The notes below the pieces were generated by a model that searched no databases, had not been told where the DNA came from, and saw only the letters and a program-made list of their open reading frames with translations. A stretch of DNA of 64,000 nucleotides from Rheinheimera mangrovi. GTDB lineage: Bacteria; Pseudomonadota; Gammaproteobacteria; Enterobacterales; Alteromonadaceae. The stretch covers positions 1,936,501-2,000,500 of the forward strand of contig NZ_CP034683.1 of the NCBI RefSeq assembly GCF_003990335.1, given 5' to 3'. This document shows positions 1 to 64,000 of the stretch, piece after piece (position 1 is the stretch's first letter; every line of letters starts with the position of its first letter). Both the position numbers and the translations under genes were made by a program.

Positions 1-2
1 CG

Positions 3-665
3 CAACAATTGGCTCCGGATTTTGAGCTTCAGGTCATTGCTTATCCTTTGGACCAGCTCTGGGGTTATGCCCGGCTGCTGGAGTTTATCCGGCCGCAACT
101 GCCAAAACGTCCTTACTTGCTGTTAGCTGAATCCTTTTCAGGTCCTTTGGGTATTCTGCTAGCGGCAGAAAAACCACAGCATCTTACAGCCCTGGTGCTG
201 TGTTGTACCTTTGGCCGTAATCCATTACCTGCTATCAAAGGTTTGGCCAGCGCTGTGGATAAGCTGCCATGGAATGAACTGGTGCATCACTGGACCGCCT
301 TGTGGTTACAGGGGCGTTATGCCAGTCCACAGTTATCGGCGTTATTAGAGCATGCTCTGACTATGGTGCCGGAGCAGGTGATTAAACATAGGGCTAAACA
401 GGTGCTGCGGGTCGATGTGTTGGCTGACTTTGCCGCTTTAACTCTGCCTATATTGTATTTACAGGCACGGCAAGACCGGCTTATCTGGGCATTCAACGCT
501 AAAACCCTAAAGCAGTTGCAACCCGATATGCAGTTGGTCAAATTAGATGCGCCACATTTTTTGCTTCAAGCCATACCCGAACAGGCGGCGTGGCAGCTAA
601 AACTCTTTATTGAGTCGCATCAGGTTGCAACACAACCACAACAAAGGTCAGTGAGTATAGTCTGA
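3..665 (+). CDS. alpha/beta hydrolase, 5' end outside the window
   Basis: The frame is open from the first bases of the window, so the true start lies upstream; the TTG at 9 is only the first start-like codon inside the window. The visible 220 residues show an alpha/beta-hydrolase fold. A nucleophile elbow AESFSG follows a hydrophobic beta strand (PYLLLAE) near residue 41. An acid-type strand LYLQARQDRL lies near residue 150, and a late histidine in DAPHFLLQ sits about 30 residues before the end. Small esterases and lactonases of this fold end the same way. The substrate cannot be told from the sequence. It ends 17 bases before the convergent gene at 682. Confidence 0.7.
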   Translation, partial: QQLAPDFELQVIAYPLDQLWGYARLLEFIRPQLPKRPYLLLAESFSGPLGILLAAEKPQHLTALVLCCTFGRNPLPAIKGLASAVDKLPWNELVHHWTALWLQGRYASPQLSALLEHALTMVPEQVIKHRAKQVLRVDVLADFAALTLPILYLQARQDRLIWAFNAKTLKQLQPDMQLVKLDAPHFLLQAIPEQAAWQLKLFIESHQVATQPQQRSVSIV

Positions 666-681
666 CCCTCACAGTGCTGTT

Positions 682-915
682 TTAACGAGCCGGGTTTTTA
701 TCGGTCTGAGCCGTCAGTAAAAACAGGATTTTATCCATATTTAGCTTTTCATAGGGCATTAAGCGCTCAGGTTTGCCTTCACGCAAAATAGATAAGTGGT
801 CTTCAGTAAACGCCAGTACAGCCGCTGAAGTGATAATGGTATTGCCTTCTACTTTGTAGGTGCAGTGGGCCAGATCTAAAAAAGCCAAAATACGGGTACG
901 AATACTTGACATCAT
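682..915 (-). CDS. small conserved-looking hypothetical protein
   Basis: The 77-residue product starts MMSSIRTRILAFL and ends in TAQTDKNPAR; no family is recognised. The frame is open further upstream to 1101. I place the start at the ATG-ATG pair at 915 because a GGAG Shine-Dalgarno sequence lies eight bases before it and the extra upstream residues are low-complexity and unlike a protein. The protein has no signal peptide or clear membrane span. It has a short hydrophobic beta/alpha core (NTIITSAAVLAFTEDHLSIL). It converges with the hydrolase at its left and diverges from the lipoprotein at 1261. Function unknown. Confidence 0.55.
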   Translation of the reverse strand: MMSSIRTRILAFLDLAHCTYKVEGNTIITSAAVLAFTEDHLSILREGKPERLMPYEKLNMDKILFLLTAQTDKNPAR

Positions 916-1260
916 GGGTTGAGCTCCGGTGTAGCGCTTTTTAATAATATTCCCTGGTGGTGAACTACTTCTCTCACTCCGGGAGGAGTTCTCATGCAAG
1001 TGCTCTGACAAAAGCTCATCTGCTTTTGTTCCGCACAGCGGAGAAAAAGTTGGAAAATTGCGATGAATACAGCATGAATTTAAGTTTGTGTGATCATTCA
1101 ATGCTTTTTGCTCTGTTGCCTGAGCAACGGACTACTTCGGCAGGCTGCCTTTGCTGGCGATTTTGTGCTAAAAGGAACCAATCTCTTTCGTCAGAGTCAA
1201 GTGAACGGCGAAAATAGCTGAAAATAGCGGTTGATCCGTTACAACAAGGAAAATACACAG
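916..1260. other. intergenic region between divergent genes
   Basis: About 345 bases between the small minus-strand gene and the plus-strand lipoprotein. A plus-strand frame (957-1217) crosses it but has no ribosome binding site and no protein-like composition, so I do not call it. The stretch presumably holds divergent promoters. A small hairpin (ACTCC/GGAGT, near 975-990) is the only structure noted. Confidence 0.4.
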
Positions 1261-1707
1261 GTGAAACAACAGTATTGGATTGGATTGATAGGCATCACAG
1301 TGGTGCTGGCAGGTTGTTCATCGACTAACCATAGGCGATCTGAAACCCCCGCTATTTTTAAAGCCTGTGTGCATCCAGACCAAAGCAAACAATTCAGTTA
1401 TCGCAAAGGCCGCCCGATGCAGATAGAACAAAAGGTGATGATGCAACGTATAGCTACAGAGCGGCCACTGCGCGGACGCTCGCGTCCGGCCAATGCGGAC
1501 CGTTATAACAAAGAGCCTGGTGAAGGTCCTCTCTATGACGAATTGGCCGAATTGCTGGAAACCACACAATTTTGTAAAGAGGGCTATTTTGAACTCGACA
1601 GCAGTTTTGAACATGGTTACGAGCGTATTATTGCTGAGTGCAATGACAGCGCGACTGAACAGGAGATGAAAAAACTACCTGTATGTGGTCCAGCTGACAG
1701 GTTGTAA
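1261..1707 (+). CDS. hypothetical outer- or inner-membrane lipoprotein
   Basis: The 148-residue product has a lipoprotein signal: VKQQ, a hydrophobic stretch, then the lipobox VLAGC with the acylated cysteine near residue 19. I chose the GTG at 1261 because AAGGA lies about ten bases upstream. The alternative TTG at 1231 would put ten polar residues ahead of the signal. The mature part is polar and charged, with several cysteines (KACVHP, TQFCKEG, AECNDS, LPVCGPA) that could form disulfides in the periplasm. No domain is recognised. It stands alone, followed by nearly 400 non-coding bases. Confidence 0.65.
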   Translation: MKQQYWIGLIGITVVLAGCSSTNHRRSETPAIFKACVHPDQSKQFSYRKGRPMQIEQKVMMQRIATERPLRGRSRPANADRYNKEPGEGPLYDELAELLETTQFCKEGYFELDSSFEHGYERIIAECNDSATEQEMKKLPVCGPADRL

Positions 1708-2099
1708 AATAAAGCACCTAGTACCCGGCAGATCAATCCTTTGACCGCAGTTGTGCGCAACAAGTGTGCACAACTCCCCAAGCTGCATGCTTGTGTCGCT
1801 TCCTTCCCAACCCCCTGATCTGTGCTAACTCTGTTTCAGGGGCCAGATAGTTCAGTTGTATTTCCTGATCCTTTGCGCTGAATCATAAACTACAGCCTGT
1901 TAAACAGTCATGATCAGATTTTTATCCTTAGGTCTGAAAAATGTTGCCGATGGTCAGCTTGTGTTTACCAGTCTGTCGGAGTCGTCAGTCAGAGCATGTG
2001 CAAAAATCCAATAGCGAACACACCTAAGTGATAAAAATGATACCAATGTTGATTTGGATATGATATAAATGATAAAAATGATGGTGAGGTAGGTTTGAT
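1708..2099. other. intergenic region upstream of a chemotaxis receptor
   Basis: About 390 bases without a credible gene. The last 70 bases are AT-rich with three near-repeats of the form ATGATAAAAATGAT (about 2035-2085) before the receptor start, the likely promoter area. No strong hairpin with a T tract was found after the lipoprotein gene. Confidence 0.4.
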
Positions 2100-3716
2100 A
2101 TGAATTTCAGCAGTATCAGGGTTAAAAGCAGTATTCCAACAGCACTAATGGCTATGACAGTAGTGGTCGTTATTGCACTCTTCAGCTATCTCAATTTATT
2201 GCAGCAAAGCGCTTTAAAGATTGAAGCTGAAAATTTCCTGCCTGCAGTTTCAACGGTGCTGAATGCGGATCGGGATTTATATCAGGCAAAATTAGCGCTG
2301 GCCCATTTCAGAGTCAGCTCTGATACAGAGCAAGTGGCCGCTCGTCAGGATTTTGACGAAAATGCCGAGCAGGTTAAGCAACGTTTTGCTGACTATCTGG
2401 CGTTGTTATCTGCTTACCCGGAAACAGTAAAAAAATTTAACGACTTTGAGGCGAACTACCGCAGGTGGTTGGTCAGTGCGCAAGCCTTACTTGCAGCTCA
2501 GGCTGGCAGTGGTCTGATTGAATTGCAATCAGATGAAGCCACTAAATTTGCCGACTTGCGGAAAATGCTCAATGAGGCGGGCGAGGTGGCTTTAGAATTA
2601 TCAGAATCAGAACAAGCGCTGTTGCATGAAAAAATACAGTTTTTTAATGCGCTTACCTATAGTTTTACTGTAGTTTTATTATTAATTTCTGGCTGGTTTA
2701 GCTACAAAGGGCCAAAGCAGCTGACGGTACAAATCAATGCTCTGACCCAACGTTTGTCAGAAATTGCAGGTGGTGACGGCGATTTAACTGCACGGCTTGA
2801 AATTAGCAGTAAAGATGAATTTGCTGATTTAGCCCGCCAGTTCAACAATTTTATCGCCAACCAGTGCAGTATGATTGCCGCAATATTGCAGCAGGCTGCT
2901 CAGTTAAGTCAGCTGACGACGCAGCTGTCAGACTCGGCGATAAAAACCAATACTATTACCTCCTCGTTAAATATTGCCTCTGATTCCATTGTCAGTGCGG
3001 TGCACGAAATGACGCTGGCGAATAAAGAAATGGCGCAGGTAGCCACAGAAACTGCCGGCGAGTCCGATCAGGCGCGCAAAAGTGCAGGTTTAGGATTAGA
3101 CGTCGTAGATAAAGTAACCTTCAGCATGGGCAAGCTGACGGCTGACGTGGATGCGGCTTTAGGTTTCTCAGCAGATTTAGAAAAGAGCTCTGGTACTATC
3201 AGTTCTGTACTTGAAGTGATCCGCAGTATTGCAGACCAAACCAATTTACTGGCATTAAATGCGGCCATAGAAGCGGCAAGGGCGGGTGAACAAGGCCGTG
3301 GTTTTGCTGTAGTTGCCGATGAAGTCAGAACCCTGGCTTCACGCACTCAACAAAGCACCAATCATATTCAGGACATTATTGCGCAGCTGCAAAATCGGGT
3401 GGCTGAGTCTACTCAGGCCATTAACAGTGGTAAACAAAACGCAGATTTAACTGTGGCTAACTTTGCTCAGGCTGAACAAGTATTTCGTTTGATCATGCAA
3501 TCGTCAGTGCAGGTTAATGATATGGCTATCCGTACCGCTGCAGCGACAGAAGAGCAGGCCGTGGTGTCGGAAGAGATCACCAAAAACTTATATGCTTTGC
3601 ATGATCAGGCCAGCGCCGCTGGTGATGTAGCCAAAGAGAACAATAAATTGTCAGAGGATATCCGGCAGTTATCCGATGTGCTTTTTGGTCTGGTGGGAAA
3701 ATTTAAAATCAGCTAA
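2100..3716 (+). CDS. methyl-accepting chemotaxis protein
   Basis: A 538-residue chemoreceptor that passes ligand signals to the CheA/CheW array at the inner membrane. A first membrane span lies near residues 14-33. A roughly 150-residue, mostly helical periplasmic sensor follows, similar in size to four-helix-bundle sensors. The second span lies near 185-203 and a HAMP domain follows ([20 protein letters not shown]). The long cytoplasmic coiled coil carries the signature hairpin tip around residues 375-412, with [20 protein letters not shown] and [12 protein letters not shown]. The C terminus lacks a CheR-binding pentapeptide. It is monocistronic and ends in a clear terminator. The ligand is unknown. 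Confidence 0.93.
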
Positions 3717-3741
3717 GCCATTTAGTTGTTGATGTATAAAG

Positions 3742-3771
3742 GCCTGCAGCATAAATGTTGCAGGCTTTTTT
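3742..3771 (+). terminator. rho-independent terminator of the chemoreceptor gene
   Basis: Stem GCCTGCA/TGCAGGC, extended inward by GCA/TGT to a TAAA loop, followed directly by a run of T. It lies 25 bases after the chemoreceptor stop codon. Confidence 0.85.
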
Positions 3772-4210
3772 ATAATGAAGTAAGTCACTCTTAACCCCTT
3801 ACGCTTAGCCTGAAAATAATAGTACCCACTGAGATTCGAACGCAGTCAACTGCAACGCAAACAGGCCATTACTCTGGTTGCTGATATCGTCACTTTGTGC
3901 CAAAACCTGATATTGCTTGTACAGCTGGATGAATACAGGGTGTTATTTGCTTTTACCTGAAAACAGGCACGCTTTGAGCAAATCAGCAGGCACATTTATT
4001 TGTTGCTGAAGAAGGAAAAACACTCTAATTTAGATACTTAGCGCGAACCAACCTAAAAATAACAGGCCAGAGAAAAGTAATAATGTGCCAGCACGCTTTT
4101 GGTCCAAGCTTGTAGTAGTTGGTTTTGATTAATCAATCTTTATCAATTCATGAACGCTGGCTTGTGATCTGGTATAACCAGGTAAAGTGTGCCGGCACAA
4201 TATACAAATG
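3772..4210. other. non-coding region left of the cassette array
   Basis: About 440 bases with no credible gene on either strand and, importantly, no integrase gene. Two self-complementary ten-mers, GTGCCAGCAC (near 4085) and GTGCCGGCAC (near 4189), and the pair ATAAC (near 4064) / GTTAT (4210-4214) suggest a large degenerate palindrome ending at the left edge of the first cassette. This could be a decayed attC or an attI-like site; that reading is tentative. Confidence 0.35.
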
Positions 4211-4240
4211 TTATGCCTTAGTGAGTAGGTGCTCCGAACC

Positions 4241-4561
4241 ATGAAACCAAGCGCTCCAGCAGAAATGCCGTTTACGCGAGATTCTGTACTACAGATGCTT
4301 ACTTGGGGCGCAAACCCAGAAGCATCCCCATACTCGCACAAGCAGATCGCTGAATGGTGCGATAGGTTCTGGTGTCAGTATCTCGATATTGATGCCGATC
4401 CAGCAATTGAGAGTCTGCTCCCTGTTCTCACGGACGTGGAAACTCAGTGGGATCTCTATCTGGCAAACACATATACACTTGAAGAGCTCCGAGCTAAAGA
4501 CTTTGAGGCCGAGCAAATGCCCAAGGAGTGGTTCAATGACTGGCTTCGGCAATTGGCATAA
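4241..4561 (+). CDS. cassette 1 hypothetical protein
   Basis: A 106-residue acidic, tryptophan-rich soluble protein (MKPSAPAEMPFTRD to WFNDWLRQLA) that I do not recognise. I use the ATG at 4241; the frame could also start at the GTG at 4229. It has no signal peptide or membrane span. Its stop overlaps the R'' core of its attC site, a normal arrangement for integron cassettes. The cassette opens at 4211, leaving a short leader with no obvious promoter, so expression probably depends on outside transcription. Function unknown. Confidence 0.7.
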   Translation: MKPSAPAEMPFTRDSVLQMLTWGANPEASPYSHKQIAEWCDRFWCQYLDIDADPAIESLLPVLTDVETQWDLYLANTYTLEELRAKDFEAEQMPKEWFNDWLRQLA

Positions 4562-4634
4562 CAATCGGCTGCACAGAGACCGATTTTCCGCCGCGGTGCG
4601 GCTCCAAACCGGCGCGTGAGCCGGGCGTTAGGTA
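4556..4634 (+). repeat. attC site of cassette 1
   Basis: R'' core GCATAAC at 4556-4562; R' core GTTAGGT starts at 4627, with the expected crossover between G4627 and T4628. Inner palindromic arms (CGGCTGCACAG near the left, GCGCGTGAGCCG near the right) fold imperfectly. The R'' core matches the complement of TTATGC at the left edge of the same cassette. Confidence 0.8.
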
Positions 4635-4637
4635 TCC

Positions 4638-5069
4638 ATGAACATTCTACCCATGTCAGAATCTTGTCCTAAGACTGTGGATTTGGATAAGTTAAAAAAA
4701 GAAATAAAATCAAAGAACTTGGCTGGACTTTGCAACAACACAAAATGGGATGAACTATTAACTGCTTTTAGAGCGAATAAATGGACTGTATGTAATCGTT
4801 CTAAATGGATAAACGGTTTTATATCTGACTGGGAAAATGATTGGTTTTATCACCTCCCATTTCCATTCGTTGGTGTTGAGTGGTTTGACATTAAATTTGT
4901 AAAAACAATTTTTATCATCAGAGATGGCGGCAGGTTTGAGAAAGAAACAAATTTGAAAGATGAGATTCTAAATTGTCTTAGTGATATTGGCGTAGAGTTT
5001 GAAGTCGCATCTGATTTTGTTAGGGTCTGGGGTTATGCACCAAAGTGTTATCAAGAATTTAACGGGTAA
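4638..5069 (+). CDS. cassette 2 protein, resembles DUF6678 family
   Basis: A 143-residue soluble protein. The central features NNTKWDELL, WINGFISDWENDWFYHLPF and VEWFDIKF recall the DUF6678 family of short proteins of unknown function; the match is from memory and only moderately sure. The ATG at 4638 lies just downstream of the previous attC core; an ATG at 4653 is an alternative start. Its composition is more AT-rich and lysine-rich than neighbouring chromosomal genes, as expected for acquired cassette genes. It ends three bases before its attC site. No catalytic motif is visible. Confidence 0.75.
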   Translation: MNILPMSESCPKTVDLDKLKKEIKSKNLAGLCNNTKWDELLTAFRANKWTVCNRSKWINGFISDWENDWFYHLPFPFVGVEWFDIKFVKTIFIIRDGGRFEKETNLKDEILNCLSDIGVEFEVASDFVRVWGYAPKCYQEFNG

Positions 5070-5071
5070 AA

Positions 5072-5136
5072 TACCTAACAAGGCCCAGCATTTCGCAGGC
5101 TGTGGCTGCCGGACTCGCTGCGCTAAGCGTTAGGTA
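5072..5136 (+). repeat. attC site of cassette 2
   Basis: R'' core TACCTAAC at 5072-5079 and R' core GTTAGGTA from 5129, about 65 bases in all. AAGGCCCAGC at the left and GCTGCGCTAAGC at the right form the arms. Outer cores are exact complements of each other, and the R'' also matches the start of its own cassette. Confidence 0.88.
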
Positions 5137-5139
5137 ACT

Positions 5140-5487
5140 ATGGATAGTACTGCGTCGAAATTCAGAAATTCGTGCCTAGACATTTTGAGCTTTTTATCGT
5201 CTCCGCCGAGACAGAGAAAATTTGCATCAAAAGTCGAATACATCGACTATAAAAGCGAATTTGTTTGTTGGTGGTTTGATGATTTAGTTATGGACTCCTT
5301 ACCTCCAGGGCTTGGTTTAATATCTGAACGCTTCACCCCGGATGAAATATTAATCCTCTGGGAGTTTACAAAACTTTTTGAGCGAAATATTGATAGCGAG
5401 AATCAATCTATTGATGAGCTATAAAAAGACTCTAAATGGAAAGTTGTTATGGTAGCAACTCAAGACGCACTAACAAAAATTAGGTAA
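5140..5487 (+). pseudogene. cassette 3 hypothetical protein, interrupted by an in-frame stop
   Basis: From the ATG at 5140 an open frame of 94 residues runs to a TAA at 5422-5424. The same frame then continues for 20 sense codons (KDSKWKVVMVATQDALTKIR) to a second TAA at 5485, four bases before the attC site. Cassette genes normally end close to attC. The extension also looks like a genuine C-terminal helix with a W..VM..A...L pattern, so I read the first stop as a nonsense mutation. The conserved-looking core is VCWWFDDLVMDSLPPG followed by FTPDEILILWEFTKLFE. The function is unknown. A 94-residue product could still be made. Confidence 0.6.
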
Positions 5488-5491
5488 AGGC

Positions 5492-5595
5492 ACCTAACAA
5501 GGCCATTAAAACGCGGACACAAAACAGCTGGCTTGTGCTCCTGCGTCGCCAATTTTAGCCAGCTATTTTGTGCCGTTTGTGGCGGGCGTTAAAAC
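5492..5595 (+). repeat. attC site of cassette 3
   Basis: A 104-base site: R'' core ACCTAAC at 5492-5498, R' core GTTAAAA from 5588. A strong inner hairpin pairs CACAAAACAGCTGGCT with AGCCAGCTATTTTGTG, leaving one extra base in each arm, typical of attC secondary structure. Confidence 0.88.
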
Positions 5596-5598
5596 TCT

Positions 5599-5934
5599 AT
5601 GAGGGAGCAGGGTTTGTCTTGGAAAAAAGGGGATTTGGCGGCATATAGTTCGGTATTTCTTATCGTATTGTTTGTTGGTATTTCGTTATATTCCCCAGTT
5701 CGCGCTGTTGAATGTGGCGGGGAGTCAGATCGCGAATGCTATGTGCCATTATGGCAATCAATATCCCTATATTTGGTTATTGCTCTTTATGCTATTGCCA
5801 TGGCCGCCGGTGGGTTTGAATGGGTGAGAGGAACGCTAAACAAATTCAGCTCGGCTTGCCTAATTGTTTCATGTATGTTCCTGGCCGTATTTGTGGGTGG
5901 GCTTGTGTGGCTTTATATGCAGTCAGCGCACTGA
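5599..5934 (+). CDS. cassette 4 small membrane protein
   Basis: A 111-residue protein with three hydrophobic spans, roughly residues 14-34, 53-72 and 83-106. A periplasmic-looking loop between the first two contains two cysteines (VECGGES, RECYVP) that could form a disulfide. There is no recognised family. The ATG at 5599 lies at the very start of the cassette, right after the TTAAAACTC edge. Its TGA stop overlaps the R'' core of its own attC. Small integral membrane proteins are common among integron cassettes, but no function can be assigned. Confidence 0.72.
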   Translation: MREQGLSWKKGDLAAYSSVFLIVLFVGISLYSPVRAVECGGESDRECYVPLWQSISLYLVIALYAIAMAAGGFEWVRGTLNKFSSACLIVSCMFLAVFVGGLVWLYMQSAH

Positions 5935-5935
5935 G

Positions 5936-6001
5936 TTTTAACAAGCGCATGTTGCGGATAAATTTCCGCTGCGCTTCAATTTTCCGCAAATGCGGTCATT
6001 A
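5936..6001 (+). repeat. attC site of cassette 4, right core degenerate
   Basis: R'' core TTTTAAC at 5936-5942 is intact and mirrors the cassette's left edge (TTAAAACTC). Arms GCGCAT-G-TTGCGGA and TCCGCAA-ATGCG pair well. After the right arm, however, the sequence reads GTCATTA (from 5995) instead of the expected GTT-purine core, so the junction with the next cassette is abnormal. Confidence 0.72.
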
Positions 6002-6017
6002 TCTGCCCAAGGAAGCT

Positions 6018-6377
6018 ATGTGCAATTGCAAAGAACAACCCGCTTTAATTGATATCAGCAACAACCACTCTGATTTCAAATCAAATCTTGGCCAACTAGA
6101 TGTTGCCAATTGGGTTTTGTTAATGCGATGCCCCGATTGCAAGCAGTTATACAAAGTAGATGAGTGGGATAAATATCAAACCTGCTATGCAGTAAAAATT
6201 CGCTCATCTGAAAATTGGGAAGCATTTGACAGTGAGTCACTCATAAAACAGCAAATGGTTCAAAATCGAGGCGGTCTTAGCAATGAATCATGCATGTGGC
6301 CAGGCTGTGACATGAAGCAGGTAAAAGGCAGTGCTTACTGTGTTAACCATCTCTATTCTGGTGGTACTCGTGCGTAG
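6018..6377 (+). CDS. cassette 5 cysteine-rich, probably zinc-binding protein
   Basis: A 119-residue protein starting at the ATG at 6018, with AAGGA just upstream. The frame is open further upstream, but that part runs through the attC of cassette 4. Two paired-cysteine features stand out. MCNCKEQ at the start with MRCPDCKQLYKVDEW in the middle resemble zinc-ribbon knuckles. The C-terminal SCMWPGCDMKQVKGSAYCVNH has the C-x(4)-C ... C-x(2)-H spacing of small zinc-binding modules. It may bind metal or nucleic acid, but no named family was recognised. The stop codon is three bases before its attC. Confidence 0.72.
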   Translation: MCNCKEQPALIDISNNHSDFKSNLGQLDVANWVLLMRCPDCKQLYKVDEWDKYQTCYAVKIRSSENWEAFDSESLIKQQMVQNRGGLSNESCMWPGCDMKQVKGSAYCVNHLYSGGTRA

Positions 6378-6379
6378 GC

Positions 6380-6447
6380 ACTTAACAAGACAAGGCAAAA
6401 TCGCCCTGCTGGTTGGACGCGCTAACACGCGCCTTTGCTTGCGGCGT
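6380..6447 (+). repeat. attC site of cassette 5, left part, split by intron
   Basis: R'' core ACTTAAC at 6380-6386. Arms CAAGGCAAA and TTTGCTTG pair with one extrahelical G, the classic attC signature. The site runs to GCGGCGT at 6447 and is then interrupted. Joining it to the TAATACC at 8286 restores GTTAATA, close to a GTT core, so the intron sits two bases inside the R' core. Confidence 0.82.
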
Positions 6448-6859
6448 GTGTGTCGGGCATGACACGTAACTAGAGAGGTGAAAGTCCTCTTGCCAGGTTT
6501 TCGCAGAGCCGAAGGCTAGGAAAAGGGCAAGGGCGTTGTCGCGAGGCAGGGTCTGAAGGAAGCCCAATCCAAAATGACGGGATGATGTACAAGAACCAGA
6601 TCTGAGGTGTGATACAGCTGAGGCGAGCGGGCACGTGACCGCGAAGCCTTCCATCTGCGTTTGGGCTGTATTTTATAAATCTGGCATCTACGTCAGGAAA
6701 GTTATGTGTCTTACCCCGAGAGATCTGCATGATGTTGAAGGAACAACTGACAAACGGGCAACTGTGCGTGATCGTCATGCAGAAGTCAGCAGAGGGCATA
6801 GTAGGCGGTTTCTCAACGCTGAAGGCCCGAACATTTTCAGGTGACGGTGTACCAAATTG

Positions 6860-8194
6860 ATGATGGATATTGCATCTGCCAAGTCTCAACTGAGACCACT
6901 GCAGCAGGCAGTGGATGAAATTCAGCGCCATAAAGTACCAAACCAGCCACCAAGTAATCCAACATCATGGATGGCGCAGGTATTAGCAAAGGACAACCTG
7001 ATCCGCGCCCTAAACCAAGTGAAACGTAACAAAGGAGCTGCAGGCGTTGATGGTATGACGGTAGATAGATTATCGGATTATCTCAAACAGCACTGGCCAG
7101 CGCTAAAAGAGCAGTTAGAGACAGGCAGTTACCAACCTGAAGCGGTAAAACGGGTCGAAATCCCCAAAGCAGATGGTCGTAAGCGCAAGCTTGGTATCCC
7201 AACAGTGCTGGATCGCTTTATTCAACAAGCGATAGCACAGGTACTAAGTCAACATTGGGAAAGCCAGTTTCATAACAACAGCTATGGATTCAGACCTATG
7301 CGCAGTGCGCATCAGGCAGTGAACTACGCAAAAGCCTTGCTGTTATCAGGCAAAGGTTGGGTAGTGGATCTGGATTTAGACGCGTTCTTCGACCGAGTTA
7401 ATCATGACAGGTTGATGAGTAAGCTACGGGCGCAAATTCAAGAGCCAACGCTGCTAAAGCTGGTCCATCGTTATCTTAAGGCGAAGATTGATCACAATGG
7501 TAAACAGGAATCGTGTCGGGAGGGGGTACCGCAAGGTGGGCCACTATCGCCACTGCTTGCCAACATTGTGCTCAATGAATTGGACTGGGAGCTGGAGCGC
7601 CGCGGCCATTCGTTTGCCCGCTACGCCGACGACTGTCAGATTTACACTGGCAGCAAACGAGCGGGTGAACGAATAAAACAGAGCATAGAGCGCTTTATCG
7701 AAACAAGCCTGAGGCTCAAGGTAAATCAAGCGAAAAGTGCTGTAGCTCGGCCTTGGGAGCGAAGCTTCCTTGGTTTTACGTTCAGCCGCAGAAAAGACAA
7801 GAGACTAAAAGTGACCGACAAGGCACTGGACAGACTGAAAGACAAATTACGCGAGCTGACGCGTCGCACGAGGGGCCATAATATTGGCAGTGTTATCGCA
7901 GATATAAGAAAAGCCCTGCTTGGTTGGAAAGCGTACTTCGGTATAGCAGAAGTACAGAGTCAGCTGCGAGACACCGACAAATGGTTGCGGCGAAAGTTAC
8001 GGTGTTATATCTGGAAGCAATGGGGTAGTAAGGGCTATCGCATGTTGAGGAAAGCAGGAGTTGATAGGTTCTTAGCTTGGAACACTGCAAAATCAGCCCA
8101 TGGTCCTTGGCGCTTGAGCAAAAGCCCAGCGCTTTACATCGCCTTGCCTAACCGATATTTTACAAACATGGGGCTGCCCACCATAGCAGCATGA
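6860..8194 (+). CDS. ltrA: group II intron reverse transcriptase/maturase
   Basis: A 444-residue intron-encoded protein that helps the intron splice and copies it into new DNA sites. Reverse transcriptase blocks run from about residue 40 (AGVDGMTVD) through KADGRKRKLGIPTVLDR, NSYGFRP and the catalytic FARYADDCQIY to the QGGPLSPLLANI palm region. A maturase/X domain follows (TRRTRGHNIG, GWKAYFGIAE) and ends in the WRLSKSPAL, ALPNRYFTNMGLP tail. There is no HNH endonuclease domain, as expected for class C introns. The frame could begin at TTG 6857, ATG 6860 or ATG 6863. It lies in domain IV of the intron RNA. Confidence 0.95.
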   Translation: MMDIASAKSQLRPLQQAVDEIQRHKVPNQPPSNPTSWMAQVLAKDNLIRALNQVKRNKGAAGVDGMTVDRLSDYLKQHWPALKEQLETGSYQPEAVKRVEIPKADGRKRKLGIPTVLDRFIQQAIAQVLSQHWESQFHNNSYGFRPMRSAHQAVNYAKALLLSGKGWVVDLDLDAFFDRVNHDRLMSKLRAQIQEPTLLKLVHRYLKAKIDHNGKQESCREGVPQGGPLSPLLANIVLNELDWELERRGHSFARYADDCQIYTGSKRAGERIKQSIERFIETSLRLKVNQAKSAVARPWERSFLGFTFSRRKDKRLKVTDKALDRLKDKLRELTRRTRGHNIGSVIADIRKALLGWKAYFGIAEVQSQLRDTDKWLRRKLRCYIWKQWGSKGYRMLRKAGVDRFLAWNTAKSAHGPWRLSKSPALYIALPNRYFTNMGLPTIAA

Positions 8195-8210
8195 TTAGGA
8201 TTATGAAAAT

Positions 8211-8285
8211 GAACCGCCGTGTACGTGATCCGTATGCACGGTGGTGTGGGAGGAGAGGCGCTGTGAGGCGTCTCCCTATCCCGAT
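8211..8285 (+). ncRNA. group II intron domains V and VI
   Basis: Domain V: ACCGCCGTG pairs with CACGGTGGT and TACG with CGTA around an internal bulge; the CGC in the 5' strand fits the CGC triad of class C introns. Domain VI: GGGAGGAGAGGCGC pairs with GCGTCTCCCTATCCC. The 3' splice end is CCCGAT. Confidence 0.82.
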
Positions 8286-8486
8286 TAATACCTGCAACTC
8301 GCCGATCGTGGACCCAAAAGCAATGCAAGTCGATAGCGAACCTTTATTTCAGTTAACTTGTCACTTGTAAACAACCGCTTAATCCAGTGCCATCCTCATA
8401 CTCCATAAACCAAGCCGCACTAAAGTAGCTGTAGTGCACCCAACTAAGATAAGCTGGGTTTTTGTCGTCTTTAGCCTGGGGGTTTT
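8286..8486. other. right edge of the island and thiolase leader
   Basis: About 200 bases with no gene. It starts with TAATACC, the displaced end of the last attC core. No complementary GGTATTA core is found further right, so no sixth cassette is supported. The thiolase gene at 8487 follows. Confidence 0.45.
8438..8463 (+). terminator. possible terminator closing the island
   Basis: ACCCA/TGGGT stem with an inner CT/AG pair, followed by five T. It would isolate the thiolase gene from transcription coming through the cassettes and intron. Confidence 0.5.
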
Positions 8487-9677
8487 ATGCAACTTTCTGA
8501 TGTGGTTATTCTTGCTGGTGCCCGCACTGCTGTTGGTAGTTTTGGTGGCGCGCTTTCATCATTAAGCCCCGCACAGCTTGGCACTGCTGCGGCTAAGGCT
8601 GCGATTAGCCGAAGTGGGGTGGCTGCAGCACAGATTGATCATGCAGTTTTTGGTCATATTATTACCACTGGTGCTGAAGATGCTTATCTGGCCCGTCATA
8701 TTGCGTTGAATTCTGGTTTGCCCGTGACAAGTGCCGCTTTTAATGTCAATCGGTTGTGTGGTTCGGCGCTGCAGGCTGTTATTTCTGCTGCTCAGCTGAT
8801 CCAATTAGGGCAAAGCCACATCGCTTTGGCCGGCGGCGCTGAAAGTATGAGCAACGGCGCTTATTTGCTGCCCGCTGTGCGCAAAGGTTTGCGATTAGGC
8901 CATGCTGTGTCCACAGATTTAACCTTAGGTATTTTATCCGACCCTTTTGGTACTGGCCATATGGGCCTGACTGCAGAGACTATCGCTGCTCAGTATGGTT
9001 TTAGCCGCAGTGAACTGGATAGTTTTGCTGCCGAAAGTCAGCGTCGCGCCACTTATGCACAACAACAAGGTTATTTTGACGAACAAATTGCTCCGGTTTC
9101 TGTTCAATCACGCCAGTCTGAAGTGTGGGTTCGCAAAGATGAGCACCTAAGACCTGAGACTACAATCGACAGCTTAAGCACACTCAAAGCCGCCTTTAAA
9201 AAAGACGGACTGGTCACAGCCGGCAATGCATCAGGTTTAAATGACGGTGCAGCTGCTTTGGTATTGACCAGTCAGAGTGAAGCCAATCGCCTTGGTGTGG
9301 CGCCACAAGCCCGAATTGTAGGGTACAGTTTTGCTGGTGTTGAACCTGCTCTGATGGGGCTGGGGCCAATACCAGCGGTACAGAAATTACTGGCACAGAC
9401 GGGGATATCGCTTAATGACATTGATGTGATTGAGTCCAATGAGGCTTTTGCATCACAAGCGATGGCGGTCAGTCAGACGTTGGGGTTTGATCCTGCCAAA
9501 GTCAATCCAAACGGTGGTGCTATAGCGCTGGGGCATCCTGTAGGTGCAACAGGTGCAATTTTAGTGGTGAAAACTCTGGCCGAGTTGCAAAGAACAGCAG
9601 GGCGTTTTGGCTTAATCACTATGTGTATCGGCGGTGGACAGGGTATCGCTCTGATGATTGAACGTACCGCTGGATAG
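8487..9677 (+). CDS. thiolase (acetyl-CoA C-acyltransferase)
   Basis: A 396-residue thiolase of the cytoplasmic homotetrameric type, which condenses two acetyl-CoA or cleaves 3-ketoacyl-CoA. The nucleophilic cysteine is C91 in NRLCGSAL. NEAFASQ is the conserved Asn loop. H350 lies in GGAIALGHPVGATGA, and C380, the base, in CIGGGQG. The length matches PhaA/AtoB/BktB. The ATG at 8487 is preceded by GGGGG. It could serve fatty-acid degradation, ketone use or polyester synthesis; no beta-oxidation or PHB partners lie alongside. A CoA-transferase-type gene at 11697 could be related in metabolism, but the two are not in one operon. Confidence 0.92.
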   Translation: MQLSDVVILAGARTAVGSFGGALSSLSPAQLGTAAAKAAISRSGVAAAQIDHAVFGHIITTGAEDAYLARHIALNSGLPVTSAAFNVNRLCGSALQAVISAAQLIQLGQSHIALAGGAESMSNGAYLLPAVRKGLRLGHAVSTDLTLGILSDPFGTGHMGLTAETIAAQYGFSRSELDSFAAESQRRATYAQQQGYFDEQIAPVSVQSRQSEVWVRKDEHLRPETTIDSLSTLKAAFKKDGLVTAGNASGLNDGAAALVLTSQSEANRLGVAPQARIVGYSFAGVEPALMGLGPIPAVQKLLAQTGISLNDIDVIESNEAFASQAMAVSQTLGFDPAKVNPNGGAIALGHPVGATGAILVVKTLAELQRTAGRFGLITMCIGGGQGIALMIERTAG

Positions 9678-9788
9678 TGGCTTTTGCAGCAGAATAAATG
9701 GGCTTGCTGTGGTGTTTCTGTTCTGTTAGTTTGACGCGGCATCCGCAGCGAGATGCTTGATTTGTATGTAAAAAGCTAAGGAGTGGCT

Positions 9789-10841
9789 ATGCGTTTTATG
9801 TTGTGTTGTGGCATAACAGCTTTGTTATGCTGTCCGTTATTAGTATCTGCCGCCCCCCTTATTTCTCATCTACAGCCGTCTGAGAGTCGCCAGCCAACAC
9901 CTGTAAAGCTTCAACAGCGTTATGATTGCTTTTCTGGCCCGAAGGGGGACGCAAAGCAATTTAGTCAGCAGCTTGAAAAACACAATTATGCGAATTGGCA
10001 GGGCTACATTGGCTTGAGTAGTAAAAACAATTATGTCGACATAGTGTCTGCTGTGCACTGTGAGGTTTGGCATTACCTGGTCGATGGTATTCAAGTCGAA
10101 GCTGTACTGATGTATCCGAAACAGGCTGATAAACTGCCTGTGGTCCTTTACCACAGAGGGGGGAATCGTGCTTTATCTGCCATGAATTTTAGTGGTGTTG
10201 CACGTTTACTTCATTTCGCCCGGCACGGTTATCTGGTGATTGCCAGCAATTATCGGGGCACCGACAGCTGGCCTTTGTACAAAACAGATGGTTCAGTGGA
10301 GGTGGCCGCTCAGCCTATAGGCCAGGATGAATATGGCGGGCAGGATGTGGATGATGTGGTTGCATTGCTGCAACTCCTTAAAGACTATCCTCAGGCGGAT
10401 AGCCGTCGGATTGGGCTTTATGGCGTAAGCAGGGGCGGCATGATGGCGTTTCAGGTTGCTTCGCGTTTGCCGCAGGTTAAAGCTCTGGTGGTTAAATCCG
10501 GCGTGTATGATTTAGCGGGCCAACTGCTAAAGCGTCCTCGTATGGATCAAACCTATCGTGAGCTGATCCCCGGTTATTCAACTGGGGCAAAGCAGTTACT
10601 TGATCAACGCTCTCCTCGTTATGTGATCAACAAGATAAAAACAGATCTACCCATTTTACTTTTGCATGGTGATCAGGATGATCGGGTGGATGTGCAGCAG
10701 GTTTTACAAATGGCTGATGTGCTGAAGCTACAAAACAGGCCGCATAAGTTAGAGGTGTTTGAAGGGGGCGATCATTTCCTGCGCTCCTTTAACCATCAGC
10801 TTGATCAGCAAACTTTTGACTGGCTGAAACTGTATCTGTAA
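9789..10841 (+). CDS. secreted alpha/beta hydrolase, prolyl-oligopeptidase-like
   Basis: A 350-residue exported protein. The N terminus is a signal peptide: MRFMLCC, a hydrophobic core, and a cut site near VSAAP. The catalytic domain shows the oxyanion strand VVLYHRGGNRA, an IASNYRGTDS loop, the nucleophile elbow GVSRGGMM, the acid in LLHGDQDDRVD, and the histidine in FEGGDHFLR. This order is that of the S9/DLH-type hydrolases, so a peptidase or esterase acting in the periplasm is likely. I use the ATG at 9789 because AAGGAG ends five bases before it; the GTG at 9783 overlaps that site. Confidence 0.8.
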   Translation: MRFMLCCGITALLCCPLLVSAAPLISHLQPSESRQPTPVKLQQRYDCFSGPKGDAKQFSQQLEKHNYANWQGYIGLSSKNNYVDIVSAVHCEVWHYLVDGIQVEAVLMYPKQADKLPVVLYHRGGNRALSAMNFSGVARLLHFARHGYLVIASNYRGTDSWPLYKTDGSVEVAAQPIGQDEYGGQDVDDVVALLQLLKDYPQADSRRIGLYGVSRGGMMAFQVASRLPQVKALVVKSGVYDLAGQLLKRPRMDQTYRELIPGYSTGAKQLLDQRSPRYVINKIKTDLPILLLHGDQDDRVDVQQVLQMADVLKLQNRPHKLEVFEGGDHFLRSFNHQLDQQTFDWLKLYL

Positions 10842-10848
10842 AAAGAAA

Positions 10849-10892
10849 GCCGGTTCGGTTTTATTGCGCTGACATCAGCACACCGAACCGGC
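10849..10892 (-). terminator. hairpin terminator between convergent genes
   Basis: An 11-bp perfect stem, GCCGGTTCGGT/ACCGAACCGGC. Read on the minus strand it is followed by TTTCTTTTT, so it mainly serves the lipoprotein gene at 10945; on the plus strand it lacks a T tract. Confidence 0.7.
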
Positions 10893-10944
10893 GTTCCAGG
10901 GAACAGATAGCAAAGAAACTTCGCTGATGATGAGAGGTCCTGTT

Positions 10945-11484
10945 TCAGTTTGCTGCGTTTTGAAGTTCAGCGGTTTGCGACAGATGCTGTGGTTCTGACA
11001 TTTTTTTATTTTGTTTCCAGTAGGCTTCCTGAGTCAAAGGAGACAGGATCTGACCTGCGTACCAGACCGGGATATGGGTCTGGAAATAATACTTTTCAGT
11101 TTTTTTACCTTGGCTGAAAAACCAGACCGTCTGACGGGATGCCGCACCGTTAACAACAATGCTACGTCCTAAAAAGTACTGCTCAGGTTGCTGGTCTGGA
11201 TACTGTGCTGCAAATTCCTTTAACACTTCGGGTGTCAGCACAATACTGACATTGCGCCTGTCACGGTAATCGTATTCGGTATTCAGATACACCATAGAGC
11301 CCACTTTGGCCGCATTATTTATCTGCAACGAAAATAATCCAGGTACAGTCTGCGGTGCTGCTTGTTCTGACAGCACTATGGCATCCCAGGCTGTTAAACC
11401 CTGTTTAGCAGGAGCATGGACTTCTTGCAGCGCACAACCAGTTAAAGTAACCAATAGCAGTGAATACCATAAAACAGCTTTCAT
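10945..11484 (-). CDS. hypothetical lipoprotein
   Basis: The 179-residue protein starts MKAVLWYSLLLVTLTGC with the lipobox LTGC, so Cys17 is probably acylated. The mature part has alternating hydrophobic strands (GSMVYLNTEYDYRDR, NVSIVLTPEVL, RSIVVNGAA, QTVWFFSQGKKTEKYYFQTHIPV). These suggest a compact beta-barrel such as an OB-fold, but no family is recognised. It is monocistronic, transcribed away from the CoA-transferase gene at 11697, with an AT-rich divergent promoter region of about 200 bases between them. Confidence 0.7.
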   Translation of the reverse strand: MKAVLWYSLLLVTLTGCALQEVHAPAKQGLTAWDAIVLSEQAAPQTVPGLFSLQINNAAKVGSMVYLNTEYDYRDRRNVSIVLTPEVLKEFAAQYPDQQPEQYFLGRSIVVNGAASRQTVWFFSQGKKTEKYYFQTHIPVWYAGQILSPLTQEAYWKQNKKMSEPQHLSQTAELQNAAN

Positions 11485-11696
11485 TCAGTCCATCCTTGTG
11501 GTGATTGCGCTTTTCTTTTTTGAAAGGCAAGCGGGGTTTATCTGCGGCGACCAGTAGTGTGAATCATCTGCATGTTATATCAATAATATAACAAAAAAAT
11601 TACACAAACCAATAGCTTCTGTTGATCCTTATCAGCATTTTAATCTTTAAATCTAACTACACTACACACTACTTTTATCCACAGCACAGGATTTCT

Positions 11697-12974
11697 ATGC
11701 GTTGTCATTCAGCCGAACAAGCTCTTTCGTTGATCCAAAATGATGAAACTATCTGGTGCCATTCAATGGCTGCAACCCCTTATGCCATGCTCGCCAGCCT
11801 AGCGAGGGTGGCACTTGATAAGCAGAATTTAACCTTACTCAGTTTACATACCGAACACAGCGACGTTTTAGCCGCCGCAGAACTGCAGGGACATTTACGT
11901 CAGCGGGTATTTTTTGTTGGCCGTCCCAGCCGACCTGCGGTCAATGCCGGACTAGCTGACTATGTTCCGGCTTTTTTATCGGAGATCCCTAAGTTATTCC
12001 GCAGCGGCGAACAGAAGCTTGATACCGCCATTATTCAGGTGTCTCCACCCGATAAACATGGCTTATGCAGCCTTGGTATTTCAGTGGAAGCCACCAGAGC
12101 TGCGTTGCAATCGGCGAAAAAAATCATAGCGCAGATCAATCCGGCTATGCCACGCACTCACGGCGACTCCTTTGTGCATCTGACTGACTTTGCGGCTTAT
12201 GTTGAGCTGGAAAGTCAAATTCCTTTGCATCTGCCTGCAGCCCAGGATCCGATCACAGCGCAAATTGGCCGCAATGTCGCAACTTTAGTGCGGGATGGTG
12301 ATTGTCTGCAGATGGGCATAGGTGCCATTCCTGATGCGACTTTAGCTTGCCTTGGCGACAGGCAACACTTAGGCATTCATACCGAGATGTTTTCCGATGG
12401 TGTGTTGCCGCTGCTGGAAAAAGGCGTGTTCACCAATCGCAATAAGAAAAAACATCCGGGCAAAATAGTCACCACTTTTGCGATGGGCAGCCAGGCTTTA
12501 TATAACTTTGTTGATGACAACCCTGAAGTGGTGTTTTTGGATGTAGCCTACACCAACGATACCGCCGTGATCCGGCAAAACCCGCAGGTGATGGCGATCA
12601 ATAGCGCTTTGCAGGTGGATTTGTCCGGTCAGGTCTGCGCGGATTCACTTGGCACCCGCATTTATTCTGGGGTAGGTGGCCAGATGGATTTTGTCCGTGG
12701 TGCCGCTTTGTCTGAAGGCGGACGTTCAGTGATTGCATTACCTGCCACAGCCGCTGGCGGCACAGTATCCCGCATTAGCTCTTTATTGGCACCGGGTGCT
12801 GGCGTGGTCACCACCCGTGCTCATGTGCATTATGTGGTGACTGAATATGGTGTGGCTAATTTGCGTGCACGTAGTTTAACCGAACGAGCCAGAGCTTTAA
12901 TTGAGATAGCTGCACCACAATTCCGGGAGCAGTTGGCTAAAGCTGCTTATGACGATTGGGGCTTACTGGTTTAA
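11697..12974 (+). CDS. acetyl-CoA hydrolase / CoA-transferase family protein
   Basis: A 425-residue protein of the Cat1/AckH/4-hydroxybutyrate CoA-transferase family, which moves CoA between short acyl groups or hydrolyses acetyl-CoA. Family hallmarks are MGIGAIPDA, the HTEMFSDG segment with the catalytic glutamate, GVGGQMDFVRGA, GGRSVIALPATA and the C-terminal VTEYGVANLRARSL. The start is set at the ATG at 11697. The frame extends upstream to a TTG at 11622, but that part is poor in protein character and begins in promoter-like AT-rich DNA. It is a single gene closed by a strong terminator. The exact acyl substrate is not visible. Confidence 0.85.
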   Translation: MRCHSAEQALSLIQNDETIWCHSMAATPYAMLASLARVALDKQNLTLLSLHTEHSDVLAAAELQGHLRQRVFFVGRPSRPAVNAGLADYVPAFLSEIPKLFRSGEQKLDTAIIQVSPPDKHGLCSLGISVEATRAALQSAKKIIAQINPAMPRTHGDSFVHLTDFAAYVELESQIPLHLPAAQDPITAQIGRNVATLVRDGDCLQMGIGAIPDATLACLGDRQHLGIHTEMFSDGVLPLLEKGVFTNRNKKKHPGKIVTTFAMGSQALYNFVDDNPEVVFLDVAYTNDTAVIRQNPQVMAINSALQVDLSGQVCADSLGTRIYSGVGGQMDFVRGAALSEGGRSVIALPATAAGGTVSRISSLLAPGAGVVTTRAHVHYVVTEYGVANLRARSLTERARALIEIAAPQFREQLAKAAYDDWGLLV

Positions 12975-12996
12975 CCTTGTGATCCTTATGCATTAA

Positions 12997-13027
12997 AAAG
13001 CCCTGATTTGAGTTCAGGGCTTTTGTT
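12997..13027 (+). terminator. rho-independent terminator
   Basis: GCCCTGA/TCAGGGC stem with a seven-base loop and a TTTTGTTTT tail, 25 bases after the CoA-transferase gene. The preceding AAAAA makes it potentially bidirectional, serving also the minus-strand gene at 13067. Confidence 0.85.
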
Positions 13028-13066
13028 TTCAGGAGTGACCAGCGAGCATTCAGCAAGGGCTGTAGG

Positions 13067-14013
13067 TTATTCTGAGCATGGAGCTAAAAAATGATAAGTG
13101 GTGACTGTACAAGACACACCTTCTTTTGTTGTTGAACATACAGTCGCTTTTGTTGTTTTCGGGCACATGCCTTCAATGCCGCCTGTACCGCCATTGCCAC
13201 TGCCCGGGCTTGAACCACCACCAGAAGAACCATTCTCCACAACGGTAATATGACTTCCTTTAGAGATAAACTCCATAATGCAAGGAGATGGCATGTCATT
13301 TGGGTCCATATAGTTATAAACACCACCATCGCCTGTTAGTGTACTTAATTCATGGCCACCAATGATAGAACCTGCCCGATCCAAATAGAATTTCAAATGA
13401 ATCGATTTAATGCCTCTCACATCGATATTTCCGCCGTAATCGACTTCAAATGAGAGTCTATTCTGCCAAGGGTCTCCTACACTGATCACATGGTAAAGGG
13501 GATTTTGCTCATGGGTCCGATCCACTTTTGTTGTAATGCCTGGAGTGACTGAGAGGTTCATTTCACTTGATGTCTGGCTTATTGCTGCACTGGTAATATA
13601 ATCACGCCAGCTGCGATCCGCTACATGTGCTGTGATTCTATCGGCCATTTCTTTGTTGAGCTCAGCTTTCACTGAGGTATCAGTCAGATAGCCTATTAGG
13701 CTTTTACTACACTCTGTTGATGTTGACTGTGTGTTAAGCCTTACAAAGGTCTGGTTCGTTAATTGCGTAGTCGCTTGGGCTTGATAAACCGCATCTCGTA
13801 TCGTCTGATGTAATGTATAAAAGCCTTGCATCAGCTCCTGCTCTTCCGCAGTAAGGGTCAAATCTTTGATCAGAGCGTTGTAATCGCATACGCTGCCTGA
13901 ACAAGAGAATTGTACCCGAAATTTGAAGGCTTGTTTGGTGATTGGGTTTGCCACTACTAATGTGTCAAGTGGACCAGAGCATTCGACATCATCAGGTGTG
14001 GGAACTGTATCTG
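13067..14013 (-). pseudogene. exported-protein paralog, 5' end removed at an IS element
   Basis: The frame is open from the IS edge at 14013 (reading ...FTDTVPTPDDVECSGP) through 13067, giving about 315 residues without a proper start; the GTG at 13954 is internal, not a real start. Residues after VANPITKQAFKFRV are about 80 percent identical over some 70 residues to the gene at 15312-15854, which still has the signal peptide missing here. The downstream part has a beta-rich domain, a low-complexity GSSGGGSSPGSGNGGTGG linker and a short cysteine-containing tail. The function is unknown; an exported surface or periplasmic protein is likely. Confidence 0.7.
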
Positions 14014-14031
14014 TGAATCGCCACCAATAAA

Positions 14032-14862
14032 CTAGACACTTCCCAGCCGTTCTTGGTAACGGTTTTCATACTCTACCGGTGACAGCAGATTATTGGAACC
14101 ATGTTTCCGTTTACTGTTGTAAAACATTTCAATGTAATCAAACACATCACTTCTGGCCTCATCACGCGTCGTGTAGACTTTCCGCTTGATCCGCTCTCGC
14201 TTTAACAACTGGAAGAAGCTTTCTGCCACTGCATTGTCATGACAGTTTCCGCGTCTGCTCATGCTGCCTTGTAAGCCATGAGTTTTCAGGAATGCCTGCC
14301 AGTCATGGCTGGTGTATTGGCTCCCTTGGTCGGAGTGAACCATCACCTGTTTTTTAGGCTGACGTCGCCACACGGCCATCAGCAATGCGTTCAGCACAAT
14401 ATCTTTGCTGATTTGGGAATGCATCGACCAGCCAACAACCTTGCGCGAGAACAAATCCACAACCACAGCCAAATACAGCCACCCCTCATGCGTGCGGATG
14501 TACGTGATATCAGTTACCCATACCTCGTCAGGCACTAACGGATTAAACTGCCGCTGCAAGCGGTTCGGCGTAATGATATGGCTGTCCCCCTTACGTGATC
14601 TGGGTTTGCGATATCCAACCTGTGCTTTAAGCCCTTCGGATTGCATCAACCGGTATACCCGGTTAATGCCGCAAGACTCGCCGAAATCACGTAAATCAGA
14701 ATGAATTTTACGGTAGCCATACACACAACCAGACTCCAGCCAAAACTGTTTTATTAATCCTGTCAGCCGCCGGTTTGCTTTATCGCGTTTCGACAGCGAT
14801 GCCTTACTCCACGCATAGTATCCACTGGGATGCACATCCAACATGTTACAAAGCCAGCGCAC
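14032..14862 (-). CDS. IS3-family transposase OrfB (DDE integrase domain)
   Basis: A 276-residue catalytic part of the transposase. An HTH_21-type segment (YGYRKIHSDLRDFG, INRVYRLMQSEGL) precedes the rve domain. The DDE triad is visible as WVTDITYI, VHSDQGSQYTS and DNAVAESFFQLLKRE. The C-terminal NSKRKHGSNNLLSPVEYE is typical of the family. It lies in the -1 frame relative to orfA and is normally made as an OrfAB fusion by ribosomal slippage; the frame is open upstream into the orfA end. There are no disabling mutations. Confidence 0.95.
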   Translation of the reverse strand: MRWLCNMLDVHPSGYYAWSKASLSKRDKANRRLTGLIKQFWLESGCVYGYRKIHSDLRDFGESCGINRVYRLMQSEGLKAQVGYRKPRSRKGDSHIITPNRLQRQFNPLVPDEVWVTDITYIRTHEGWLYLAVVVDLFSRKVVGWSMHSQISKDIVLNALLMAVWRRQPKKQVMVHSDQGSQYTSHDWQAFLKTHGLQGSMSRRGNCHDNAVAESFFQLLKRERIKRKVYTTRDEARSDVFDYIEMFYNSKRKHGSNNLLSPVEYENRYQERLGSV

Positions 14863-14900
14863 CGGCCAGCTGTCGCAGTGTTCTTTAATGAAGGCGTATC

Positions 14901-15179
14901 TTAGTCGGACAGCTTTGCGAAGTACGCCGCGGCTTTTTTTAGAATGTCGCGCTCTTCGGTGGCTCGCTTCAGCTCTTTTTGCAGTCGCTTAATCTCGGCC
15001 TGAGCGTCAGCCAAATCATTATGCTGTTGTTTGTCAGGACCGTACTTTTTAATCCAGGCGTACAGGCTGTGCGTGGTGATATCGAGCCGTTTGGCAACAT
15101 CCGCAACTGAATGGCCGCGATCAACGACCTGCTTAACTGCTTCGATTCTGAATTCTTCGGGGTAACGTTTACTGCTCAT
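14901..15179 (-). CDS. IS3-family transposase OrfA (helix-turn-helix)
   Basis: A 92-residue DNA-binding subunit starting at the ATG at 15179, with AGAGAGG five bases upstream. An HTH_Tnp_1-type domain covers residues 3-50 (RYPEEFRIEAVKQVV, VADVAKRLDITTHSLYAWI). A leucine-zipper-like coiled coil follows (AEIKRLQKELKRATEERDILKKA), as usual in this family. It ends just after the slippery run that allows the OrfAB fusion. Confidence 0.93.
   Translation of the reverse strand: MSSKRYPEEFRIEAVKQVVDRGHSVADVAKRLDITTHSLYAWIKKYGPDKQQHNDLADAQAEIKRLQKELKRATEERDILKKAAAYFAKLSD
14933..14941 (-). promoter_or_regulatory. programmed -1 frameshift site of the IS
   Basis: On the minus strand the codons CTA AAA AAA GCC give a run of seven A. 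Slippage by one base moves ribosomes from orfA into an uninterrupted frame (SRGVLRKAVRLRYAF...) that joins orfB. Confidence 0.75.
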
Positions 15180-15254
15180 AGGCACCTCTCTTTGAGTTAG
15201 TTTATCTAACTGAAAGGTGTCTAGGAAATTAGTGGCGATTCACATTTCCGACCT

Positions 15255-15281
15255 AATCCACTCCAAAAAAGAGAGTGGATT
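15255..15281. terminator. hairpin between IS and upstream paralog
   Basis: A nine-base perfect stem AATCCACTC/GAGTGGATT with an A-rich loop, located after the stop of the minus-strand gene. It lacks a following T tract, so its role as a terminator is uncertain. Confidence 0.4.
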
Positions 15282-15311
15282 CAGCTATTGGGCTGTCGAA
15301 TGCAGCTTTCT

Positions 15312-15854
15312 CTAGCGGGAGCCGGTTGCGGTTAAGTGGTGAGTTATACAGCTTGATAGGCTAGCGTCACACTTTGTTGATGTTGATGTTGATGTTGATG
15401 TTGATGTTGGTAGCGTGTTAGAACTTCCAAAGGGATGATGAGTGAGTTGAGTTGCCTCTTGAGCCTTATAAACCGCATCACCTATGTTCTTATGTAATGT
15501 ATAAAAGCCTTGCATCAGCTCCTGCTCTTCCGCAGTAAGGGTCAAATCTGTGATCTGAGCGTTGTGATCGCATACGCTGCCTGAACACGAGAGTTGTACG
15601 CGAAATTTGAAGGCTTGTTTGGTGATGGGGTTTGCCACCATGAAGGTTTCTGATGGGCCTGAACATCTGGCATTAGCCACTATGGGGGAGGTATTTGGCT
15701 TTATGCTGAAATGACATTCAGGCTCAGGAGTCTCTTTCATTGCAATCAGCCGCGCCTTAGCGTAGTCGCAATCATCACACGAATAAGTGGTAAACTGCTC
15801 TGCAATAGCAGCGGTGGACGATAGCAAAAAAAGCAGTGGTATCAGTAATTTCAT
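15312..15854 (-). CDS. exported protein paralog, C-terminally truncated
   Basis: A 180-residue protein with a clear signal peptide (MKLLIPLLFLLSSTAAIAEQ, cut after AIA) and paired cysteines (YSCDDCDYA, ECHFS, ARCSGP, SCSGSVC). The start at 15854 is preferred over 15875 because GGAAG precedes it. From VANPITKQAFKFRV onward it closely matches the gene fragment at 13067-14013 for about 70 residues. It then runs into a TS-repeat made of GTTGAT units and stops, whereas the paralog continues for some 200 more residues. Probably a decayed copy. Function unknown. Confidence 0.6.
   Translation of the reverse strand: MKLLIPLLFLLSSTAAIAEQFTTYSCDDCDYAKARLIAMKETPEPECHFSIKPNTSPIVANARCSGPSETFMVANPITKQAFKFRVQLSCSGSVCDHNAQITDLTLTAEEQELMQGFYTLHKNIGDAVYKAQEATQLTHHPFGSSNTLPTSTSTSTSTSTKCDASLSSCITHHLTATGSR
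15376..15405 (-). repeat. hexanucleotide tandem repeat in a coding region
   Basis: Five perfect copies of GTTGAT (plus strand), coding for a Thr-Ser run on the minus strand. The paralog at 13067 has only one or two such units at the same place, so slippage expanded it here. The unit is in frame, so copy-number changes do not shift the reading frame. Confidence 0.85.
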
Positions 15855-16108
15855 AATTATTAACTTCCGTATCATTATTAGAGATTAAACTCTATAGGCT
15901 TTTTTTTGTTGATGCAACATCATTATTATGTTGCTAATTTTCACATCCGCCATTTTGACGAATGAGATCTCATCAATTGCGCTATGGGTGAGGCGCAGAA
16001 CCAACTATGATAATGCCACTGTTGCCTGACCCTTCTTAAACAAATAACAAGATACTCAATTAAACGACTATAAAAATATCAAGTGAACCAACCCAGAGAG
16101 GACTTCGG

Positions 16109-17806
16109 ATGAACTACAACAAAATAATGCTGGCGTTAAGTCTTGGCGGCGCTTTGGCTTTAACGGCCTGTAAACCTGCACCAGAACAACAAACCACACA
16201 ACAAACTGCTGCTACAGAGCAAGCAGCGCCTGCTGCATCAGCAACTGCATTAGTGGCCGGCTTTGAAAAACGCCTGGATATCTACCGCACTGTGGATTTA
16301 ACCGCTGATTTATCCACTGTGTCGGCTCAACATAAACAAATGCTGGGCAAATTAATTGAAGCTTCCGAAATCATGGACCAGTTATTCTGGAAACAAGCCT
16401 TTGCAGAAGATAAACAAAGCTTTTTAGGCAAAATAACGGATGCTAAAACCAAAGCTTTTGCCGATGTAAACTATGGCCCATGGGACAGATTACAAGGCGA
16501 TGAGGTGTTTTTAACTGGCTATGCAGCTAAGCCTTTAGGCGCTCAGTTTTATCCAGCTGACATGAGCAAAGAAGAGTTTGAAAAAACTGACTTTGCCGAT
16601 AAAAACGGCCTGTATTCAATAGTGCAGCGCGACAAAGACGGCAAATTAGTGGCCGTGCCTTATTCACAAGTCTACAAAACTGAGCTGACAGCAGCGGCTG
16701 AGTTGTTAAAAGAAGCCGCAGCTTTATCAGCAGATAAAGATTTTGCCAACTACCTGACGATGCGCGCTGAAGCCTTGTTAACTGACAACTATCAGCCGTC
16801 TGATTTTGCCTGGATGGCGATGAAAACCAACCCTATCGATCTGGTGATTGGCCCTATCGAAACTTATGAAGATCAGTTATTTGGTTACCGCGCTGCTTTT
16901 GAAGCTTATGTCCTGGTGAAAGATTTAGCTTGGAGTGAGCGTTTAGCCAAATACGCTGCCACTTTGCCAGCGCTGCAAAAAGGTCTGCCGGTGCCTGAGC
17001 AATACAAAACTGAAAGCCCGGGTTCGGACGCCGACTTAAATGCCTATGATGTGATTTATTACGCTGGTCATTCCAACTCGGGTGGTAAAACGATCGCCAT
17101 TAACCTGCCGAACGATGAGCAGGTACAGCTGGAAAAAGGCACCCGCCGTTTGCAGTTAAAAAATGCGATGCAAGCTAAGTTTGAACACATTATGTCGCCT
17201 ATTGCGGACTTACTGATCGCACCTTCGCAGCGCCAGCATGTGACTTTTGATGCCTTTTTTAACAACGTGATGTTCCATGAAGTGGCGCATGGTTTAGGTA
17301 TTAAAAACACCATCAATAACAAAGGCACAGTACGTCAGAGCTTAAAAGAGCTGTCAGGTGGGCTGGAAGAAGGCAAAGCCGATATTCTGGGTTTGTATAT
17401 GATTTCCCAGTTGTCAGAACAGGGCTTATTGCCTGATGCCAAAATGGAAGATTTTTACACCACCTTTATGGCCGGTATTTTCCGCTCAGTGCGTTTTGGC
17501 GCCTCCAGCGCGCACGGTAAAGCCAATATGGTGTGTTTTAACTATTTTGCCGAGCAGGGCGCTTTCGTTCGTAATGACGACGGCACCTATCAGGTGGATT
17601 ACGTCAAAATGAAACAAGCTATGACTTCCTTGTCGCAGTTGATCCTGACCTTACAAGGCGATGGTAACTACGAAGGTGTAGCCTCATTGATGGCCGATAA
17701 AGGCGTGATTAAAGAGCAATTAGCCGCAGATTTAGCCCGTTTAACCACGGCTAATATTCCGGTCGATATTATCTTTAATCAGGGTCAAGCTGTGTTGGGT
17801 TTGTAA
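16109..17806 (+). CDS. lipoprotein metallopeptidase related to dipeptidyl-peptidase III (M49)
   Basis: A 565-residue zinc peptidase-like protein with a lipoprotein signal (LALTACKPAP, Cys near residue 21) and an Ala/Gln/Thr-rich linker. It is probably membrane-anchored in the periplasm. The zinc site reads NVMFHEVAHGLG at H390-E391-H394, with the second motif LEEGKADILGLYM at E420-E421. The latter matches the EE(C/G)(R/K)AD motif of family M49. Classical M49 enzymes have the hexapeptide HEXXGH; here the motif is the pentapeptide HEXXH. It probably removes dipeptides from peptide N termini. Single gene with a good ribosome site (GAGAGGA) and a strong terminator. Confidence 0.8.
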   Translation: MNYNKIMLALSLGGALALTACKPAPEQQTTQQTAATEQAAPAASATALVAGFEKRLDIYRTVDLTADLSTVSAQHKQMLGKLIEASEIMDQLFWKQAFAEDKQSFLGKITDAKTKAFADVNYGPWDRLQGDEVFLTGYAAKPLGAQFYPADMSKEEFEKTDFADKNGLYSIVQRDKDGKLVAVPYSQVYKTELTAAAELLKEAAALSADKDFANYLTMRAEALLTDNYQPSDFAWMAMKTNPIDLVIGPIETYEDQLFGYRAAFEAYVLVKDLAWSERLAKYAATLPALQKGLPVPEQYKTESPGSDADLNAYDVIYYAGHSNSGGKTIAINLPNDEQVQLEKGTRRLQLKNAMQAKFEHIMSPIADLLIAPSQRQHVTFDAFFNNVMFHEVAHGLGIKNTINNKGTVRQSLKELSGGLEEGKADILGLYMISQLSEQGLLPDAKMEDFYTTFMAGIFRSVRFGASSAHGKANMVCFNYFAEQGAFVRNDDGTYQVDYVKMKQAMTSLSQLILTLQGDGNYEGVASLMADKGVIKEQLAADLARLTTANIPVDIIFNQGQAVLGL

Positions 17807-17812
17807 GTGATG

Positions 17813-17848
17813 GGGTCAGAGCTTCGGCTCTGACCCTTTAGTGTTTTT
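17813..17848 (+). terminator. terminator with UUCG tetraloop
   Basis: A ten-base perfect stem GGGTCAGAGC/GCTCTGACCC closed by a TTCG tetraloop, then TTTAGTG and a seven-T run. It lies just after the M49-like gene. Confidence 0.85.
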
Positions 17849-18122
17849 TTTGCAACGAACAGCATCAAAACTGCTGAATTTTTTTAAATTTAAGAGTTAA
17901 TTTCCATAATCAATAATTCTCTAATTAGCCATCTATCCTGCTGAGTTCCCCATTTATCCCGTTTTTCCGATTCAAGTTTGGCCTGAGCTTTGTGTTGCGT
18001 TACCCTTTAAAAGCGTTTTATGCCCAAAGTAATGTTTGTTTAACGCAAACAATAACGGCTTGTTCAACTCGGCTGTTTCTGTACCTGGGTGTTTCTTCTC
18101 ACCACTTACCAAAGGTTATTCA

Positions 18123-19424
18123 ATGGTTAAGCCCACACTTCTGGCTCTGTCTATTGCAGCGGCCTGTCCTTCTATTGTGTATGCAACGGATAGTTTAAAT
18201 ACTGCAGAGCAGCAGGACTTAGCGACACAACTACAACAACTTAAACTTCAGGTTGAAGCTTTGGAACGTCGTTTAGCACAGCAATCTAAACAAGAAGCCA
18301 AAGCGGACAATCAGCAAAACACCATAGCAGCTGAAACTGAAACTCCACCTGCTGAAACAGCAGCAGATGGTATTGAAGTTGGTGGTGCTGTGCGGACAAA
18401 CTTTAGTTACACCTCCTATGATGAGGGCAATAAAAACCGAGGCGGCGATTTTGACTTCGACCTGCTGCGGTTAGATTTTCGCGGCACTGTCGGAGATGTC
18501 AGCTTAAATGCCGAAATCCGGTTTTTTGATTACATGACTGCGGTGAAAAAAGCCTATGTGGCTTATCAATTCGACGAGTTGTGGCAGGCCCAACTGGGCA
18601 TCACTCAGGTGCCTTTTGGTAACTGGCCATATAATTCAAATAACTACTTTTTTAGCAGTAATTATTATCTGGGTCTGGAAGATGATCATGATTTGGGGCT
18701 GCTGTTTAAACGCCAACTTTCAGATCAGTGGCAACTCGATATCGGCTTTTTCAAAAACGATGAACTCGGTGGCATAGATGGTTATGTTGGTGACAAAACT
18801 GACCGCTATTCCTACGACATAGTAGGTGCTCGCAGCGCTACTGAAGATATTTACGGCGAACCCACTCAAGCGCTGGCTGAGACCAATACCTTGGTCAGCC
18901 GTTTTGGTTATCACCTGACGCAAGGCCAGTTAAATACCGAACTTGGGTTTTCCGTGTTGTCCGGCAAACTGCACGATGGTGTACGTAATGCCGGTGATTA
19001 TCAGGCCTATGCTTTACATCTGAATAGCCGTTATCAGCGCTGGCAATTGCAGCTGCAACATAGTCAGTATCAGTATGATCTGGACGGTATAGAACGCATC
19101 GCTGTGGGGGCTTATGGTTTTTATGACTCTATAGCTGCTGAAGCCAAATCGGCCACAGTCAATCTGGCTTACGATTTACCAGTGCAGTGGGGCCCAGTCA
19201 CGGATCTGCAGTTTTATAACAATTACAGCCTGGTGTATGACAAATCTGATCAAAGCCGCAGCACTTTGATGAATGTCACGGGCTTTTCTCTGGCCGCAGG
19301 GGCACTTTTTACCTATGTCGACTATGTGCACGCCCGTAACCAGCCTTTTGTCGGTGGCAGTATGGCCGGTGACAGTAGCGACGAGGAACAACGCTTTAAT
19401 ATCAATATTGGCTATTACTTTTAG
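18123..19424 (+). CDS. outer-membrane porin-like protein
   Basis: A 433-residue protein. It has a signal peptide (cut near VYATDS), a heptad-like coiled coil (about residues 24-55, LATQLQQLKLQVEALERRL), a Gln/Ala/Thr-rich linker, and then a beta-barrel with alternating aromatic strands. It ends in NINIGYYF, with the terminal phenylalanine recognised by the BAM machinery. The architecture resembles OprO/OprP-like and related trimeric porins with N-terminal coiled coils. I start at the ATG at 18123 (AAAGG upstream); the longer frame adds a non-signal stretch. It precedes a BCCT transporter by about 100 bases, so it may admit the same solute. Confidence 0.75.
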   Translation: MVKPTLLALSIAAACPSIVYATDSLNTAEQQDLATQLQQLKLQVEALERRLAQQSKQEAKADNQQNTIAAETETPPAETAADGIEVGGAVRTNFSYTSYDEGNKNRGGDFDFDLLRLDFRGTVGDVSLNAEIRFFDYMTAVKKAYVAYQFDELWQAQLGITQVPFGNWPYNSNNYFFSSNYYLGLEDDHDLGLLFKRQLSDQWQLDIGFFKNDELGGIDGYVGDKTDRYSYDIVGARSATEDIYGEPTQALAETNTLVSRFGYHLTQGQLNTELGFSVLSGKLHDGVRNAGDYQAYALHLNSRYQRWQLQLQHSQYQYDLDGIERIAVGAYGFYDSIAAEAKSATVNLAYDLPVQWGPVTDLQFYNNYSLVYDKSDQSRSTLMNVTGFSLAAGALFTYVDYVHARNQPFVGGSMAGDSSDEEQRFNINIGYYF

Positions 19425-19522
19425 CCGGTCTTTTTCCTGACATTTTAACCGCGAAATCGCAATAACTGCTCGCTCAAAAGGGGAGCAGTGCAGGCGCAAA
19501 CTAAAACTACAGCAGGTACAGA

Positions 19523-21151
19523 ATGAACGAACAAAAAGATCCAATGATCCCTGATGGCAAGGTGAATGCCATCGACACCGACTACCAGGTCGGGCAAGAC
19601 AATATACTGGTAAAACTTGGCCCTTTTGGTCTGGATATTCATAACAGAGTATTTTTGATCTCAGGCTTGAGTATTGTCGCCTTTGTTATGATGACCTTGT
19701 TATTCCAGAACCAGACAGCGCCGGTGTTTGCCGCTATGCGCGGCTGGCTGACCAGCAATCTGGATTGGTTTTTTATTAGTGCAGCCAATATTTTTGTACT
19801 GCTTTGTCTGGCCCTTATCGTGTCGCCTTTGGGCAAAGTGCGGCTGGGTGGAACTGAAGCAAAACCCGATTACAGCTATGTAGGCTGGTTTTCAATGTTA
19901 TTTGCTGCCGGTATGGGCATAGGGCTGATGTTTTATGGTGTGTCCGAACCTTTATCGCATTTCAGCAGTGCGTTAAGCGGGCCAGTGTTGGAAAACGGCA
20001 GCCGCACCGACTGGGCGCCATTGGGTGGCGCTGCGGGCGATCCTGCCGCAGCCGCACGTTTGGGTATGGCAGCTACCATTTATCATTGGGCGCTGCATCC
20101 ATGGGCTATTTACGCCATTTTAGCGCTGGGGCTGGCCTTGTTTTCTTTCAACAAAGGTTTGCCACTGACCATCAGGTCGGTGTTTTATCCCTTGTTAGGA
20201 GAGCGGGTTTGGGGATGGCCAGGCCATTGCATCGATATTCTTGCGGTATTTGCCACTTTATTTGGTCTGGCAACTTCACTTGGCTTGGGGTCTGCTCAGG
20301 CTGCTGCAGGTTTGCATCTGCTGTTTGGTGTGCCTGAAGGTCAGACGACCCAAATAGTATTGGTGGTGGTAATTACGCTGATTGCATTAGTTTCAGTAGT
20401 TGCAGGTTTGGATGCAGGCGTAAAACGCTTATCTGAAATCAATATGGCACTTGCAGCATTGCTGCTGTTGTCGGTGATTGTGCTAGGGCCAACGTTAGTG
20501 ATCTTAAGCGGTGTGCTGGATAACCTGGGCGCTTATCTGCAGTATTTACCTGCTCTTGCCAACCCGGTTGGACGCGAGGATAGCAATTTCCTGCAAGGCT
20601 GGACGGCCTTTTATTGGGCCTGGTGGATCAGCTGGTCGCCTTTTGTCGGCATGTTTATCGCCCGGGTGTCCAGAGGCCGCACTGTACGTGAATTTTTAAT
20701 TTCAGTGCTGCTGGTGCCTTCTTTTGCTTGTGTGCTCTGGATGACGGTGTTTGGTTCTACCGCTATTCATCAATTGGTGCAAGACAGTTATCAGGCTGCT
20801 GCTTCGGCTGAATTACCACTGCAATTGTTCCAGATGTTGCAGGCCTTGCCACTGGCTGATATCACCTCGTTTATTGCCATAGTGTTGGTGGTGGTGTTTT
20901 TTGTCACCTCCTCTGATTCTGGTTCCCTGGTGATAGATACCATAGCGGCGGGCGGTAAAGTGGATGTGCCAGTGGCGCAACGTGTGTTCTGGTGTACCTT
21001 CGAAGGACTGGTTGCCATAGCTCTTGTGCTGGGCGGAGGCTTAGTGGCATTACAAGCCATGGCGGTATCGACCGGCTTTCCTTTTGCCCTGGTCTTATTG
21101 GCTTCTTGTGTCTCTGTAGTGATAGGACTGAGATCCGAGCCTCGCGCTTAA
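19523..21151 (+). CDS. BCCT-family betaine/choline/carnitine transporter
   Basis: A 542-residue inner-membrane carrier with 12 hydrophobic spans. Diagnostic segments are the glycine stretch FAAGMGIGLMFYGVSEP in the third span and the tryptophan box FYWAWWISWSPFVGMFIARV. The RGRTVREF loop and the sodium-site helix VFFVTSSDSGSLV are also present. GMGIG, rather than the arginine-containing form of CaiT, suggests sodium- or proton-driven uptake of a quaternary ammonium compound such as glycine betaine or choline. It has no long C-terminal osmosensing tail. The neighbouring porin, cNMP/CBS protein and exonuclease form one co-oriented cluster. Confidence 0.92.
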   Translation: MNEQKDPMIPDGKVNAIDTDYQVGQDNILVKLGPFGLDIHNRVFLISGLSIVAFVMMTLLFQNQTAPVFAAMRGWLTSNLDWFFISAANIFVLLCLALIVSPLGKVRLGGTEAKPDYSYVGWFSMLFAAGMGIGLMFYGVSEPLSHFSSALSGPVLENGSRTDWAPLGGAAGDPAAAARLGMAATIYHWALHPWAIYAILALGLALFSFNKGLPLTIRSVFYPLLGERVWGWPGHCIDILAVFATLFGLATSLGLGSAQAAAGLHLLFGVPEGQTTQIVLVVVITLIALVSVVAGLDAGVKRLSEINMALAALLLLSVIVLGPTLVILSGVLDNLGAYLQYLPALANPVGREDSNFLQGWTAFYWAWWISWSPFVGMFIARVSRGRTVREFLISVLLVPSFACVLWMTVFGSTAIHQLVQDSYQAAASAELPLQLFQMLQALPLADITSFIAIVLVVVFFVTSSDSGSLVIDTIAAGGKVDVPVAQRVFWCTFEGLVAIALVLGGGLVALQAMAVSTGFPFALVLLASCVSVVIGLRSEPRA

Positions 21152-21209
21152 CCATCAGTCTAAATAAGGGGAGGGTTTAGCCTCCCCATTTAAGTTTTAA
21201 GGCAAGCGG

Positions 21210-23075
21210 ATGCAGATAGAACAAATAGAGATTCTGAATTTTTTAAAAGGCTATAGCCCTTTTAAAGAGCTACCGGATGACTTGTTGCAGCACACGGCAA
21301 AGCAGGTGGATATTGGCTATTTTAAAGCCGGTACGCCTATTTTGCGTTTTGGTGAACCTTTGCAGGCCTTGCATCTGGTGCGTAGCGGTGCTGTCGAGAC
21401 CTACAGGCGTAACGGCGTGTTGTACAACAGACTCAGCGAAGGCGGAATTTTTGCTGAGCAAGGTTTATTGCGTGACAAAACCGTAATATTCCCTGCAACA
21501 GCTATAGAAGACAGTTTGATTTATTTTATCCCTGTGGACTGTTTTGAGCTGCTGTATCAATCTGACGAAGTTTTTGCCGATTATGTCGAGATAGGCGATA
21601 CCCAACGGAAAAAAGGCGGAGCTCTTGCCGACAAAAGTAGCAATGATTTAATGAGCTCAGCAGTTCGCCAATTGATCGGCAGACCCGCAGTGACTTTAGC
21701 GGCGGACGCCACAGTGCAGCAGGCTGCACAATTGATGCAACAAGAGTCGGTGTCTTGCTTGTTGATCGTGGCCGATCAGTCAGCGGATGCGGCTTTGGTT
21801 GGCATAGTCACAGACCGTGATTTACGTAACAGGCTGATAGCAGCTGGATTGGATTATCAACAGAAAGTTGCAGTGGTGATGACCACAGAACTGGTGTGCA
21901 TTGAACAGCACCAGTTTGTGTTTGAGGCCATGTTATTGATGCTGCGCCACAATGTGCATCATTTGCCCGTGCTGGAAGACGGCAAGGTGCTGGGTATTAT
22001 CTCTATCGCTGATGTGATCCGTTATGAGTCACAAAACAGCCTCTATATTGTCAGCAGCATTTTCCGTCAACAGACTGTGGCTGAATTGCAAAGCCTGAGC
22101 ACTGAATTGGCTTCTTGTTTTGTTCGTATGGTCAATGAAGATGCCAACTCCCGAATGATTGGCGCTGCTATGGCGGTGACAGGCCGTAGTTTTAAACAAC
22201 GTTTACTGGAGCTGGCCGAGCAACAACTGGGGCCACCGCCTGTGCCTTATTGTTTTCTGGCTTTGGGCTCTATGGCGCGGGATGAACAACTGATAGTGAC
22301 GGATCAGGACAATGCGTTGGTGCTGCACAATGATTATGACCCTGTGTTGCATCAGGATTATTTCGCTGCGCTGGCTCAGTTTGTCTGCGATGGTCTGGCC
22401 GCTTGTGGTTACAGCTATTGCAGCGGCGGTATTATGGCCACTAACAGCCAGTGGCGACAGCCGCTGCGGGTCTGGCAGCAGTACTTTACCGATTGGATTG
22501 AACAACCTGATGCGCAGCGATTGCTGAACAGCGGCATCTTTTTTGATTTAGAAGGGGTATGGGGTCAGCTGCACTGGGCTGAACAGCTGAATCAGCAAAT
22601 CAGACGTCAGGTCAAAGCCAATCCGGATTTTTTAGCCTGCATGGCGCGCAATGCCATCAGCCGGACGCCACCTTTGGGTTTCTTTAAAGATTTTGTACTG
22701 GAAAACGACGGCCAGCAAAATAACTCTCTGGATATTAAACGCAGAGGTACAGCGCCTTTGGCTGATTTGGTCAGGGTACATGCTTTGTCTATTGGCTGCA
22801 CTGCAACCAATACCTATGAGCGATTGTTGGCGGTCAAAGCGGCTGGCATTTTACCTAGAGGCCGCGCTGACGATTTATTGGATGCACTGGAAGTGATAGC
22901 TATGGTACGAATTCGCCAGCAAGCCAAAGCTATACAAGGGGGCAGAACGGCGGATAACAAAGTTAAACCTGAAGAACTCTCTGCCTTTGAGCGTAAAACC
23001 TTAAAAGAAGCCTTTCAAATTTTAAGTTACGCGCAAAAGTTTCTGAAATTCCGTTACCCCGGTGGGCGACAGTAG
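21210..23075 (+). CDS. cNMP-binding / CBS / DUF294 nucleotidyltransferase-like protein
   Basis: A 621-residue signalling protein. A cyclic-nucleotide-binding domain lies at residues 15-130 (LRFGEPLQALHLVRSGAVE). A pair of CBS domains lies at about 155-275 (VGIVTDRDLRNR, VLGIISIADVIRYES). A DUF294 nucleotidyltransferase-like domain follows (LALGSMARDEQLIVTDQDNALV, with the G-S and D-x-D residues of the polymerase-beta fold), and a C-terminal helical DUF294_C region ends the protein. Such proteins often sit beside solute transporters, for example acetate permeases; here the partner is a BCCT carrier 58 bases upstream. Its role is probably regulatory, by inference from context. Confidence 0.9.
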   Translation: MQIEQIEILNFLKGYSPFKELPDDLLQHTAKQVDIGYFKAGTPILRFGEPLQALHLVRSGAVETYRRNGVLYNRLSEGGIFAEQGLLRDKTVIFPATAIEDSLIYFIPVDCFELLYQSDEVFADYVEIGDTQRKKGGALADKSSNDLMSSAVRQLIGRPAVTLAADATVQQAAQLMQQESVSCLLIVADQSADAALVGIVTDRDLRNRLIAAGLDYQQKVAVVMTTELVCIEQHQFVFEAMLLMLRHNVHHLPVLEDGKVLGIISIADVIRYESQNSLYIVSSIFRQQTVAELQSLSTELASCFVRMVNEDANSRMIGAAMAVTGRSFKQRLLELAEQQLGPPPVPYCFLALGSMARDEQLIVTDQDNALVLHNDYDPVLHQDYFAALAQFVCDGLAACGYSYCSGGIMATNSQWRQPLRVWQQYFTDWIEQPDAQRLLNSGIFFDLEGVWGQLHWAEQLNQQIRRQVKANPDFLACMARNAISRTPPLGFFKDFVLENDGQQNNSLDIKRRGTAPLADLVRVHALSIGCTATNTYERLLAVKAAGILPRGRADDLLDALEVIAMVRIRQQAKAIQGGRTADNKVKPEELSAFERKTLKEAFQILSYAQKFLKFRYPGGRQ

Positions 23076-23085
23076 CAGAGGTGTT

Positions 23086-23829
23086 ATGTTTTATCTGAAA
23101 AAGCAGGAGTTAAAAACAGATCCACTAGAGATGCTTGGCAAACACTGGCAAAAAACCATGCAGCAACTGGAGTTAAAAGCCAAAGATCCCAGGTTAAAAA
23201 CCTTTTATCAGGCTGGAGCTGTGGCGGCTAATACTACTTTGCAAGATCTGTCTTTTGTTGCTTTGGATTTTGAAACCACCGGCCTGGATCCGCTGCGGGA
23301 TGGCATTGTCAGCATAGGTTTAGTGCCGCTGACTTTGGATAGAATTTATAGCAGTAAAGCTCAAAGTTATCTGGTCAAACCCAGAATACAGCTGAAAGAC
23401 AGTTCAGTGATAGTGCATGGTATTACCGACAGTGCCATAGCTCAGGCGCCGGATTTAGAGCAGTGTATTGAACCCTTGTTGCAGGCGCTGGCGGGGAAAG
23501 TGGTGCTGGCGCATCATCTGCCTATAGAGCGGGCCTTTTTGTATCATGGTTTGATGAGCCGGATAAATGAAGGTGTTGTATTTCCAATGATTGATACTTT
23601 GGCGTTAGAGCGGGGTTTTACCCAGCTTGGCTTGAAAGGCTGGTGGCGCAGTATGACTACACAAACCAAGCCATCCTTACGTCTTGCTGATTGCCGGCAA
23701 CGTTATCAGTTGCCAGCTTACCAACCTCATCATGCGGTGACAGACGCCATGGCCTGTGCTGAATTGTTTCAGGCCCAGGTAGCACGGCATCTTTCGGTAT
23801 CAACTCCAGTTGGCAAGCTTTGGAGTTAA
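23086..23829 (+). CDS. DnaQ-like 3'-5' exonuclease
   Basis: A 247-residue DEDDh exonuclease. Exo I is FVALDFETTGLDPLRDGIVSIG (D and E), Exo II is KVVLAHHLPIERAFL, and Exo III is HHAVTDAMACAELF with the catalytic His and Asp. An N-terminal helical extension of about 60 residues precedes the domain. The start at the ATG at 23086 has AGAGG upstream; a GTG at 23062 would overlap the preceding gene. It follows the cNMP/CBS gene by ten bases, so the two are co-transcribed. This pairing recurs near transporter genes in related bacteria (from memory). It converges with mksB. Confidence 0.88.
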   Translation: MFYLKKQELKTDPLEMLGKHWQKTMQQLELKAKDPRLKTFYQAGAVAANTTLQDLSFVALDFETTGLDPLRDGIVSIGLVPLTLDRIYSSKAQSYLVKPRIQLKDSSVIVHGITDSAIAQAPDLEQCIEPLLQALAGKVVLAHHLPIERAFLYHGLMSRINEGVVFPMIDTLALERGFTQLGLKGWWRSMTTQTKPSLRLADCRQRYQLPAYQPHHAVTDAMACAELFQAQVARHLSVSTPVGKLWS

Positions 23830-23853
23830 TACCGCGTTTTTAGGATCTGACTA

Positions 23854-26709
23854 TCAGACGTCGGCTTCAGCCAGAGCCACTGCTGCCACTTCGATTGCTT
23901 CTTCACCAGCCAGCGGGATTTTTTCACATAAAATCCAGTCTTTTTCATCGACCCAGTTTTGTGCACCACCAGCGACAGTGCGGATTGGCACTATATAACG
24001 GCAGGAAGTCTGAGGTTTTACTGATGCAAAAATTGGCACAAAACCAAAGTTCAGTGCAGTTTCAATCAGTGCCTGCTGGTTATGCGGGTCAATATCTGCT
24101 GCTTCGTCGATATAAATTGGAATACGGTATTTACCGCGCTCACGTTCAGAGAGCAACTGTCGGATAAACAACATACCGCACAATAACTTAATGGTGATAC
24201 GGGTACCGTTGGAGCCTGCTGAGTCTATTTTGTCAAAGAACTCCACTTCACCAGCCCGATTCACCACTTTAAAACGAATATCAAACAAGTCAGATAAAGT
24301 TAAACCACCTTTTTCGCTGGCCGCCTGAATTAAGTAATCCTTCGCGGCCTGCACTTCACGCTCATTGCTGCTGGCGTTTGGCGCTAATAAATCCAGCGTA
24401 TCGCCTTGTTGATAAGCTTCTGAGGTGGTCAGAATGGTATCGATATGGCCAACCAATAGAGCCCGGTCGACAATTTCAATTTTAAAATCCTGCAGGTTGG
24501 AGATCTGATGACGCCAAATGCCGCGGTTAAAGCTGTTGAGCTCACGGTGCAGACGGTTTAAGTCGTCGCGTAAGCCTTTGAGCGTGGACGCAACTTCTGT
24601 TAATGCCACCCGGGCACGACGTTCAATGGCTTCACGTTCTTTGTCCAGGTGATGAAAAGCGCTTATGAGTTTCTGGAACTTCAGCTCCTCATCCGATTCA
24701 ACTTCAAACTTGGTAATGCCAGCGTTAAATATAAACAAGTAGGTATTTTTGATATTGACGTCGATAAGCTTCAGCTCATTACACTGCTTGTTAAAGTCGC
24801 GTAATACGTCGGCTAAGTTGTCAAAATCCAACGTTACTTCAATAGGATAAGGTGTAACTTTGCCGGAGTAGAAATCGAGCTGGAAGTCGATACGCTCTTT
24901 TTTCTCCTGCTCAATACGTTCGGCCTGACGTTTAATTTGTTCCTGCTTGTTCGAAACTAAATTACGACGATCCGACAAGGTAGAGGCCTTATGCTGTACT
25001 TCAGCCAATTGCTCCTGCAGCTTGTCTTCTTCAATTTCCAGTTCGGACTGCAGCGCTTGCTGCTCATCGCTGATTTCCAGCATCTGCTGGTAGCGGCCAA
25101 ACTTTTTGATGTCTTCTTCGGCTTGCAATAAATCCTGATACAAACGGTCTTTTTCGCGGGTTTTACCAGCCAAATCACCAGCCACAGCCAGTTGTTGTTC
25201 CAGCGTATGCAAGGTTTGCTGCAGTGCTTCAATTTGCTCTTTCAGCTGGATTTTATTCTCAAGGCTATTTTGCTCGACTGGCTGCAGGTGATGCAGGTCA
25301 ATAACGACGCCTGGTAAATGCAGTTTGCCTTGTTTAAAGCAATCGGCAATTTTCTCCAGTTGCTCTGAAAACAGCGCATCGTCCAGAATTTCAATATCAC
25401 CGCCACCTGTGGTGGATAGCGATAATAAATCCGGATTCAGAATGCGGGTGATTTGCTGCACTTCCGGCAGGCTTAAGTCTTCGCGCAAACGCGAATACAG
25501 GTTAAATTCCAGGTTTTTCAGTTGCAGCTTTAAGCTTTGCAGCTGCTTGGCGCTTTGGCTTTTCTGGTGTGCCAAAGTGGTGGCATTGACCTGACTTGCG
25601 CCTTGTAAGCTGTGGCTTAACTGCTCGTAGGCAGAACGTATATTGCTTAAGTTGGTCTGCAAGGTGGCTTCGTTACTTAAGCTGAATTTTTGTGACAGGC
25701 CATCAAATTCGCCAAACCATTGCTGCAATTGCTGCTGACGGCCAGAGAGTTCTTTAATTTGGCCTACATACAAACGCTGCCGTTCTTCCAGCTGATTTTT
25801 TTCGGCCAAAAGACCGGTCAGCTGTTCGTTCAGAAGCTCTTGCTGATCGTCAAAGTAGCTGTGGAATTCGGTTAAAGCCACGTCCAGCTTAGGCGCATAA
25901 GTGGCTAAACGGCCTTTGAGCACTGAGCGGTTGTCGAGCAGGCTTTCCAGCGCTGTAACGGCTTCCTGCTGGTTTTCCAAAGCTTTCAGTTCACGTCTGT
26001 CTTTATTGACCTTTTCAAAGGCGTTGTGCCAGACCTGATAAAAATCGACCTTAGGGTCACCTAAGTGGCGGGCAAACACTGGCAATAACAGCCGTTTGAC
26101 GTCCTGCGCTGTTAAGCGGTGCAGGTTCAGAATACGGCGAAAAATATCTTTGTAGACAGGGGCATCAGACACGTTCGCCAGTGGGATCATCCGAAGGTTA
26201 ATACGACTGTCAAAAGGCGTGGCACCGCCTGTCAGCATGGCGTTCAGTTCAGACTGTTTTAATTCAATTGGATCAAAACCTAAACCACGTAAATGATGGT
26301 CCAGCTTGTTATACCGGACATAACTTTTGCCATCTAAATAATGGTTTAAGTCCAGTTTGCCTTTGTAGCAAAAATACTGGAAAGCGTAACCGGCAATTTT
26401 ACCGCGGCCGGCGACGCCAATCACCACTGGGCCGTCGGGCAAATTGGCTTCCAGCAGGATGTAACTTTGGTCAGTGCCGAAGTAGAACTTACGGGTTTCG
26501 TCTAAGTCGTGGCCGTCCCACTCCGTTAAACGTAAATCGTTAATCAGCGGGAACTGCAGGGCGTTGATCACCGAACTTTTACCCGTATTATTCGGCGCGC
26601 AAATGGAGGATGAATCATCCAGTGGGATCACACATTTGGCATAACCTGCTGTATTGAGCAGTGCGAGTTTAGTTAAGCCATACAACTCCGATTTGATTGA
26701 CTCAGACAT
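23854..26709 (-). CDS. mksB: MukB-like SMC ATPase of the MksBEF condensin
   Basis: A 951-residue SMC-type protein that, with MksE and MksF, loads on and loops DNA. The N-terminal ATPase half has the Walker A motif CAPNNTGKSSVINAL (near residues 37-50). Long coiled coils run through the middle with a short hinge-like region. The C-terminal half has a signature-like SNGTRITIKLLCGML (about 835) and a Walker B-like IPIYIDEAADIDPHN (about 866). The size matches Pseudomonas MksB (about 950) and is well below MukB (about 1,480). Its start overlaps the end of mksE by eight bases, and the gene order is F-E-B. No mksG nuclease gene follows; the next gene is a convergent exonuclease. Confidence 0.9.
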   Translation of the reverse strand: MSESIKSELYGLTKLALLNTAGYAKCVIPLDDSSSICAPNNTGKSSVINALQFPLINDLRLTEWDGHDLDETRKFYFGTDQSYILLEANLPDGPVVIGVAGRGKIAGYAFQYFCYKGKLDLNHYLDGKSYVRYNKLDHHLRGLGFDPIELKQSELNAMLTGGATPFDSRINLRMIPLANVSDAPVYKDIFRRILNLHRLTAQDVKRLLLPVFARHLGDPKVDFYQVWHNAFEKVNKDRRELKALENQQEAVTALESLLDNRSVLKGRLATYAPKLDVALTEFHSYFDDQQELLNEQLTGLLAEKNQLEERQRLYVGQIKELSGRQQQLQQWFGEFDGLSQKFSLSNEATLQTNLSNIRSAYEQLSHSLQGASQVNATTLAHQKSQSAKQLQSLKLQLKNLEFNLYSRLREDLSLPEVQQITRILNPDLLSLSTTGGGDIEILDDALFSEQLEKIADCFKQGKLHLPGVVIDLHHLQPVEQNSLENKIQLKEQIEALQQTLHTLEQQLAVAGDLAGKTREKDRLYQDLLQAEEDIKKFGRYQQMLEISDEQQALQSELEIEEDKLQEQLAEVQHKASTLSDRRNLVSNKQEQIKRQAERIEQEKKERIDFQLDFYSGKVTPYPIEVTLDFDNLADVLRDFNKQCNELKLIDVNIKNTYLFIFNAGITKFEVESDEELKFQKLISAFHHLDKEREAIERRARVALTEVASTLKGLRDDLNRLHRELNSFNRGIWRHQISNLQDFKIEIVDRALLVGHIDTILTTSEAYQQGDTLDLLAPNASSNEREVQAAKDYLIQAASEKGGLTLSDLFDIRFKVVNRAGEVEFFDKIDSAGSNGTRITIKLLCGMLFIRQLLSERERGKYRIPIYIDEAADIDPHNQQALIETALNFGFVPIFASVKPQTSCRYIVPIRTVAGGAQNWVDEKDWILCEKIPLAGEEAIEVAAVALAEADV

Positions 26710-27250
26710 CGGCTTGCTCCTCTGCTACAGCGCTGTGATCCACATCCATTAACGCATCTAAATAACGATACACAGGAGATAATAATTTGATCTGATCGCC
26801 GCTTGGCCGCGCCAGACCATAACGTAATAAGCGGTTGGATATTTCACGTTTCATGTCGGTCACTGAGAAAATTTCCAGTTGTTCGAATAAATGGTATTGC
26901 TGCTGCAGTAACTGGCCCCAGATTTCTGTGGTAATTTCATGTTCAAATAAAGCCCGCAGCGGGTCCTGGCCTTTGTCGGCATAAAACTCGACCAAGGCAA
27001 ATAAGGTTAAAGCAAAAAGCCGGGAGATTTTTCCCATGCTGGCGGTGGCATCATCTACTTCAAAATAAAAGAAACCACGGCTGTCGCGTTTTAATGTATT
27101 ACCCAGAGCTCCAAACAGAGCTGTGTAGGAGTCTTCCTGCTGATCCAGTTCCTGCCATAAGGCAAAATCCTGTTCGCTGATATGGTAACCGTTCGATAGC
27201 TTTTTGCTGATCTCAGCCAGTTGGGTCAGTTCATCTAAGTTTAATTGCAT
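26702..27250 (-). CDS. mksE: MksE condensin accessory subunit
   Basis: A 182-residue winged-helix-type subunit that dimerises and bridges kleisin MksF and the MksB heads. The identification rests mainly on position between mksF and mksB, size, and the helical make-up with segments such as FGALGNTLKRDSRGFFYFE and REISNRLLRYGLARPSGDQI. It begins directly after the mksF stop (adjacent bases) and overlaps mksB by eight bases, so the three are translated as one operon. Confidence 0.85.
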   Translation of the reverse strand: MQLNLDELTQLAEISKKLSNGYHISEQDFALWQELDQQEDSYTALFGALGNTLKRDSRGFFYFEVDDATASMGKISRLFALTLFALVEFYADKGQDPLRALFEHEITTEIWGQLLQQQYHLFEQLEIFSVTDMKREISNRLLRYGLARPSGDQIKLLSPVYRYLDALMDVDHSAVAEEQADV

Positions 27251-28495
27251 TTATAAAGTCCCGGCTTCGCTGCTTTGGAAAGGGTGTAAGGTCAGCTTAT
27301 AGCCATTGAGTGTCAATTCTGTGTGCTGTTCGCTGTGCTGTAGAGTCAGCTCGTCAGAGCGCGACAATTCCTGGTATAAAAACAGCAATTCGTCTACCGG
27401 TAATTCAGGGTAACTGTCAGCCAGCCAGCGGCTTAAATCCGGTAGCTTTTTCAATGTTTTGGCTTTGTGCACTACATCTTTCAGTTCAGGCACCTGCATC
27501 AGCATGCTGTGATTACTCAGAATTTCTTCCGGTAGCTGATAGGCATCGTGTTCGTACTGGCAAAGTTCTGCCATATAGCTGGTGATTTGATTGGCTGAAC
27601 CTAAGGAGAAACGCTGGCTGTCTGAGCTGATAGCTGGCACTAAAGGTTCCAGCGTCAGGTCTATGCCTTTTTTACGCATCTGTCCGAGCAGGAAGCTGGC
27701 GTTACGCGACAGCAGGGTATTGCGGCGTAGCTCATCACGCAGTGGCATCAATAAGTCAGCACAACGACTTAAACTTTCACGGCCCACCTGATTCATTTCA
27801 ATCAAACGAGTGCGCAGCTGAATAAGTGTCTCTTTTTCAGTATTGAGTGTGCCCGTTATTTCGATGGTTTGCAGCAGTGCGCTGAGCATAGCCTCCACAT
27901 CGGACACGGTTTTCTGGAAAGGGCCGTTGATATCGACCAGCGCTAAAACCGGGTCAATGTAGTCATCAAAGGCATCCATCACTGCAGCGTAGCGGCGTGC
28001 AAGGCTGAGCTTGCCTTCATCGGCTTTGGCGCGTTCCACTAAAGACAAAATGGCGCTTTCATTCTGACCAAAATGCTTCAGGACTTCACGAATACGTTCG
28101 TCCATTACCCGGGAAAAACGGCGCAGTTCACTGCTATCACGGCTATGAGCTGCCTCCTGCATACGCTCTGATAAACGCTTCAGCTCCAGAATTCGGCTTT
28201 CAATATCTGTTGCAAGGCCTAATTGCTGTTCCTGCATCAGCTGCTGAGCAAATTCCAGCACAGAACGATTCAGCTCCAACTGGCTTGATTTAGCCAGCGG
28301 GATCAGAATTTCCAGTTGCAAAAAACGTTGGGCTTCGCGAAACACCTGTTCACTGCTCATGCCACTGTTGTGGCGCAGGATCAAATGTTGTACATCCTGA
28401 AAACTGAAGTTGCCGCTTATACTTCGTTCAACCAACTGCTCAATGACAGTCCAATGCTCATCTAAGCAGCGGATAATTTTACGTGGGGCTATCAT
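27251..28495 (-). CDS. mksF: MksF kleisin-like condensin subunit
   Basis: A 414-residue, almost all-helical protein and the first gene of the mksFEB operon. The N-terminal winged-helix-like part (WTVIEQLVERSISGNFSFQD, HLILRHNSGMSSEQVF) is followed by long helices with many Glu, Arg and Leu, and a C-terminal small domain (DELTLQHSEQHTELTLNGYKL). In Pseudomonas, MksF is the kleisin that links the MksB heads. The gene diverges from nhaD, with about 125 bases of shared promoter region. Confidence 0.87.
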   Translation of the reverse strand: MIAPRKIIRCLDEHWTVIEQLVERSISGNFSFQDVQHLILRHNSGMSSEQVFREAQRFLQLEILIPLAKSSQLELNRSVLEFAQQLMQEQQLGLATDIESRILELKRLSERMQEAAHSRDSSELRRFSRVMDERIREVLKHFGQNESAILSLVERAKADEGKLSLARRYAAVMDAFDDYIDPVLALVDINGPFQKTVSDVEAMLSALLQTIEITGTLNTEKETLIQLRTRLIEMNQVGRESLSRCADLLMPLRDELRRNTLLSRNASFLLGQMRKKGIDLTLEPLVPAISSDSQRFSLGSANQITSYMAELCQYEHDAYQLPEEILSNHSMLMQVPELKDVVHKAKTLKKLPDLSRWLADSYPELPVDELLFLYQELSRSDELTLQHSEQHTELTLNGYKLTLHPFQSSEAGTL

Positions 28496-28621
28496 CTGTC
28501 CTTTCTTTCATAAAATTTTCACAAATGTGACATGGGTGGGTAGTGGCATCTGGCGTGGGCTGGTAGAATACGACCCCGCAAATTCCTTCCTTTTCCACAA
28601 CATTAAAGCTGGTACTACATC

Positions 28622-29869
28622 ATGTTAAGCGCAGTAATTTTGGCTCTGGTGGCAATCGCCTTTGTGATGATCGTTATAGAGGATATTATCCACGTAAACA
28701 AGGCAAAAACGACACTTTTTTTCGGTACTCTTTGCTGGATCCTCGCTTTTATTTTTCCTATGCACGGTGCTACAAGTGCCGATATCAGCGAGCAGCTGAA
28801 TCATAACTTATTAGAAATAGCCACTTTGTGGTTGTTTTTGATGTCAACTATGACTTTTGTCGCTTATCTCAACAGTAAAGGCTTTATTTCTCAGGTGGTT
28901 CAACGTTTATTACCGGCTGAGTTATCTGAGCGTCGCCTGATGTTTATTATCGCGGTTTTTGCCTTTATCTTTTCGTCATTTGCCGACAACGTTACAGCCA
29001 CACTGGTCGCTATCGCGGTGATCAGCAGTATCAAACTGGAAGCGAAAAAACGTATTCAATATGCCACCTTGATTATTTTTGCGGTCAACAGTGGCGGAGT
29101 GTCGTTAATCACAGGTGATGTGACGACGCTGATGTTATTTTTAGCCGGTAAAGTCACTATAACCAATCTGCTGTTACTCATTCTGCCGTCGTTATTTGCA
29201 GTCGCTGTATTGGCTATTTTACTGTCACGCAAAATGAAGGGCCGTATTGTACTGGAGAAAACACCTAAGCCAATTGAAAAAGCGGATGTGATTATTGCTG
29301 CCATTTTTGCCTCTACAATAGGCTCTACACTGCTGTTTAATATTCTGTTCCAGATCCCGCCCGTATTAACCTTCCTGTTTGGTTTAGGTGTAATGTTTCT
29401 GGCGGCTCAGTACCTGCTGCGTAAGAAAACCGGCGTCAATATTTTAAGTTACATCCGCGAAGTTGAGTTTGATACCTTATTGTTTTTCTTAGGTGTTTTA
29501 CTGCTGGTTGGCATTATGAAAGAAATTGGCGTGCTGACCAATATCACGCATTTGTATCAGTATTTAGAACCAGTGCAAGCCAACTACCTGATGGGTATTT
29601 TGTCTGCGATGATCGACAACGTGCCTCTAACTGCGGCTTTGTTAAAAGCAGATTTAACCATGACCACAGCGGAGTGGCTGACTTTAACTTACGCCACTGG
29701 TGTGGGTGGTTCTATTCTGATCATAGGTTCAGCGGCCGGTATTATCGCCATGAGTAAAGTGAAAGAGCTGACTTTTGGCACTTACTTTAAAATGGCTGGC
29801 TACCTGCTGGGCTGTTATAGCCTGGGTTATGTTGGTGTTTATGTCGTTGGCCAGCTTGCACTGGGCTAA
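28622..29869 (+). CDS. nhaD: Na+/H+ antiporter NhaD
   Basis: A 415-residue inner-membrane antiporter of the ion-transporter superfamily that expels Na+ or Li+ in exchange for protons and supports growth in salt or at high pH. Twelve or so hydrophobic spans are seen. Typical NhaD features are the early IEDIIHVNKAKTTLFFG, SSFADNVTATLVAIAV with a membrane-embedded Asp-Asn, NSGGVSLITGDVTTLMLF, and MIDNVPLTAALL in the second repeat. The gene starts with an ATG four bases after CATC, and it is a single gene closed by a perfect terminator. Confidence 0.92.
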   Translation: MLSAVILALVAIAFVMIVIEDIIHVNKAKTTLFFGTLCWILAFIFPMHGATSADISEQLNHNLLEIATLWLFLMSTMTFVAYLNSKGFISQVVQRLLPAELSERRLMFIIAVFAFIFSSFADNVTATLVAIAVISSIKLEAKKRIQYATLIIFAVNSGGVSLITGDVTTLMLFLAGKVTITNLLLLILPSLFAVAVLAILLSRKMKGRIVLEKTPKPIEKADVIIAAIFASTIGSTLLFNILFQIPPVLTFLFGLGVMFLAAQYLLRKKTGVNILSYIREVEFDTLLFFLGVLLLVGIMKEIGVLTNITHLYQYLEPVQANYLMGILSAMIDNVPLTAALLKADLTMTTAEWLTLTYATGVGGSILIIGSAAGIIAMSKVKELTFGTYFKMAGYLLGCYSLGYVGVYVVGQLALG

Positions 29870-29879
29870 CGGCAAAAAG

Positions 29880-29903
29880 CTGTAATTTAATTACAGTTTT
29901 TTT
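29880..29903 (+). terminator. terminator of nhaD
   Basis: CTGTAAT/ATTACAG stem with a three-base loop and a seven-T tail, ten bases after the nhaD stop. Confidence 0.9.
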
Positions 29904-29993
29904 GAAAAGACGGCTAAACGGCTGTTGCCTTTTGTAAAAAAGTCACTTAAGCTCAGCGCCGTCAATCATACGTGATTATGAGATACCCGATGT

Positions 29994-30018
29994 GTAGGGG
30001 CGGGGTTTACCCCCGCCC
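29994..30018 (+). repeat. REP-type palindrome with GTAG head
   Basis: The tetranucleotide GTAG is followed by the palindrome GGGCGGGG-TTTAC-CCCCGCCC. A second copy in opposite orientation lies at 41921-41945. A GTAG head before a GC-rich stem is the mark of REP elements mobilised by REP-associated transposases (RAYT). No such transposase gene lies in this window. Confidence 0.8.
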
Positions 30019-30034
30019 GTGTAATGCCAACGGG

Positions 30035-30180
30035 TATAGACCAGAAGAGGAGCGTTAACCAGGTAGAACATCTCAGGCTGCTACAAGCCGCAGGATGTTT
30101 GAGGGGGATTAACGCCGAGGACCAGATGCTGTAGCGGCAGAGGGTCCGGTTGTTAAGGCTGAATCCTTACGACTGTCACC
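30035..30180 (+). ncRNA. lysine riboswitch (L-box) upstream of lysC
   Basis: The leader of the aspartokinase gene contains the conserved L-box pieces in the right order: AGAGGAGCG, a GTAGAACATC arm returning as GGATGTTTGA, GGGGGATTAACGCCGAGGACC, a GGTCC-containing arm, and the near-invariant tail GACTGTCACC. The layout follows the Escherichia coli lysC leader. Binding of lysine would lower lysC expression, by hiding the start region or by termination at the following TTTTTT. Confidence 0.85.
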
Positions 30181-30319
30181 TGTTTTTTGTGGTGGAGAGC
30201 TTCTGGCCTTTGTGTGTCTGTGATCAGTTGTTTGCAGCATCCTGCCTGCATACAACTTTATTTACTGCCTGCAAATGCCATGCTCTGCCTTATGACTTTT
30301 TGAATAAGGAGAGACTCGA

Positions 30320-31666
30320 ATGTCTAATCAACTTATCGTCGCCAAATTTGGCGGAACTTCAGTGGCCGATTTTCCGGCTATGTCCCGTTGTGCTGATATT
30401 GTGTTAGCCGATCCGAATATCCGGCTGGTGGCTGTCAGTGCCAGCTCAGGCGTGACCAATTTATTGGTCGATATCACCAAACAAACCGAAGTTCAGGCCC
30501 GTTATGCTTCTTATGAAGGCATAGAGCGTATTACTTTGGCCGTGCTGAACGCACTGCAGCAACCTGAAGCTGTGGCTGCACAAATCAACACCTTATTGGC
30601 TGATTTACGTAACCTGATTGAAACAGGAGGCGCTGTATATTCTGGCGCGCACAAAGATCTGATCCAGTCCTTTGGTGAGCGTTTAAGTTCAGTGTTATTT
30701 ACTCAGGTGTTAGTGGAACGCGGCGCTGCAGCAGAGTGTTTTGACGTGCGCCGTGTGCTTCGCACCGACAGCCGTTTTGGTAAAGGCGAGCCGCAAATTC
30801 ATCTGATCGCTGAATTAGCGCAAACCCATCTGCAGCCTTTACTGCGTGAACAGATTGTGGTCACTCAGGGTTTTATTGGTGCTGATGAAGCAGGGCAAAC
30901 CACCACTTTAGGTCGTGGCGGCTCGGATTACAGTGCGGCTTTGTTAGGTGAAGCTTTAAATGCTCACATCGTACAAATCTGGACTGACGTAGTTGGGATT
31001 TTTACCACAGACCCACGTTTGACATCTGACGCCCGTTGTATCAATGAAATCAGCTTTGACGAAGCGGCAGAAATGGCAACTTTTGGTGCCAAAGTATTGC
31101 ACCCAGCCACCCTAATTCCGGCGATGCGCCGCAATATTAAAGTTTTTGTTGGCTCCAGTCGTGAACCACAAGCCGGTGGTACCTGGATTGCAAAAACTGT
31201 GGAACACAAACCTGCTTATCGCGCCATAGCCTTACGTAAATCTCAAACCCTGATCACAGTGAAAAGCCCTGAGATGTTGCACGCTGCAGGCTTTTTAGCC
31301 CGGGTTTTTGATATTTTAAGTCGTCATCAAATTTCAGTCGATTTAGTAACAACGTCAGAGATTTCCGTGGCTTTAACTTTGGACGAATCTGCTGGAAGTG
31401 CGTTCAGCACATCAACAGAACCTGCTATTGCAGAGCTGAAGGCGTTCTGTGAGGTAACAGTAGAGCAGGGCTTAAGTCTGGTGGCTGTGATAGGCAATCA
31501 CCTGCATAGCACCAAAGGCGTAACAGGTGAGCTATTCAGCGCTTTAGAGCAAATTAATATGCGGCTGATTTGTCACGGTGCTTCGCGCCATAACCTGTGC
31601 TTTTTAGTGCAGGATGCGTCAGCGGCCGCAGTGGTGAAAGAGCTACATCAGACGTTATTTAACTAA
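30320..31666 (+). CDS. lysC: lysine-sensitive aspartokinase III
   Basis: A 448-residue monofunctional aspartate kinase, the same length as E. coli LysC (449); it phosphorylates aspartate, the first step toward lysine, threonine and methionine. The kinase domain begins VAKFGGTSVADFPAM and includes VSASSGVTNLL, TTLGRGGSDYSAALL and ATFGAKVLHP. Two ACT domains follow (LITVKSPEMLHAAGFLARVF; SLVAVIGNHLHSTKGV), where lysine binds. AAGGAGAG precedes the ATG. It is regulated by the L-box riboswitch just upstream, which strengthens the identification as the lysine-controlled isozyme. Confidence 0.95.
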   Translation: MSNQLIVAKFGGTSVADFPAMSRCADIVLADPNIRLVAVSASSGVTNLLVDITKQTEVQARYASYEGIERITLAVLNALQQPEAVAAQINTLLADLRNLIETGGAVYSGAHKDLIQSFGERLSSVLFTQVLVERGAAAECFDVRRVLRTDSRFGKGEPQIHLIAELAQTHLQPLLREQIVVTQGFIGADEAGQTTTLGRGGSDYSAALLGEALNAHIVQIWTDVVGIFTTDPRLTSDARCINEISFDEAAEMATFGAKVLHPATLIPAMRRNIKVFVGSSREPQAGGTWIAKTVEHKPAYRAIALRKSQTLITVKSPEMLHAAGFLARVFDILSRHQISVDLVTTSEISVALTLDESAGSAFSTSTEPAIAELKAFCEVTVEQGLSLVAVIGNHLHSTKGVTGELFSALEQINMRLICHGASRHNLCFLVQDASAAAVVKELHQTLFN

Positions 31667-31680
31667 CTGATTATTGGCGG

Positions 31681-31719
31681 CAGAGTAAAATGGAGTGTCT
31701 GGCACTTAATTTTACTCTG
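31681..31719. terminator. bidirectional hairpin between lysC and HDOD gene
   Basis: CAGAGTAAAA and TTTTACTCTG form a ten-base stem around a 19-base loop, between two convergent genes. No long T tract outside the stem. Confidence 0.55.
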
Positions 31720-31732
31720 ACCCCAATTTCAA

Positions 31733-32575
31733 TCAAACAAACAGCTGTTTCATATCCTGATAAATAACCACAAATTCTGGGGAACGGTAGAAGTCCACGC
31801 CAGTGATTAAACCACGGTCGGCATAAGGTTTAAGCGCCAGACGTGGTTCAGTTTTGTCTTTGCTGTGGCCTTTTTGAATAGTGGCAATACGGACAAAATC
31901 CAGATAATTTACTTTGTCTGTATGAGGCAATTTGGTATTCCACTGCTCAGCCACTTCAATCAGTTCATCCGGAAATTCCCACTTACGCAGAATGCTACCG
32001 CCTACGCCTCCGGCTAAATCGTTGATGCAGCCCGCGATAAAGTCTTTGTCACCAAATTGATCCAAATGTTTTTCGGCTTCAGTCAAAATAGGCAATGCGC
32101 CGATGTTATGAATTAAACCAGCAAGGGTCATGGTATCAAAATTCACCGGGCTGACTTTTAGGTTGCTGTTGTACAGTTGCATAGCGGCGAGCGCGACAGC
32201 GGCCACTTCTAACGTGTCTTGCCATACTTTGCTCATCATGCCTTTGATTAAACTGGAATGAGAGACAAATAATTGCTCAACCGCCATAGCTGTCACTATG
32301 TTTTTGATATACCGCAATCCTATACGGGTCACAGCCTGATGCAGTGAGTTGACATGCACTGAACGGCCTAAAAAAGCACTGTTGGCGATTTTCATCATAC
32401 GGGCTGACATGGCTGGGTCGTGAGAAATAATGTCGGCCATCTGGTTTAAATTCACATTTGGATCTTCCGCCATTTTACGAATTCGTAAGGCAATTTCAGG
32501 CAGACTTGGCAGCACCAAGGTATCATTCTGGATTTTTTCAACCAGTAAGCTTAATAACGCGTTTTCATTTGACAT
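31733..32575 (-). CDS. HDOD domain protein
   Basis: A 280-residue cytoplasmic protein built around an HDOD domain, an HD-related fold found in bacterial signalling proteins. The hallmark LPSLPEIALRIRKMAEDPNV, IISHDPAMSARMMKIANSA, AVTRIGLRYIKNIV and the helix LAGLIHNIGALPIL are present. The metal-binding HD pair typical of active phosphodiesterases is missing, as usual for HDOD. It has no fused output domain. Such proteins take part in c-di-GMP-linked or stress signalling, but the partner here is unknown. Single gene on the minus strand. Confidence 0.9.
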   Translation of the reverse strand: MSNENALLSLLVEKIQNDTLVLPSLPEIALRIRKMAEDPNVNLNQMADIISHDPAMSARMMKIANSAFLGRSVHVNSLHQAVTRIGLRYIKNIVTAMAVEQLFVSHSSLIKGMMSKVWQDTLEVAAVALAAMQLYNSNLKVSPVNFDTMTLAGLIHNIGALPILTEAEKHLDQFGDKDFIAGCINDLAGGVGGSILRKWEFPDELIEVAEQWNTKLPHTDKVNYLDFVRIATIQKGHSKDKTEPRLALKPYADRGLITGVDFYRSPEFVVIYQDMKQLFV

Positions 32576-32723
32576 AAAATGTAACCCTGTGACAAAAAAG
32601 GAGAACTATCTGTGTGGTGTCTTTTTATTTTGTTGTAGACGAACATCTTGATTATTAGCGAATTCCATTGGCTTTGCCCAGTACTAAAACAAAAGAATTT
32701 TTCATTAGCCATGATGCGGGGAA

Positions 32724-34466
32724 TTAGTTCGCGTCTTTATCCTGAATTTGAAACAGTTTGTCACGAATTTGCCAAAAACGACCATCCTTGCGTGCAATGA
32801 TGGCTTGCGGTGGTTGAAACCTGTGAGACTGTTGCAGCACTTTATTGACCGAGCTTTCAGTAAAAGCCCTGTGCCTGTCGACCAAATGCGGTGGAACAAA
32901 CAAAGTTAAAAATTTTTGTTTTTGTGCTTTGGTTTGTAGGCTCCAAAACTCTGCTATTTCTGCGCCATCAGCAGAAAAATAGCTGACCTTAAGTGAAGTT
33001 TTGCCTTCTTTGGTTTGATGGCTTTGCAGCTTCATACGCGTGACATAAAGCACTAAAGCATCTTTTAAACTCAAAGCTTCTTTGAGCTTTTTGTCCGGAT
33101 CGACCAATACCAGACCACAGTCGCCACAATTGCGTGCTGCAATATCATTTTCAGCGCCACAGTCCGGACAAAACTTGGCTTTAAAGCGATAACCACAAGC
33201 TACTGGTTTAGCATCCTCGTCTTCTTTATAGCCCTGACAACGGCGGCCATAATGCTCAAGCACCAAACCTCTGTCGTCGGTTTTGCCCCAAAAGTTATTA
33301 AAAAAGCCGCATAAGGGGCAGGGTACTGTCACCAATTCTGTGCCAGGCTCTGGTCTTAGTTCGCCAATGTCAGGTTGCTCCAGATTAAAACGATTTCCGG
33401 CATAATCCAAAACCAGACAGTCGGTTTTGCCCGGGCTTAGGCGCAAGCCTCGGCCGACAATCTGCTGATACAAAGTGACAGATTCGGTCGGGCGTAAAAT
33501 CGCTATTAAATCGATATGAGGGGCATCAAAACCTGTAGTTAACACCGCCACATTGACCAGATACTTCAGCTGTTTTTGTTTAAAACTCTGGATTAATGCA
33601 TCCCGTTCTTTTTGTGGGGTGTCGCCTAAAATCAGCGCAGTTTCTGCTGCGGGTAAATAACCTAAAATCTCGCGGGCGTGTGCTGTGGTGGCCGCAAATA
33701 TCATGACGCCAGTGCGGCTTTGGGCATGTTGTATCACTTGGTGAATAATTTGTGGGGTGGCGCGCTGCTGCTGGTTAATGCGTAAATCCAGATCAGCTTC
33801 TTTAAAATAACCACTGGCCGTGGGTTTTAAGCCAGCAAAGTCGTAACTTAATACTGGCGCATCCATCAGTACGGCCGGAGTTAAATACCCTTCGCCTAAT
33901 AAAAAACGGATAGGCAAATCAAAAATACAGTATTTAAAAAAGCGCGGTTCGGTGGTGCGGATCAGACCACGGCTATGGTACTGATAAATCCAACCAGACC
34001 CTAAGCGGTAGGGCGTCGCTGTTAAGCCAAGCACTTTTAAATCCGGGTTTTGTGCTTGTAATGCACGAATGACTTTTAAGTAACTGCTGTCTTCGTCATC
34101 ACCCACCCTATGGCACTCATCGATGACCAGTAAGCTGTATTGTTCAGTAAATTCAGTCAGATTTCTTGCCACCGACTGCACTGAGGCAAACACCACTTTG
34201 GCTGCGGTTTCTTTGCGGCCGAGACTGGCAGAAAAAATAGCGGCTTCTAAGCCATAACTTTGGTATTTAGCGTGATTTTGTTCCACTAGCTCTTTGACAT
34301 GAGCTAATACCAGCACACGGCCACGAGCCAAACGTGCCAGTTCCGCTATCACCAAACTTTTGCCTGCACCTGTGGGCAATACCAATACGGCTGCTTCTGG
34401 CTTTTGACGGAAATGCACTAAAACGGCTTTAACCGCTTGTTGTTGATAGTCACGAAGTTGCAGCAT
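32724..34466 (-). CDS. radD: RadD (YejH) superfamily II DNA repair helicase
   Basis: A 580-residue DEAD/DEAH-type ATPase; E. coli RadD is 586. It has the Q-like LRDYQQQAV start, Walker A LPTGAGKS (residues 30-37), the DECH box LLVIDECHRVGDD (about 113), motif III LGLTATPYRLGSG, and motif VI YQQIVGRGLRLSPGK. The C-terminal region carries zinc-ribbon cysteine pairs (VPCPLCGFF, RRCQG, VACGYRFKAKFCPDCG, NCGDCG), a mark of RadD. RadD works with RecA/SSB in double-strand break repair and removal of crossover intermediates. It stands alone on the minus strand, with a dispersed repeat upstream. Confidence 0.9.
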   Translation of the reverse strand: MLQLRDYQQQAVKAVLVHFRQKPEAAVLVLPTGAGKSLVIAELARLARGRVLVLAHVKELVEQNHAKYQSYGLEAAIFSASLGRKETAAKVVFASVQSVARNLTEFTEQYSLLVIDECHRVGDDEDSSYLKVIRALQAQNPDLKVLGLTATPYRLGSGWIYQYHSRGLIRTTEPRFFKYCIFDLPIRFLLGEGYLTPAVLMDAPVLSYDFAGLKPTASGYFKEADLDLRINQQQRATPQIIHQVIQHAQSRTGVMIFAATTAHAREILGYLPAAETALILGDTPQKERDALIQSFKQKQLKYLVNVAVLTTGFDAPHIDLIAILRPTESVTLYQQIVGRGLRLSPGKTDCLVLDYAGNRFNLEQPDIGELRPEPGTELVTVPCPLCGFFNNFWGKTDDRGLVLEHYGRRCQGYKEDEDAKPVACGYRFKAKFCPDCGAENDIAARNCGDCGLVLVDPDKKLKEALSLKDALVLYVTRMKLQSHQTKEGKTSLKVSYFSADGAEIAEFWSLQTKAQKQKFLTLFVPPHLVDRHRAFTESSVNKVLQQSHRFQPPQAIIARKDGRFWQIRDKLFQIQDKDAN

Positions 34467-34519
34467 AAGGATGGTTTACGCAAGAAGAAGGGGCCAGTTA
34501 CAGCCCCTTTGATAACAAC

Positions 34520-34704
34520 TATACCCAAAGTAATTGGAGTTACAGGGAGGCGACAAAAGCGTGAGACCCCAGGAGCATAGTTTACCTATGTGGTAATTGG
34601 ATTGAAGCGAGAGCTCGCAGCTCACGCCAACCATCATACGCCACAAACTTCTGGGGCGAGAGCACGCAGTCAACAATGCTGCAGCTTCAAGTACAAAGGG
34701 TATA
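34520..34704 (+). repeat. dispersed TIR-bounded repeat, copy 1
   Basis: 185 bases bounded by TATACCC (34520) and GGGTATA (34704). The body contains AAAGTAATTGGAGTTACAGG, GGCGACAAAAGCGTGAGACC and GAGCATAGTT-TACCTATGTG. It then has CGCAGTCAACAATGCTGCAG and CTTCAAGTACAAA, the same order as the copies at 58853 and, inverted, 41601. It has about 60 extra bases compared with the copy at 58853. No open reading frame is credible, so it resembles a non-autonomous miniature element. Confidence 0.75.
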
Positions 34705-34711
34705 AGGAATA

Positions 34712-34963
34712 TTACTGAATACCGTGGTTTGAGAAAACTGTCGCACGGTCGGCCAAGAAAGTGATTTTGATATTTTTTTCATCATCTCCCCAGCGGCAGC
34801 TTTTAGTGCCAACAGCTTCATCACAATGAGTAGCTGTGCCTAAAATTCCGGTTACTTCGTCGTATGTCATACCGGCTTTCACCTGATTGTAATTGTCTTG
34901 TGTTAGTTTGCTACATGCTCCAATAAGGGTTAGCGCTGCTAACAAAACCACGATTTTTTTCAT
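34712..34963 (-). CDS. small lipoprotein, DUF3862/BamE-like
   Basis: An 83-residue lipoprotein: MKKIVVLLAALTLIGAC with lipobox IGAC, then NYNQVKAGMTYDEVTGILG. That motif is shared by DUF3862 and SmpA/OmlA (BamE-like) small envelope lipoproteins. A pair of cysteines (HCDEAVGTKSC) probably forms a disulfide. The last beta strands (KNIKITFLADRATVFSNHG) complete the small alpha/beta fold. It lies downstream of csiV on the same strand with 27 bases between, perhaps as the last gene of the mfd-csiV run. Confidence 0.82.
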   Translation of the reverse strand: MKKIVVLLAALTLIGACSKLTQDNYNQVKAGMTYDEVTGILGTATHCDEAVGTKSCRWGDDEKNIKITFLADRATVFSNHGIQ

Positions 34964-34990
34964 AACAGATTCCTTGTGTTATTTAACTAT

Positions 34991-36085
34991 TTAAGGTGTT
35001 GTTGCCACAGTTGCCTCTGGCGGGGTAAAACGTTTTACCTGAATAATCAGCCCTAAACGTGGGTGATCCAGATAGTGAATTTGACCTAAGGTTAAACGGG
35101 CGCTTTGTTTCACTGCAATTTGTGCCGGCTGAGTTGCGTCATCGGTCTGGCGCAGATAAAAAGTACCGTCAAATTGGATAAAGCGACCCAAACGTAACTG
35201 AACTAAAGAATCAAATTGCCATGGACTGTACCACAATTGCAAGCTGCTCTGACCTTGCTGCACTGCGGCTAACTGTTGCTGCACTTGCTGCATCAAATCA
35301 ATAGTCTGCTCAGTTTCTGTTGCTGCTTCATTCTGATACACCCCAGCATACCAGTGACTGCGGCTATTGCGACCCGAGACTAAAGGCTGGCGCCAAGCAG
35401 TATGCAATAGCAGTTGTTTCCCTGCTTCACGCTGTAGTTGATAGGCGAGGTTTTTCAGTTGCAGATCATTAGCACCGACCAGATAAGCATTGTCTTTTGC
35501 TACACCGTCACCGGTAAAAGTAGCTGGAATTTGCGCTGGTGCAGGCAGTTGCAAGGCCAGCTCTTCTGAAGTTAAGGCCCGGCTGGTTAACTGGCCATCC
35601 AGATCCCATTGTTCCATCTGACAATTCTGGAAATTCAGTTGGAACAAAGACGCTACTGCAGGTTCTGGTTCTAATTGTACATCTAATGAATCTTCCGCCA
35701 CCACAGTCTGCTGATTTTGTTTACTTTGCTGATGTTCAGTTAAAAGCTGCTGAATTTGCTGCTGCACTGTGACCGACACAGTGGCAGAAACAGGAGCCGC
35801 AACAGCAGGCGCTGTTGTATCAGATGCCGCAGGAGTGGGGGCGCAAGCAGGAACAGCTTTGATTAAATCCGCGACTGCAGGCTGCACCAGTGGGCGCATT
35901 AAATCCATTGCATTGCTGGTTTTAAGCTCCTGAGTTGGCGCTTCAAACTGTTCTTTTAAACTGGTGTTGGCACTGCGGCTAAAAGCGATCAGTTCAATTT
36001 CATACCAGCTATTGGCAATGGCTGTGCTGGTGGTACATAAAGCCACTAACGCCAAACCCAGCGATGTTAAACGCAGATGTTTCAT
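34991..36085 (-). CDS. csiV: CsiV-family periplasmic protein
   Basis: A 364-residue exported protein (signal peptide cut near STAIANS). It begins mature with WYEIELIAFSRS and ends with IHYLDHPRLGLIIQVKRF, both characteristic of the CsiV family. In Vibrio cholerae CsiV binds peptidoglycan and supports cell shape and the LpoA-PBP1A system. The middle is low complexity (Ala, Gln, Thr, Pro). Its start overlaps the mfd stop by four bases (ATGA), the same neighbour pair seen in other gammaproteobacteria. Confidence 0.83.
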   Translation of the reverse strand: MKHLRLTSLGLALVALCTTSTAIANSWYEIELIAFSRSANTSLKEQFEAPTQELKTSNAMDLMRPLVQPAVADLIKAVPACAPTPAASDTTAPAVAAPVSATVSVTVQQQIQQLLTEHQQSKQNQQTVVAEDSLDVQLEPEPAVASLFQLNFQNCQMEQWDLDGQLTSRALTSEELALQLPAPAQIPATFTGDGVAKDNAYLVGANDLQLKNLAYQLQREAGKQLLLHTAWRQPLVSGRNSRSHWYAGVYQNEAATETEQTIDLMQQVQQQLAAVQQGQSSLQLWYSPWQFDSLVQLRLGRFIQFDGTFYLRQTDDATQPAQIAVKQSARLTLGQIHYLDHPRLGLIIQVKRFTPPEATVATTP

Positions 36086-39000
36086 GATGCTCCTGTCTGA
36101 TGTTTAGCAAAGTCTTCCAGCATATAGCTGACAAAGGCGAATCTGCTGTTCGTATCAGGTAAATCTTTGATAAATTTCAGTTTACTGCCACCTTCAAGCT
36201 TAAAGACTTTTGATTGCGTCTGGATCAGCTGAATAATGTAAGACGGGTTCACTGAAGTCCGTTCGGCGAATTCTAGCACACCACCTTTGCTGTTGGCTTC
36301 CAGTCGTTTAATGCCAAGCTGCTGAGCCTGCATTTTTAACTCTGTGATTTTGACTAAGTTTTTCGCCGCATCCGGCAATAAGCCAAAACGGTCGATCAAT
36401 TCTACCTGCACATCATCCAGTTCCTGCTCGTCTCGACAGGAGGCTAAACGTTTGTAAAAGGACAAACGTAAGCTGACATCCGGAATATAAGAATCTGGCA
36501 GCAGAGCAGGCAGCTTCATATCCAGTTCGGTTTGTTGGGTCAACAGCGCATCCAGACTAGGTTCTTTACCCGCTTTTAACGCTTCAACCGCTTGTTCCAG
36601 CATTTCCATATACAAACTAAAGCCGACAGATTCAATCTGGCCACTTTGCTCATCCCCCAACAGTTCGCCTGCACCACGAATTTCCATATCCTGACTGGCC
36701 AGTGCAAAACCAGCGCCTAAATCTTCCAAAGCGGAAATAGCTTCGAGGCGTTTTTCCGCATCTTTGGTTAAGCGTTTTGGTGGCGGAGTTAACAAATAGG
36801 CATAGGCCTGATGGTGCGAGCGACCAACCCGACCGCGTAACTGGTGCAATTGCGCCAGACCAAAATTATCGGCTCTGTTGATAATAATGGTATTGGCAGT
36901 GGGCACGTCTATGCCGGTTTCGATAATGGTGGAACAGAGCAACAGATTAAAACGCTGATGGTAAAAATCAGCCATGATCTGTTCCAGTTCACGTTCCCGC
37001 ATTTGGCCATGGGCTATGCCAATCAAAGCTTCAGGCAGCAGTGTGGCTAAATCTGCCGCCGTTTTTTCTATGCTGGCGACATCGTTATGCAGGAAATACA
37101 CCTGGCCGCCACGGGAAATTTCCCGCAGTACAGCTTCCCGTATTAAGCCTTCTTCATGCTCGCGCACAAAGGTTTTCACCGCCAAACGTTTGGCCGGCGG
37201 AGTAGCAATAATAGACAAATCGCGCATGCCTGACATCGACATGTTTAAGGTTCGTGGAATAGGGGTGGCCGTTAAAGTCAGAATGTCGATATTGGCGCGT
37301 AGCGCTTTGATTTTATCTTTTTGCCGCACACCAAAACGGTGTTCTTCGTCGACAATCAATAAGCCCAGATCTTTAAAACGAATATCGTCCTGCAGCAGTT
37401 TATGAGTGCCTATTAAAATATCCACTTTGCCTTGTTCGGTCTCGTCCAGTATGGCTTTTTGCTCTTTGGCGCTGATAAAGCGCGACAGCACTGCCACTTT
37501 GACTGGCCAGTTGGCAAAACGATCGCGGAAGTTTTCGAAGTGCTGCTGCGCCAAAAGCGTGGTTGGCACCAAAACCGCCACTTGTTTGTTGTCATTAACT
37601 GCAACAAAAGCCGCGCGCATCGCTACTTCTGTTTTACCAAAACCCACGTCACCGCAGACCAGACGGTCCATAGCGCGTTCAGCCTGCATATCGGCCAGCA
37701 CTGCTGCTATAGCGTCAAGCTGATCGACAGTCTCTTTATAAGGGAAACCGTCGGCAAAAATTTCGTATTGTTCAGCGTCCAGTTTGAAACCATAACCGGT
37801 TTGAGCGGCGCGCTGGGCGTATACATCCAGTAATTCTGCCGCCACATCCCGCACTTTTTCTGCTGCTTTACGCCGGGCTTTTTCCCAGCTGTCGTTGCCA
37901 AGTTTATGCAGCGGCGCATTGTCCTGATCAGAACCTGTGTAACGGCTGATTAAATGCAGGGACGACACAGGCACATACAACTTGCTGCCACCTGCGTATT
38001 CAATGGTCACAAACTCAGCGCTGATGCCAGCCGCATCCAGCACCTGCAGCCCCTGATAACGGCCTATACCATGCTGTAAATGCACCACAGGTTGGCCAAC
38101 AGACAACTCGGCCAGATTGCGGATTATGGTATCGCCGGAGATTTGTTGGCTGTGTTTACGTTTACGTCTTTGGGTAACTTTTTGGCCAAATAATTCGTTT
38201 TCGCTGACTAAAGCTAAAGGCTCTTCACCCGCTTTGGTTTTGCCGGATTTAAGCAGACAGCCTTGCTCTAACGAGCCAATGACTATGCCTAAATCCACCT
38301 GGTCTGTTAAAAATTCTTCCACCGAGGCAAATTGCTGCAAACGAATTTGATTACGCTGCATTAGCTGTAACAAGCTTTCGCGGCGGCCTTCAGATTCAAC
38401 AAAAAACAGCACACGGCCTTGCTGTTTTTTGATATCGACAATAAATTGCTGTAGCTTTTCCAGCGGATTTTTCAGCTGATGATTCACCGTCAGTTCTGGC
38501 AAATCAGCAACAGCAGCATTGGATTGTCCGGCGCGCTCGGGCAATTCGGCCCGGCTTAAACGTAAACGTGGCCACTGTTTTAACTGAGCAAAAAACTCAT
38601 CGACCGCTAAATACAATTCCTGCGGTTTTAAAATGGGTTTCAGTAAGTCGATGGCCCTGTCCTGATACCGACGTTGCAAGTCGTGCCAGAAACGTTCTGC
38701 TGCAGCTTCTAAATCACCTACAGCCATCATCACTGTTTGTTTTGGTAACATCGAAAATAACGGCGCAGACTGCTCTGCAAAGAGCGGCAGGTAATATTCA
38801 ATACCAGCAGGCATCAAACCCTGACTGACCTGCATATAGAGCGATTCTTTTTCACTACGCGCCGGAAAACGCTCGCGATAACGAATACGGAAACGTTCTA
38901 TTGCTGCTTTATCCTGCGGGAATTCGTGGGCAGGCAAAAGTTCGATTTCATCAACCTGTTGCACTGTGCGCTGATTGTCCGGATCAAACAGGCGAATGCC

Positions 39001-39579
39001 GTCAATTTCGTCATCTAAAAAGTCGATGCGATAAGGCAGGCTGCTGCCCATAGGGTACAAGTCCAGCAAGGAGCCGCGTACTGAAAACTCACCATGTTCC
39101 ATCACCTGATCCACAGCACGATAACCCACTGCGGCCAATTGCTGACGCAGTGCCGTTAAATCCAGTTGCTGGCCTTTTTTCAGCACCAGACTGTACTGCT
39201 GCAAATAACTGGCGTCTGTTAACCGCAGCAGGGCCGTATTCAGTGGCACTATCACTATGCCATGTTGCAATCGTGGCAGGCTGTACAGGGTTTTTATGCG
39301 CTGAGAAATAATGTCCTGATGCGGTGAAAATACATCATAAGGCAAGGTTTCCCAGTCAGGAAAAGTCCATACATCGGTAGCGTTTTCATGGAAAAACACC
39401 ATCAGCTCCTGCTCTAGGCGAAGGGCTGTAGTGGTGTCTGGCACTATGACAACATAAAGGCCTTTCTGGCGCTGATACAGCTGATAAATAGCCCAGGGCA
39501 AGGCGGCGCCAGATAGACGGCCCCATTGTTTTTGATCGGTGCTGGAGGTGGGCGCTGGTAATGCTTCAATGCGGATCAT
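36082..39579 (-). CDS. mfd: transcription-repair coupling factor Mfd
   Basis: A 1,165-residue translocase (E. coli 1,148) that removes stalled RNA polymerase and recruits UvrA. In order, there is an N-terminal UvrB-like module, the RNA-polymerase interaction domain (VVHLQHGIGRYQGLQ, about residue 500) and the motor domain. The motor domain has Walker A CGDVGFGKTEVA near 641, DEEHRFG near 745 and TLTATPIPRTLNM. The translocation-in-repair motif region follows (QLHQLRGRVGRSHHQAYAY), and the C-terminal D7 domain ends the protein. No disruption is seen. It is co-transcribed with csiV. Confidence 0.97.
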   Translation of the reverse strand: MIRIEALPAPTSSTDQKQWGRLSGAALPWAIYQLYQRQKGLYVVIVPDTTTALRLEQELMVFFHENATDVWTFPDWETLPYDVFSPHQDIISQRIKTLYSLPRLQHGIVIVPLNTALLRLTDASYLQQYSLVLKKGQQLDLTALRQQLAAVGYRAVDQVMEHGEFSVRGSLLDLYPMGSSLPYRIDFLDDEIDGIRLFDPDNQRTVQQVDEIELLPAHEFPQDKAAIERFRIRYRERFPARSEKESLYMQVSQGLMPAGIEYYLPLFAEQSAPLFSMLPKQTVMMAVGDLEAAAERFWHDLQRRYQDRAIDLLKPILKPQELYLAVDEFFAQLKQWPRLRLSRAELPERAGQSNAAVADLPELTVNHQLKNPLEKLQQFIVDIKKQQGRVLFFVESEGRRESLLQLMQRNQIRLQQFASVEEFLTDQVDLGIVIGSLEQGCLLKSGKTKAGEEPLALVSENELFGQKVTQRRKRKHSQQISGDTIIRNLAELSVGQPVVHLQHGIGRYQGLQVLDAAGISAEFVTIEYAGGSKLYVPVSSLHLISRYTGSDQDNAPLHKLGNDSWEKARRKAAEKVRDVAAELLDVYAQRAAQTGYGFKLDAEQYEIFADGFPYKETVDQLDAIAAVLADMQAERAMDRLVCGDVGFGKTEVAMRAAFVAVNDNKQVAVLVPTTLLAQQHFENFRDRFANWPVKVAVLSRFISAKEQKAILDETEQGKVDILIGTHKLLQDDIRFKDLGLLIVDEEHRFGVRQKDKIKALRANIDILTLTATPIPRTLNMSMSGMRDLSIIATPPAKRLAVKTFVREHEEGLIREAVLREISRGGQVYFLHNDVASIEKTAADLATLLPEALIGIAHGQMRERELEQIMADFYHQRFNLLLCSTIIETGIDVPTANTIIINRADNFGLAQLHQLRGRVGRSHHQAYAYLLTPPPKRLTKDAEKRLEAISALEDLGAGFALASQDMEIRGAGELLGDEQSGQIESVGFSLYMEMLEQAVEALKAGKEPSLDALLTQQTELDMKLPALLPDSYIPDVSLRLSFYKRLASCRDEQELDDVQVELIDRFGLLPDAAKNLVKITELKMQAQQLGIKRLEANSKGGVLEFAERTSVNPSYIIQLIQTQSKVFKLEGGSKLKFIKDLPDTNSRFAFVSYMLEDFAKHQTGAS

Positions 39580-39603
39580 CAGGGAGATTCTTTACTCGTT
39601 ATC

Positions 39604-39628
39604 AAAAGACCGTTGGTTAATACGGTCT
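39604..39628 (-). terminator. hairpin after the PilZ gene
   Basis: On the minus strand AGACCGT and ACGGTCT form a seven-base stem followed by TTTTG, between the PilZ gene and mfd; it probably ends PilZ-gene transcription. Confidence 0.55.
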
Positions 39629-39666
39629 ATGTTGTTATTTGGGTTTAGCTGTTTGAGTTCAGCTTT

Positions 39667-40302
39667 TTATTGCTGGCTTTGCTGTGCTTGTTGCTGGCGC
39701 AGTTCAGCTTTGCGTTTTAGTTGCCTGGATTGCTCATGCAAACTGGCTCTGACCACCATATCTCTGTCTTCATCGCGAATGCGGCGAAACAATATTTTTA
39801 CCAGATAACCGGGCTGTGACTCTGACCGCTGTTGCTCAATCACTTCCAATACCTGACCCAAGCAATATAAAGCACCGTCATTATTATCCAGAAAGAGTTT
39901 TACTTCGTAAACCTGACCTTGTTCTACCGCCTCATCCATCCAGACTTGTACGCCTGAACCGCCGTAACTGAACGTATGAAAACGTTGCTTGGGATCGTCC
40001 TGCGAGCGCAGCACGTAGTGGGTTAACGCATCGAGTTTACGGGCTTGTTGTTGTAAATAATGAGCCAAATCGATGGATAAATCTTTTACTGCATTAAAAG
40101 TGCGAATGGAGGAGTTATTTAGCAGACTTAACTCGCTGGTCATTTTAAAGGCGTCAGGAATAAGGCGTAAAAATCCGTCCTGATCCGGCAATGGTTCAAA
40201 AAATGGCACTAAATTGACAGTGGTCTGATGCTCAATCTGAAAGTAGTCCGAAAATTCATCGGCTAATTCTGTGGCTATATCTATATTGCCTGGCTGTTGC
40301 AT
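39667..40302 (-). CDS. PilZ domain-containing protein
   Basis: A 211-residue cytoplasmic protein. The C-terminal half (about residues 110-190) has the pattern of a PilZ domain, a c-di-GMP-binding beta-barrel: FHTFSYGGSGVQVWMDEA and a VKLFLDNNDGALYCLGQVLEV strand pair, then YLVKILFRRIRDEDRDMVV. The canonical RxxxR motif is not obvious, so ligand binding is uncertain. The N-terminal half is helical. It ends in a Gln-rich tail. It sits between mfd and lolC, a place where similar PilZ genes occur in related genomes (from memory). Divergent from lolC. Confidence 0.72.
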   Translation of the reverse strand: MQQPGNIDIATELADEFSDYFQIEHQTTVNLVPFFEPLPDQDGFLRLIPDAFKMTSELSLLNNSSIRTFNAVKDLSIDLAHYLQQQARKLDALTHYVLRSQDDPKQRFHTFSYGGSGVQVWMDEAVEQGQVYEVKLFLDNNDGALYCLGQVLEVIEQQRSESQPGYLVKILFRRIRDEDRDMVVRASLHEQSRQLKRKAELRQQQAQQSQQ

Positions 40303-40388
40303 AAGGATACCTCGGGTAGCAAGCTTGTAACCTTAACGGATAATCACTATTATCGCAGCAATTTCTTCACCAACCCAAGTGGAAGTCT

Positions 40389-41600
40389 GTGAAAAGCCTG
40401 CAATTGCCCCTGAGTGTCCGTATTGGTTTACGCTATAGCCAAAGCCGGAAAGGCCATGGCTTTTTATCCTTTATTACGCTGTTTTCTGTCACAGGTATTT
40501 TTTTAGGTGTGATGGCTCTGACTATTGTCAGCTCGGTAATGAATGGTTTTGAAGCTGAACTGAAAAAGCGCATCCTTGGTGTGATACCGCACTTGATAGT
40601 ACAAAGTGAGACTACTCAACAACTTGATATCAATGCTTTGCAGCAAAGGTATCCGCAAATTATTCAGGCCACGCCTTATTTGCAGCTCGAAGCTTTAGTA
40701 CAAAGCCCGGGGCAGCTGACCGCTGTGTTATTGCAGGGCATTGAACCAACACAAATCCCGGCCTTTTTGCAGCAGTCTTTGGTGGCAGGTGACTGGTCTG
40801 ATTTAACCGAACAACCTTATTCGGTAATTTTAGGTGCAGGTCTGGCTGATGAGCTAAAGGTTGGGCCAGGTCAACAAATTCGTTTGTTACTGGCCGAAGG
40901 TGGCAGTTTTACGCCTATGGGCTGGTTACCACGCCAGCGCTTATTTACTGTGGCAGGCTTAATTAATACCGGCTCAGTAGTAGATAACGGTGTGGCCTTA
41001 GTGCATTTGCCGGATTTAAAACGTCTTGGCAGCAAAGCAAAAGATGCGGAGCAGTGGCGTTTAAGTTTAACTGAACCTTTTGCTGCTCCGGCTTTAGCCG
41101 ACGAAATTCATCAGTTTCCCGCCGTTGCTAAGGTGACAGATTGGCGCGACAGTCATGGCAAATTGTTTTCTGCTGTGGCTATGGAAAAAGCCATGATGTG
41201 GCTGATGTTGTTATTAATAGTTGCAGTGGCGGCTTTTAATATAGTGTCTGCGCTGGTGATGATGGTGACAGAAAAACAACGAGAAGTAGCCATTTTAAAA
41301 ACTCAGGGCATGACTGATGCACAGCTTTTCACCGTTTTTGCCGTGCAAGGCATGAATAACGGGCTGTTGGGTACTTTAAGTGGCGCTGTGGCTGGTATTG
41401 TAGTTGCGTGGCAACTGAATGATATTTTGTCGTTTTTGGGCATTAGTGTGGTTGCTGGTGTGGCATTGCCAGTGGATATTCAGCCAGTGCAAATTTTCTT
41501 TATCATAGTATGCGCTTTAGTGCTGACGGCATTGGCTGTGGTTTATCCAGCCTGGCGGGCGGTGCAAGTACAACCTGCAGAGATTCTCCGGGATGAATAG
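40389..41600 (+). CDS. lolC: LolC, lipoprotein-releasing ABC permease
   Basis: A 403-residue permease of the LolCDE complex that lifts outer-membrane lipoproteins out of the inner membrane and hands them to LolA. There is one N-terminal span (FLSFITLFSVTGIFLGVMALT), a large periplasmic domain and three C-terminal spans. SVMNGFEAELKKRILG and the coupling-helix region VMMVTEKQREVAILKTQGM are characteristic. The GTG start at 40389 has GGAAG upstream. Its stop TAG overlaps the start of a repeat-derived frame that fills the gap to lolD. Confidence 0.95.
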   Translation: MKSLQLPLSVRIGLRYSQSRKGHGFLSFITLFSVTGIFLGVMALTIVSSVMNGFEAELKKRILGVIPHLIVQSETTQQLDINALQQRYPQIIQATPYLQLEALVQSPGQLTAVLLQGIEPTQIPAFLQQSLVAGDWSDLTEQPYSVILGAGLADELKVGPGQQIRLLLAEGGSFTPMGWLPRQRLFTVAGLINTGSVVDNGVALVHLPDLKRLGSKAKDAEQWRLSLTEPFAAPALADEIHQFPAVAKVTDWRDSHGKLFSAVAMEKAMMWLMLLLIVAVAAFNIVSALVMMVTEKQREVAILKTQGMTDAQLFTVFAVQGMNNGLLGTLSGAVAGIVVAWQLNDILSFLGISVVAGVALPVDIQPVQIFFIIVCALVLTALAVVYPAWRAVQVQPAEILRDE

Positions 41601-41897
41601 TTTCCTCGTCGTCCTTGAAGCTGCAGCTTTGTTGACTGCGCGCTTTCGCCCCGGTCACATAGGTGAACTATGCTCCCGGGGTCTCAATCCCTTGTCGTCG
41701 CGCTGCAACTCCAATGACTTAGAGGAAACCTCGTCGGTGGAAGCTGCAGCTTTGTTGACTGCGCGCTTTCGCCCCGGTCACATAGGTGAACTATGCTCCC
41801 GGGGTCTCAATCCCTTGTCGTCGCGCTGCAACTCCAATGACTTAGAGGAAACCTCGTCGGTGGAAGCTGCAGCTTTGTTGACTGCGCGCTTTCGCCC
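41601..41897 (-). repeat. tandem 123-bp copies of the dispersed repeat inside the lol operon
   Basis: Two full units of exactly 123 bases (starting at 41617 and 41740) and a third partial unit (41863-41897). Unit ends read GAAGCTGCAG. The units are inverted copies of the dispersed element seen at 34520 and 58853, sharing TTGTTGACTGCG, CACATAGGTGAACTATGCTC and GGGGTCTC. The first two are almost identical, so the tandem duplication is recent. Confidence 0.85.
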
Positions 41898-41920
41898 AAA
41901 CACAGGTTTATGTGCAAGAC

Positions 41921-41945
41921 GGGCGGGTACAAGACCCGCCCCTAC
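41921..41945 (-). repeat. REP-type palindrome with GTAG head
   Basis: On the minus strand: GTAG, then GGGCGGG-TCTTGTA-CCCGCCC. It is the inverted counterpart of the copy at 29994-30018, differing mainly in the loop. It lies 43 bases before the lolD start. Confidence 0.8.
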
Positions 41946-41987
41946 AGTGTCGTCGCGCTGTAATATCAATTTTTTGGATAGAATCTA

Positions 41988-42686
41988 ATGACCAGTATTT
42001 TAACGGCCCGTCAAATCAGTAAAAGTTACACAGATGGCGCTAATGTCACTCCGGTGTTGCATCAGGTCAGTCTGGATGTGAAAGCCGGCGATATGTTGGC
42101 GATAGTAGGTAGCTCTGGCTCAGGTAAAAGCACGTTGTTGCATATTTTAGGTACTCTGGACCAGCCGGACAGTGGTGAACTGACTTTGTTGGGCAAAGCT
42201 ATAGCTAAATTATCGGCCAATGCCAAAGCCAAACTACGTAATGAGAAGCTGGGTTTTATCTATCAGTTTCACCATTTGTTGATGGATTTTACCGCGCTGG
42301 AAAATGTGGCCATGCCATTGCTTATCCGCGGCGAATCCAATGCAACAGCTGAGCAAAAAGCCGCCGCTATGTTGACTCGTGTTGGCCTTGCGCATCGCAT
42401 AAGCCATAGACCTGCGGAGTTGAGTGGAGGGGAGCGCCAGCGTGTTGCTATAGCCAGGGCCTTAGTTGGAGAGCCTGCGCTGGTGCTGGCTGATGAGCCA
42501 ACGGGCAACTTGGATCATCAAACCGCTGAAAGCATTTATAAATTACTGCGTGAATTAAACCGCGAACTGAAAACCAGCTTTATAGTGGTGACCCATGATT
42601 TGGCGCTGGCGAAGAAGCTGGACCAGCAGTACTGGATGCTGGATGGCCATTTAGGTAAAACGATGGATGGCTTACCTCATGGCTAG
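41988..42686 (+). CDS. lolD: LolD, lipoprotein-releasing ATPase
   Basis: A 232-residue ABC ATPase. Walker A is GSSGSGKST (residues 41-49), the signature is [16 protein letters not shown] near 145, and Walker B is [13 protein letters not shown]. The Q-loop reads FIYQFHHLL, as in the LolD/MacB subfamily. The ATG overlaps the stop of the upstream repeat-derived frame (TAATG), and its own end overlaps lolE, so translation may be coupled through the operon. Confidence 0.95.
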
Positions 42687-43917
42687 TTTGTCCTGGCAAT
42701 TGGCGCAGCGTTATCGCAAAAGCCGTAACAGCAATGCTTTTATTCGTTTTATCGCTGCATCTTCCACTATAGGCATAGGTCTTGGCGTTGCTATTCTGAT
42801 CCTGGCCTTGTCGGTGATGAACGGCTTTGAGCTGGCATTAAAAGATAAGTTATTGTCTGTGATCCCTCATGTCGAATTGCAGGCCGTGTCGGATCCCATT
42901 CGGAACTGGCAGAAAAAAATTAAACCTTTGCAACAGCACTCTGGTGTTGTGGCTGGTGCACCTTATATCAAAACCAATACCATGATCCGTAGCGGCGCTA
43001 AGGTCAAAGCAGCCAGTTTAAGAGGCATAGATCTGCAGCTGGAGCAGGGCATTAGTGCCTTGGGCTCTTTTGTCGTCGCAGGGCAGTTAGACCAGATCAG
43101 TGAACATCAGATCGTGCTTGGTAAAGGTATAGCGGACGAAGTGCAAGCCAAAGTAGGGGATGAAGTTCAACTGATGCTGCCACAAGTGACAGCGGACGGT
43201 AAACTCGCCAGCCACAAACATGTCAGCTTAACAGTGGTGGCTATTGTCAGTATTGGTGGCCAATTGGATTATCAGCAAGCCTGGGTCGACATTGCCGCTT
43301 TAGGTTACTGGCTGAGCTATCCACAAGGTGCGGTGCAGGGGTTTGCCTTTAAAATTGCCGATATTTTTGCAGCTCCTGCCTTGTCACGCGAACTTGGCGC
43401 TATGGCCACTGATTATGTCTATATGCTGGACTGGTTTCGTACTCAGGGTCATTTGTATAACGATATCCAGATGGTGCGCAGCATTTTGTATCTGGTGCTA
43501 GTGCTGGTATTGGCTGTGGCTTGTTTTAATATTGTTGCGACCTTAGTGATGGCAGTGCGGGAAAAACAAGGGGATATCGCTATTTTACTGACCATGGGTA
43601 TGCCGAGGCGTCGTATAGTTAAAGCGTTTATGTGGCTGGGCTGGCTGAACGGTTTAACCGGTACTCTGGTGGGTGGTGTGGTCGGTTTGTTACTGGCATG
43701 GCAAATAGAACCGTTATTTCGTTTCATCACCAGCTTAACGGGCTTTAGTTTGCTTGATTCCAGCATTTACTTTGTCGATTATGTACCTTCTCATATTGAG
43801 CCTATGCAAGTGGTAATGACCATAGGTATCGCTTTAATCATGAGCTTACTGGCGACTATTTATCCGGCATTAAGTGCCAGCAAAGTACAGCCAGCTCAGG
43901 TTTTAGGCCAAAGATAA
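42679..43917 (+). CDS. lolE: LolE, lipoprotein-releasing ABC permease
   Basis: A 412-residue second permease of LolCDE and a paralog of LolC. It has the same layout: N-terminal span ([20 protein letters not shown]), [15 protein letters not shown], a periplasmic domain, and three C-terminal spans with coupling helix [19 protein letters not shown]. The ATG at 42679 overlaps the lolD stop (ATGGCTAG); an ATG at 42667 in the same frame would add four residues. It closes the operon with a terminator immediately after. Confidence 0.95.
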
Positions 43918-43922
43918 AAACC

Positions 43923-43966
43923 AACGTCAGAGTCAGTCGGGTTCAAGCTCACTCTGGCGTTTTTTA
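43923..43966. terminator. terminator between lolE and the DUF2062 gene
   Basis: AACGTCAGAGT pairs with ACTCTGGCGTT (one mismatch) and is followed by TTTTTT; A-rich on the other side, so it may work in both directions. The right arm lies within the 3' end of the convergent DUF2062 gene. Confidence 0.75.
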
Positions 43967-44466
43967 ATGCGGTTCTTCCAGGCTTTTTTCGCCGATAAAC
44001 ACCAGAAATAATCCACCAGCACATAACCTGAGGCCGACAAGGTACAACCTACAATCAGGCTGCCCAGCAGAAAAGGTTTGCCTATGGTATCCAGGCTATC
44101 AATCAACCAGCTTAAACTGACTTGTGGTTCGACATGATGACCAGGATGGCCCAAAATCAGTGCCCCTAACTGATAGCAGATAAAAAATATCGGCCCCATG
44201 GTCAGTGGGTTGGTCAGCCAGACTAAAGCGGCTGACAAAGGTAAATTGACTCTGAACAAAATAGCCAAAGCAGCGGCTAATACCATCTGAAATGGCATAG
44301 GGATCAATGCTACAAACAAACCCACGGCAAAAGCACCCCGGGCAGAGCGGCGGTTAAAGTGCCACAAATTGTTGTCATGCAACAAAGTGCCAAAGATTTT
44401 TAGCGAAGGGTGGTGCTTGATTTTTTCTGTATCTGGTAGATATTTCTTAATTAGATTCTTTGCCAT
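43933..44466 (-). CDS. DUF2062 membrane protein
   Basis: A 177-residue inner-membrane protein of family DUF2062. The defining segment NRRSARGAFAVGLFVALIPMPFQMVLA is present in pieces (RRSARGAFAVGLF, IPMPFQMVLAAAL), followed by NLPLSAALVWLTNPLTMGP and a third span (LGSLIVGCTLSASGYVLV). The biochemical function of this family is not known to me. It diverges from comEC with only 25 bases between starts, which suggests overlapping promoters. Confidence 0.88.
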   Translation of the reverse strand: MAKNLIKKYLPDTEKIKHHPSLKIFGTLLHDNNLWHFNRRSARGAFAVGLFVALIPMPFQMVLAAALAILFRVNLPLSAALVWLTNPLTMGPIFFICYQLGALILGHPGHHVEPQVSLSWLIDSLDTIGKPFLLGSLIVGCTLSASGYVLVDYFWCLSAKKAWKNRIKKRQSELEPD

Positions 44467-44491
44467 TACAACTCATTAATGAATAATTAAC

Positions 44492-46702
44492 GTGAACCGT
44501 TTTTTCATTGGCGTGATCAGCGGATGCCTATTGTCATTATTTTCACCAATAGTGCCAGCCCTTTTGTGGCTTATTTTCCTGCTGTGTTTGATCTTGATCT
44601 GTCTTTACTATCGTTTGTTCTTTTTCACTGGTCTTTGTTGTGCGTTAAGCCTTTGGTTGTGGCAGGTACAGCTGCATCAATCGCATGCTGAGCTGTTGCT
44701 TCAATTGTCCGATCCATGGCTGAAAGGGCAAGTCGTCAGTATCAGACAACAGGATCAGGACTTCAGCAGATTTTTATGGCAAATCAATGAGGGGCCTCTG
44801 CGAGGGGATGTACTCAGATTGCGCTGGCAGGATGCGCCAGAGCTTTTGGGGCAAGGGCAAAACTTGTGGTTAAAGCTGCGTTGTAAAGCGGTTCGTGCCC
44901 CGGCCAATCCGGGGTCAGTTTATGTGGAAGCCAACGCTTATGTGTTGGGTATTATTGGCAATTGTGTGGTGAAAGATGCGCTGTTGCTGGACGCAAGCTG
45001 GGACCATCGCCAGCAACTGTATCAGCGTTTACTGCAAAAAATTGGCGACTTGCCATCCTTTTCGTTGATCACTGCCTTCACCATTGGCGAACGGCCTTTT
45101 AATGACGAGTTGTGGTTGGGTTTACAAGCAACAGCTTTAGGCCATTTAATTTCGATATCCGGTTTTCATATTGGTCTGCTGTTTGGCTGGGTCTATGGCT
45201 TGATGCTGCTGTTAGCCCGGCTTCATGTCAGGTTGTTATGGTGTCGGCGTCTTGCGCCTTTTGTCGCTTTGGCCGCTGCCTGGTATTACAGCTTGTTGGC
45301 CGGTTTTGCTATTCCGACTTTAAGGGCTTTAGTTGCGTTGGCTTTGGCTGTTTATCTGATGCAGCAGCACAGACGTTTAAGTTATAGCCAAAGCTGGATT
45401 TTAGTTTGTGGGTTCTTGTTATTACTCAATCCCTTATGGGTAATGAGTATCAGTTTTTGGTTGACGCTTTATGCAGTGGCCTTGATCTTTTTATTTGTCT
45501 GGTGTTATCCACTGACAGACCGTAGTCATTGGGGCATGATCAAACACGCGCTGAAATTTCAGGCGCTGATGACCTTGTTAATGAGTGCGCCTACTTTATT
45601 ATTTTTCCATGGTATAGCGCCTCTGGCGTTGCTGTCGAATTTGATTTTTGTGCCCTGGTGTTCCTTGTTAGTGATCCCTTATCTGCTGATAGCCTTGCTA
45701 CTGGAATTATTGTTACCGGCAGATGTGATCTGGCACTGGCAACTGGCTGACTTATTATTGGCACCGCTTCATCATTGGCTACTGTACGGTGCAGCGATGG
45801 ATTATTGGTGGTTGTTGCCCGCTCAAACGGTGTTTTCTGCTCTTTGTATCGCGCTTGCATTGCAACTGTTGGTTTTCTTGCCAGCCACAATACCTAAATT
45901 ACGACTTAGTCTGCTGTTGTTACCTTTTTTATTCTTGTTATGGCCTAAAGCCGCACAGTGGCAACTTCATGTCATTGATGTTGGGCAGGGCACTGCAGTG
46001 CTGCTGCAAAAAGGACAACGAGGAGTGTTGTACGATGTGGGTCCTGTGTATGGCAGTTTTAATGCAACCGAAGCTTATGTGTTGCCTTACCTGCATTATC
46101 AGGGCATTCGGCAATTGGATTATTTGGTGTTAAGTCATGCAGACACCGATCACACAGGTGCTTTTGACGAAGTAATAAAAGCTTATCCGCAGGTAAAATT
46201 GATTGCCGATTTTGAAACCGGCTTTTTGCAGCAACCTTGTTTATCTTTACCTGCCTATTATCTGGATGCGGAGCTGTGGGCTTTTCGAAGTGCGCATCAG
46301 CTGCAGGAAGGCAATGACAGCTCTTGTGTGCTGGCAATAAAAACCGCCGGATGGCAAACGCTGCTGACAGGTGATATAGGTCATAACGTAGAAGCGGAAT
46401 TATTACTGGCACAGCCCAACTTGCGTAGCGAACTGTTAGTGCTGGGTCATCATGGCAGCAAAAGCTCCAGCCAATTAAACTTCTTAAGTCGGGTGCACCC
46501 TCTGGTCGCGCTGAATAGCGCCGCCTCGAATAATGCCTACGGCCATCCCAGCGCAGAGGTGTTGGGACGACTGGCACTGCTGCAAATTCCGCTACTGAAT
46601 ACGGCAGAGCAGGGCGCTGTGCGGATTGAAATCACAGAACAGCATCTCCATATCTGGCCTTATCGGCAGCAACCTTTGCCATTTTGGCTGCAAAAGCAGT
46701 GA
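44492..46702 (+). CDS. comEC: ComEC/Rec2 DNA-uptake channel
   Basis: A 736-residue inner-membrane protein that carries single-stranded DNA into the cell during natural transformation. The N-terminal part has an OB-fold-like DUF4131 region. The central Competence domain has many spans and HLISISGFHIGLLFGWVYG. The C-terminal metallo-beta-lactamase domain has VIDVGQGTAVLL, LSHADTDHTGAF and VLGHHGSKSSS. It begins at the GTG at 44492. All parts are intact, so the strain could be transformable, given pilus genes elsewhere. It is followed by msbA in the order seen in many gammaproteobacteria. Confidence 0.95.
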   Translation: MNRFFIGVISGCLLSLFSPIVPALLWLIFLLCLILICLYYRLFFFTGLCCALSLWLWQVQLHQSHAELLLQLSDPWLKGQVVSIRQQDQDFSRFLWQINEGPLRGDVLRLRWQDAPELLGQGQNLWLKLRCKAVRAPANPGSVYVEANAYVLGIIGNCVVKDALLLDASWDHRQQLYQRLLQKIGDLPSFSLITAFTIGERPFNDELWLGLQATALGHLISISGFHIGLLFGWVYGLMLLLARLHVRLLWCRRLAPFVALAAAWYYSLLAGFAIPTLRALVALALAVYLMQQHRRLSYSQSWILVCGFLLLLNPLWVMSISFWLTLYAVALIFLFVWCYPLTDRSHWGMIKHALKFQALMTLLMSAPTLLFFHGIAPLALLSNLIFVPWCSLLVIPYLLIALLLELLLPADVIWHWQLADLLLAPLHHWLLYGAAMDYWWLLPAQTVFSALCIALALQLLVFLPATIPKLRLSLLLLPFLFLLWPKAAQWQLHVIDVGQGTAVLLQKGQRGVLYDVGPVYGSFNATEAYVLPYLHYQGIRQLDYLVLSHADTDHTGAFDEVIKAYPQVKLIADFETGFLQQPCLSLPAYYLDAELWAFRSAHQLQEGNDSSCVLAIKTAGWQTLLTGDIGHNVEAELLLAQPNLRSELLVLGHHGSKSSSQLNFLSRVHPLVALNSAASNNAYGHPSAEVLGRLALLQIPLLNTAEQGAVRIEITEQHLHIWPYRQQPLPFWLQKQ

Positions 46703-46770
46703 ACAATTGCTGAAAGCGCTTGAACAACAAGGTAGAATGGCGGCGGTTTTCTTATTCTTTGGGGTTAGAT

Positions 46771-48519
46771 TTGTCTTCACAAACAACGGGTTCTATCAGC
46801 ACTTATAAACGCTTGTTGCAGTATCTGAAGCCTTACAAAGCAGGTTTTGCTTTGGCAATGCTGGGTATGGCTGGATATGCCTGTGTTGACGTATATTTTA
46901 TTTCACAGTTCTCCAGCTTTATTGACCGTGGTATCACGCAAAAAGATACCGCCTATTTAGCCTGGGCTCCGGTTTTTGTGGTCGGCATGTTTTTCCTGCG
47001 GGGTGTGTTTCATTTTATCTCCAGCTACTGCTTAACCTGGGCTGGTACTCATATAGTCAAAGACTTACGTCAGCAACTGTTCCGTCAGATGATTGCTTTG
47101 CCTGTCAGTTATCATGATAAGCACTCAACCGGTGAGCTGATCTCCAAAATTACTTACGACGCCGAACAAATTAAACAAGCCTCCAGTAAAGCGCTGATGG
47201 TACTTATTCACGAAGGTGTATTTGTTGTAGGTTGCCTTGCGCTGATGTTTTATAACAGCTGGCATTTATCGTTGATTTTTTTAGTGATAGCCCCAGTGAT
47301 CGCAGTGATCGTTGCGCAAGTGTCGAAACGTTTTCGTAAAATCAGCAGCAATATGCAAAACGCCATGGGCGATGTCACCACCAGTTCAGAGCAAATGCTG
47401 AACGGCCATAAAGTAATTTTATCTTTTGGTGCAGGTGATTTAGAAAACAACAGATTTAAAGCGGTGAATAATCGCAACCGGCAGCTGGATGTCAAAATGG
47501 AAGCGACCCGCGCCATCAGCGTCTCGTTGATTCAGCTGATCGCCTCTTTTGCCTTAGCTTTTGTGATTTATCTGGCCAGCTTCCCGGCTATGCTGGACAC
47601 CTTAACCCCCGGCACTTTTAGCGAAATTCTGGCGTCTATGATGTTTTTGTTGAAACCGCTAAAACAGCTGACGACAGTCAATAGTGATTTTCAGCGTGGT
47701 ATGGCAGCGGCGGCTAATGTATTTTTAGTGTTGGATGAAAAACCTGAACAAGACACTGGAAGCATAGAGCTGAAGCAAGTGACAGGCACTATCGAAATTA
47801 AAGATTTAAGTTTTAACTACCCTGGCCATGAAAAACAGGTGTTAAAACAGATCAATATCAAAGTCGAACCAGGCCAGACCGTGGCTTTAGTCGGCCGTTC
47901 CGGCAGCGGTAAAACCACTATTTCCAGCTTGTTGCCACGTTTTTACGAAATAGAGCAGGGCGAAATTCTGCTGGATGGTATCAATACCAAAGACTGCACA
48001 CTGGATTCACTGCGCTCGCAAATGGCTGTGGTATCGCAGCAAGTGGTACTGTTTAACGACACTATCGCCAACAACATTGCTTATGGTTACCGTGGTGAAT
48101 TAAGTCCTGAACGTTTATTGGAAGTGGCGGAAAAAGCTCATGTGATGGAGTTTGTCAGCCAAATGCCGATGGGACTTGATACTGAAATTGGCGAAAACGG
48201 CGTGACTTTATCCGGTGGTCAACGTCAGCGTATCGCAATAGCCCGTGCTTTATTGCGCCAGGCGCCTGTGCTTATTCTGGATGAAGCGACTTCAGCCCTG
48301 GATACAGAATCAGAGCGTAAAATTCAGGGCGCTTTGGATGAATTATTTAAAGGCCGTACCAGTATTGTTATAGCGCACCGATTATCCACCATTGAAAATG
48401 CCGATCAGATTTTAGTGATGGATCAGGGCCAGATTGTAGAGCAGGGTACTCATCAGTCCTTGCTGGCACAAAATGGCTACTATGCTCAGCTGTATAAAAT
48501 GCAATTTAGCGAAGTCTGA
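46771..48519 (+). CDS. msbA: MsbA lipid A flippase
   Basis: An ABC exporter that flips lipid A-core across the inner membrane. From the TTG at 46771 the protein is 582 residues, exactly the E. coli length, and GGGG lies seven bases before it; the frame extends to an ATG at 46720, which would add 17 unlikely residues. There are six membrane spans in the first 320 residues. The ATPase domain has Walker A GRSGSGKTT (about 376), signature LSGGQRQRIAIARAL (about 480) and Walker B VLILDEATSALD. It overlaps lpxK by the TGATG junction. Confidence 0.95.
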   Translation: MSSQTTGSISTYKRLLQYLKPYKAGFALAMLGMAGYACVDVYFISQFSSFIDRGITQKDTAYLAWAPVFVVGMFFLRGVFHFISSYCLTWAGTHIVKDLRQQLFRQMIALPVSYHDKHSTGELISKITYDAEQIKQASSKALMVLIHEGVFVVGCLALMFYNSWHLSLIFLVIAPVIAVIVAQVSKRFRKISSNMQNAMGDVTTSSEQMLNGHKVILSFGAGDLENNRFKAVNNRNRQLDVKMEATRAISVSLIQLIASFALAFVIYLASFPAMLDTLTPGTFSEILASMMFLLKPLKQLTTVNSDFQRGMAAAANVFLVLDEKPEQDTGSIELKQVTGTIEIKDLSFNYPGHEKQVLKQINIKVEPGQTVALVGRSGSGKTTISSLLPRFYEIEQGEILLDGINTKDCTLDSLRSQMAVVSQQVVLFNDTIANNIAYGYRGELSPERLLEVAEKAHVMEFVSQMPMGLDTEIGENGVTLSGGQRQRIAIARALLRQAPVLILDEATSALDTESERKIQGALDELFKGRTSIVIAHRLSTIENADQILVMDQGQIVEQGTHQSLLAQNGYYAQLYKMQFSEV

Positions 48520-49490
48520 TGAACTGGTGGGAGAAAGGCTGGTACCAACAGCACCCTTTTACACTGATCTTCTGGCCGCTGAGCCTGCTGTACCGTCTGG
48601 TTGCTGTAATTCGTCGTTTCGGCTATCAGCGTGGCTGGTTTCAGTCTTTTGCGGTGGAAAAGCCCGTTGTTATTGTTGGTAATATTTCGGTAGGTGGTAC
48701 AGGTAAAACACCTTTTACTTTGTGGCTTTGTAAGTTTTTAGCAGAGCAGGGCTTTACCCCTGGTATTGTCAGTCGGGGTTATGGTGCCCGAATCACAGAG
48801 CCTGTGCGGGTGACCTCTCTGCATTTGGCTTGTGATGTAGGCGATGAGCCTTTGCTTTTAGCCAGCAAAAGTCATTGCCCTGTGGTGATTTGTCCGGACA
48901 GAGTGGCAGCAGCACAGTATCTGCTTGATACCACAGACTGCGATATAGTGATCAGCGACGATGGTTTGCAGCACTATAGATTACAACGCGATCTGGAACT
49001 GGTATTGATTGACGGTCAACGCGGGCTGGGTAATCAGCAATTATTACCAGCCGGGCCATTGCGTGAGCCGGTATCACGTTTGCAAAAAGTTGATGCGGTG
49101 ATTGTGAATAGTGGTGACTTTGCACTGGCAAAGCACAAGATGTCGTTAAAAGCTGTGATACCACAGGCTTTGGATGGGCAAAGCCAATGGCCAGAACAAG
49201 CTCAGGCTGTGACTTTAGTCGCAGCCATAGGCAATCCGCAACGTTTTGTCGATACGGTAAAAAGTGTGGGCATTGAGATTAAAGCCACAGCCTTTTTCCG
49301 TGATCATTTTGCTTTTGATGAACACAGTCTGGCCGATATTGAAGGCCCAGTGCTGATGACAGAAAAAGATGCGGTGAAATGCCGTGCTTTTGCCAAACCC
49401 AATTGGTATTACCTGCCGGTCGAAGCCGATCTGTCGGACGAATTTAAATTCTGGCTGCAGCAACAGCTGCGCCAATGGAGAGATGAATAA
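48519..49490 (+). CDS. lpxK: tetraacyldisaccharide 4'-kinase LpxK
   Basis: A 323-residue peripheral inner-membrane kinase that phosphorylates the 4' position of the lipid A precursor. The P-loop is unusual for kinases, [13 protein letters not shown] (residues 54-66), as in all Lpx[18 protein letters not shown] holds the catalytic Asp, and [11 protein letters not shown] lies near the end. A hydrophobic N-terminal helix ([17 protein letters not shown]) binds the membrane. Translation is probably coupled to msbA by the one-base stop/start overlap. Confidence 0.96.
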
Positions 49491-49684
49491 TGGCTTTAAA
49501 TATCGCCTTACTGGACATCATTGCTTGTCCTTTATGTAAAAACAAACTGAAACTGGATAAAGAAAAGCAGGAGTTGATTTGTACTGCTGATCGTTTGGCA
49601 TATCCGGTCAAACAACATATTCCTGTGTTATTAACGTCTGAAGCCCGCACTTTAAGTCTGGATGAGGCGGAAAAATGGCGTTAG
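49490..49684 (+). CDS. Trm112-family small zinc protein (YcaR-like)
   Basis: A 64-residue protein with [21 protein letters not shown] and [21 protein letters not shown], matching the Trm112/UPF0434 family (E. coli YcaR), always found between lpxK and kdsB. Only one CxxC pair and a third Cys are present, so zinc binding may be weak or lost, as in many bacterial members. The start overlaps the lpxK stop (TAATG), and its end overlaps the proposed kdsB start. Confidence 0.93.
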
Positions 49685-50454
49685 TAAAAGCGGCGCTAAA
49701 GATGTCTGCGTTTCTGGTTGTTATTCCGGCCCGTTACGCCAGCAGCCGTCTGCCAGGTAAACCTTTGGCTGATATTGCAGGCTTGACCATGATTGAACGG
49801 GTATACCGTCAGGCCATTAAAAGTGGTGCAGAGCGAGTTGTGATTGCCACTGACGATGCCAGGGTGCAACAGGTTTGCGAAGGCTTTGGTGCTGACGTCT
49901 GTATGACAAGCCCAGCCCATAACTCCGGCACTGAGCGTCTGGCCGAAGTGGTGTCTTTATTAGGTTTGGCCGACGACACAGTGGTGGTAAATGTACAAGG
50001 CGACGAGCCTTTTATTCCGCCAGCCATTATCCGTCAGGTGGCTGAAAACTTAGCCAGCCAAACCAAAGCGCGTATGGCGACTTTATCTGTAGCTATTGAC
50101 CATAGCGACGAAGTACAAAACCCCAATGTGGTGAAAGTGCAAAGCGATAAAAATGGTTATGCATTGTATTTCAGCCGCTCCGTGATCCCTTTTGACAGAG
50201 ACAAAGCCTTTAGCACAGAACTTGCGAATATTTATCGTCGCCATATAGGTATTTACGCTTACCGTGCTGGTTTTATAAAAGATTATGTCAGCTGGCCAGC
50301 TTCGCAGCTTGAGCAAATTGAATGCTTAGAGCAATTAAGAGTGCTGTGGCAAGGTGAAGCTATTCATGTGGCTACTGCGCTTGAAGTTCCAGCTGTAGGC
50401 GTGGATACACCAGAAGATTTAGAACGTGCCCGTCTGGTGGCGGCAGCTCTGTAA
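49675..50454 (+). CDS. kdsB: CMP-KDO synthetase KdsB
   Basis: A 259-residue cytidylyltransferase that activates KDO for LPS core synthesis. [20 protein letters not shown] carries the nucleotide-binding residues. [35 protein letters not shown] and [11 protein letters not shown] follow as in the family. The ATG at 49675 has GAGG seven bases upstream. Family comparison (E. coli KdsB begins at the equivalent of SFVVIIPARYA) would also allow the ATG at 49702, giving 250 residues but without a ribosome site. Confidence 0.94.
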
Positions 50455-51162
50455 ATGACATTAAAACGGGTTTTGGATCACGCCGACTTTTTGGTGCTGG
50501 ATAAACCGTCCGGCATCAGTTTTCATTCTGAGTTTGAACCTGGTGTGGTGGCTTTGGCTGAAGCTCAGTTTGGCCAGAAGTTGTATGCAGTGCATAGGCT
50601 GGATAAAGGTACGTCAGGTTTATTGCTGCTGGCCAAAAGTAGTGAAGCTGCAGCGAAGTTGTCTGAATTGTTTCAAAACCAGCAGATCCAAAAGTTTTAT
50701 CTGGCGCTGACTGATCAAAAACCAAAGAAAAAACAGGGGTGGGTCAAAGGCGATATGGTACAGGCGCGCCGTTCAGCCTGGAAGTTAACCAGCACCTTAG
50801 CCAATCCTGCTGTCAGTTATTTTGTTTCGGCTTTTTACCAAATCGAAGGGCGTAGAGCTTTTTTGGTGAAACCTTTTACCGGTAAAACCCATCAGGTGCG
50901 TGTGGCGTTAAAAAGTGTCAGCGCTGCCATTTTAGGCGATGAGTTGTATCAGGGCAGCGCAGCAGATCGTCTCTGCCTACACGCTTATGCCTTGTATTTT
51001 AGCTGGGGTGCTACACAACTTAAGCTGGTGTTACCGCCCTCTGATGGTGCCGATTTTTTGGCTGAGCCCTTGCAACAGTATCTCAATCAGAATTGGGCAG
51101 AACCTGCTTTGCTGGATTGGCCTTCGTATCAAAAACCTACGACTTCTAAGACCGTAGAGTAA
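50455..51162 (+). CDS. RluA-family RNA pseudouridine synthase (TIGR01621-like)
   Basis: A 235-residue single-domain pseudouridine synthase. The catalytic motif AVHRLDKGTSGLLLLA contains the essential Asp, ADFLVLDKPSGISFH opens the domain, and KPFTGKTHQVRVALKSVSAAILGDELYQG is the C-terminal motif in pieces. No S4 domain. The RNA target cannot be told; it resembles the group named after its own TIGR family rather than RluA, RluC or RluD. The start codon follows the kdsB stop directly. Confidence 0.88.
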   Translation: MTLKRVLDHADFLVLDKPSGISFHSEFEPGVVALAEAQFGQKLYAVHRLDKGTSGLLLLAKSSEAAAKLSELFQNQQIQKFYLALTDQKPKKKQGWVKGDMVQARRSAWKLTSTLANPAVSYFVSAFYQIEGRRAFLVKPFTGKTHQVRVALKSVSAAILGDELYQGSAADRLCLHAYALYFSWGATQLKLVLPPSDGADFLAEPLQQYLNQNWAEPALLDWPSYQKPTTSKTVE

Positions 51163-51175
51163 AAGAGTATTTAAC

Positions 51176-51970
51176 GTGTCCGATTATTTATTACGTTTTG
51201 CCGGTATAGGCCGTTTGTATGGTACTAAAGCGCTGGATGCGTTTCAGAAGGCTCATGTCTGTGTGGTTGGCATAGGTGGTGTTGGCAGCTGGGCGGCAGA
51301 AGCTTTGGCGCGCTCCGGCATAGGCGAAATTACCCTGATTGATTTGGATGATATTTGCATCAGCAATACGAATCGTCAGTTGCATGCCTTGTCTGACAGC
51401 ATAGGCAAAGACAAAGTGGCTGTGATGGCAGAGCGGATTAAAGCCATAAACCCTGATTGTGTGGTGCATCAGGTGGAAGACTTTGTCACACAGGATAATT
51501 TATTCGAACTGATGAGCAAAGATTTTGACTATGTGGTGGATTGTATTGACTCCATCAAAGCCAAAGTGGCGCTAATCGCACACTGCAAACGCAATAAAAT
51601 TGCGATAGTAACTGTAGGTGGTGCTGGCGGGCAGGTCGATCCGACGCAAATTCAGCTGGCCGATTTAAGCCAGACTGTGTACGACCCTTTGTTATCTAAG
51701 GTTCGCAATACGTTGCGTCGCGACTATAACTACAGCCGCAATCCAAAACGGCGTTTTGGTATAGATGCGGTGTATTCCACTGAACAACTGGTGTATCCAA
51801 AAGGCGATGGCACTGTTTGCCAGACTAAACCTGAACTGGAAGGCCCTATGCGTTTAGATTGCAGCGGTGGTTTTGGTGCTGTCACCGTAGTGACAGGCTC
51901 CTTTGCTTTTGTTGCTGTATCCAGAGTGCTGAAAAAACTGGCTGATAACATTGCACGGAGCAATGTTTAA
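51176..51970 (+). CDS. tcdA: tRNA threonylcarbamoyladenosine dehydratase TcdA (CsdL)
   Basis: A 264-residue E1-like enzyme (E. coli 268) that uses ATP to cyclise t6A to ct6A at position 37 of tRNAs. The nucleotide site reads VGIGGVGSWAAEALARSG, LIDLDDICISNTNRQLHA follows, and the adenylation residues lie in YVVDCIDSIKAKVALI. DGTVCQTKPELEGPMRLDCSGGFG precedes the C-terminal hydrophobic helix. The GTG at 51176 is the start. The last five codons and the stop lie inside the first unit of the 76-bp tandem repeat. Functionally linked to csdA/csdE next door. Confidence 0.94.
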   Translation: MSDYLLRFAGIGRLYGTKALDAFQKAHVCVVGIGGVGSWAAEALARSGIGEITLIDLDDICISNTNRQLHALSDSIGKDKVAVMAERIKAINPDCVVHQVEDFVTQDNLFELMSKDFDYVVDCIDSIKAKVALIAHCKRNKIAIVTVGGAGGQVDPTQIQLADLSQTVYDPLLSKVRNTLRRDYNYSRNPKRRFGIDAVYSTEQLVYPKGDGTVCQTKPELEGPMRLDCSGGFGAVTVVTGSFAFVAVSRVLKKLADNIARSNV

Positions 51971-52250
51971 CAACGCGGAGCGTTGGCCCTTTAGGGTGAG
52001 CGCCATGGATGGCAGCGAATAAAACATTGTCCGGAGCAATGTTTAACAACGCGGAGCGTTGGCCCTTTAGGGGGAGCGCCATGGATAGCAGCGAATAAAA
52101 CATTGTCCGGAGCAATGTTTAACAACGCGGAGCGTTGGCCCTTTAGGGGGAGCGCCATGGATGGCAGCGAATAAAACATTACCCGGAGCAATGTTTAACA
52201 ACGCGGAGCGTTGGCCCTTTAGGGGGAGCGCCATGGATGGCAGCGAATAA
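51956..52250 (+). repeat. four-copy 76-bp tandem repeat
   Basis: Units begin CGGAGCAATG at 51956, 52032, 52108 and 52184, an exact 76-base period with very few differences (one G/T, one A/G and the GTCC/ACCC joint). Each unit contains three small palindromes: AACATTG/CAATGTT across the joint, CAACGC/GCGTTG, and GGCGCT/AGCGCC-like parts around CCATGG. 76 is not a multiple of three, so it is not a protein repeat. It overlaps the tcdA 3' end and fills the space to csdE. Confidence 0.92.
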
Positions 52251-52252
52251 AT

Positions 52253-52693
52253 TCAGATCACATTTTTAATTTTAGTTAACACCGCCAGCAAACCGTTAGT
52301 GCGCGACTGACTGATATTTTGTTGTAACTGCAATTCATTCAGCAATAATTCTGGCGTCGCGCTAGCCAATTCTTCGCAAGTAAAGCCATTTACCTGTGCC
52401 AAAATCAAAATAATCAGCCCTTTTACAATACGGGCTTCGCTGTCAAAGGCCCAAAAATGCTGTTTTGTAAGCGGATCCTGATAGTGGATCAGCCAGGTTT
52501 TGCTCTCACAACCCTGCACTAAGAACTCATCTTGCTGCCATTTACTGTCAAAAGCCGGTAATTCCTTGCCCAACGTCATCAGCACCCGGTATTTACTTTG
52601 CCATTCTTTGATTTTTCGCAATTCCGGTAATCGGGTTTCGCCAATGTTTTTTAGAGCAATAGCAGTTTTTGTAAAGATATCTGGTCGGATCAT
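52253..52693 (-). CDS. csdE: CsdE, SufE-like sulfur acceptor
   Basis: A 146-residue SufE-family protein that takes persulfide sulfur from CsdA. The acceptor cysteine is C62 in FLVQGCESKTWLI. The remaining family pattern is RYRV-like SKYRVLMTLGKELP and DSEARIVKGLIILIL. The ATG overlaps the csdA stop (ATGA). The reading frame ends within a few bases of the tandem repeat, so the repeat is directly at its 3' side. Confidence 0.92.
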   Translation of the reverse strand: MIRPDIFTKTAIALKNIGETRLPELRKIKEWQSKYRVLMTLGKELPAFDSKWQQDEFLVQGCESKTWLIHYQDPLTKQHFWAFDSEARIVKGLIILILAQVNGFTCEELASATPELLLNELQLQQNISQSRTNGLLAVLTKIKNVI

Positions 52694-53913
52694 TCAGCAA
52701 GTAACTCCACTGCTGTAGCTAAAGCGGTTAAAGTTCGGTCAATTTCGTCGAAACTGTTGTAACAAGCCAAAGAAAAACGCACTGAACCACTATGATTAAG
52801 TGCCTGAAAAAGTGGCATGGCGCAGTGAGTTCCAGCCCGAACTGCTATGTTTTGCTGGTCTAGCAGGGTTGCGAGGTCGGTAGGGTGCTCATTTTTCAGG
52901 TTGAGAGCCACAATTCCTGCGTTAGTTGTCGGACCAGATAGCAGCTCTAAAGCTGGAATTTGCTGACAACCGGCATAAAAGCGCTGCAGCAAGGCTATTT
53001 TATGCTGTTGCCAAGCCTTCAAATCCTGCTGTTGTAACCACAAAATAGCAGCGCCAAGGCCAATAGCGCCTGCCATATTGGGTGTACCTGCCTCTAATCT
53101 GTAAGGTAAATCGTTCCAGCTACTGTCAGAAAAGCTGACGGTTTTAATCATTTCTCCACCGCCAAGCAGGGGCCGTAGCAAATTTAAATAGTCTTTTTTG
53201 CCATAAAGCACACCAATGCCAGTGGGACCATACAACTTGTGGCCTGAAAACAGATAAAAATCTACATCCAATGCCTGTACATCAACTTGCTCCCAGACAA
53301 TGCCCTGAGCGCCGTCCAGTATGACTATAGCGCCTGCAGCCTTTGCCAGACGCACTATGTCCGCTATTGGCTGAATATGGCCCAAAGCGTTAGATACATG
53401 GCTGATACTGACCACTTTAGGTTTAAGCTTTAATAATTCAGCAAAGGCTGCAAGGTCAAAACGATACTCGGCCGTTAAAGGCACTACGTCCAGTTCCACA
53501 CCAAAAGGTAGGGCATGAATATGCCAGGGCACTATATTTGCGTGATGTTCCATAGATGAAATTAATACCCGATCGCCGGACTGTAAAACAGGCCCCATCA
53601 GGCCAAACACCAGCTGATTAAAGCCTGCTGTGGTGCCGCTGGTCCAGATGATTTCATGCGAATAACGGGCATTTAGAAACTGAGCCACAGTGGTTCTGGC
53701 CGCTTCAAAAGCTGCTGTGGCTTGTTGACTTAAGCCATGCGCAGAGCGGTGAACATTGCTGTTTTGGCTGCTGTAAAACGTATTCATTGCATCAAAAACG
53801 CTTTGGGGCTTATGCAAAGTGGCTGCGTTATCCAGATAAATCCAATCCGGATGAGCGCTAAAAAACGGGAATTGTTGACGTAAAGCGGATAAATCGAAAT
53901 TCAAGGTTGCCAA
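52690..53913 (-). CDS. csdA: cysteine desulfurase CsdA (SufS class)
   Basis: A 407-residue PLP enzyme that frees sulfur from cysteine. YLDNAATLHKPQSV opens the fold, and ISSMEHHANIVPWH is the cofactor loop. VDFYLFSGHKLYGPTGIG carries the PLP lysine near residue 225, and VRAGTHCAMPLF holds the catalytic cysteine near 365. It is class II, close to SufS/CsdA. The start appears to be a TTG at 53913 (MATLNFDLSALRQQF); no ATG fits. Forms a two-gene operon with csdE; the csdA-csdE pair faces tcdA convergently. Confidence 0.93.
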   Translation of the reverse strand: MATLNFDLSALRQQFPFFSAHPDWIYLDNAATLHKPQSVFDAMNTFYSSQNSNVHRSAHGLSQQATAAFEAARTTVAQFLNARYSHEIIWTSGTTAGFNQLVFGLMGPVLQSGDRVLISSMEHHANIVPWHIHALPFGVELDVVPLTAEYRFDLAAFAELLKLKPKVVSISHVSNALGHIQPIADIVRLAKAAGAIVILDGAQGIVWEQVDVQALDVDFYLFSGHKLYGPTGIGVLYGKKDYLNLLRPLLGGGEMIKTVSFSDSSWNDLPYRLEAGTPNMAGAIGLGAAILWLQQQDLKAWQQHKIALLQRFYAGCQQIPALELLSGPTTNAGIVALNLKNEHPTDLATLLDQQNIAVRAGTHCAMPLFQALNHSGSVRFSLACYNSFDEIDRTLTALATAVELLAE

Positions 53914-53924
53914 CCTAAAGCAAA

Positions 53925-53957
53925 AACAAATGAGGCCGGATCATAACATCCGGCCTC
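53925..53957 (-). terminator. terminator of gltA
   Basis: A ten-base perfect stem GAGGCCGGAT/ATCCGGCCTC with a six-base loop, followed on the minus strand by ATTTGTTTTTG. It lies ten bases after the gltA stop and before csdA. Confidence 0.88.
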
Positions 53958-53966
53958 ATGAGCAGG

Positions 53967-55244
53967 TTAGGCTTTTTTGTAGTCGCGCTTGGTGTAGCCG
54001 GTATACAGCTGACGCGGACGGCCAATTTTGTGGCCTTTGTCGGACAGCATTTCGTCCCAGTGAGAGATCCAGCCAACAGTACGTGACATAGCGAAAATCA
54101 CAGTAAACATGCTGGTTGGAATACCGATGGCTTTTAAAATAATGCCTGAGTAGAAATCTACGTTTGGATACAATTTCTTCTCGATGAAGTACGGGTCAGA
54201 CAGCGCAATACGCTCCAGTTCCATAGCAACATCCAACAGAGGATCCTTGATATTCAGCTCTTTTAACACTTCGTGACAGGTTTCACGCATTACTTTGGCA
54301 CGAGGGTCAAAGTTTTTATAAACACGGTGACCAAAGCCCATCAGGCGGAAGCTGTCGTTTTTGTCTTTGGCACGAGCCACAAACTCAGGAATACGCTCAA
54401 CAGAGCCAATTTCCTGTAACATTTTTAAGCATGCTTCGTTGGCGCCGCCATGTGCAGGGCCCCACAGAGATGCAACGCCTGCAGCGATACAAGCGTAAGG
54501 GTTTGCGCCTGAAGAACCAGCTAAACGTACTGTGGACGTTGAAGCGTTTTGTTCATGGTCTGCATGCAGCATAAAAATACGGTCCATGGCTTTGGCCAGG
54601 ATAGGGCTAACTTTGTATTCTTCAGCTGGTACAGAGAACATCATATGCAGGAAGTTTTCTGCGTAAGTTAAGTCATTGCGTGGGTACACAAAAGGTTGAC
54701 CTACAGTGTACTTATACGCCATGGCAGAGATAGTAGGTAACTTGGCAATTAAGCGGTGAGCACTGCGTTTACGCTGCTCCGGGTCGTTAATATCAAGGTC
54801 TGAATGGTAGAAAGACGACAGTGCGCCAACCACGCCACACAGCATGGCCATTGGGTGAGCGTCAACACGGAAGCCCTGAAAAAATGAGGCAATTTTCTCA
54901 TGCACCATAGTGTGGCGCGTGATGGTATGCACAAACTCATCGTACTTTTCTTTGCCTGGTAATTCGCCTTCCAATAACAAATAACAGGTTTCCAGATAAT
55001 CTGAATGTTCTGCTAACTGCTCTATTGGGTAACCCCGGTGTAACAACACGCCATTGTCACCATCGATATAGGTGATTTTTGATTCGCATGAGCCCGTGGC
55101 CATAAAGCCCGGATCGAAGGTGAAGTATCCCTGCTGACCTAAAGCACGAACATCAATAACATCAGTGCCTGCAGTGCCAGAATAGATAGGAAGTTCAAAT
55201 GGTGCCTGTCCTTCGATCTGCACGACAGCTTTTTTATCTGCCAT
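53967..55244 (-). CDS. gltA: citrate synthase
   Basis: A 425-residue type II hexameric citrate synthase (E. coli 427), which condenses acetyl-CoA and oxaloacetate. [25 protein letters not shown] N-terminal residues are present in pieces ([15 protein letters not shown]). The catalytic His/Asp residues lie in [36 protein letters not shown] and DVDFYSGI-like [20 protein letters not shown] lies seven bases before the ATG. It diverges from the sdh operon with about 370 bases between, a control region shared with TCA genes as in E. coli. Confidence 0.96.
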
Positions 55245-55614
55245 TGGATTTCTCCTGTTGTTTTAATTGGGTTAAACCTTCATCGCACCTATTCTAACGT
55301 CAAGTGCAGCCTAAAAGTCAATTTTAATGCGCGATTGGATAATAAGTATTCGACTCTGGTCGTATTGCCATCAAAGTTGAATGCTGTAGGCTAGACTTCG
55401 CAGAAATTCGACAACCAAATCAAACATAAATTGTAATCCGAAGTGGTGAATTATATACTGTCGCGGGTTTTAAACCTGTTCAGCGTTTGATAGATAAAAA
55501 AATAGGCTGAACCACACTTAGCTGTAGCCTGTATATCCATTGGGCGTTGACTGATTATTCAGCAACACATAATGACAACAAAGCTCTATAAAGAGCGTCG
55601 ATGGGCAAGAAACT
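55245..55614. other. gltA/sdh divergent control region
   Basis: 370 bases with no gene. It separates the divergently transcribed gltA and sdhC. An AT-rich part near 55400-55460 carries the best promoter match toward sdhC. No clear CRP or Fur half-site pair was identified by eye. Confidence 0.5.
55431..55459 (+). promoter_or_regulatory. sigma-70-like promoter for the sdh operon
   Basis: TTGTAA and TATACT are separated by exactly 17 bases, about 155 bases before the sdhC start. Matches are four of six and five of six to consensus. Confidence 0.5.
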
Positions 55615-55992
55615 GTGAAAAAGCAAAGACCTGTAAATCTAGACCTTACAACAATATCTTTTCCTGCTCCTGCGTTAGCGTCGATCCTGCACCGCGTTAC
55701 TGGCGTAGCCATGTTTTTCGCACTGGTGTTTGTGATTTGGGCTTGGGCAGTCTCTTTGTCTTCTCCGGAAGGCTTTGAGCAAGTCAGACTGGTATTACAA
55801 TCCTTCATCGCCAAGTTTATCGCCTGGGGTACTATCACAGTATTGCTGTATCACATGATTGGTGGCATCCGTCACTTGATTATGGACATGGGGCACTGGG
55901 AAGAACTTAAGTCCGGTAACACCAGCGCAGTCGTGACTATCGTACTGTGGATTGTTTTAGCTGTTTTAGCAGGAGTTTGGTTATGGTTCTGA
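55615..55992 (+). CDS. sdhC: succinate dehydrogenase cytochrome b556 subunit
   Basis: A 125-residue membrane anchor of complex II, with three spans. RPVNLDLTTISFPAPALASILHR is the quinone-proximal N terminus in pieces (LDLTTISFPAPALASILHR). LYHMIGGIRHLIMDMG contains the heme-ligand histidine. The GTG at 55615 is the start; it overlaps sdhD by ten bases, as is common. First gene of sdhCDAB. Confidence 0.95.
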   Translation: MKKQRPVNLDLTTISFPAPALASILHRVTGVAMFFALVFVIWAWAVSLSSPEGFEQVRLVLQSFIAKFIAWGTITVLLYHMIGGIRHLIMDMGHWEELKSGNTSAVVTIVLWIVLAVLAGVWLWF

Positions 55993-56330
55993 ATCAAGCC
56001 AGTTTAAAGCGCGACGGTGTCCAGGACTACGTCTCGTTACGTGCCACAGCTGTTATTCTGACGCTGTACACTCTGTTTATTCTGGGATTTTTCCTGGTTA
56101 CTCCTGAAGTAACCTACGATGTCTGGAAAACACTGTTTTCCAGCCTGCTGATGAAAGCTTTCACTTTATTAGCCTTAGTTTGTATCGCAGTTCACACCAA
56201 AATTGGTTTGTGGCAGGTATTAACTGACTACGTCAAAAACGCAGCATTGCGTGGCGTTTTACAGTTCCTGTTATACACCTTAGCTTTTGGCTATGTAGCT
56301 GTTGGTCTCTTTGTTCTGTGGGGTGTTTAA
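55983..56330 (+). CDS. sdhD: succinate dehydrogenase membrane anchor subunit
   Basis: A 115-residue second anchor of complex II with three spans; AVHTKIGLWQVLTDYVKN carries the heme/quinone-site His and the conserved Asp-Tyr. The start at the ATG at 55983 has AGGAG eight bases upstream and sits inside the sdhC end; the longer frame from 55947 would be mostly sdhC-overlap sequence and is rejected. Confidence 0.93.
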   Translation: MVLNQASLKRDGVQDYVSLRATAVILTLYTLFILGFFLVTPEVTYDVWKTLFSSLLMKAFTLLALVCIAVHTKIGLWQVLTDYVKNAALRGVLQFLLYTLAFGYVAVGLFVLWGV

Positions 56331-58103
56331 GTGAATATTCCAGTACGCGAATTTGATGCCGTGGTAATAGGCGCAGGTGGTGCCGGTATGCGCGCCGCTC
56401 TGCAAATTACTGAATCAGGTTTAACCTGTGCTTTGTTATCCAAAGTATTCCCAACCCGTTCTCACACTGTATCTGCGCAAGGTGGTATCACTGTTGCGTT
56501 AGGTAACTCTCACCCGGACAACTGGGAATGGCACATGTTTGATACGGTCAAAGGTTCCGATTACATCGGTGACCAGGACGCTATTGAATACATGTGTAAG
56601 ACAGGCCCTGAAGCCATTACTGAACTTGAAAATATGGGTTTACCTTTCTCTCGTTTTGAGAACGGCCGTGTTTATCAGCGTCCTTTTGGTGGTCAGTCTA
56701 AAAACTTCGGTGGCGAGCAGGCTGCCCGTACAGCAGCAGCGGCAGACCGTACAGGTCACGCCTTATTGCACCTGCTGTATCAGCAAAACGTAAAAAACAA
56801 AACTCAGGTTTTCTCTGAGTGGTATGCACTGGATCTGGTGAAAAACCAGGATGGTGCTGTGGTGGGTTGTACTGCCATTGATATCGAAACCGGTGAAATT
56901 GTTTACTTCAAATCCCGCGCTGTAGTGTTGGCGACTGGTGGGGCTGGCCGTATCTTCGCCTCAACTACTAACGCTCACATCAACACAGGTGACGGTGTAG
57001 GTATGGCGTTACGTGCTGGTGTACCGCTGCAGGATATGGAAATGTGGCAATTCCACCCGACAGGTATTGCAGGCGCCGGTGTTCTGGTGACTGAAGGTTG
57101 TCGTGGTGAAGGTGGTTACTTATTAAATAAAGACGGCGAGCGTTTCATGGAGCGTTATGCACCAAACGCCAAAGACTTAGCGGGTCGTGACGTTGTAGCT
57201 CGCTCTATGATGACTGAAATCCGTGAAGGCCGTGGTTGTGATGGTCCATGGGGTCCACACATCAAACTGAAACTGGATCACTTAGGTGAAGAAGTTTTAG
57301 AAAGCCGTTTACCTGGTATCTGTGAGCTGTCCCGTACTTTCGCTCACGTAGACCCGGTGAAAGAACCAATCCCTGTTATCCCAACCTGTCACTATATGAT
57401 GGGTGGTATTCCAACCAACGTCCATGGTCAGGTCATTCATCCAAAACCGGATGGCTCTGAGTCAGTAGTTCCAGGTTTATTTGCCTGTGGCGAAATCGCT
57501 TGTGTGTCTGTACATGGTGCTAACCGTTTAGGTGGTAACTCACTGTTAGACTTAGTGGTATTTGGTCGTGCTACAGGTTTACACCTGGGCGAAGCTCTGG
57601 CAGCTACCTCTGAATACCGTGCGGCTTCTGATTCTGATCTGCAGGCTGCTTTAGCCCGTACTCAGCGCTGGGAAGACAGCAAACCAGGTCAGGGTGAAGA
57701 TCCGGCTCAAATCAAGAAAGACTTACAGCAATGTATGCAACTGAACTTCTCGGTATTCCGTGAAGGTGAGGCTATGGCTGAAGGTTTAGCTCAGTTAAAA
57801 GAAATCCGTGAACGTCTGAAGTATGCACGTCTGGATGACAAGAGCTCAGACTTCAATACCATGCGTATTGAATGTTTAGAACTGGATAACTTGATGGAAA
57901 CCGCGTTTTCAACTGCAGTTGCTGCCAACTACAGAACTGAAAGCCGTGGCGCCCACGCTCGTTTTGACTTCCCGGACCGTGATGACGAAAACTGGTTATG
58001 CCACAGCGTCTACACGCCAGATACTGAATCAATGTTTAAGCGTAAAGTGAACATGGAACCTAAGTTCCGTGATGCTTTCCCGCCTAAAGCACGTACGTAC
58101 TAA
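56331..58103 (+). CDS. sdhA: succinate dehydrogenase flavoprotein subunit
   Basis: A 590-residue catalytic subunit (E. coli 588) oxidising succinate to fumarate at the inner membrane. The FAD fold is [14 protein letters not shown]. His45 in [12 protein letters not shown] is the covalent FAD site. [39 protein letters not shown] and [16 protein letters not shown] make up the active site and its capping domain. The GTG at 56331 follows the sdhD stop directly. Confidence 0.97.
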
Positions 58104-58115
58104 GAGGGATGCAGA

Positions 58116-58835
58116 ATGAAGAAGTTAGTATTCTCTGTCTATCGTTACAACCCTGACGTTGATAAAGCGCCACGTATGCAGGACTATATTCTGGATAATC
58201 CGGAAGGTCGTGACATGATGGTGTTAGACGCACTGTTGAAATTGAAAGAGCAAGACCCAACCTTATCTTTCCGTCGCAGCTGCCGTGAAGGTGTCTGTGG
58301 TTCAGACGGTCTGAACATGAACGGTAAAAATGGTCTGGCTTGTATCACTCCTTTGTCTGCGTTAGGCAAAGGCAAAGGTGGCAAGCTGGTGATCCGTCCA
58401 TTACCAGGTTTACCTGTAGTGCGTGACTTAGTTGTTGATATGACTCAGTTCTACACTCAGTATGAAAAGGTCAAACCTTACCTGATCAATGACGAATTAC
58501 CACCAGCAGGCGAATACCTGCAATCACCGGAACAACGTGAGAAATTAGACGGCCTGTACGAATGTATTTTATGTGCATGTTGTTCAACTTCTTGTCCTTC
58601 GTTCTGGTGGAATCCGGATAAATTTATCGGACCAGCTGGTTTATTACACGCTTACCGCTTCTTAGCCGATAGCCGTGATACTGCCACTGAACAGCGTTTA
58701 AACGATTTAGATGATGCATTCAGCGTGTTCCGCTGCCATGGCATCATGAACTGTGTCAACGTATGTCCAAAAGGTTTGAACCCGACCAAAGCTATAGGTC
58801 AGATCAAATCTATGCTGTTAAACCGGGCGCTTTAA
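58116..58835 (+). CDS. sdhB: succinate dehydrogenase iron-sulfur subunit
   Basis: A 239-residue electron-transfer subunit. The 2Fe-2S site is [16 protein letters not shown] with a further Cys in LACIT; the 4Fe-4S and 3Fe-4S sites are [16 protein letters not shown] and [17 protein letters not shown]. The length equals E. coli SdhB (238). It is preceded by GAGGGATG. Its stop lies inside a hairpin (58825-58841), and a dispersed repeat separates it from sucA. Confidence 0.97.
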
Positions 58836-58844
58836 GCGCCCTTT
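58825..58844 (+). terminator. hairpin at the sdhB stop codon
   Basis: GGGCGC/GCGCCC stem with the TAA stop in the loop, followed by only three T; a weak terminator or mRNA 3' end stabiliser that partly separates sdh from suc. Confidence 0.5.
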
Positions 58845-58852
58845 GTCAGAGC

Positions 58853-58978
58853 ATACCCAAATTAATTGGTGGTGTAGCTAGGCGACAAGTTGACGAGACC
58901 CCATGAACATAGTTGTCCTATGTGATTGGGGCGAGGAAACGTAGTCAACAACGCTACGGCTTCAAGTAAGAAGGGTAT
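58853..58978 (+). repeat. dispersed TIR-bounded repeat, copy 3
   Basis: 126 bases between ATACCC and GGGTAT. The body reads AATTAATTGG, GTAGCTAGGCGACAAG, GACGAGACCCC, GAACATAGTTGTCCTATGTG, GGGGCGAGGAAACG, TAGTCAACAACGCTACGGC and TTCAAGTAAGAAG, the same order as the copy at 34520 without its extra 60 bases. It sits in the sdhB-sucA gap. Confidence 0.78.
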
Positions 58979-59003
58979 AGTTGGTCTGATTGGTATAAAA
59001 TGA

Positions 59004-59031
59004 GGCGCGCCCAAAACCTGGGGCGCTTTTT
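59004..59031 (+). terminator. terminator between sdhB and sucA
   Basis: GCGC(G)CCC pairs with GGGGCGC with one bulged base and is followed by TTTTT. It lies 40 bases before the sucA start, so sucA either needs a promoter inside this gap or depends on readthrough. Confidence 0.65.
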
Positions 59032-59070
59032 GCGAATTTTTTTCCAGGTGCTTCGAATAAGGGAAACTAA

Positions 59071-61878
59071 ATGCACGAAGGTGTAATGAAGGCGTGGTTA
59101 GAGTCTTCTCATTTAGGCGGTGGCAACATGGCCTATGTAGATGAACTCTATGAATCCTACTTAGCTGAATCGACCAGCGTCAGTGATGAATGGCGTGAGT
59201 TTTTTGCCAGTCTGCCAAAAATTGACGGCGTAGAACTCGAATCCCGTCACAGCGACATTCGCCAGCAGTTCGCTGAACTTGCCAAAAACAAACACCGTGA
59301 AGTGATTACGGTGAATGCAGGTGGTTCAGATCAGCGTCAGGTGAAAGTTCTGCAATTAATCAATGCCTTCCGTTTCCGTGGTCATCAGCATGCAAACCTT
59401 GACCCGCTGAACCTTTGGAAGCAACCTCGTGTACGTGATTTGGAGTTGTCCTATCACGACCTGACTCAGGCTGATTTTGATACCGAATTTAATGTCGGCT
59501 CTTTTGCTGGTGGCGAAACCAGTATGAAGTTAGGCGACTTATACAAAGCGCTGGAGGCCACCTACTGTGGTTCTATCGGTGCTGAGTATATGCATATTGT
59601 TTCGACGGACGAAAAACGTTGGATCCAACAACGTTTAGAAGGCCAACAGGCTTCACGTGCGCTCGGTAAAGAAGAAAAAACCAAACTGTTGCAAGGCTTA
59701 GTAGCAGCCGACGGTCTGGAAAAATATCTGGCTTCTAAATTTCCAGGCGCCAAGCGTTTTGGTTTAGAAGGCGGTGACGCCATGATCCCTATGCTCAAAG
59801 CCATGATCCACAGGGCAGGCGAGCAGGGTGCGAAGGACTGTATTATCGGTATGGCGCACCGTGGCCGTTTAAATACGCTGATCAACGTGCTGGGTAAAAA
59901 TCCAAGCAAATTGTTTGACGAATTTGCCGGTAAATACGAAGTGGTTGGCGCTGGTGACGTGAAATACCATATGGGTTTCTCGTCTGATTTCGAAACAAAA
60001 GGCGGCAATGTTCACTTAGCGCTGGCCTTTAACCCGTCTCACTTAGAAATTGTGAACCCAGTGGTTATGGGCTCAGTACGCGCCCGTTTAGACCGCCGTG
60101 GCAGCACAGACGGTACTTTAGCTCTGCCTATCACCATTCATGGTGATTCTGCTTTCGCAGGCCAGGGCGTTGTGGCTGAAACTTTTAACATCTCTCAGAC
60201 CCGTGCTTTCAAAGTGGGTGGTTCTATCCGTCTGGTGATTAACAACCAGGTCGGTTTCACTACCTCTAACCCTGAAGACACCCGTTCTACACCATACTGT
60301 ACTGACATTGCGAAAATGGTGCAGGCACCAATTTTCCACGTCAATGGTGATGATCCGGAAGCTGTTATTTTTGTTGCTCAGCTGGCGGTAGACTATCGCA
60401 ACACCTTTAAACGTGATGTGGTCATTGACTTAGTTTGTTACCGTCGCAACGGTCACAACGAAGCGGACGAGCCAAATGCAACTCAGCCGTTGATGTACCA
60501 GAAAATCAAAAAACACCCAACTCCACGTGAGTTATACGCTCAGAAGCTGATTGCTGAAGGCGTGGTGACTGCTGAACAAGTGCAGCAGATGATAGACGGT
60601 TACCGTGATGCTTTAGATAAAGGCGACTGTGTGGTTGAAGAGTGGCGTCCTATGACTGAAGTGTCAGTCGATTGGACTCCATATATCGGCCATGACTGGA
60701 CAGCTGCTTACGATGCCAGCATGTCAGTGGCTGATTTGGTTGCTTTAGGCGAAAAAGCCATTGTAGTTCCTGGAACCCATGCATTGCAGCGTCAGGTTGG
60801 CAAAGTCTATGAAGACCGCGCTTTAATGCTAAGAGGCGAGAAGAAAATTGACTGGGGTTTCGCAGAAATTCTGGCGTACGCTTCTATCGTCGGTGCAGGT
60901 AACCGCATTCGTATCGTCGGTCAGGATTCTGGCCGTGGTACTTTCTTCCACCGTCATGCTGTGCTGCACAATCAGAACGATGCGACGACCTATACACCAC
61001 TGGAACATATCAGCGACTCTCAAGGTCCTTTCCAGGTGTACGACTCAGCCTTGTCTGAAGAAGCGGTCTTAGCGTTCGAATACGGTTATGCCACAGCTGA
61101 ACCTCGCGCTTTAGTGATTTGGGAAGGCCAGTTCGGTGACTTCGCCAACGGCGCTCAGGTGGTGATTGACCAGTTCTTAAGCTCAGGCGAACAGAAGTGG
61201 GGCCGTTTATGTGGTTTGACCTTATTATTACCTCACGGTTATGAAGGTCAGGGCCCGGAGCACTCCTCAGCCCGTTTAGAGCGTTTCCTGCAACTTTGTG
61301 CTGATCACAATATGCAGGTTGTGGTTCCGACCACTCCGGCTCAGGTGTATGCCATGATCCGCCGTCAGATGGTACGCCCAATGCGCCGTCCTCTGATTGT
61401 GATGTCACCGAAGTCGTTATTACGTCACCCGTTAGCCACTTCTACTTTAGAAGAAATCGCCTCTGGTGTATTCCATAACGCCATTGGTGAGATTGACCCA
61501 ATCAAGCCTGCTGATGTGAAACGTGTGGTGATGTGTAGCGGTAAAGTCTACTACGATCTGTTAGAAGAACGCCGTAAACGTAATATCACTGACATAGCTA
61601 TAGTCCGTATTGAGCAGCTGTATCCGTTCCCAGCGGAGGAAATGGCGGTCATTATGAAAGATTACCAGCATGTAAAAGATTTTGTCTGGTGTCAGGAAGA
61701 ACCTCAAAACCAGGGCGCCTGGTACTGCAGTCAACACCATTTCTGGTCTTCAATACCAGCAACTGGAAAGCTGACGTACGCCGGCCGTGAAGCTTCGTCT
61801 TCACCTGCAGTAGGTTACTTGTCTGTGCACAACAAACAGCAACAGGCTTTAGTCAACGCAGCGTTAACTATTGCTTAA
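59071..61878 (+). CDS. sucA: 2-oxoglutarate dehydrogenase E1 component
   Basis: A 935-residue thiamin-diphosphate enzyme (E. coli 933) that decarboxylates 2-oxoglutarate and passes succinyl to SucB lipoyl groups. The N-terminal docking helix MAYVDELYESYLAES is typical. GMAHRGRLNTLINVLGK, HGDSAFAGQGVVAET, NNQVGFTTSNPED (active-site loops) and YRRNGHNEADEP lie in the first half. GQDSGRGTFFHRHAV and PHGYEGQGPEHSSARLERFL lie in the second half. The first ATG at 59071 (MHEGVMKAW) is supported by AGGGAAAC upstream. Confidence 0.97.
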   Translation: MHEGVMKAWLESSHLGGGNMAYVDELYESYLAESTSVSDEWREFFASLPKIDGVELESRHSDIRQQFAELAKNKHREVITVNAGGSDQRQVKVLQLINAFRFRGHQHANLDPLNLWKQPRVRDLELSYHDLTQADFDTEFNVGSFAGGETSMKLGDLYKALEATYCGSIGAEYMHIVSTDEKRWIQQRLEGQQASRALGKEEKTKLLQGLVAADGLEKYLASKFPGAKRFGLEGGDAMIPMLKAMIHRAGEQGAKDCIIGMAHRGRLNTLINVLGKNPSKLFDEFAGKYEVVGAGDVKYHMGFSSDFETKGGNVHLALAFNPSHLEIVNPVVMGSVRARLDRRGSTDGTLALPITIHGDSAFAGQGVVAETFNISQTRAFKVGGSIRLVINNQVGFTTSNPEDTRSTPYCTDIAKMVQAPIFHVNGDDPEAVIFVAQLAVDYRNTFKRDVVIDLVCYRRNGHNEADEPNATQPLMYQKIKKHPTPRELYAQKLIAEGVVTAEQVQQMIDGYRDALDKGDCVVEEWRPMTEVSVDWTPYIGHDWTAAYDASMSVADLVALGEKAIVVPGTHALQRQVGKVYEDRALMLRGEKKIDWGFAEILAYASIVGAGNRIRIVGQDSGRGTFFHRHAVLHNQNDATTYTPLEHISDSQGPFQVYDSALSEEAVLAFEYGYATAEPRALVIWEGQFGDFANGAQVVIDQFLSSGEQKWGRLCGLTLLLPHGYEGQGPEHSSARLERFLQLCADHNMQVVVPTTPAQVYAMIRRQMVRPMRRPLIVMSPKSLLRHPLATSTLEEIASGVFHNAIGEIDPIKPADVKRVVMCSGKVYYDLLEERRKRNITDIAIVRIEQLYPFPAEEMAVIMKDYQHVKDFVWCQEEPQNQGAWYCSQHHFWSSIPATGKLTYAGREASSSPAVGYLSVHNKQQQALVNAALTIA

Positions 61879-61885
61879 AAATTAA

Positions 61886-61910
61886 GGCGCAGCATCAGCT
61901 GCGCCCTTTT
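61886..61910 (+). terminator. hairpin between sucA and sucB
   Basis: GGCGCAGC/GCTGCGCC perfect eight-base stem with a four-base loop, followed by CTTTTG. It may reduce read-through and set the E1:E2 ratio. Confidence 0.65.
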
Positions 61911-61995
61911 GTATTCCGTCAGTGCTGCCGCAAGGCGCTCTGACTTTAGTTTTAGTAACGAAACAAAACCCAATTTTTAAAAAAAAGGTGACAAA

Positions 61996-63174
61996 GTGGA
62001 AATTAAAGTCCCGGTACTACCAGAATCAGTTGCAGACGCAACAATCGCCACCTGGCATGTAAAAACAGGTGAAGCCGTTAGCCGTGATCAAGTCCTGGTG
62101 GACATTGAAACCGATAAAGTAGTCCTTGAAGTTGTGGCGCAAGCCGATGGCGTGATGGGCGAAATCGTCCATGCTGAAGGCGCTACTGTAAATGCAGAAC
62201 AAGTGATTGGTCATATGACTGCCGGTGGCGCGCCTGCTGTTAAAGCTGAAGCTGCTCCGGCCGCTGCGGCTCCTGCTGCAGAGTCAGATGATGTGTTAAC
62301 TCCATCTGTTCGCCGCCTCATTGCTGAAAAAGGCTTAGATGCTGCCAAGATCCAGGGCTCTGGTAAAAATGGCCGTGTCACTAAAGAAGACGTAGAGAAA
62401 TTCTTAAGTGGTGCTCCTGCTGCTCCAGCTAAAGCGGCCGCTGCAGTTGCTGCTCCTGCGCCGGTACAAGGTGATCGTTCACAGAAACGTGTGCCTATGA
62501 CACGTTTACGTAAAACTATTGCCAACCGTCTGTTAGAAGCGAAAAACTCGACAGCCATGTTAACGACCTTCAACGAAGTGAACATGAAGCCAATCATGGA
62601 CCTGCGTAAGCAATACCAGGACGTGTTCGAGAAGAAACACGGTATCCGTTTAGGTTTTATGTCTTTCTACGTGAAAGCTGTGACTGAAGCGCTGAAACGT
62701 TTCCCTGAAGTGAACGCTGCTATCGATGGCGATGATATTGTTTATCACAACTTCTTCGACGTCAGCATCGCTGTGTCTACGCCTCGTGGTCTGGTGACTC
62801 CAGTTCTGCGTGACTGTGACAAAATGAACTTGGCTGAAATCGAAAAAGCTATCAAAGATTTAGCCATCAAAGGCCGTGACGGTAAGCTGTCTATGGACGA
62901 CCTGACTGGCGGTAACTTCACTATCACTAACGGTGGTGTGTTCGGTTCTCTGATGTCTACTCCAATCATCAACCCGCCACAATCCGCTATTCTGGGTATG
63001 CACAAAATCCAGGACCGCGTCATGGTGGTAGACGGCAAGATGGAAATTCTGCCAATGATGTACTTAGCCTTGTCATATGACCACCGTATCATCGATGGTA
63101 AAGAGTCAGTCGGCTTCCTGGTTACTATCAAAGAGTTGCTGGAAGATCCAACCCGTATTCTGCTGGATATCTAA
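61996..63174 (+). CDS. sucB: 2-oxoglutarate dehydrogenase E2, dihydrolipoamide succinyltransferase
   Basis: A 392-residue core enzyme. The lipoyl domain occupies residues 1-76, with the lipoylated K41 in ETDKVVLEV. An Ala/Pro linker follows, then the E1/E3-binding domain ([27 protein letters not shown]) near 100-135. The catalytic trimer-forming domain ends in [17 protein letters not shown] with His363 and Asp367. The GTG start at 61996 has AAGGTGA upstream. Only one lipoyl domain is present, as usual for SucB. Confidence 0.97.
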
Positions 63175-63195
63175 TATCTGGAAAAAGTAACTAAA

Positions 63196-63228
63196 AATGC
63201 TGTTGTTTTCGGGCAACAGCATTTTTTA
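63196..63228 (+). terminator. terminator of sucB
   Basis: AATGCTGTTG/CAACAGCATT ten-base perfect stem, eight-base loop, six-T tail. It separates sucAB from sucC. Confidence 0.9.
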
Positions 63229-63244
63229 TCAGACTGATTGGCAC

Positions 63245-63250
63245 TATAAT
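63245..63250 (+). promoter_or_regulatory. -10 box of a possible sucC promoter
   Basis: A perfect TATAAT hexamer 70 bases before sucC and just after the sucB terminator. No convincing -35 hexamer lies 17 bases upstream, where the T tract is. Suggests that sucC is transcribed separately from sucAB. Confidence 0.4.
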
Positions 63251-63320
63251 ACGCGCCGATCTAAAGGTCAGGTCGCACCACCGGTGTGGCCTTCAATGTC
63301 AAAATGAACGGAAAATAGCC

Positions 63321-64000
63321 ATGAATTTGCACGAGTATCAGGGTAAGCAACTGTTTGCCCAATATGGTTTGCCTGTATCGAAAGGCATCGCCGCAGCAAC
63401 TGTTGAAGAAGCGGTAGAAGCTGCAGATAAAATCGGCGGCGACATGTTTGTTGTCAAGGCTCAGGTTCACGCTGGTGGTCGCGGTAAAGCGGGCGGTGTG
63501 AAGCTGGTGAAAAGCAAAGAAGATATCCGCGCTTTCGCTGAAAAATGGCTTGGAAAGAACCTGGTTACTTATCAGACAGACGAAAAAGGTCAGCCTGTAA
63601 GTCGTATCCTGGTTGAAACCTGTACTGACATCGCTAAAGAGTTGTATTTAGGTGCTGTAGTAGACCGTTCTTCACGTCGTATCGTGTTTATGGCTTCTAC
63701 TGAAGGCGGCGTGGAAATCGAAACTGTTGCCCACGAAACTCCAGAAAAAATTCTGAAAGCTGCTATCGATCCACTGGTTGGCGCTCAGCCATTCCAGGGC
63801 CGTGAATTAGCATTCAAATTAGGCCTGGAAGGCAAGCAAATTAACCAGTTCGTGAAAATTTTCATGGGTCTGGCTCAATTGTTCCAGGAAAAAGATTTAG
63901 CTCTGTTGGAAGTAAACCCTCTGGTTATTACTCCAGCTGGCGATCTGCACTGCTTAGACGCCAAACTGGTGATCGACGGCAACGCTCTGTACCGTCACCC
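63321..64000 (+). CDS. sucC: succinyl-CoA synthetase beta subunit, cut by the window end
   Basis: The frame is open from the ATG at 63321 to the last base (226 codons seen of about 388). [21 protein letters not shown] is the ATP-grasp N terminus in E. coli SucC style ([16 protein letters not shown]). [18 protein letters not shown] is the nucleotide-binding loop, and [12 protein letters not shown] and [15 protein letters not shown] lie near the cut. SucC with SucD makes ATP or GTP from succinyl-CoA. The 3' part and sucD should follow outside the window. Confidence 0.96.

Follow-up and report, generated by a model that had tools for sequence, protein, structure and literature searches.

An attI homolog without an adjacent integrase gene heads a cassette array in Rheinheimera mangrovi: a probable satellite integron

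Introduction

An integron is commonly pictured as a single integrase with one attI and one array. The window analyzed here (64,000 nucleotides of the 4.63-Mb chromosome of Rheinheimera mangrovi, a genome of one contig) raises the question of how integron cassettes come to be lined up where no integrase gene (intI) is at hand. A preliminary description had taken the array, placed at 4211 to 8290, for a CALIN and a sedentary remnant. The reading favored here, with a probability of roughly 0.6, treats the locus as a satellite integron, with an attI that lacks intI and would have received five cassettes via integron-integrase recombination, and with a last attC that was later invaded by an intron. 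Landing sites of this type occur repeatedly, at several positions, in this chromosome and in related ones, and one integrase may feed many scattered capture sites.

The array and its attI

The attI element and the cassettes that follow it are:

3885..4213, + strand: satellite attI, homolog of the attI adjoining the distant intI; crossover between G4210 and T4211
4000..4029, + strand: possible cassette promoter, speculative (TTGTTG, 18 nt, TCTAAT), within a part of the element that is strongly conserved
4085..4094, + strand: GTGCCAGCAC, candidate integrase-binding repeat, conserved in at least 90% of 43 attI copies
4169..4210, + strand: attI core, CTGGTATAACCAG, then GTGCCGGCAC (4189-4198), then AATATACAAATG; conserved profile (built over the 43 copies)
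4211..4627, + strand: cassette A, CDS 4241-4561 (106 aa, no family), attC 4556-4633
4628..5129, + strand: cassette B, CDS 4638-5069 (DUF6678), attC 5073-5135
5130..5588, + strand: cassette C, CDS 5140-5424 (94 aa, no family), attC 5492-5594
5589..5998, + strand: cassette D, CDS 5599-5934 (111 aa, no family), attC from 5936, degenerate R' at 5998-6004
5999..6446, + strand: cassette E, CDS 6018-6377 (119 aa, cysteine-rich), attC from 6380, R' GTTAATA split by an intron

The preliminary description began the array at the cassettes and overlooked the attI homolog directly upstream of 4211. The homology spans about 280 bp (about 3931-4210) and includes both conserved motifs and the crossover, and cassette A is joined exactly at the GTT of the attI. 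Judged from its sequence, the locus is thus an attI-anchored array without intI. A promoter scan returned no site within the attI element, 4000-4029 included; it returned one at 3791-3820, just upstream of the element, as chance would predict. The relatives of the cassette A protein have no assigned function (best named, Rheinheimera baltica, 92%), the cassette B CDS matches PF20383 at 108.9 bits, and a few relatives of the cassette E protein are annotated as metal-binding protein.

A DNA search of the chromosome finds six attI copies, namely that of the window and five others that are 73-90% identical to it; one of the six adjoins an intact intI, 1.3 Mb from the window. Satellite and intI-linked attI are about 73% identical and part in the tree with a support of 100/100.

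Two origins of the site other than a satellite attI bear on these data. Off-target insertion at genomic sites that are not attI (attG) is put forward as one source of CALINs in the consulted parts of PMC8618304 and PMC12444791, and presupposes a recombination site unrelated to attI. The window site is instead a homolog of attI whose alignment extends far beyond the crossover; thus, attG insertion is disfavored and appears highly improbable. An independent MITE-like repeat that includes attI by chance, with cassette capture as a secondary event, would fit the dispersal of the attI copies and the longer upstream stretches (375-530 bp) common to some copies at different sites. The extent of upstream similarity varies between copies, however, a comparison of their upstream regions found no fixed left end of the element, and the right boundary is the crossover, all of which make such a repeat an improbable source. 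A comparison of the arrays downstream for common sequence gave no boundary.

Detection of the attC sites

The attC scanner was trained on other arrays, using six attC from the array next to this genome's intI and three plasmid attC; it replaced a first scanner that was dropped as too unspecific. Sites A (35.6), B (41.9) and C (29.0) are recovered and canonical, while first-order Markov sequences built from the window give 0.1 match per 64-kb strand at scores of at least 28, 0.06 at 29 or more, and none in 100 sequences at 32 or more. Two further + strand matches above 26 in the window, outside the array (26.4 and 26.9), are attributed to chance. Sites D and E were not recovered by the scan of the window. 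In attC D, R'' (TTTTAAC, 5936-5942) is present and R' reads, from the sequence, as a degenerate ATTATCT; in attC E, R'' lies at 6380-6386 and R' is interrupted by the intron, the site scoring only 24.8 with the intron flanks joined in silico. Fold-energy z values (A -0.8, B -0.7, C -1.8, D -2.0 on an interval that began two bases early, and joined E -0.7) are weak evidence for single sites and not decisive. A MAFFT alignment of attC was rejected because the inner arm was misplaced.

Co-oriented small genes with attC sites, as first described, are thus borne out; of the five attC proposed, A, B and C are canonical, R' of D is degenerate and E is interrupted by the intron. The complementarity of left edge and R'' claimed for four of five cassettes is exact in A to D (D read from the sequence) and absent in E, and the D/E junction is decayed. 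With at least two clustered attC (A to C, 29.0-41.9) and no TIGR02249 row in the window, the array is a CALIN operationally; its location is not arbitrary, being anchored on a homolog of the chromosome's own attI.

A group II intron in the last attC

The span 4211 to 8290, described as cassettes only, also contains an intron that went unrecognized together with its reverse transcriptase (RT):

6448..8285, + strand: group II intron, class C type, in the top strand of attC E between GCGT and TA
6860..8194, + strand: intron-encoded reverse transcriptase/maturase (444 aa), RVT_1 and GIIM, YADD present

The intron is 1838 bp long, three plasmid copies have identical boundaries and length, and it is 93.9% identical to introns of class 1 integrons on resistance plasmids. 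It is predicted from its sequence to be group IIC-like: the protein matches class C (best solved relative GsI-IIC RT, E 2.1e-121; TIGR04416, 407 bits), Rfam matches include RF02001 (6535-6709) and RF01998 (6747-6827), and domain V is matched by RF00029 (8212-8285) at 37.8 bits, just under the gathering score of 40. The best named relative of the protein is in Alishewanella longhuensis. A search of the genomes of the order for the intron considered the best two candidates per genome.

Integrase genes of this and related genomes

A search of the chromosome with TIGR02249 gave seven rows, none of them in the window, which upholds the reported absence of intI from the 64 kb. The integrase suspected elsewhere in the genome exists: an intact intI at C1:617866-618804 encodes a full-length IntI that retains the R, HxxR, H and Y motifs of IntI4 (2a3v, E 8e-83). 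This is the nearest intact intI, so that the array is not a complete integron with intI beside attI, although a predicted attI, recognized by homology and exact junction, stands at its head. A 51-aa intI fragment lies at C1:3177176.

In the genus survey, intI is present at the canonical locus in only five of 11 satellite-bearing genomes (G000, which is this genome, G002, G011, G013 and G015). No intI above the cut-off was found in G008, G016 and G021 (the last a single contig), G001 has an intI with an in-frame stop, and G004 and G006 have only a different intI lineage.

Satellite sites across the genus and the order

The survey covered 22 genomes and found 38 attI copies without adjacent intI, from 11 genomes, which occupy up to 19 satellite sites and the canonical locus. 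Fragments, contig ends and second pieces are excluded from the counts; G006:C1frag and G021:2126k were retrieved and have no crossover. An attC lies within 2.5 kb of 27 of the 38 copies (threshold 24, at about 0.7 chance match per 64-kb strand, so that roughly one of the 27 could be chance). The exact complementarity between attI junction and R'' that integrase insertion predicts is seen in 22 of these 27, and in four of five intI-linked copies as the positive control; 10,000 random re-pairings, run at 21/27 exact before one crossover was corrected, gave a mean of 2.0 and a maximum of 9/27. Within 2.5 kb of the other 11 copies no attC was detected. These include s224 of this genome, and s327, also of this genome and carrying IS insertions, fails the junction test; thus, two of its five satellites lend no support.

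At seven multi-species sites the host flank is common to 32/32 pairs (best piece 84-93%), and the first 900 bp after attI hold nothing in common in 32/32. Orthologous sites without intI therefore carry different cassettes, from which it follows that exchange continued without an adjacent intI. Such differences at sister-species sites disagree with a sedentary remnant, a label with which the decayed D/E junction does agree. In addition, the arrays at 0.66 and 3.27 Mb of this genome have a 341-bp cassette segment in common at 100% identity, and one first cassette (352 bp, 99%) occurs at two different sites in two species.

Satellites could also be once-complete integrons that lost intI, or have been served by a since-lost integrase, the arrays then being remnants of several ancient integrons. 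Loss of intI does occur, as the canonical locus of G001, G004 and G008 keeps attI without it; the 51-aa fragment, the six of 11 satellite genomes without intI at that locus and the separation of satellite from intI-linked attI likewise speak for this origin. Against it, the 1.5 kb upstream of all 38 copies contain no intI remnant (E < 0.05), and orthologous sites differ in cassettes. On balance such an origin is unlikely. No intI adjoining a satellite-type attI was seen among the 43 attI copies.

Beyond the genus, a sample of 295 genomes of the order was scanned for a 19-base attI core pattern, which occurs in 11 of them, this genome included. Three other genera have 19 solitary attI without intI within 1.5 kb; 12 of these have an attC, with an exact junction match in 11. 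The short pattern was used because a whole-element DNA search of the 295 genomes, limited to the best two candidates per genome, recovered only two of the six copies of G000; absence cannot be concluded from its near-empty result.

Loading in trans

In the satellite integron proposed here, an attI site that lacks an intI of its own would receive five cassettes by the reaction of an ordinary platform (attC x attI, with insertion after the G of GTT). The integrase would be supplied from elsewhere, the intact IntI 1.3 Mb distant being the candidate, and the group IIC intron would have entered attC E afterwards. We infer that the IntI of this genome acts on satellite attI in trans, and still does. 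As satellite attI stand apart from intI-linked attI, they could have depended on a different integrase that has since been lost. The lack of intI at the canonical locus in six of 11 satellite genomes also lowers confidence in trans loading and in the wider, tentative and slightly less than evenly probable view of a polycentric integron, in which one intI serves many scattered attI and attI multiplies as a non-autonomous satellite that arose in several genera of the order.

Should attI indeed multiply without intI and receive cassettes in trans, one chromosome would offer several capture sites in parallel, and a search for attI would put the origin of many CALINs to the test. Under the polycentric view, part of the CALINs on file would be satellite platforms, overlooked because attI was not searched for; as stated in the portion of PMC9024848 consulted, IntegronFinder detects attI only in class 1.

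Comparison with known systems

CALINs are explained, in the sections consulted of PMC8618304, by off-target insertion, intI loss or rearrangement. The window array resembles them in its several attC, co-oriented cassettes and lack of adjacent intI, but is headed by an attI homolog. With sedentary chromosomal integrons it shares attI, a cassette array and an exact attI-attC junction, whereas here intI is 1.3 Mb off and the chromosome has six attI copies. The conserved-position CALINs of Xanthomonas are similarly recurrent integrase-less arrays at fixed chromosomal loci; attI, by contrast, is not among the features of those loci reported in the excerpts consulted (PMC12444791). The intron connects this chromosomal array with a nearly identical intron of class 1 integrons on resistance plasmids. 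Like group IIC-attC introns, it is of class C, lies within an attC and has a maturase, but it occupies the top strand in cassette orientation, whereas the described lineage occupies the bottom strand in the opposite orientation; one group IIC intron in the same orientation is known from an Enterobacter cloacae integron, according to the part of PMC7923331 consulted.

Array and attC sites

A one-contig chromosome of 4.63 Mb carries the window at C1:1936501-2000500, and five small genes, all oriented rightward, occupy 4241-6377. The attC sites that accompany them were scored with a scanner trained on nine attC sites of other arrays.

attC sites of the window
4556-4633, + strand, attC A, scanner score 35.6
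5073-5135, + strand, attC B, scanner score 41.9
5492-5594, + strand, attC C, scanner score 29.0
5936-5942 (R'' kept), + strand, attC D, R' reads ATTATCT
6380-6386 (R'' kept), + strand, attC E, R' split

In first-order Markov sequences modeled on the window, scores of at least 28 turn up at a rate of 0.1 per 64 kb strand, and none of 100 reaches 32; two further places on the + strand of the window score 26.4 and 26.9. The co-oriented small genes with attC palindromes of the preliminary description are thereby recovered for A, B and C (29.0-41.9), while its palindromes D and E are upheld for R'' and not for R'. Its count of four cassettes with left-edge complementarity is right, as the R'' of cassettes A-D is exactly complementary to their own left edge and that of E is not. 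A lysine riboswitch is also noted in the window (30037-30210; RF00168, 82.7 bits).

Group II intron

The stretch 3' of site E is occupied by a group II intron, which, like the cassettes, is on the + strand and encodes a protein with RVT_1 and GIIM domains, the nearest solved relative of which is the GsI-IIC RT.

Rfam matches in the intron
6535-6709, RF02001
6747-6827, RF01998
match ending exactly at 8285, RF00029 (37.8 versus a gathering score of 40)

Introns of 1838 bp that are 93.8-93.9% identical (97.5% over the 5' 400 bases) reside in class 1 integrons of three plasmids with inspected annotation (L018-L020), where they follow aadA genes at an attC position identical to that of the window. 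A fourth intron (L021) is 1840 bp long, with 68.6% identity. Matching plasmid records number 166, with at least 80% of the query covered in 9, and the intron is found in 2 of 5426 complete E. coli genomes, plasmid-borne in both. The intron protein and its L018 counterpart share 95% identity; its closest relatives of all (95-96%) are on metagenome contigs, and the best named relatives, Alishewanella longhuensis proteins at 93%, are encoded on contigs of as much as 4.14 Mb. In the order sample, with two candidates scored per genome, 31 of 295 genomes have some match and only the own genome has a full-length one. At G283:C11:128288-128535 (L250), a related intron is represented by its two ends side by side (matching 1-193 and 1774-1838) and looks to have lost its ORF.

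attI copies of the chromosome

The sequence directly 5' of cassette A is an attI element that is present six times in the chromosome, the window copy included.

Other attI copies, by chromosomal position
3270640, 90% identical to the window copy
3416587, 83% identical
659691, 83% identical
2242625, 79% identical
617545, 73% identical, adjoining an intact intI

All six copies end in GTTA, beyond which the sequences are unrelated. The integrase suspected elsewhere in the genome is encoded at 617866-618804 (TIGR02249, 414 bits; cut-off 265); it aligns with IntI4 (2a3v) over 315 residues, with the arginine, HxxR, histidine and tyrosine motifs all retained. Conserved across 43 copies of the genus are GTGCCAGCAC, CTGGTA-AACCAG, GTGC--GCAC and AATATACAAATGTTA (three bases of the last at 75-90% or variable), which are candidate integrase-binding sites. 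G000:C1:3177176-3177313 (L146 17177-17314) matches the C-terminal part of an integron integrase (profile 268-313) in an open frame of 51 aa, with no attI copy nearby among the matches of the chromosome's attI DNA search. IS elements reside inside arrays (L014, L142, L144, L145), with stretches of 1201-1239 bp shared between loci at 100% identity; an attC of the array at s327, a copy of this chromosome that has no adjacent intI, appears to be split by one of them.

Distribution and junctions in the genus

The attI element is found in 15 of 22 genus genomes (own and fragments included) and intI above cut-off in 18. The 43 copies with a resolved crossover include 5 beside intI, 3 at the canonical locus without intI (G001, G004, G008) and 35 satellites. 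For the 38 copies without adjacent intI, from 11 genomes, no intI remnant was found in the 1.5 kb upstream (E below 0.05); their sole downstream match (G002:C14, 30.7% identity) appears to be a different tyrosine recombinase. An attC (score at least 24) is detected within 2.5 kb of 27 of the 38 and not of the other 11; at this threshold about 0.7 chance attC are expected per 64 kb strand, so about one of these 27 detections may be spurious. An exact match of the junction's four free bases to the first R'' is seen in 22 of the 27 copies, compared to a mean of 2.0 and a maximum of 9 in 10000 rounds of random re-pairing, and in 4 of 5 intI-linked copies. Of the five misses, three differ by one base each, and in the other two (G000 s327 and G004:C213) the first attC detected lies beyond 1.2 kb.

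Grouped by upstream flank, the 35 satellites represent up to 19 sites, 7 of which are common to two to six species; the s327 site is common to G000, G001, G004, G006, G013 and G021. The host flank is conserved in each of the 32 pairs within a site (best piece 84-93%), and nothing is common in the first 900 bp after attI at E 1e-8 (304 bp available for G001:C31). Cassette DNA is shared between sites: two G000 arrays have 341 bp in common (100%), and different sites of G002 and G013 have 352 bp (99%).

The site of the window is empty in G004, G008 and G002, with about 120-130 bp between the chemotaxis-receptor and thiolase genes, and in G015 it is occupied by about 610 bp of different sequence. 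The orthologous intergenic region of G021 has two attC-like sites (26.3, 28.6) and part of the attI element at 76% identity; in this region (L244 1600-6600) attC-like sites separate a left piece of the element from a further piece, so that two partial elements follow one another.

Beyond the genus

With up to one mismatch, a 19-base attI core pattern is present in 11 of 295 order genomes, from four genera including the own; the reversed pattern, used as a control, gives one match. Among 24 matches outside G000, intI homology lies within 1.5 kb of 5 (one a 46-residue remnant) and of none of the other 19, 12 of which have a downstream attC (score at least 26), with an exact junction in 11. G157 has three attI copies and intI genes elsewhere in the genome. 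G110, which is absent from the set of genomes with an intI match at E 1e-50, has five; in this one-contig genome of another family, a longer upstream region is repeated at four of them (L266, L276, L285, L287).

Proposed integrase supply in trans

The locus is proposed to work like an integron platform with the integrase supplied in trans, based on attI homology, exact junctions, cassettes that differ at orthologous sites lacking intI, and an intact intI in the chromosome. The intact IntI would load satellite attI sites of the same chromosome, and the attI site of the window is probably still usable. Several findings stand against supply in trans. The satellites form a separate attI group, with the 8 canonical copies split from the 35 satellites in the tree of 43 copies (support 100/100). 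The canonical-locus intI is absent from 6 of 11 satellite genomes; it is present in G000, G002, G011, G013 and G015, while G008, G016 and G021 have no intI above cut-off, G001 has a single intI with an in-frame stop, and G004 and G006 have only intI of another lineage. Two of five G000 satellites are without junction support, and the D/E junction of the window is decayed. Within the tree, site labels are strongly clustered, with 10 changes over the 8 groups together versus 20.6 with shuffled labels; 3 of 7 site groups each make up one side of a branch, the other 4 fall into two parts, and the window's attI is placed next to three copies from the s327 site.

Comparison with known systems

Among the matches listed, judged by titles and abstract openings, no publication on attI sites dispersed over a chromosome was found in the open-access literature; attI-type cassettes in mobile integrons are the topic of PMC12901181. 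Published accounts describe CALINs at seven loci in Xanthomonas and state that CALINs in general can be mobilised in trans (PMC12444791); they also describe dispersed CALINs together with single attC sites in Shewanella (PMC9229058), and CALIN origins by off-target insertion, intI loss and rearrangement (PMC8618304). Group IIC-attC introns are described as occupying the bottom strand, in reverse orientation relative to the cassettes, with one same-orientation group IIC case in Enterobacter cloacae (PMC7923331). By contrast, the window intron is on the top strand in cassette orientation; thus, the group IIC-attC label is rejected and the element is termed a top-strand group IIC intron.
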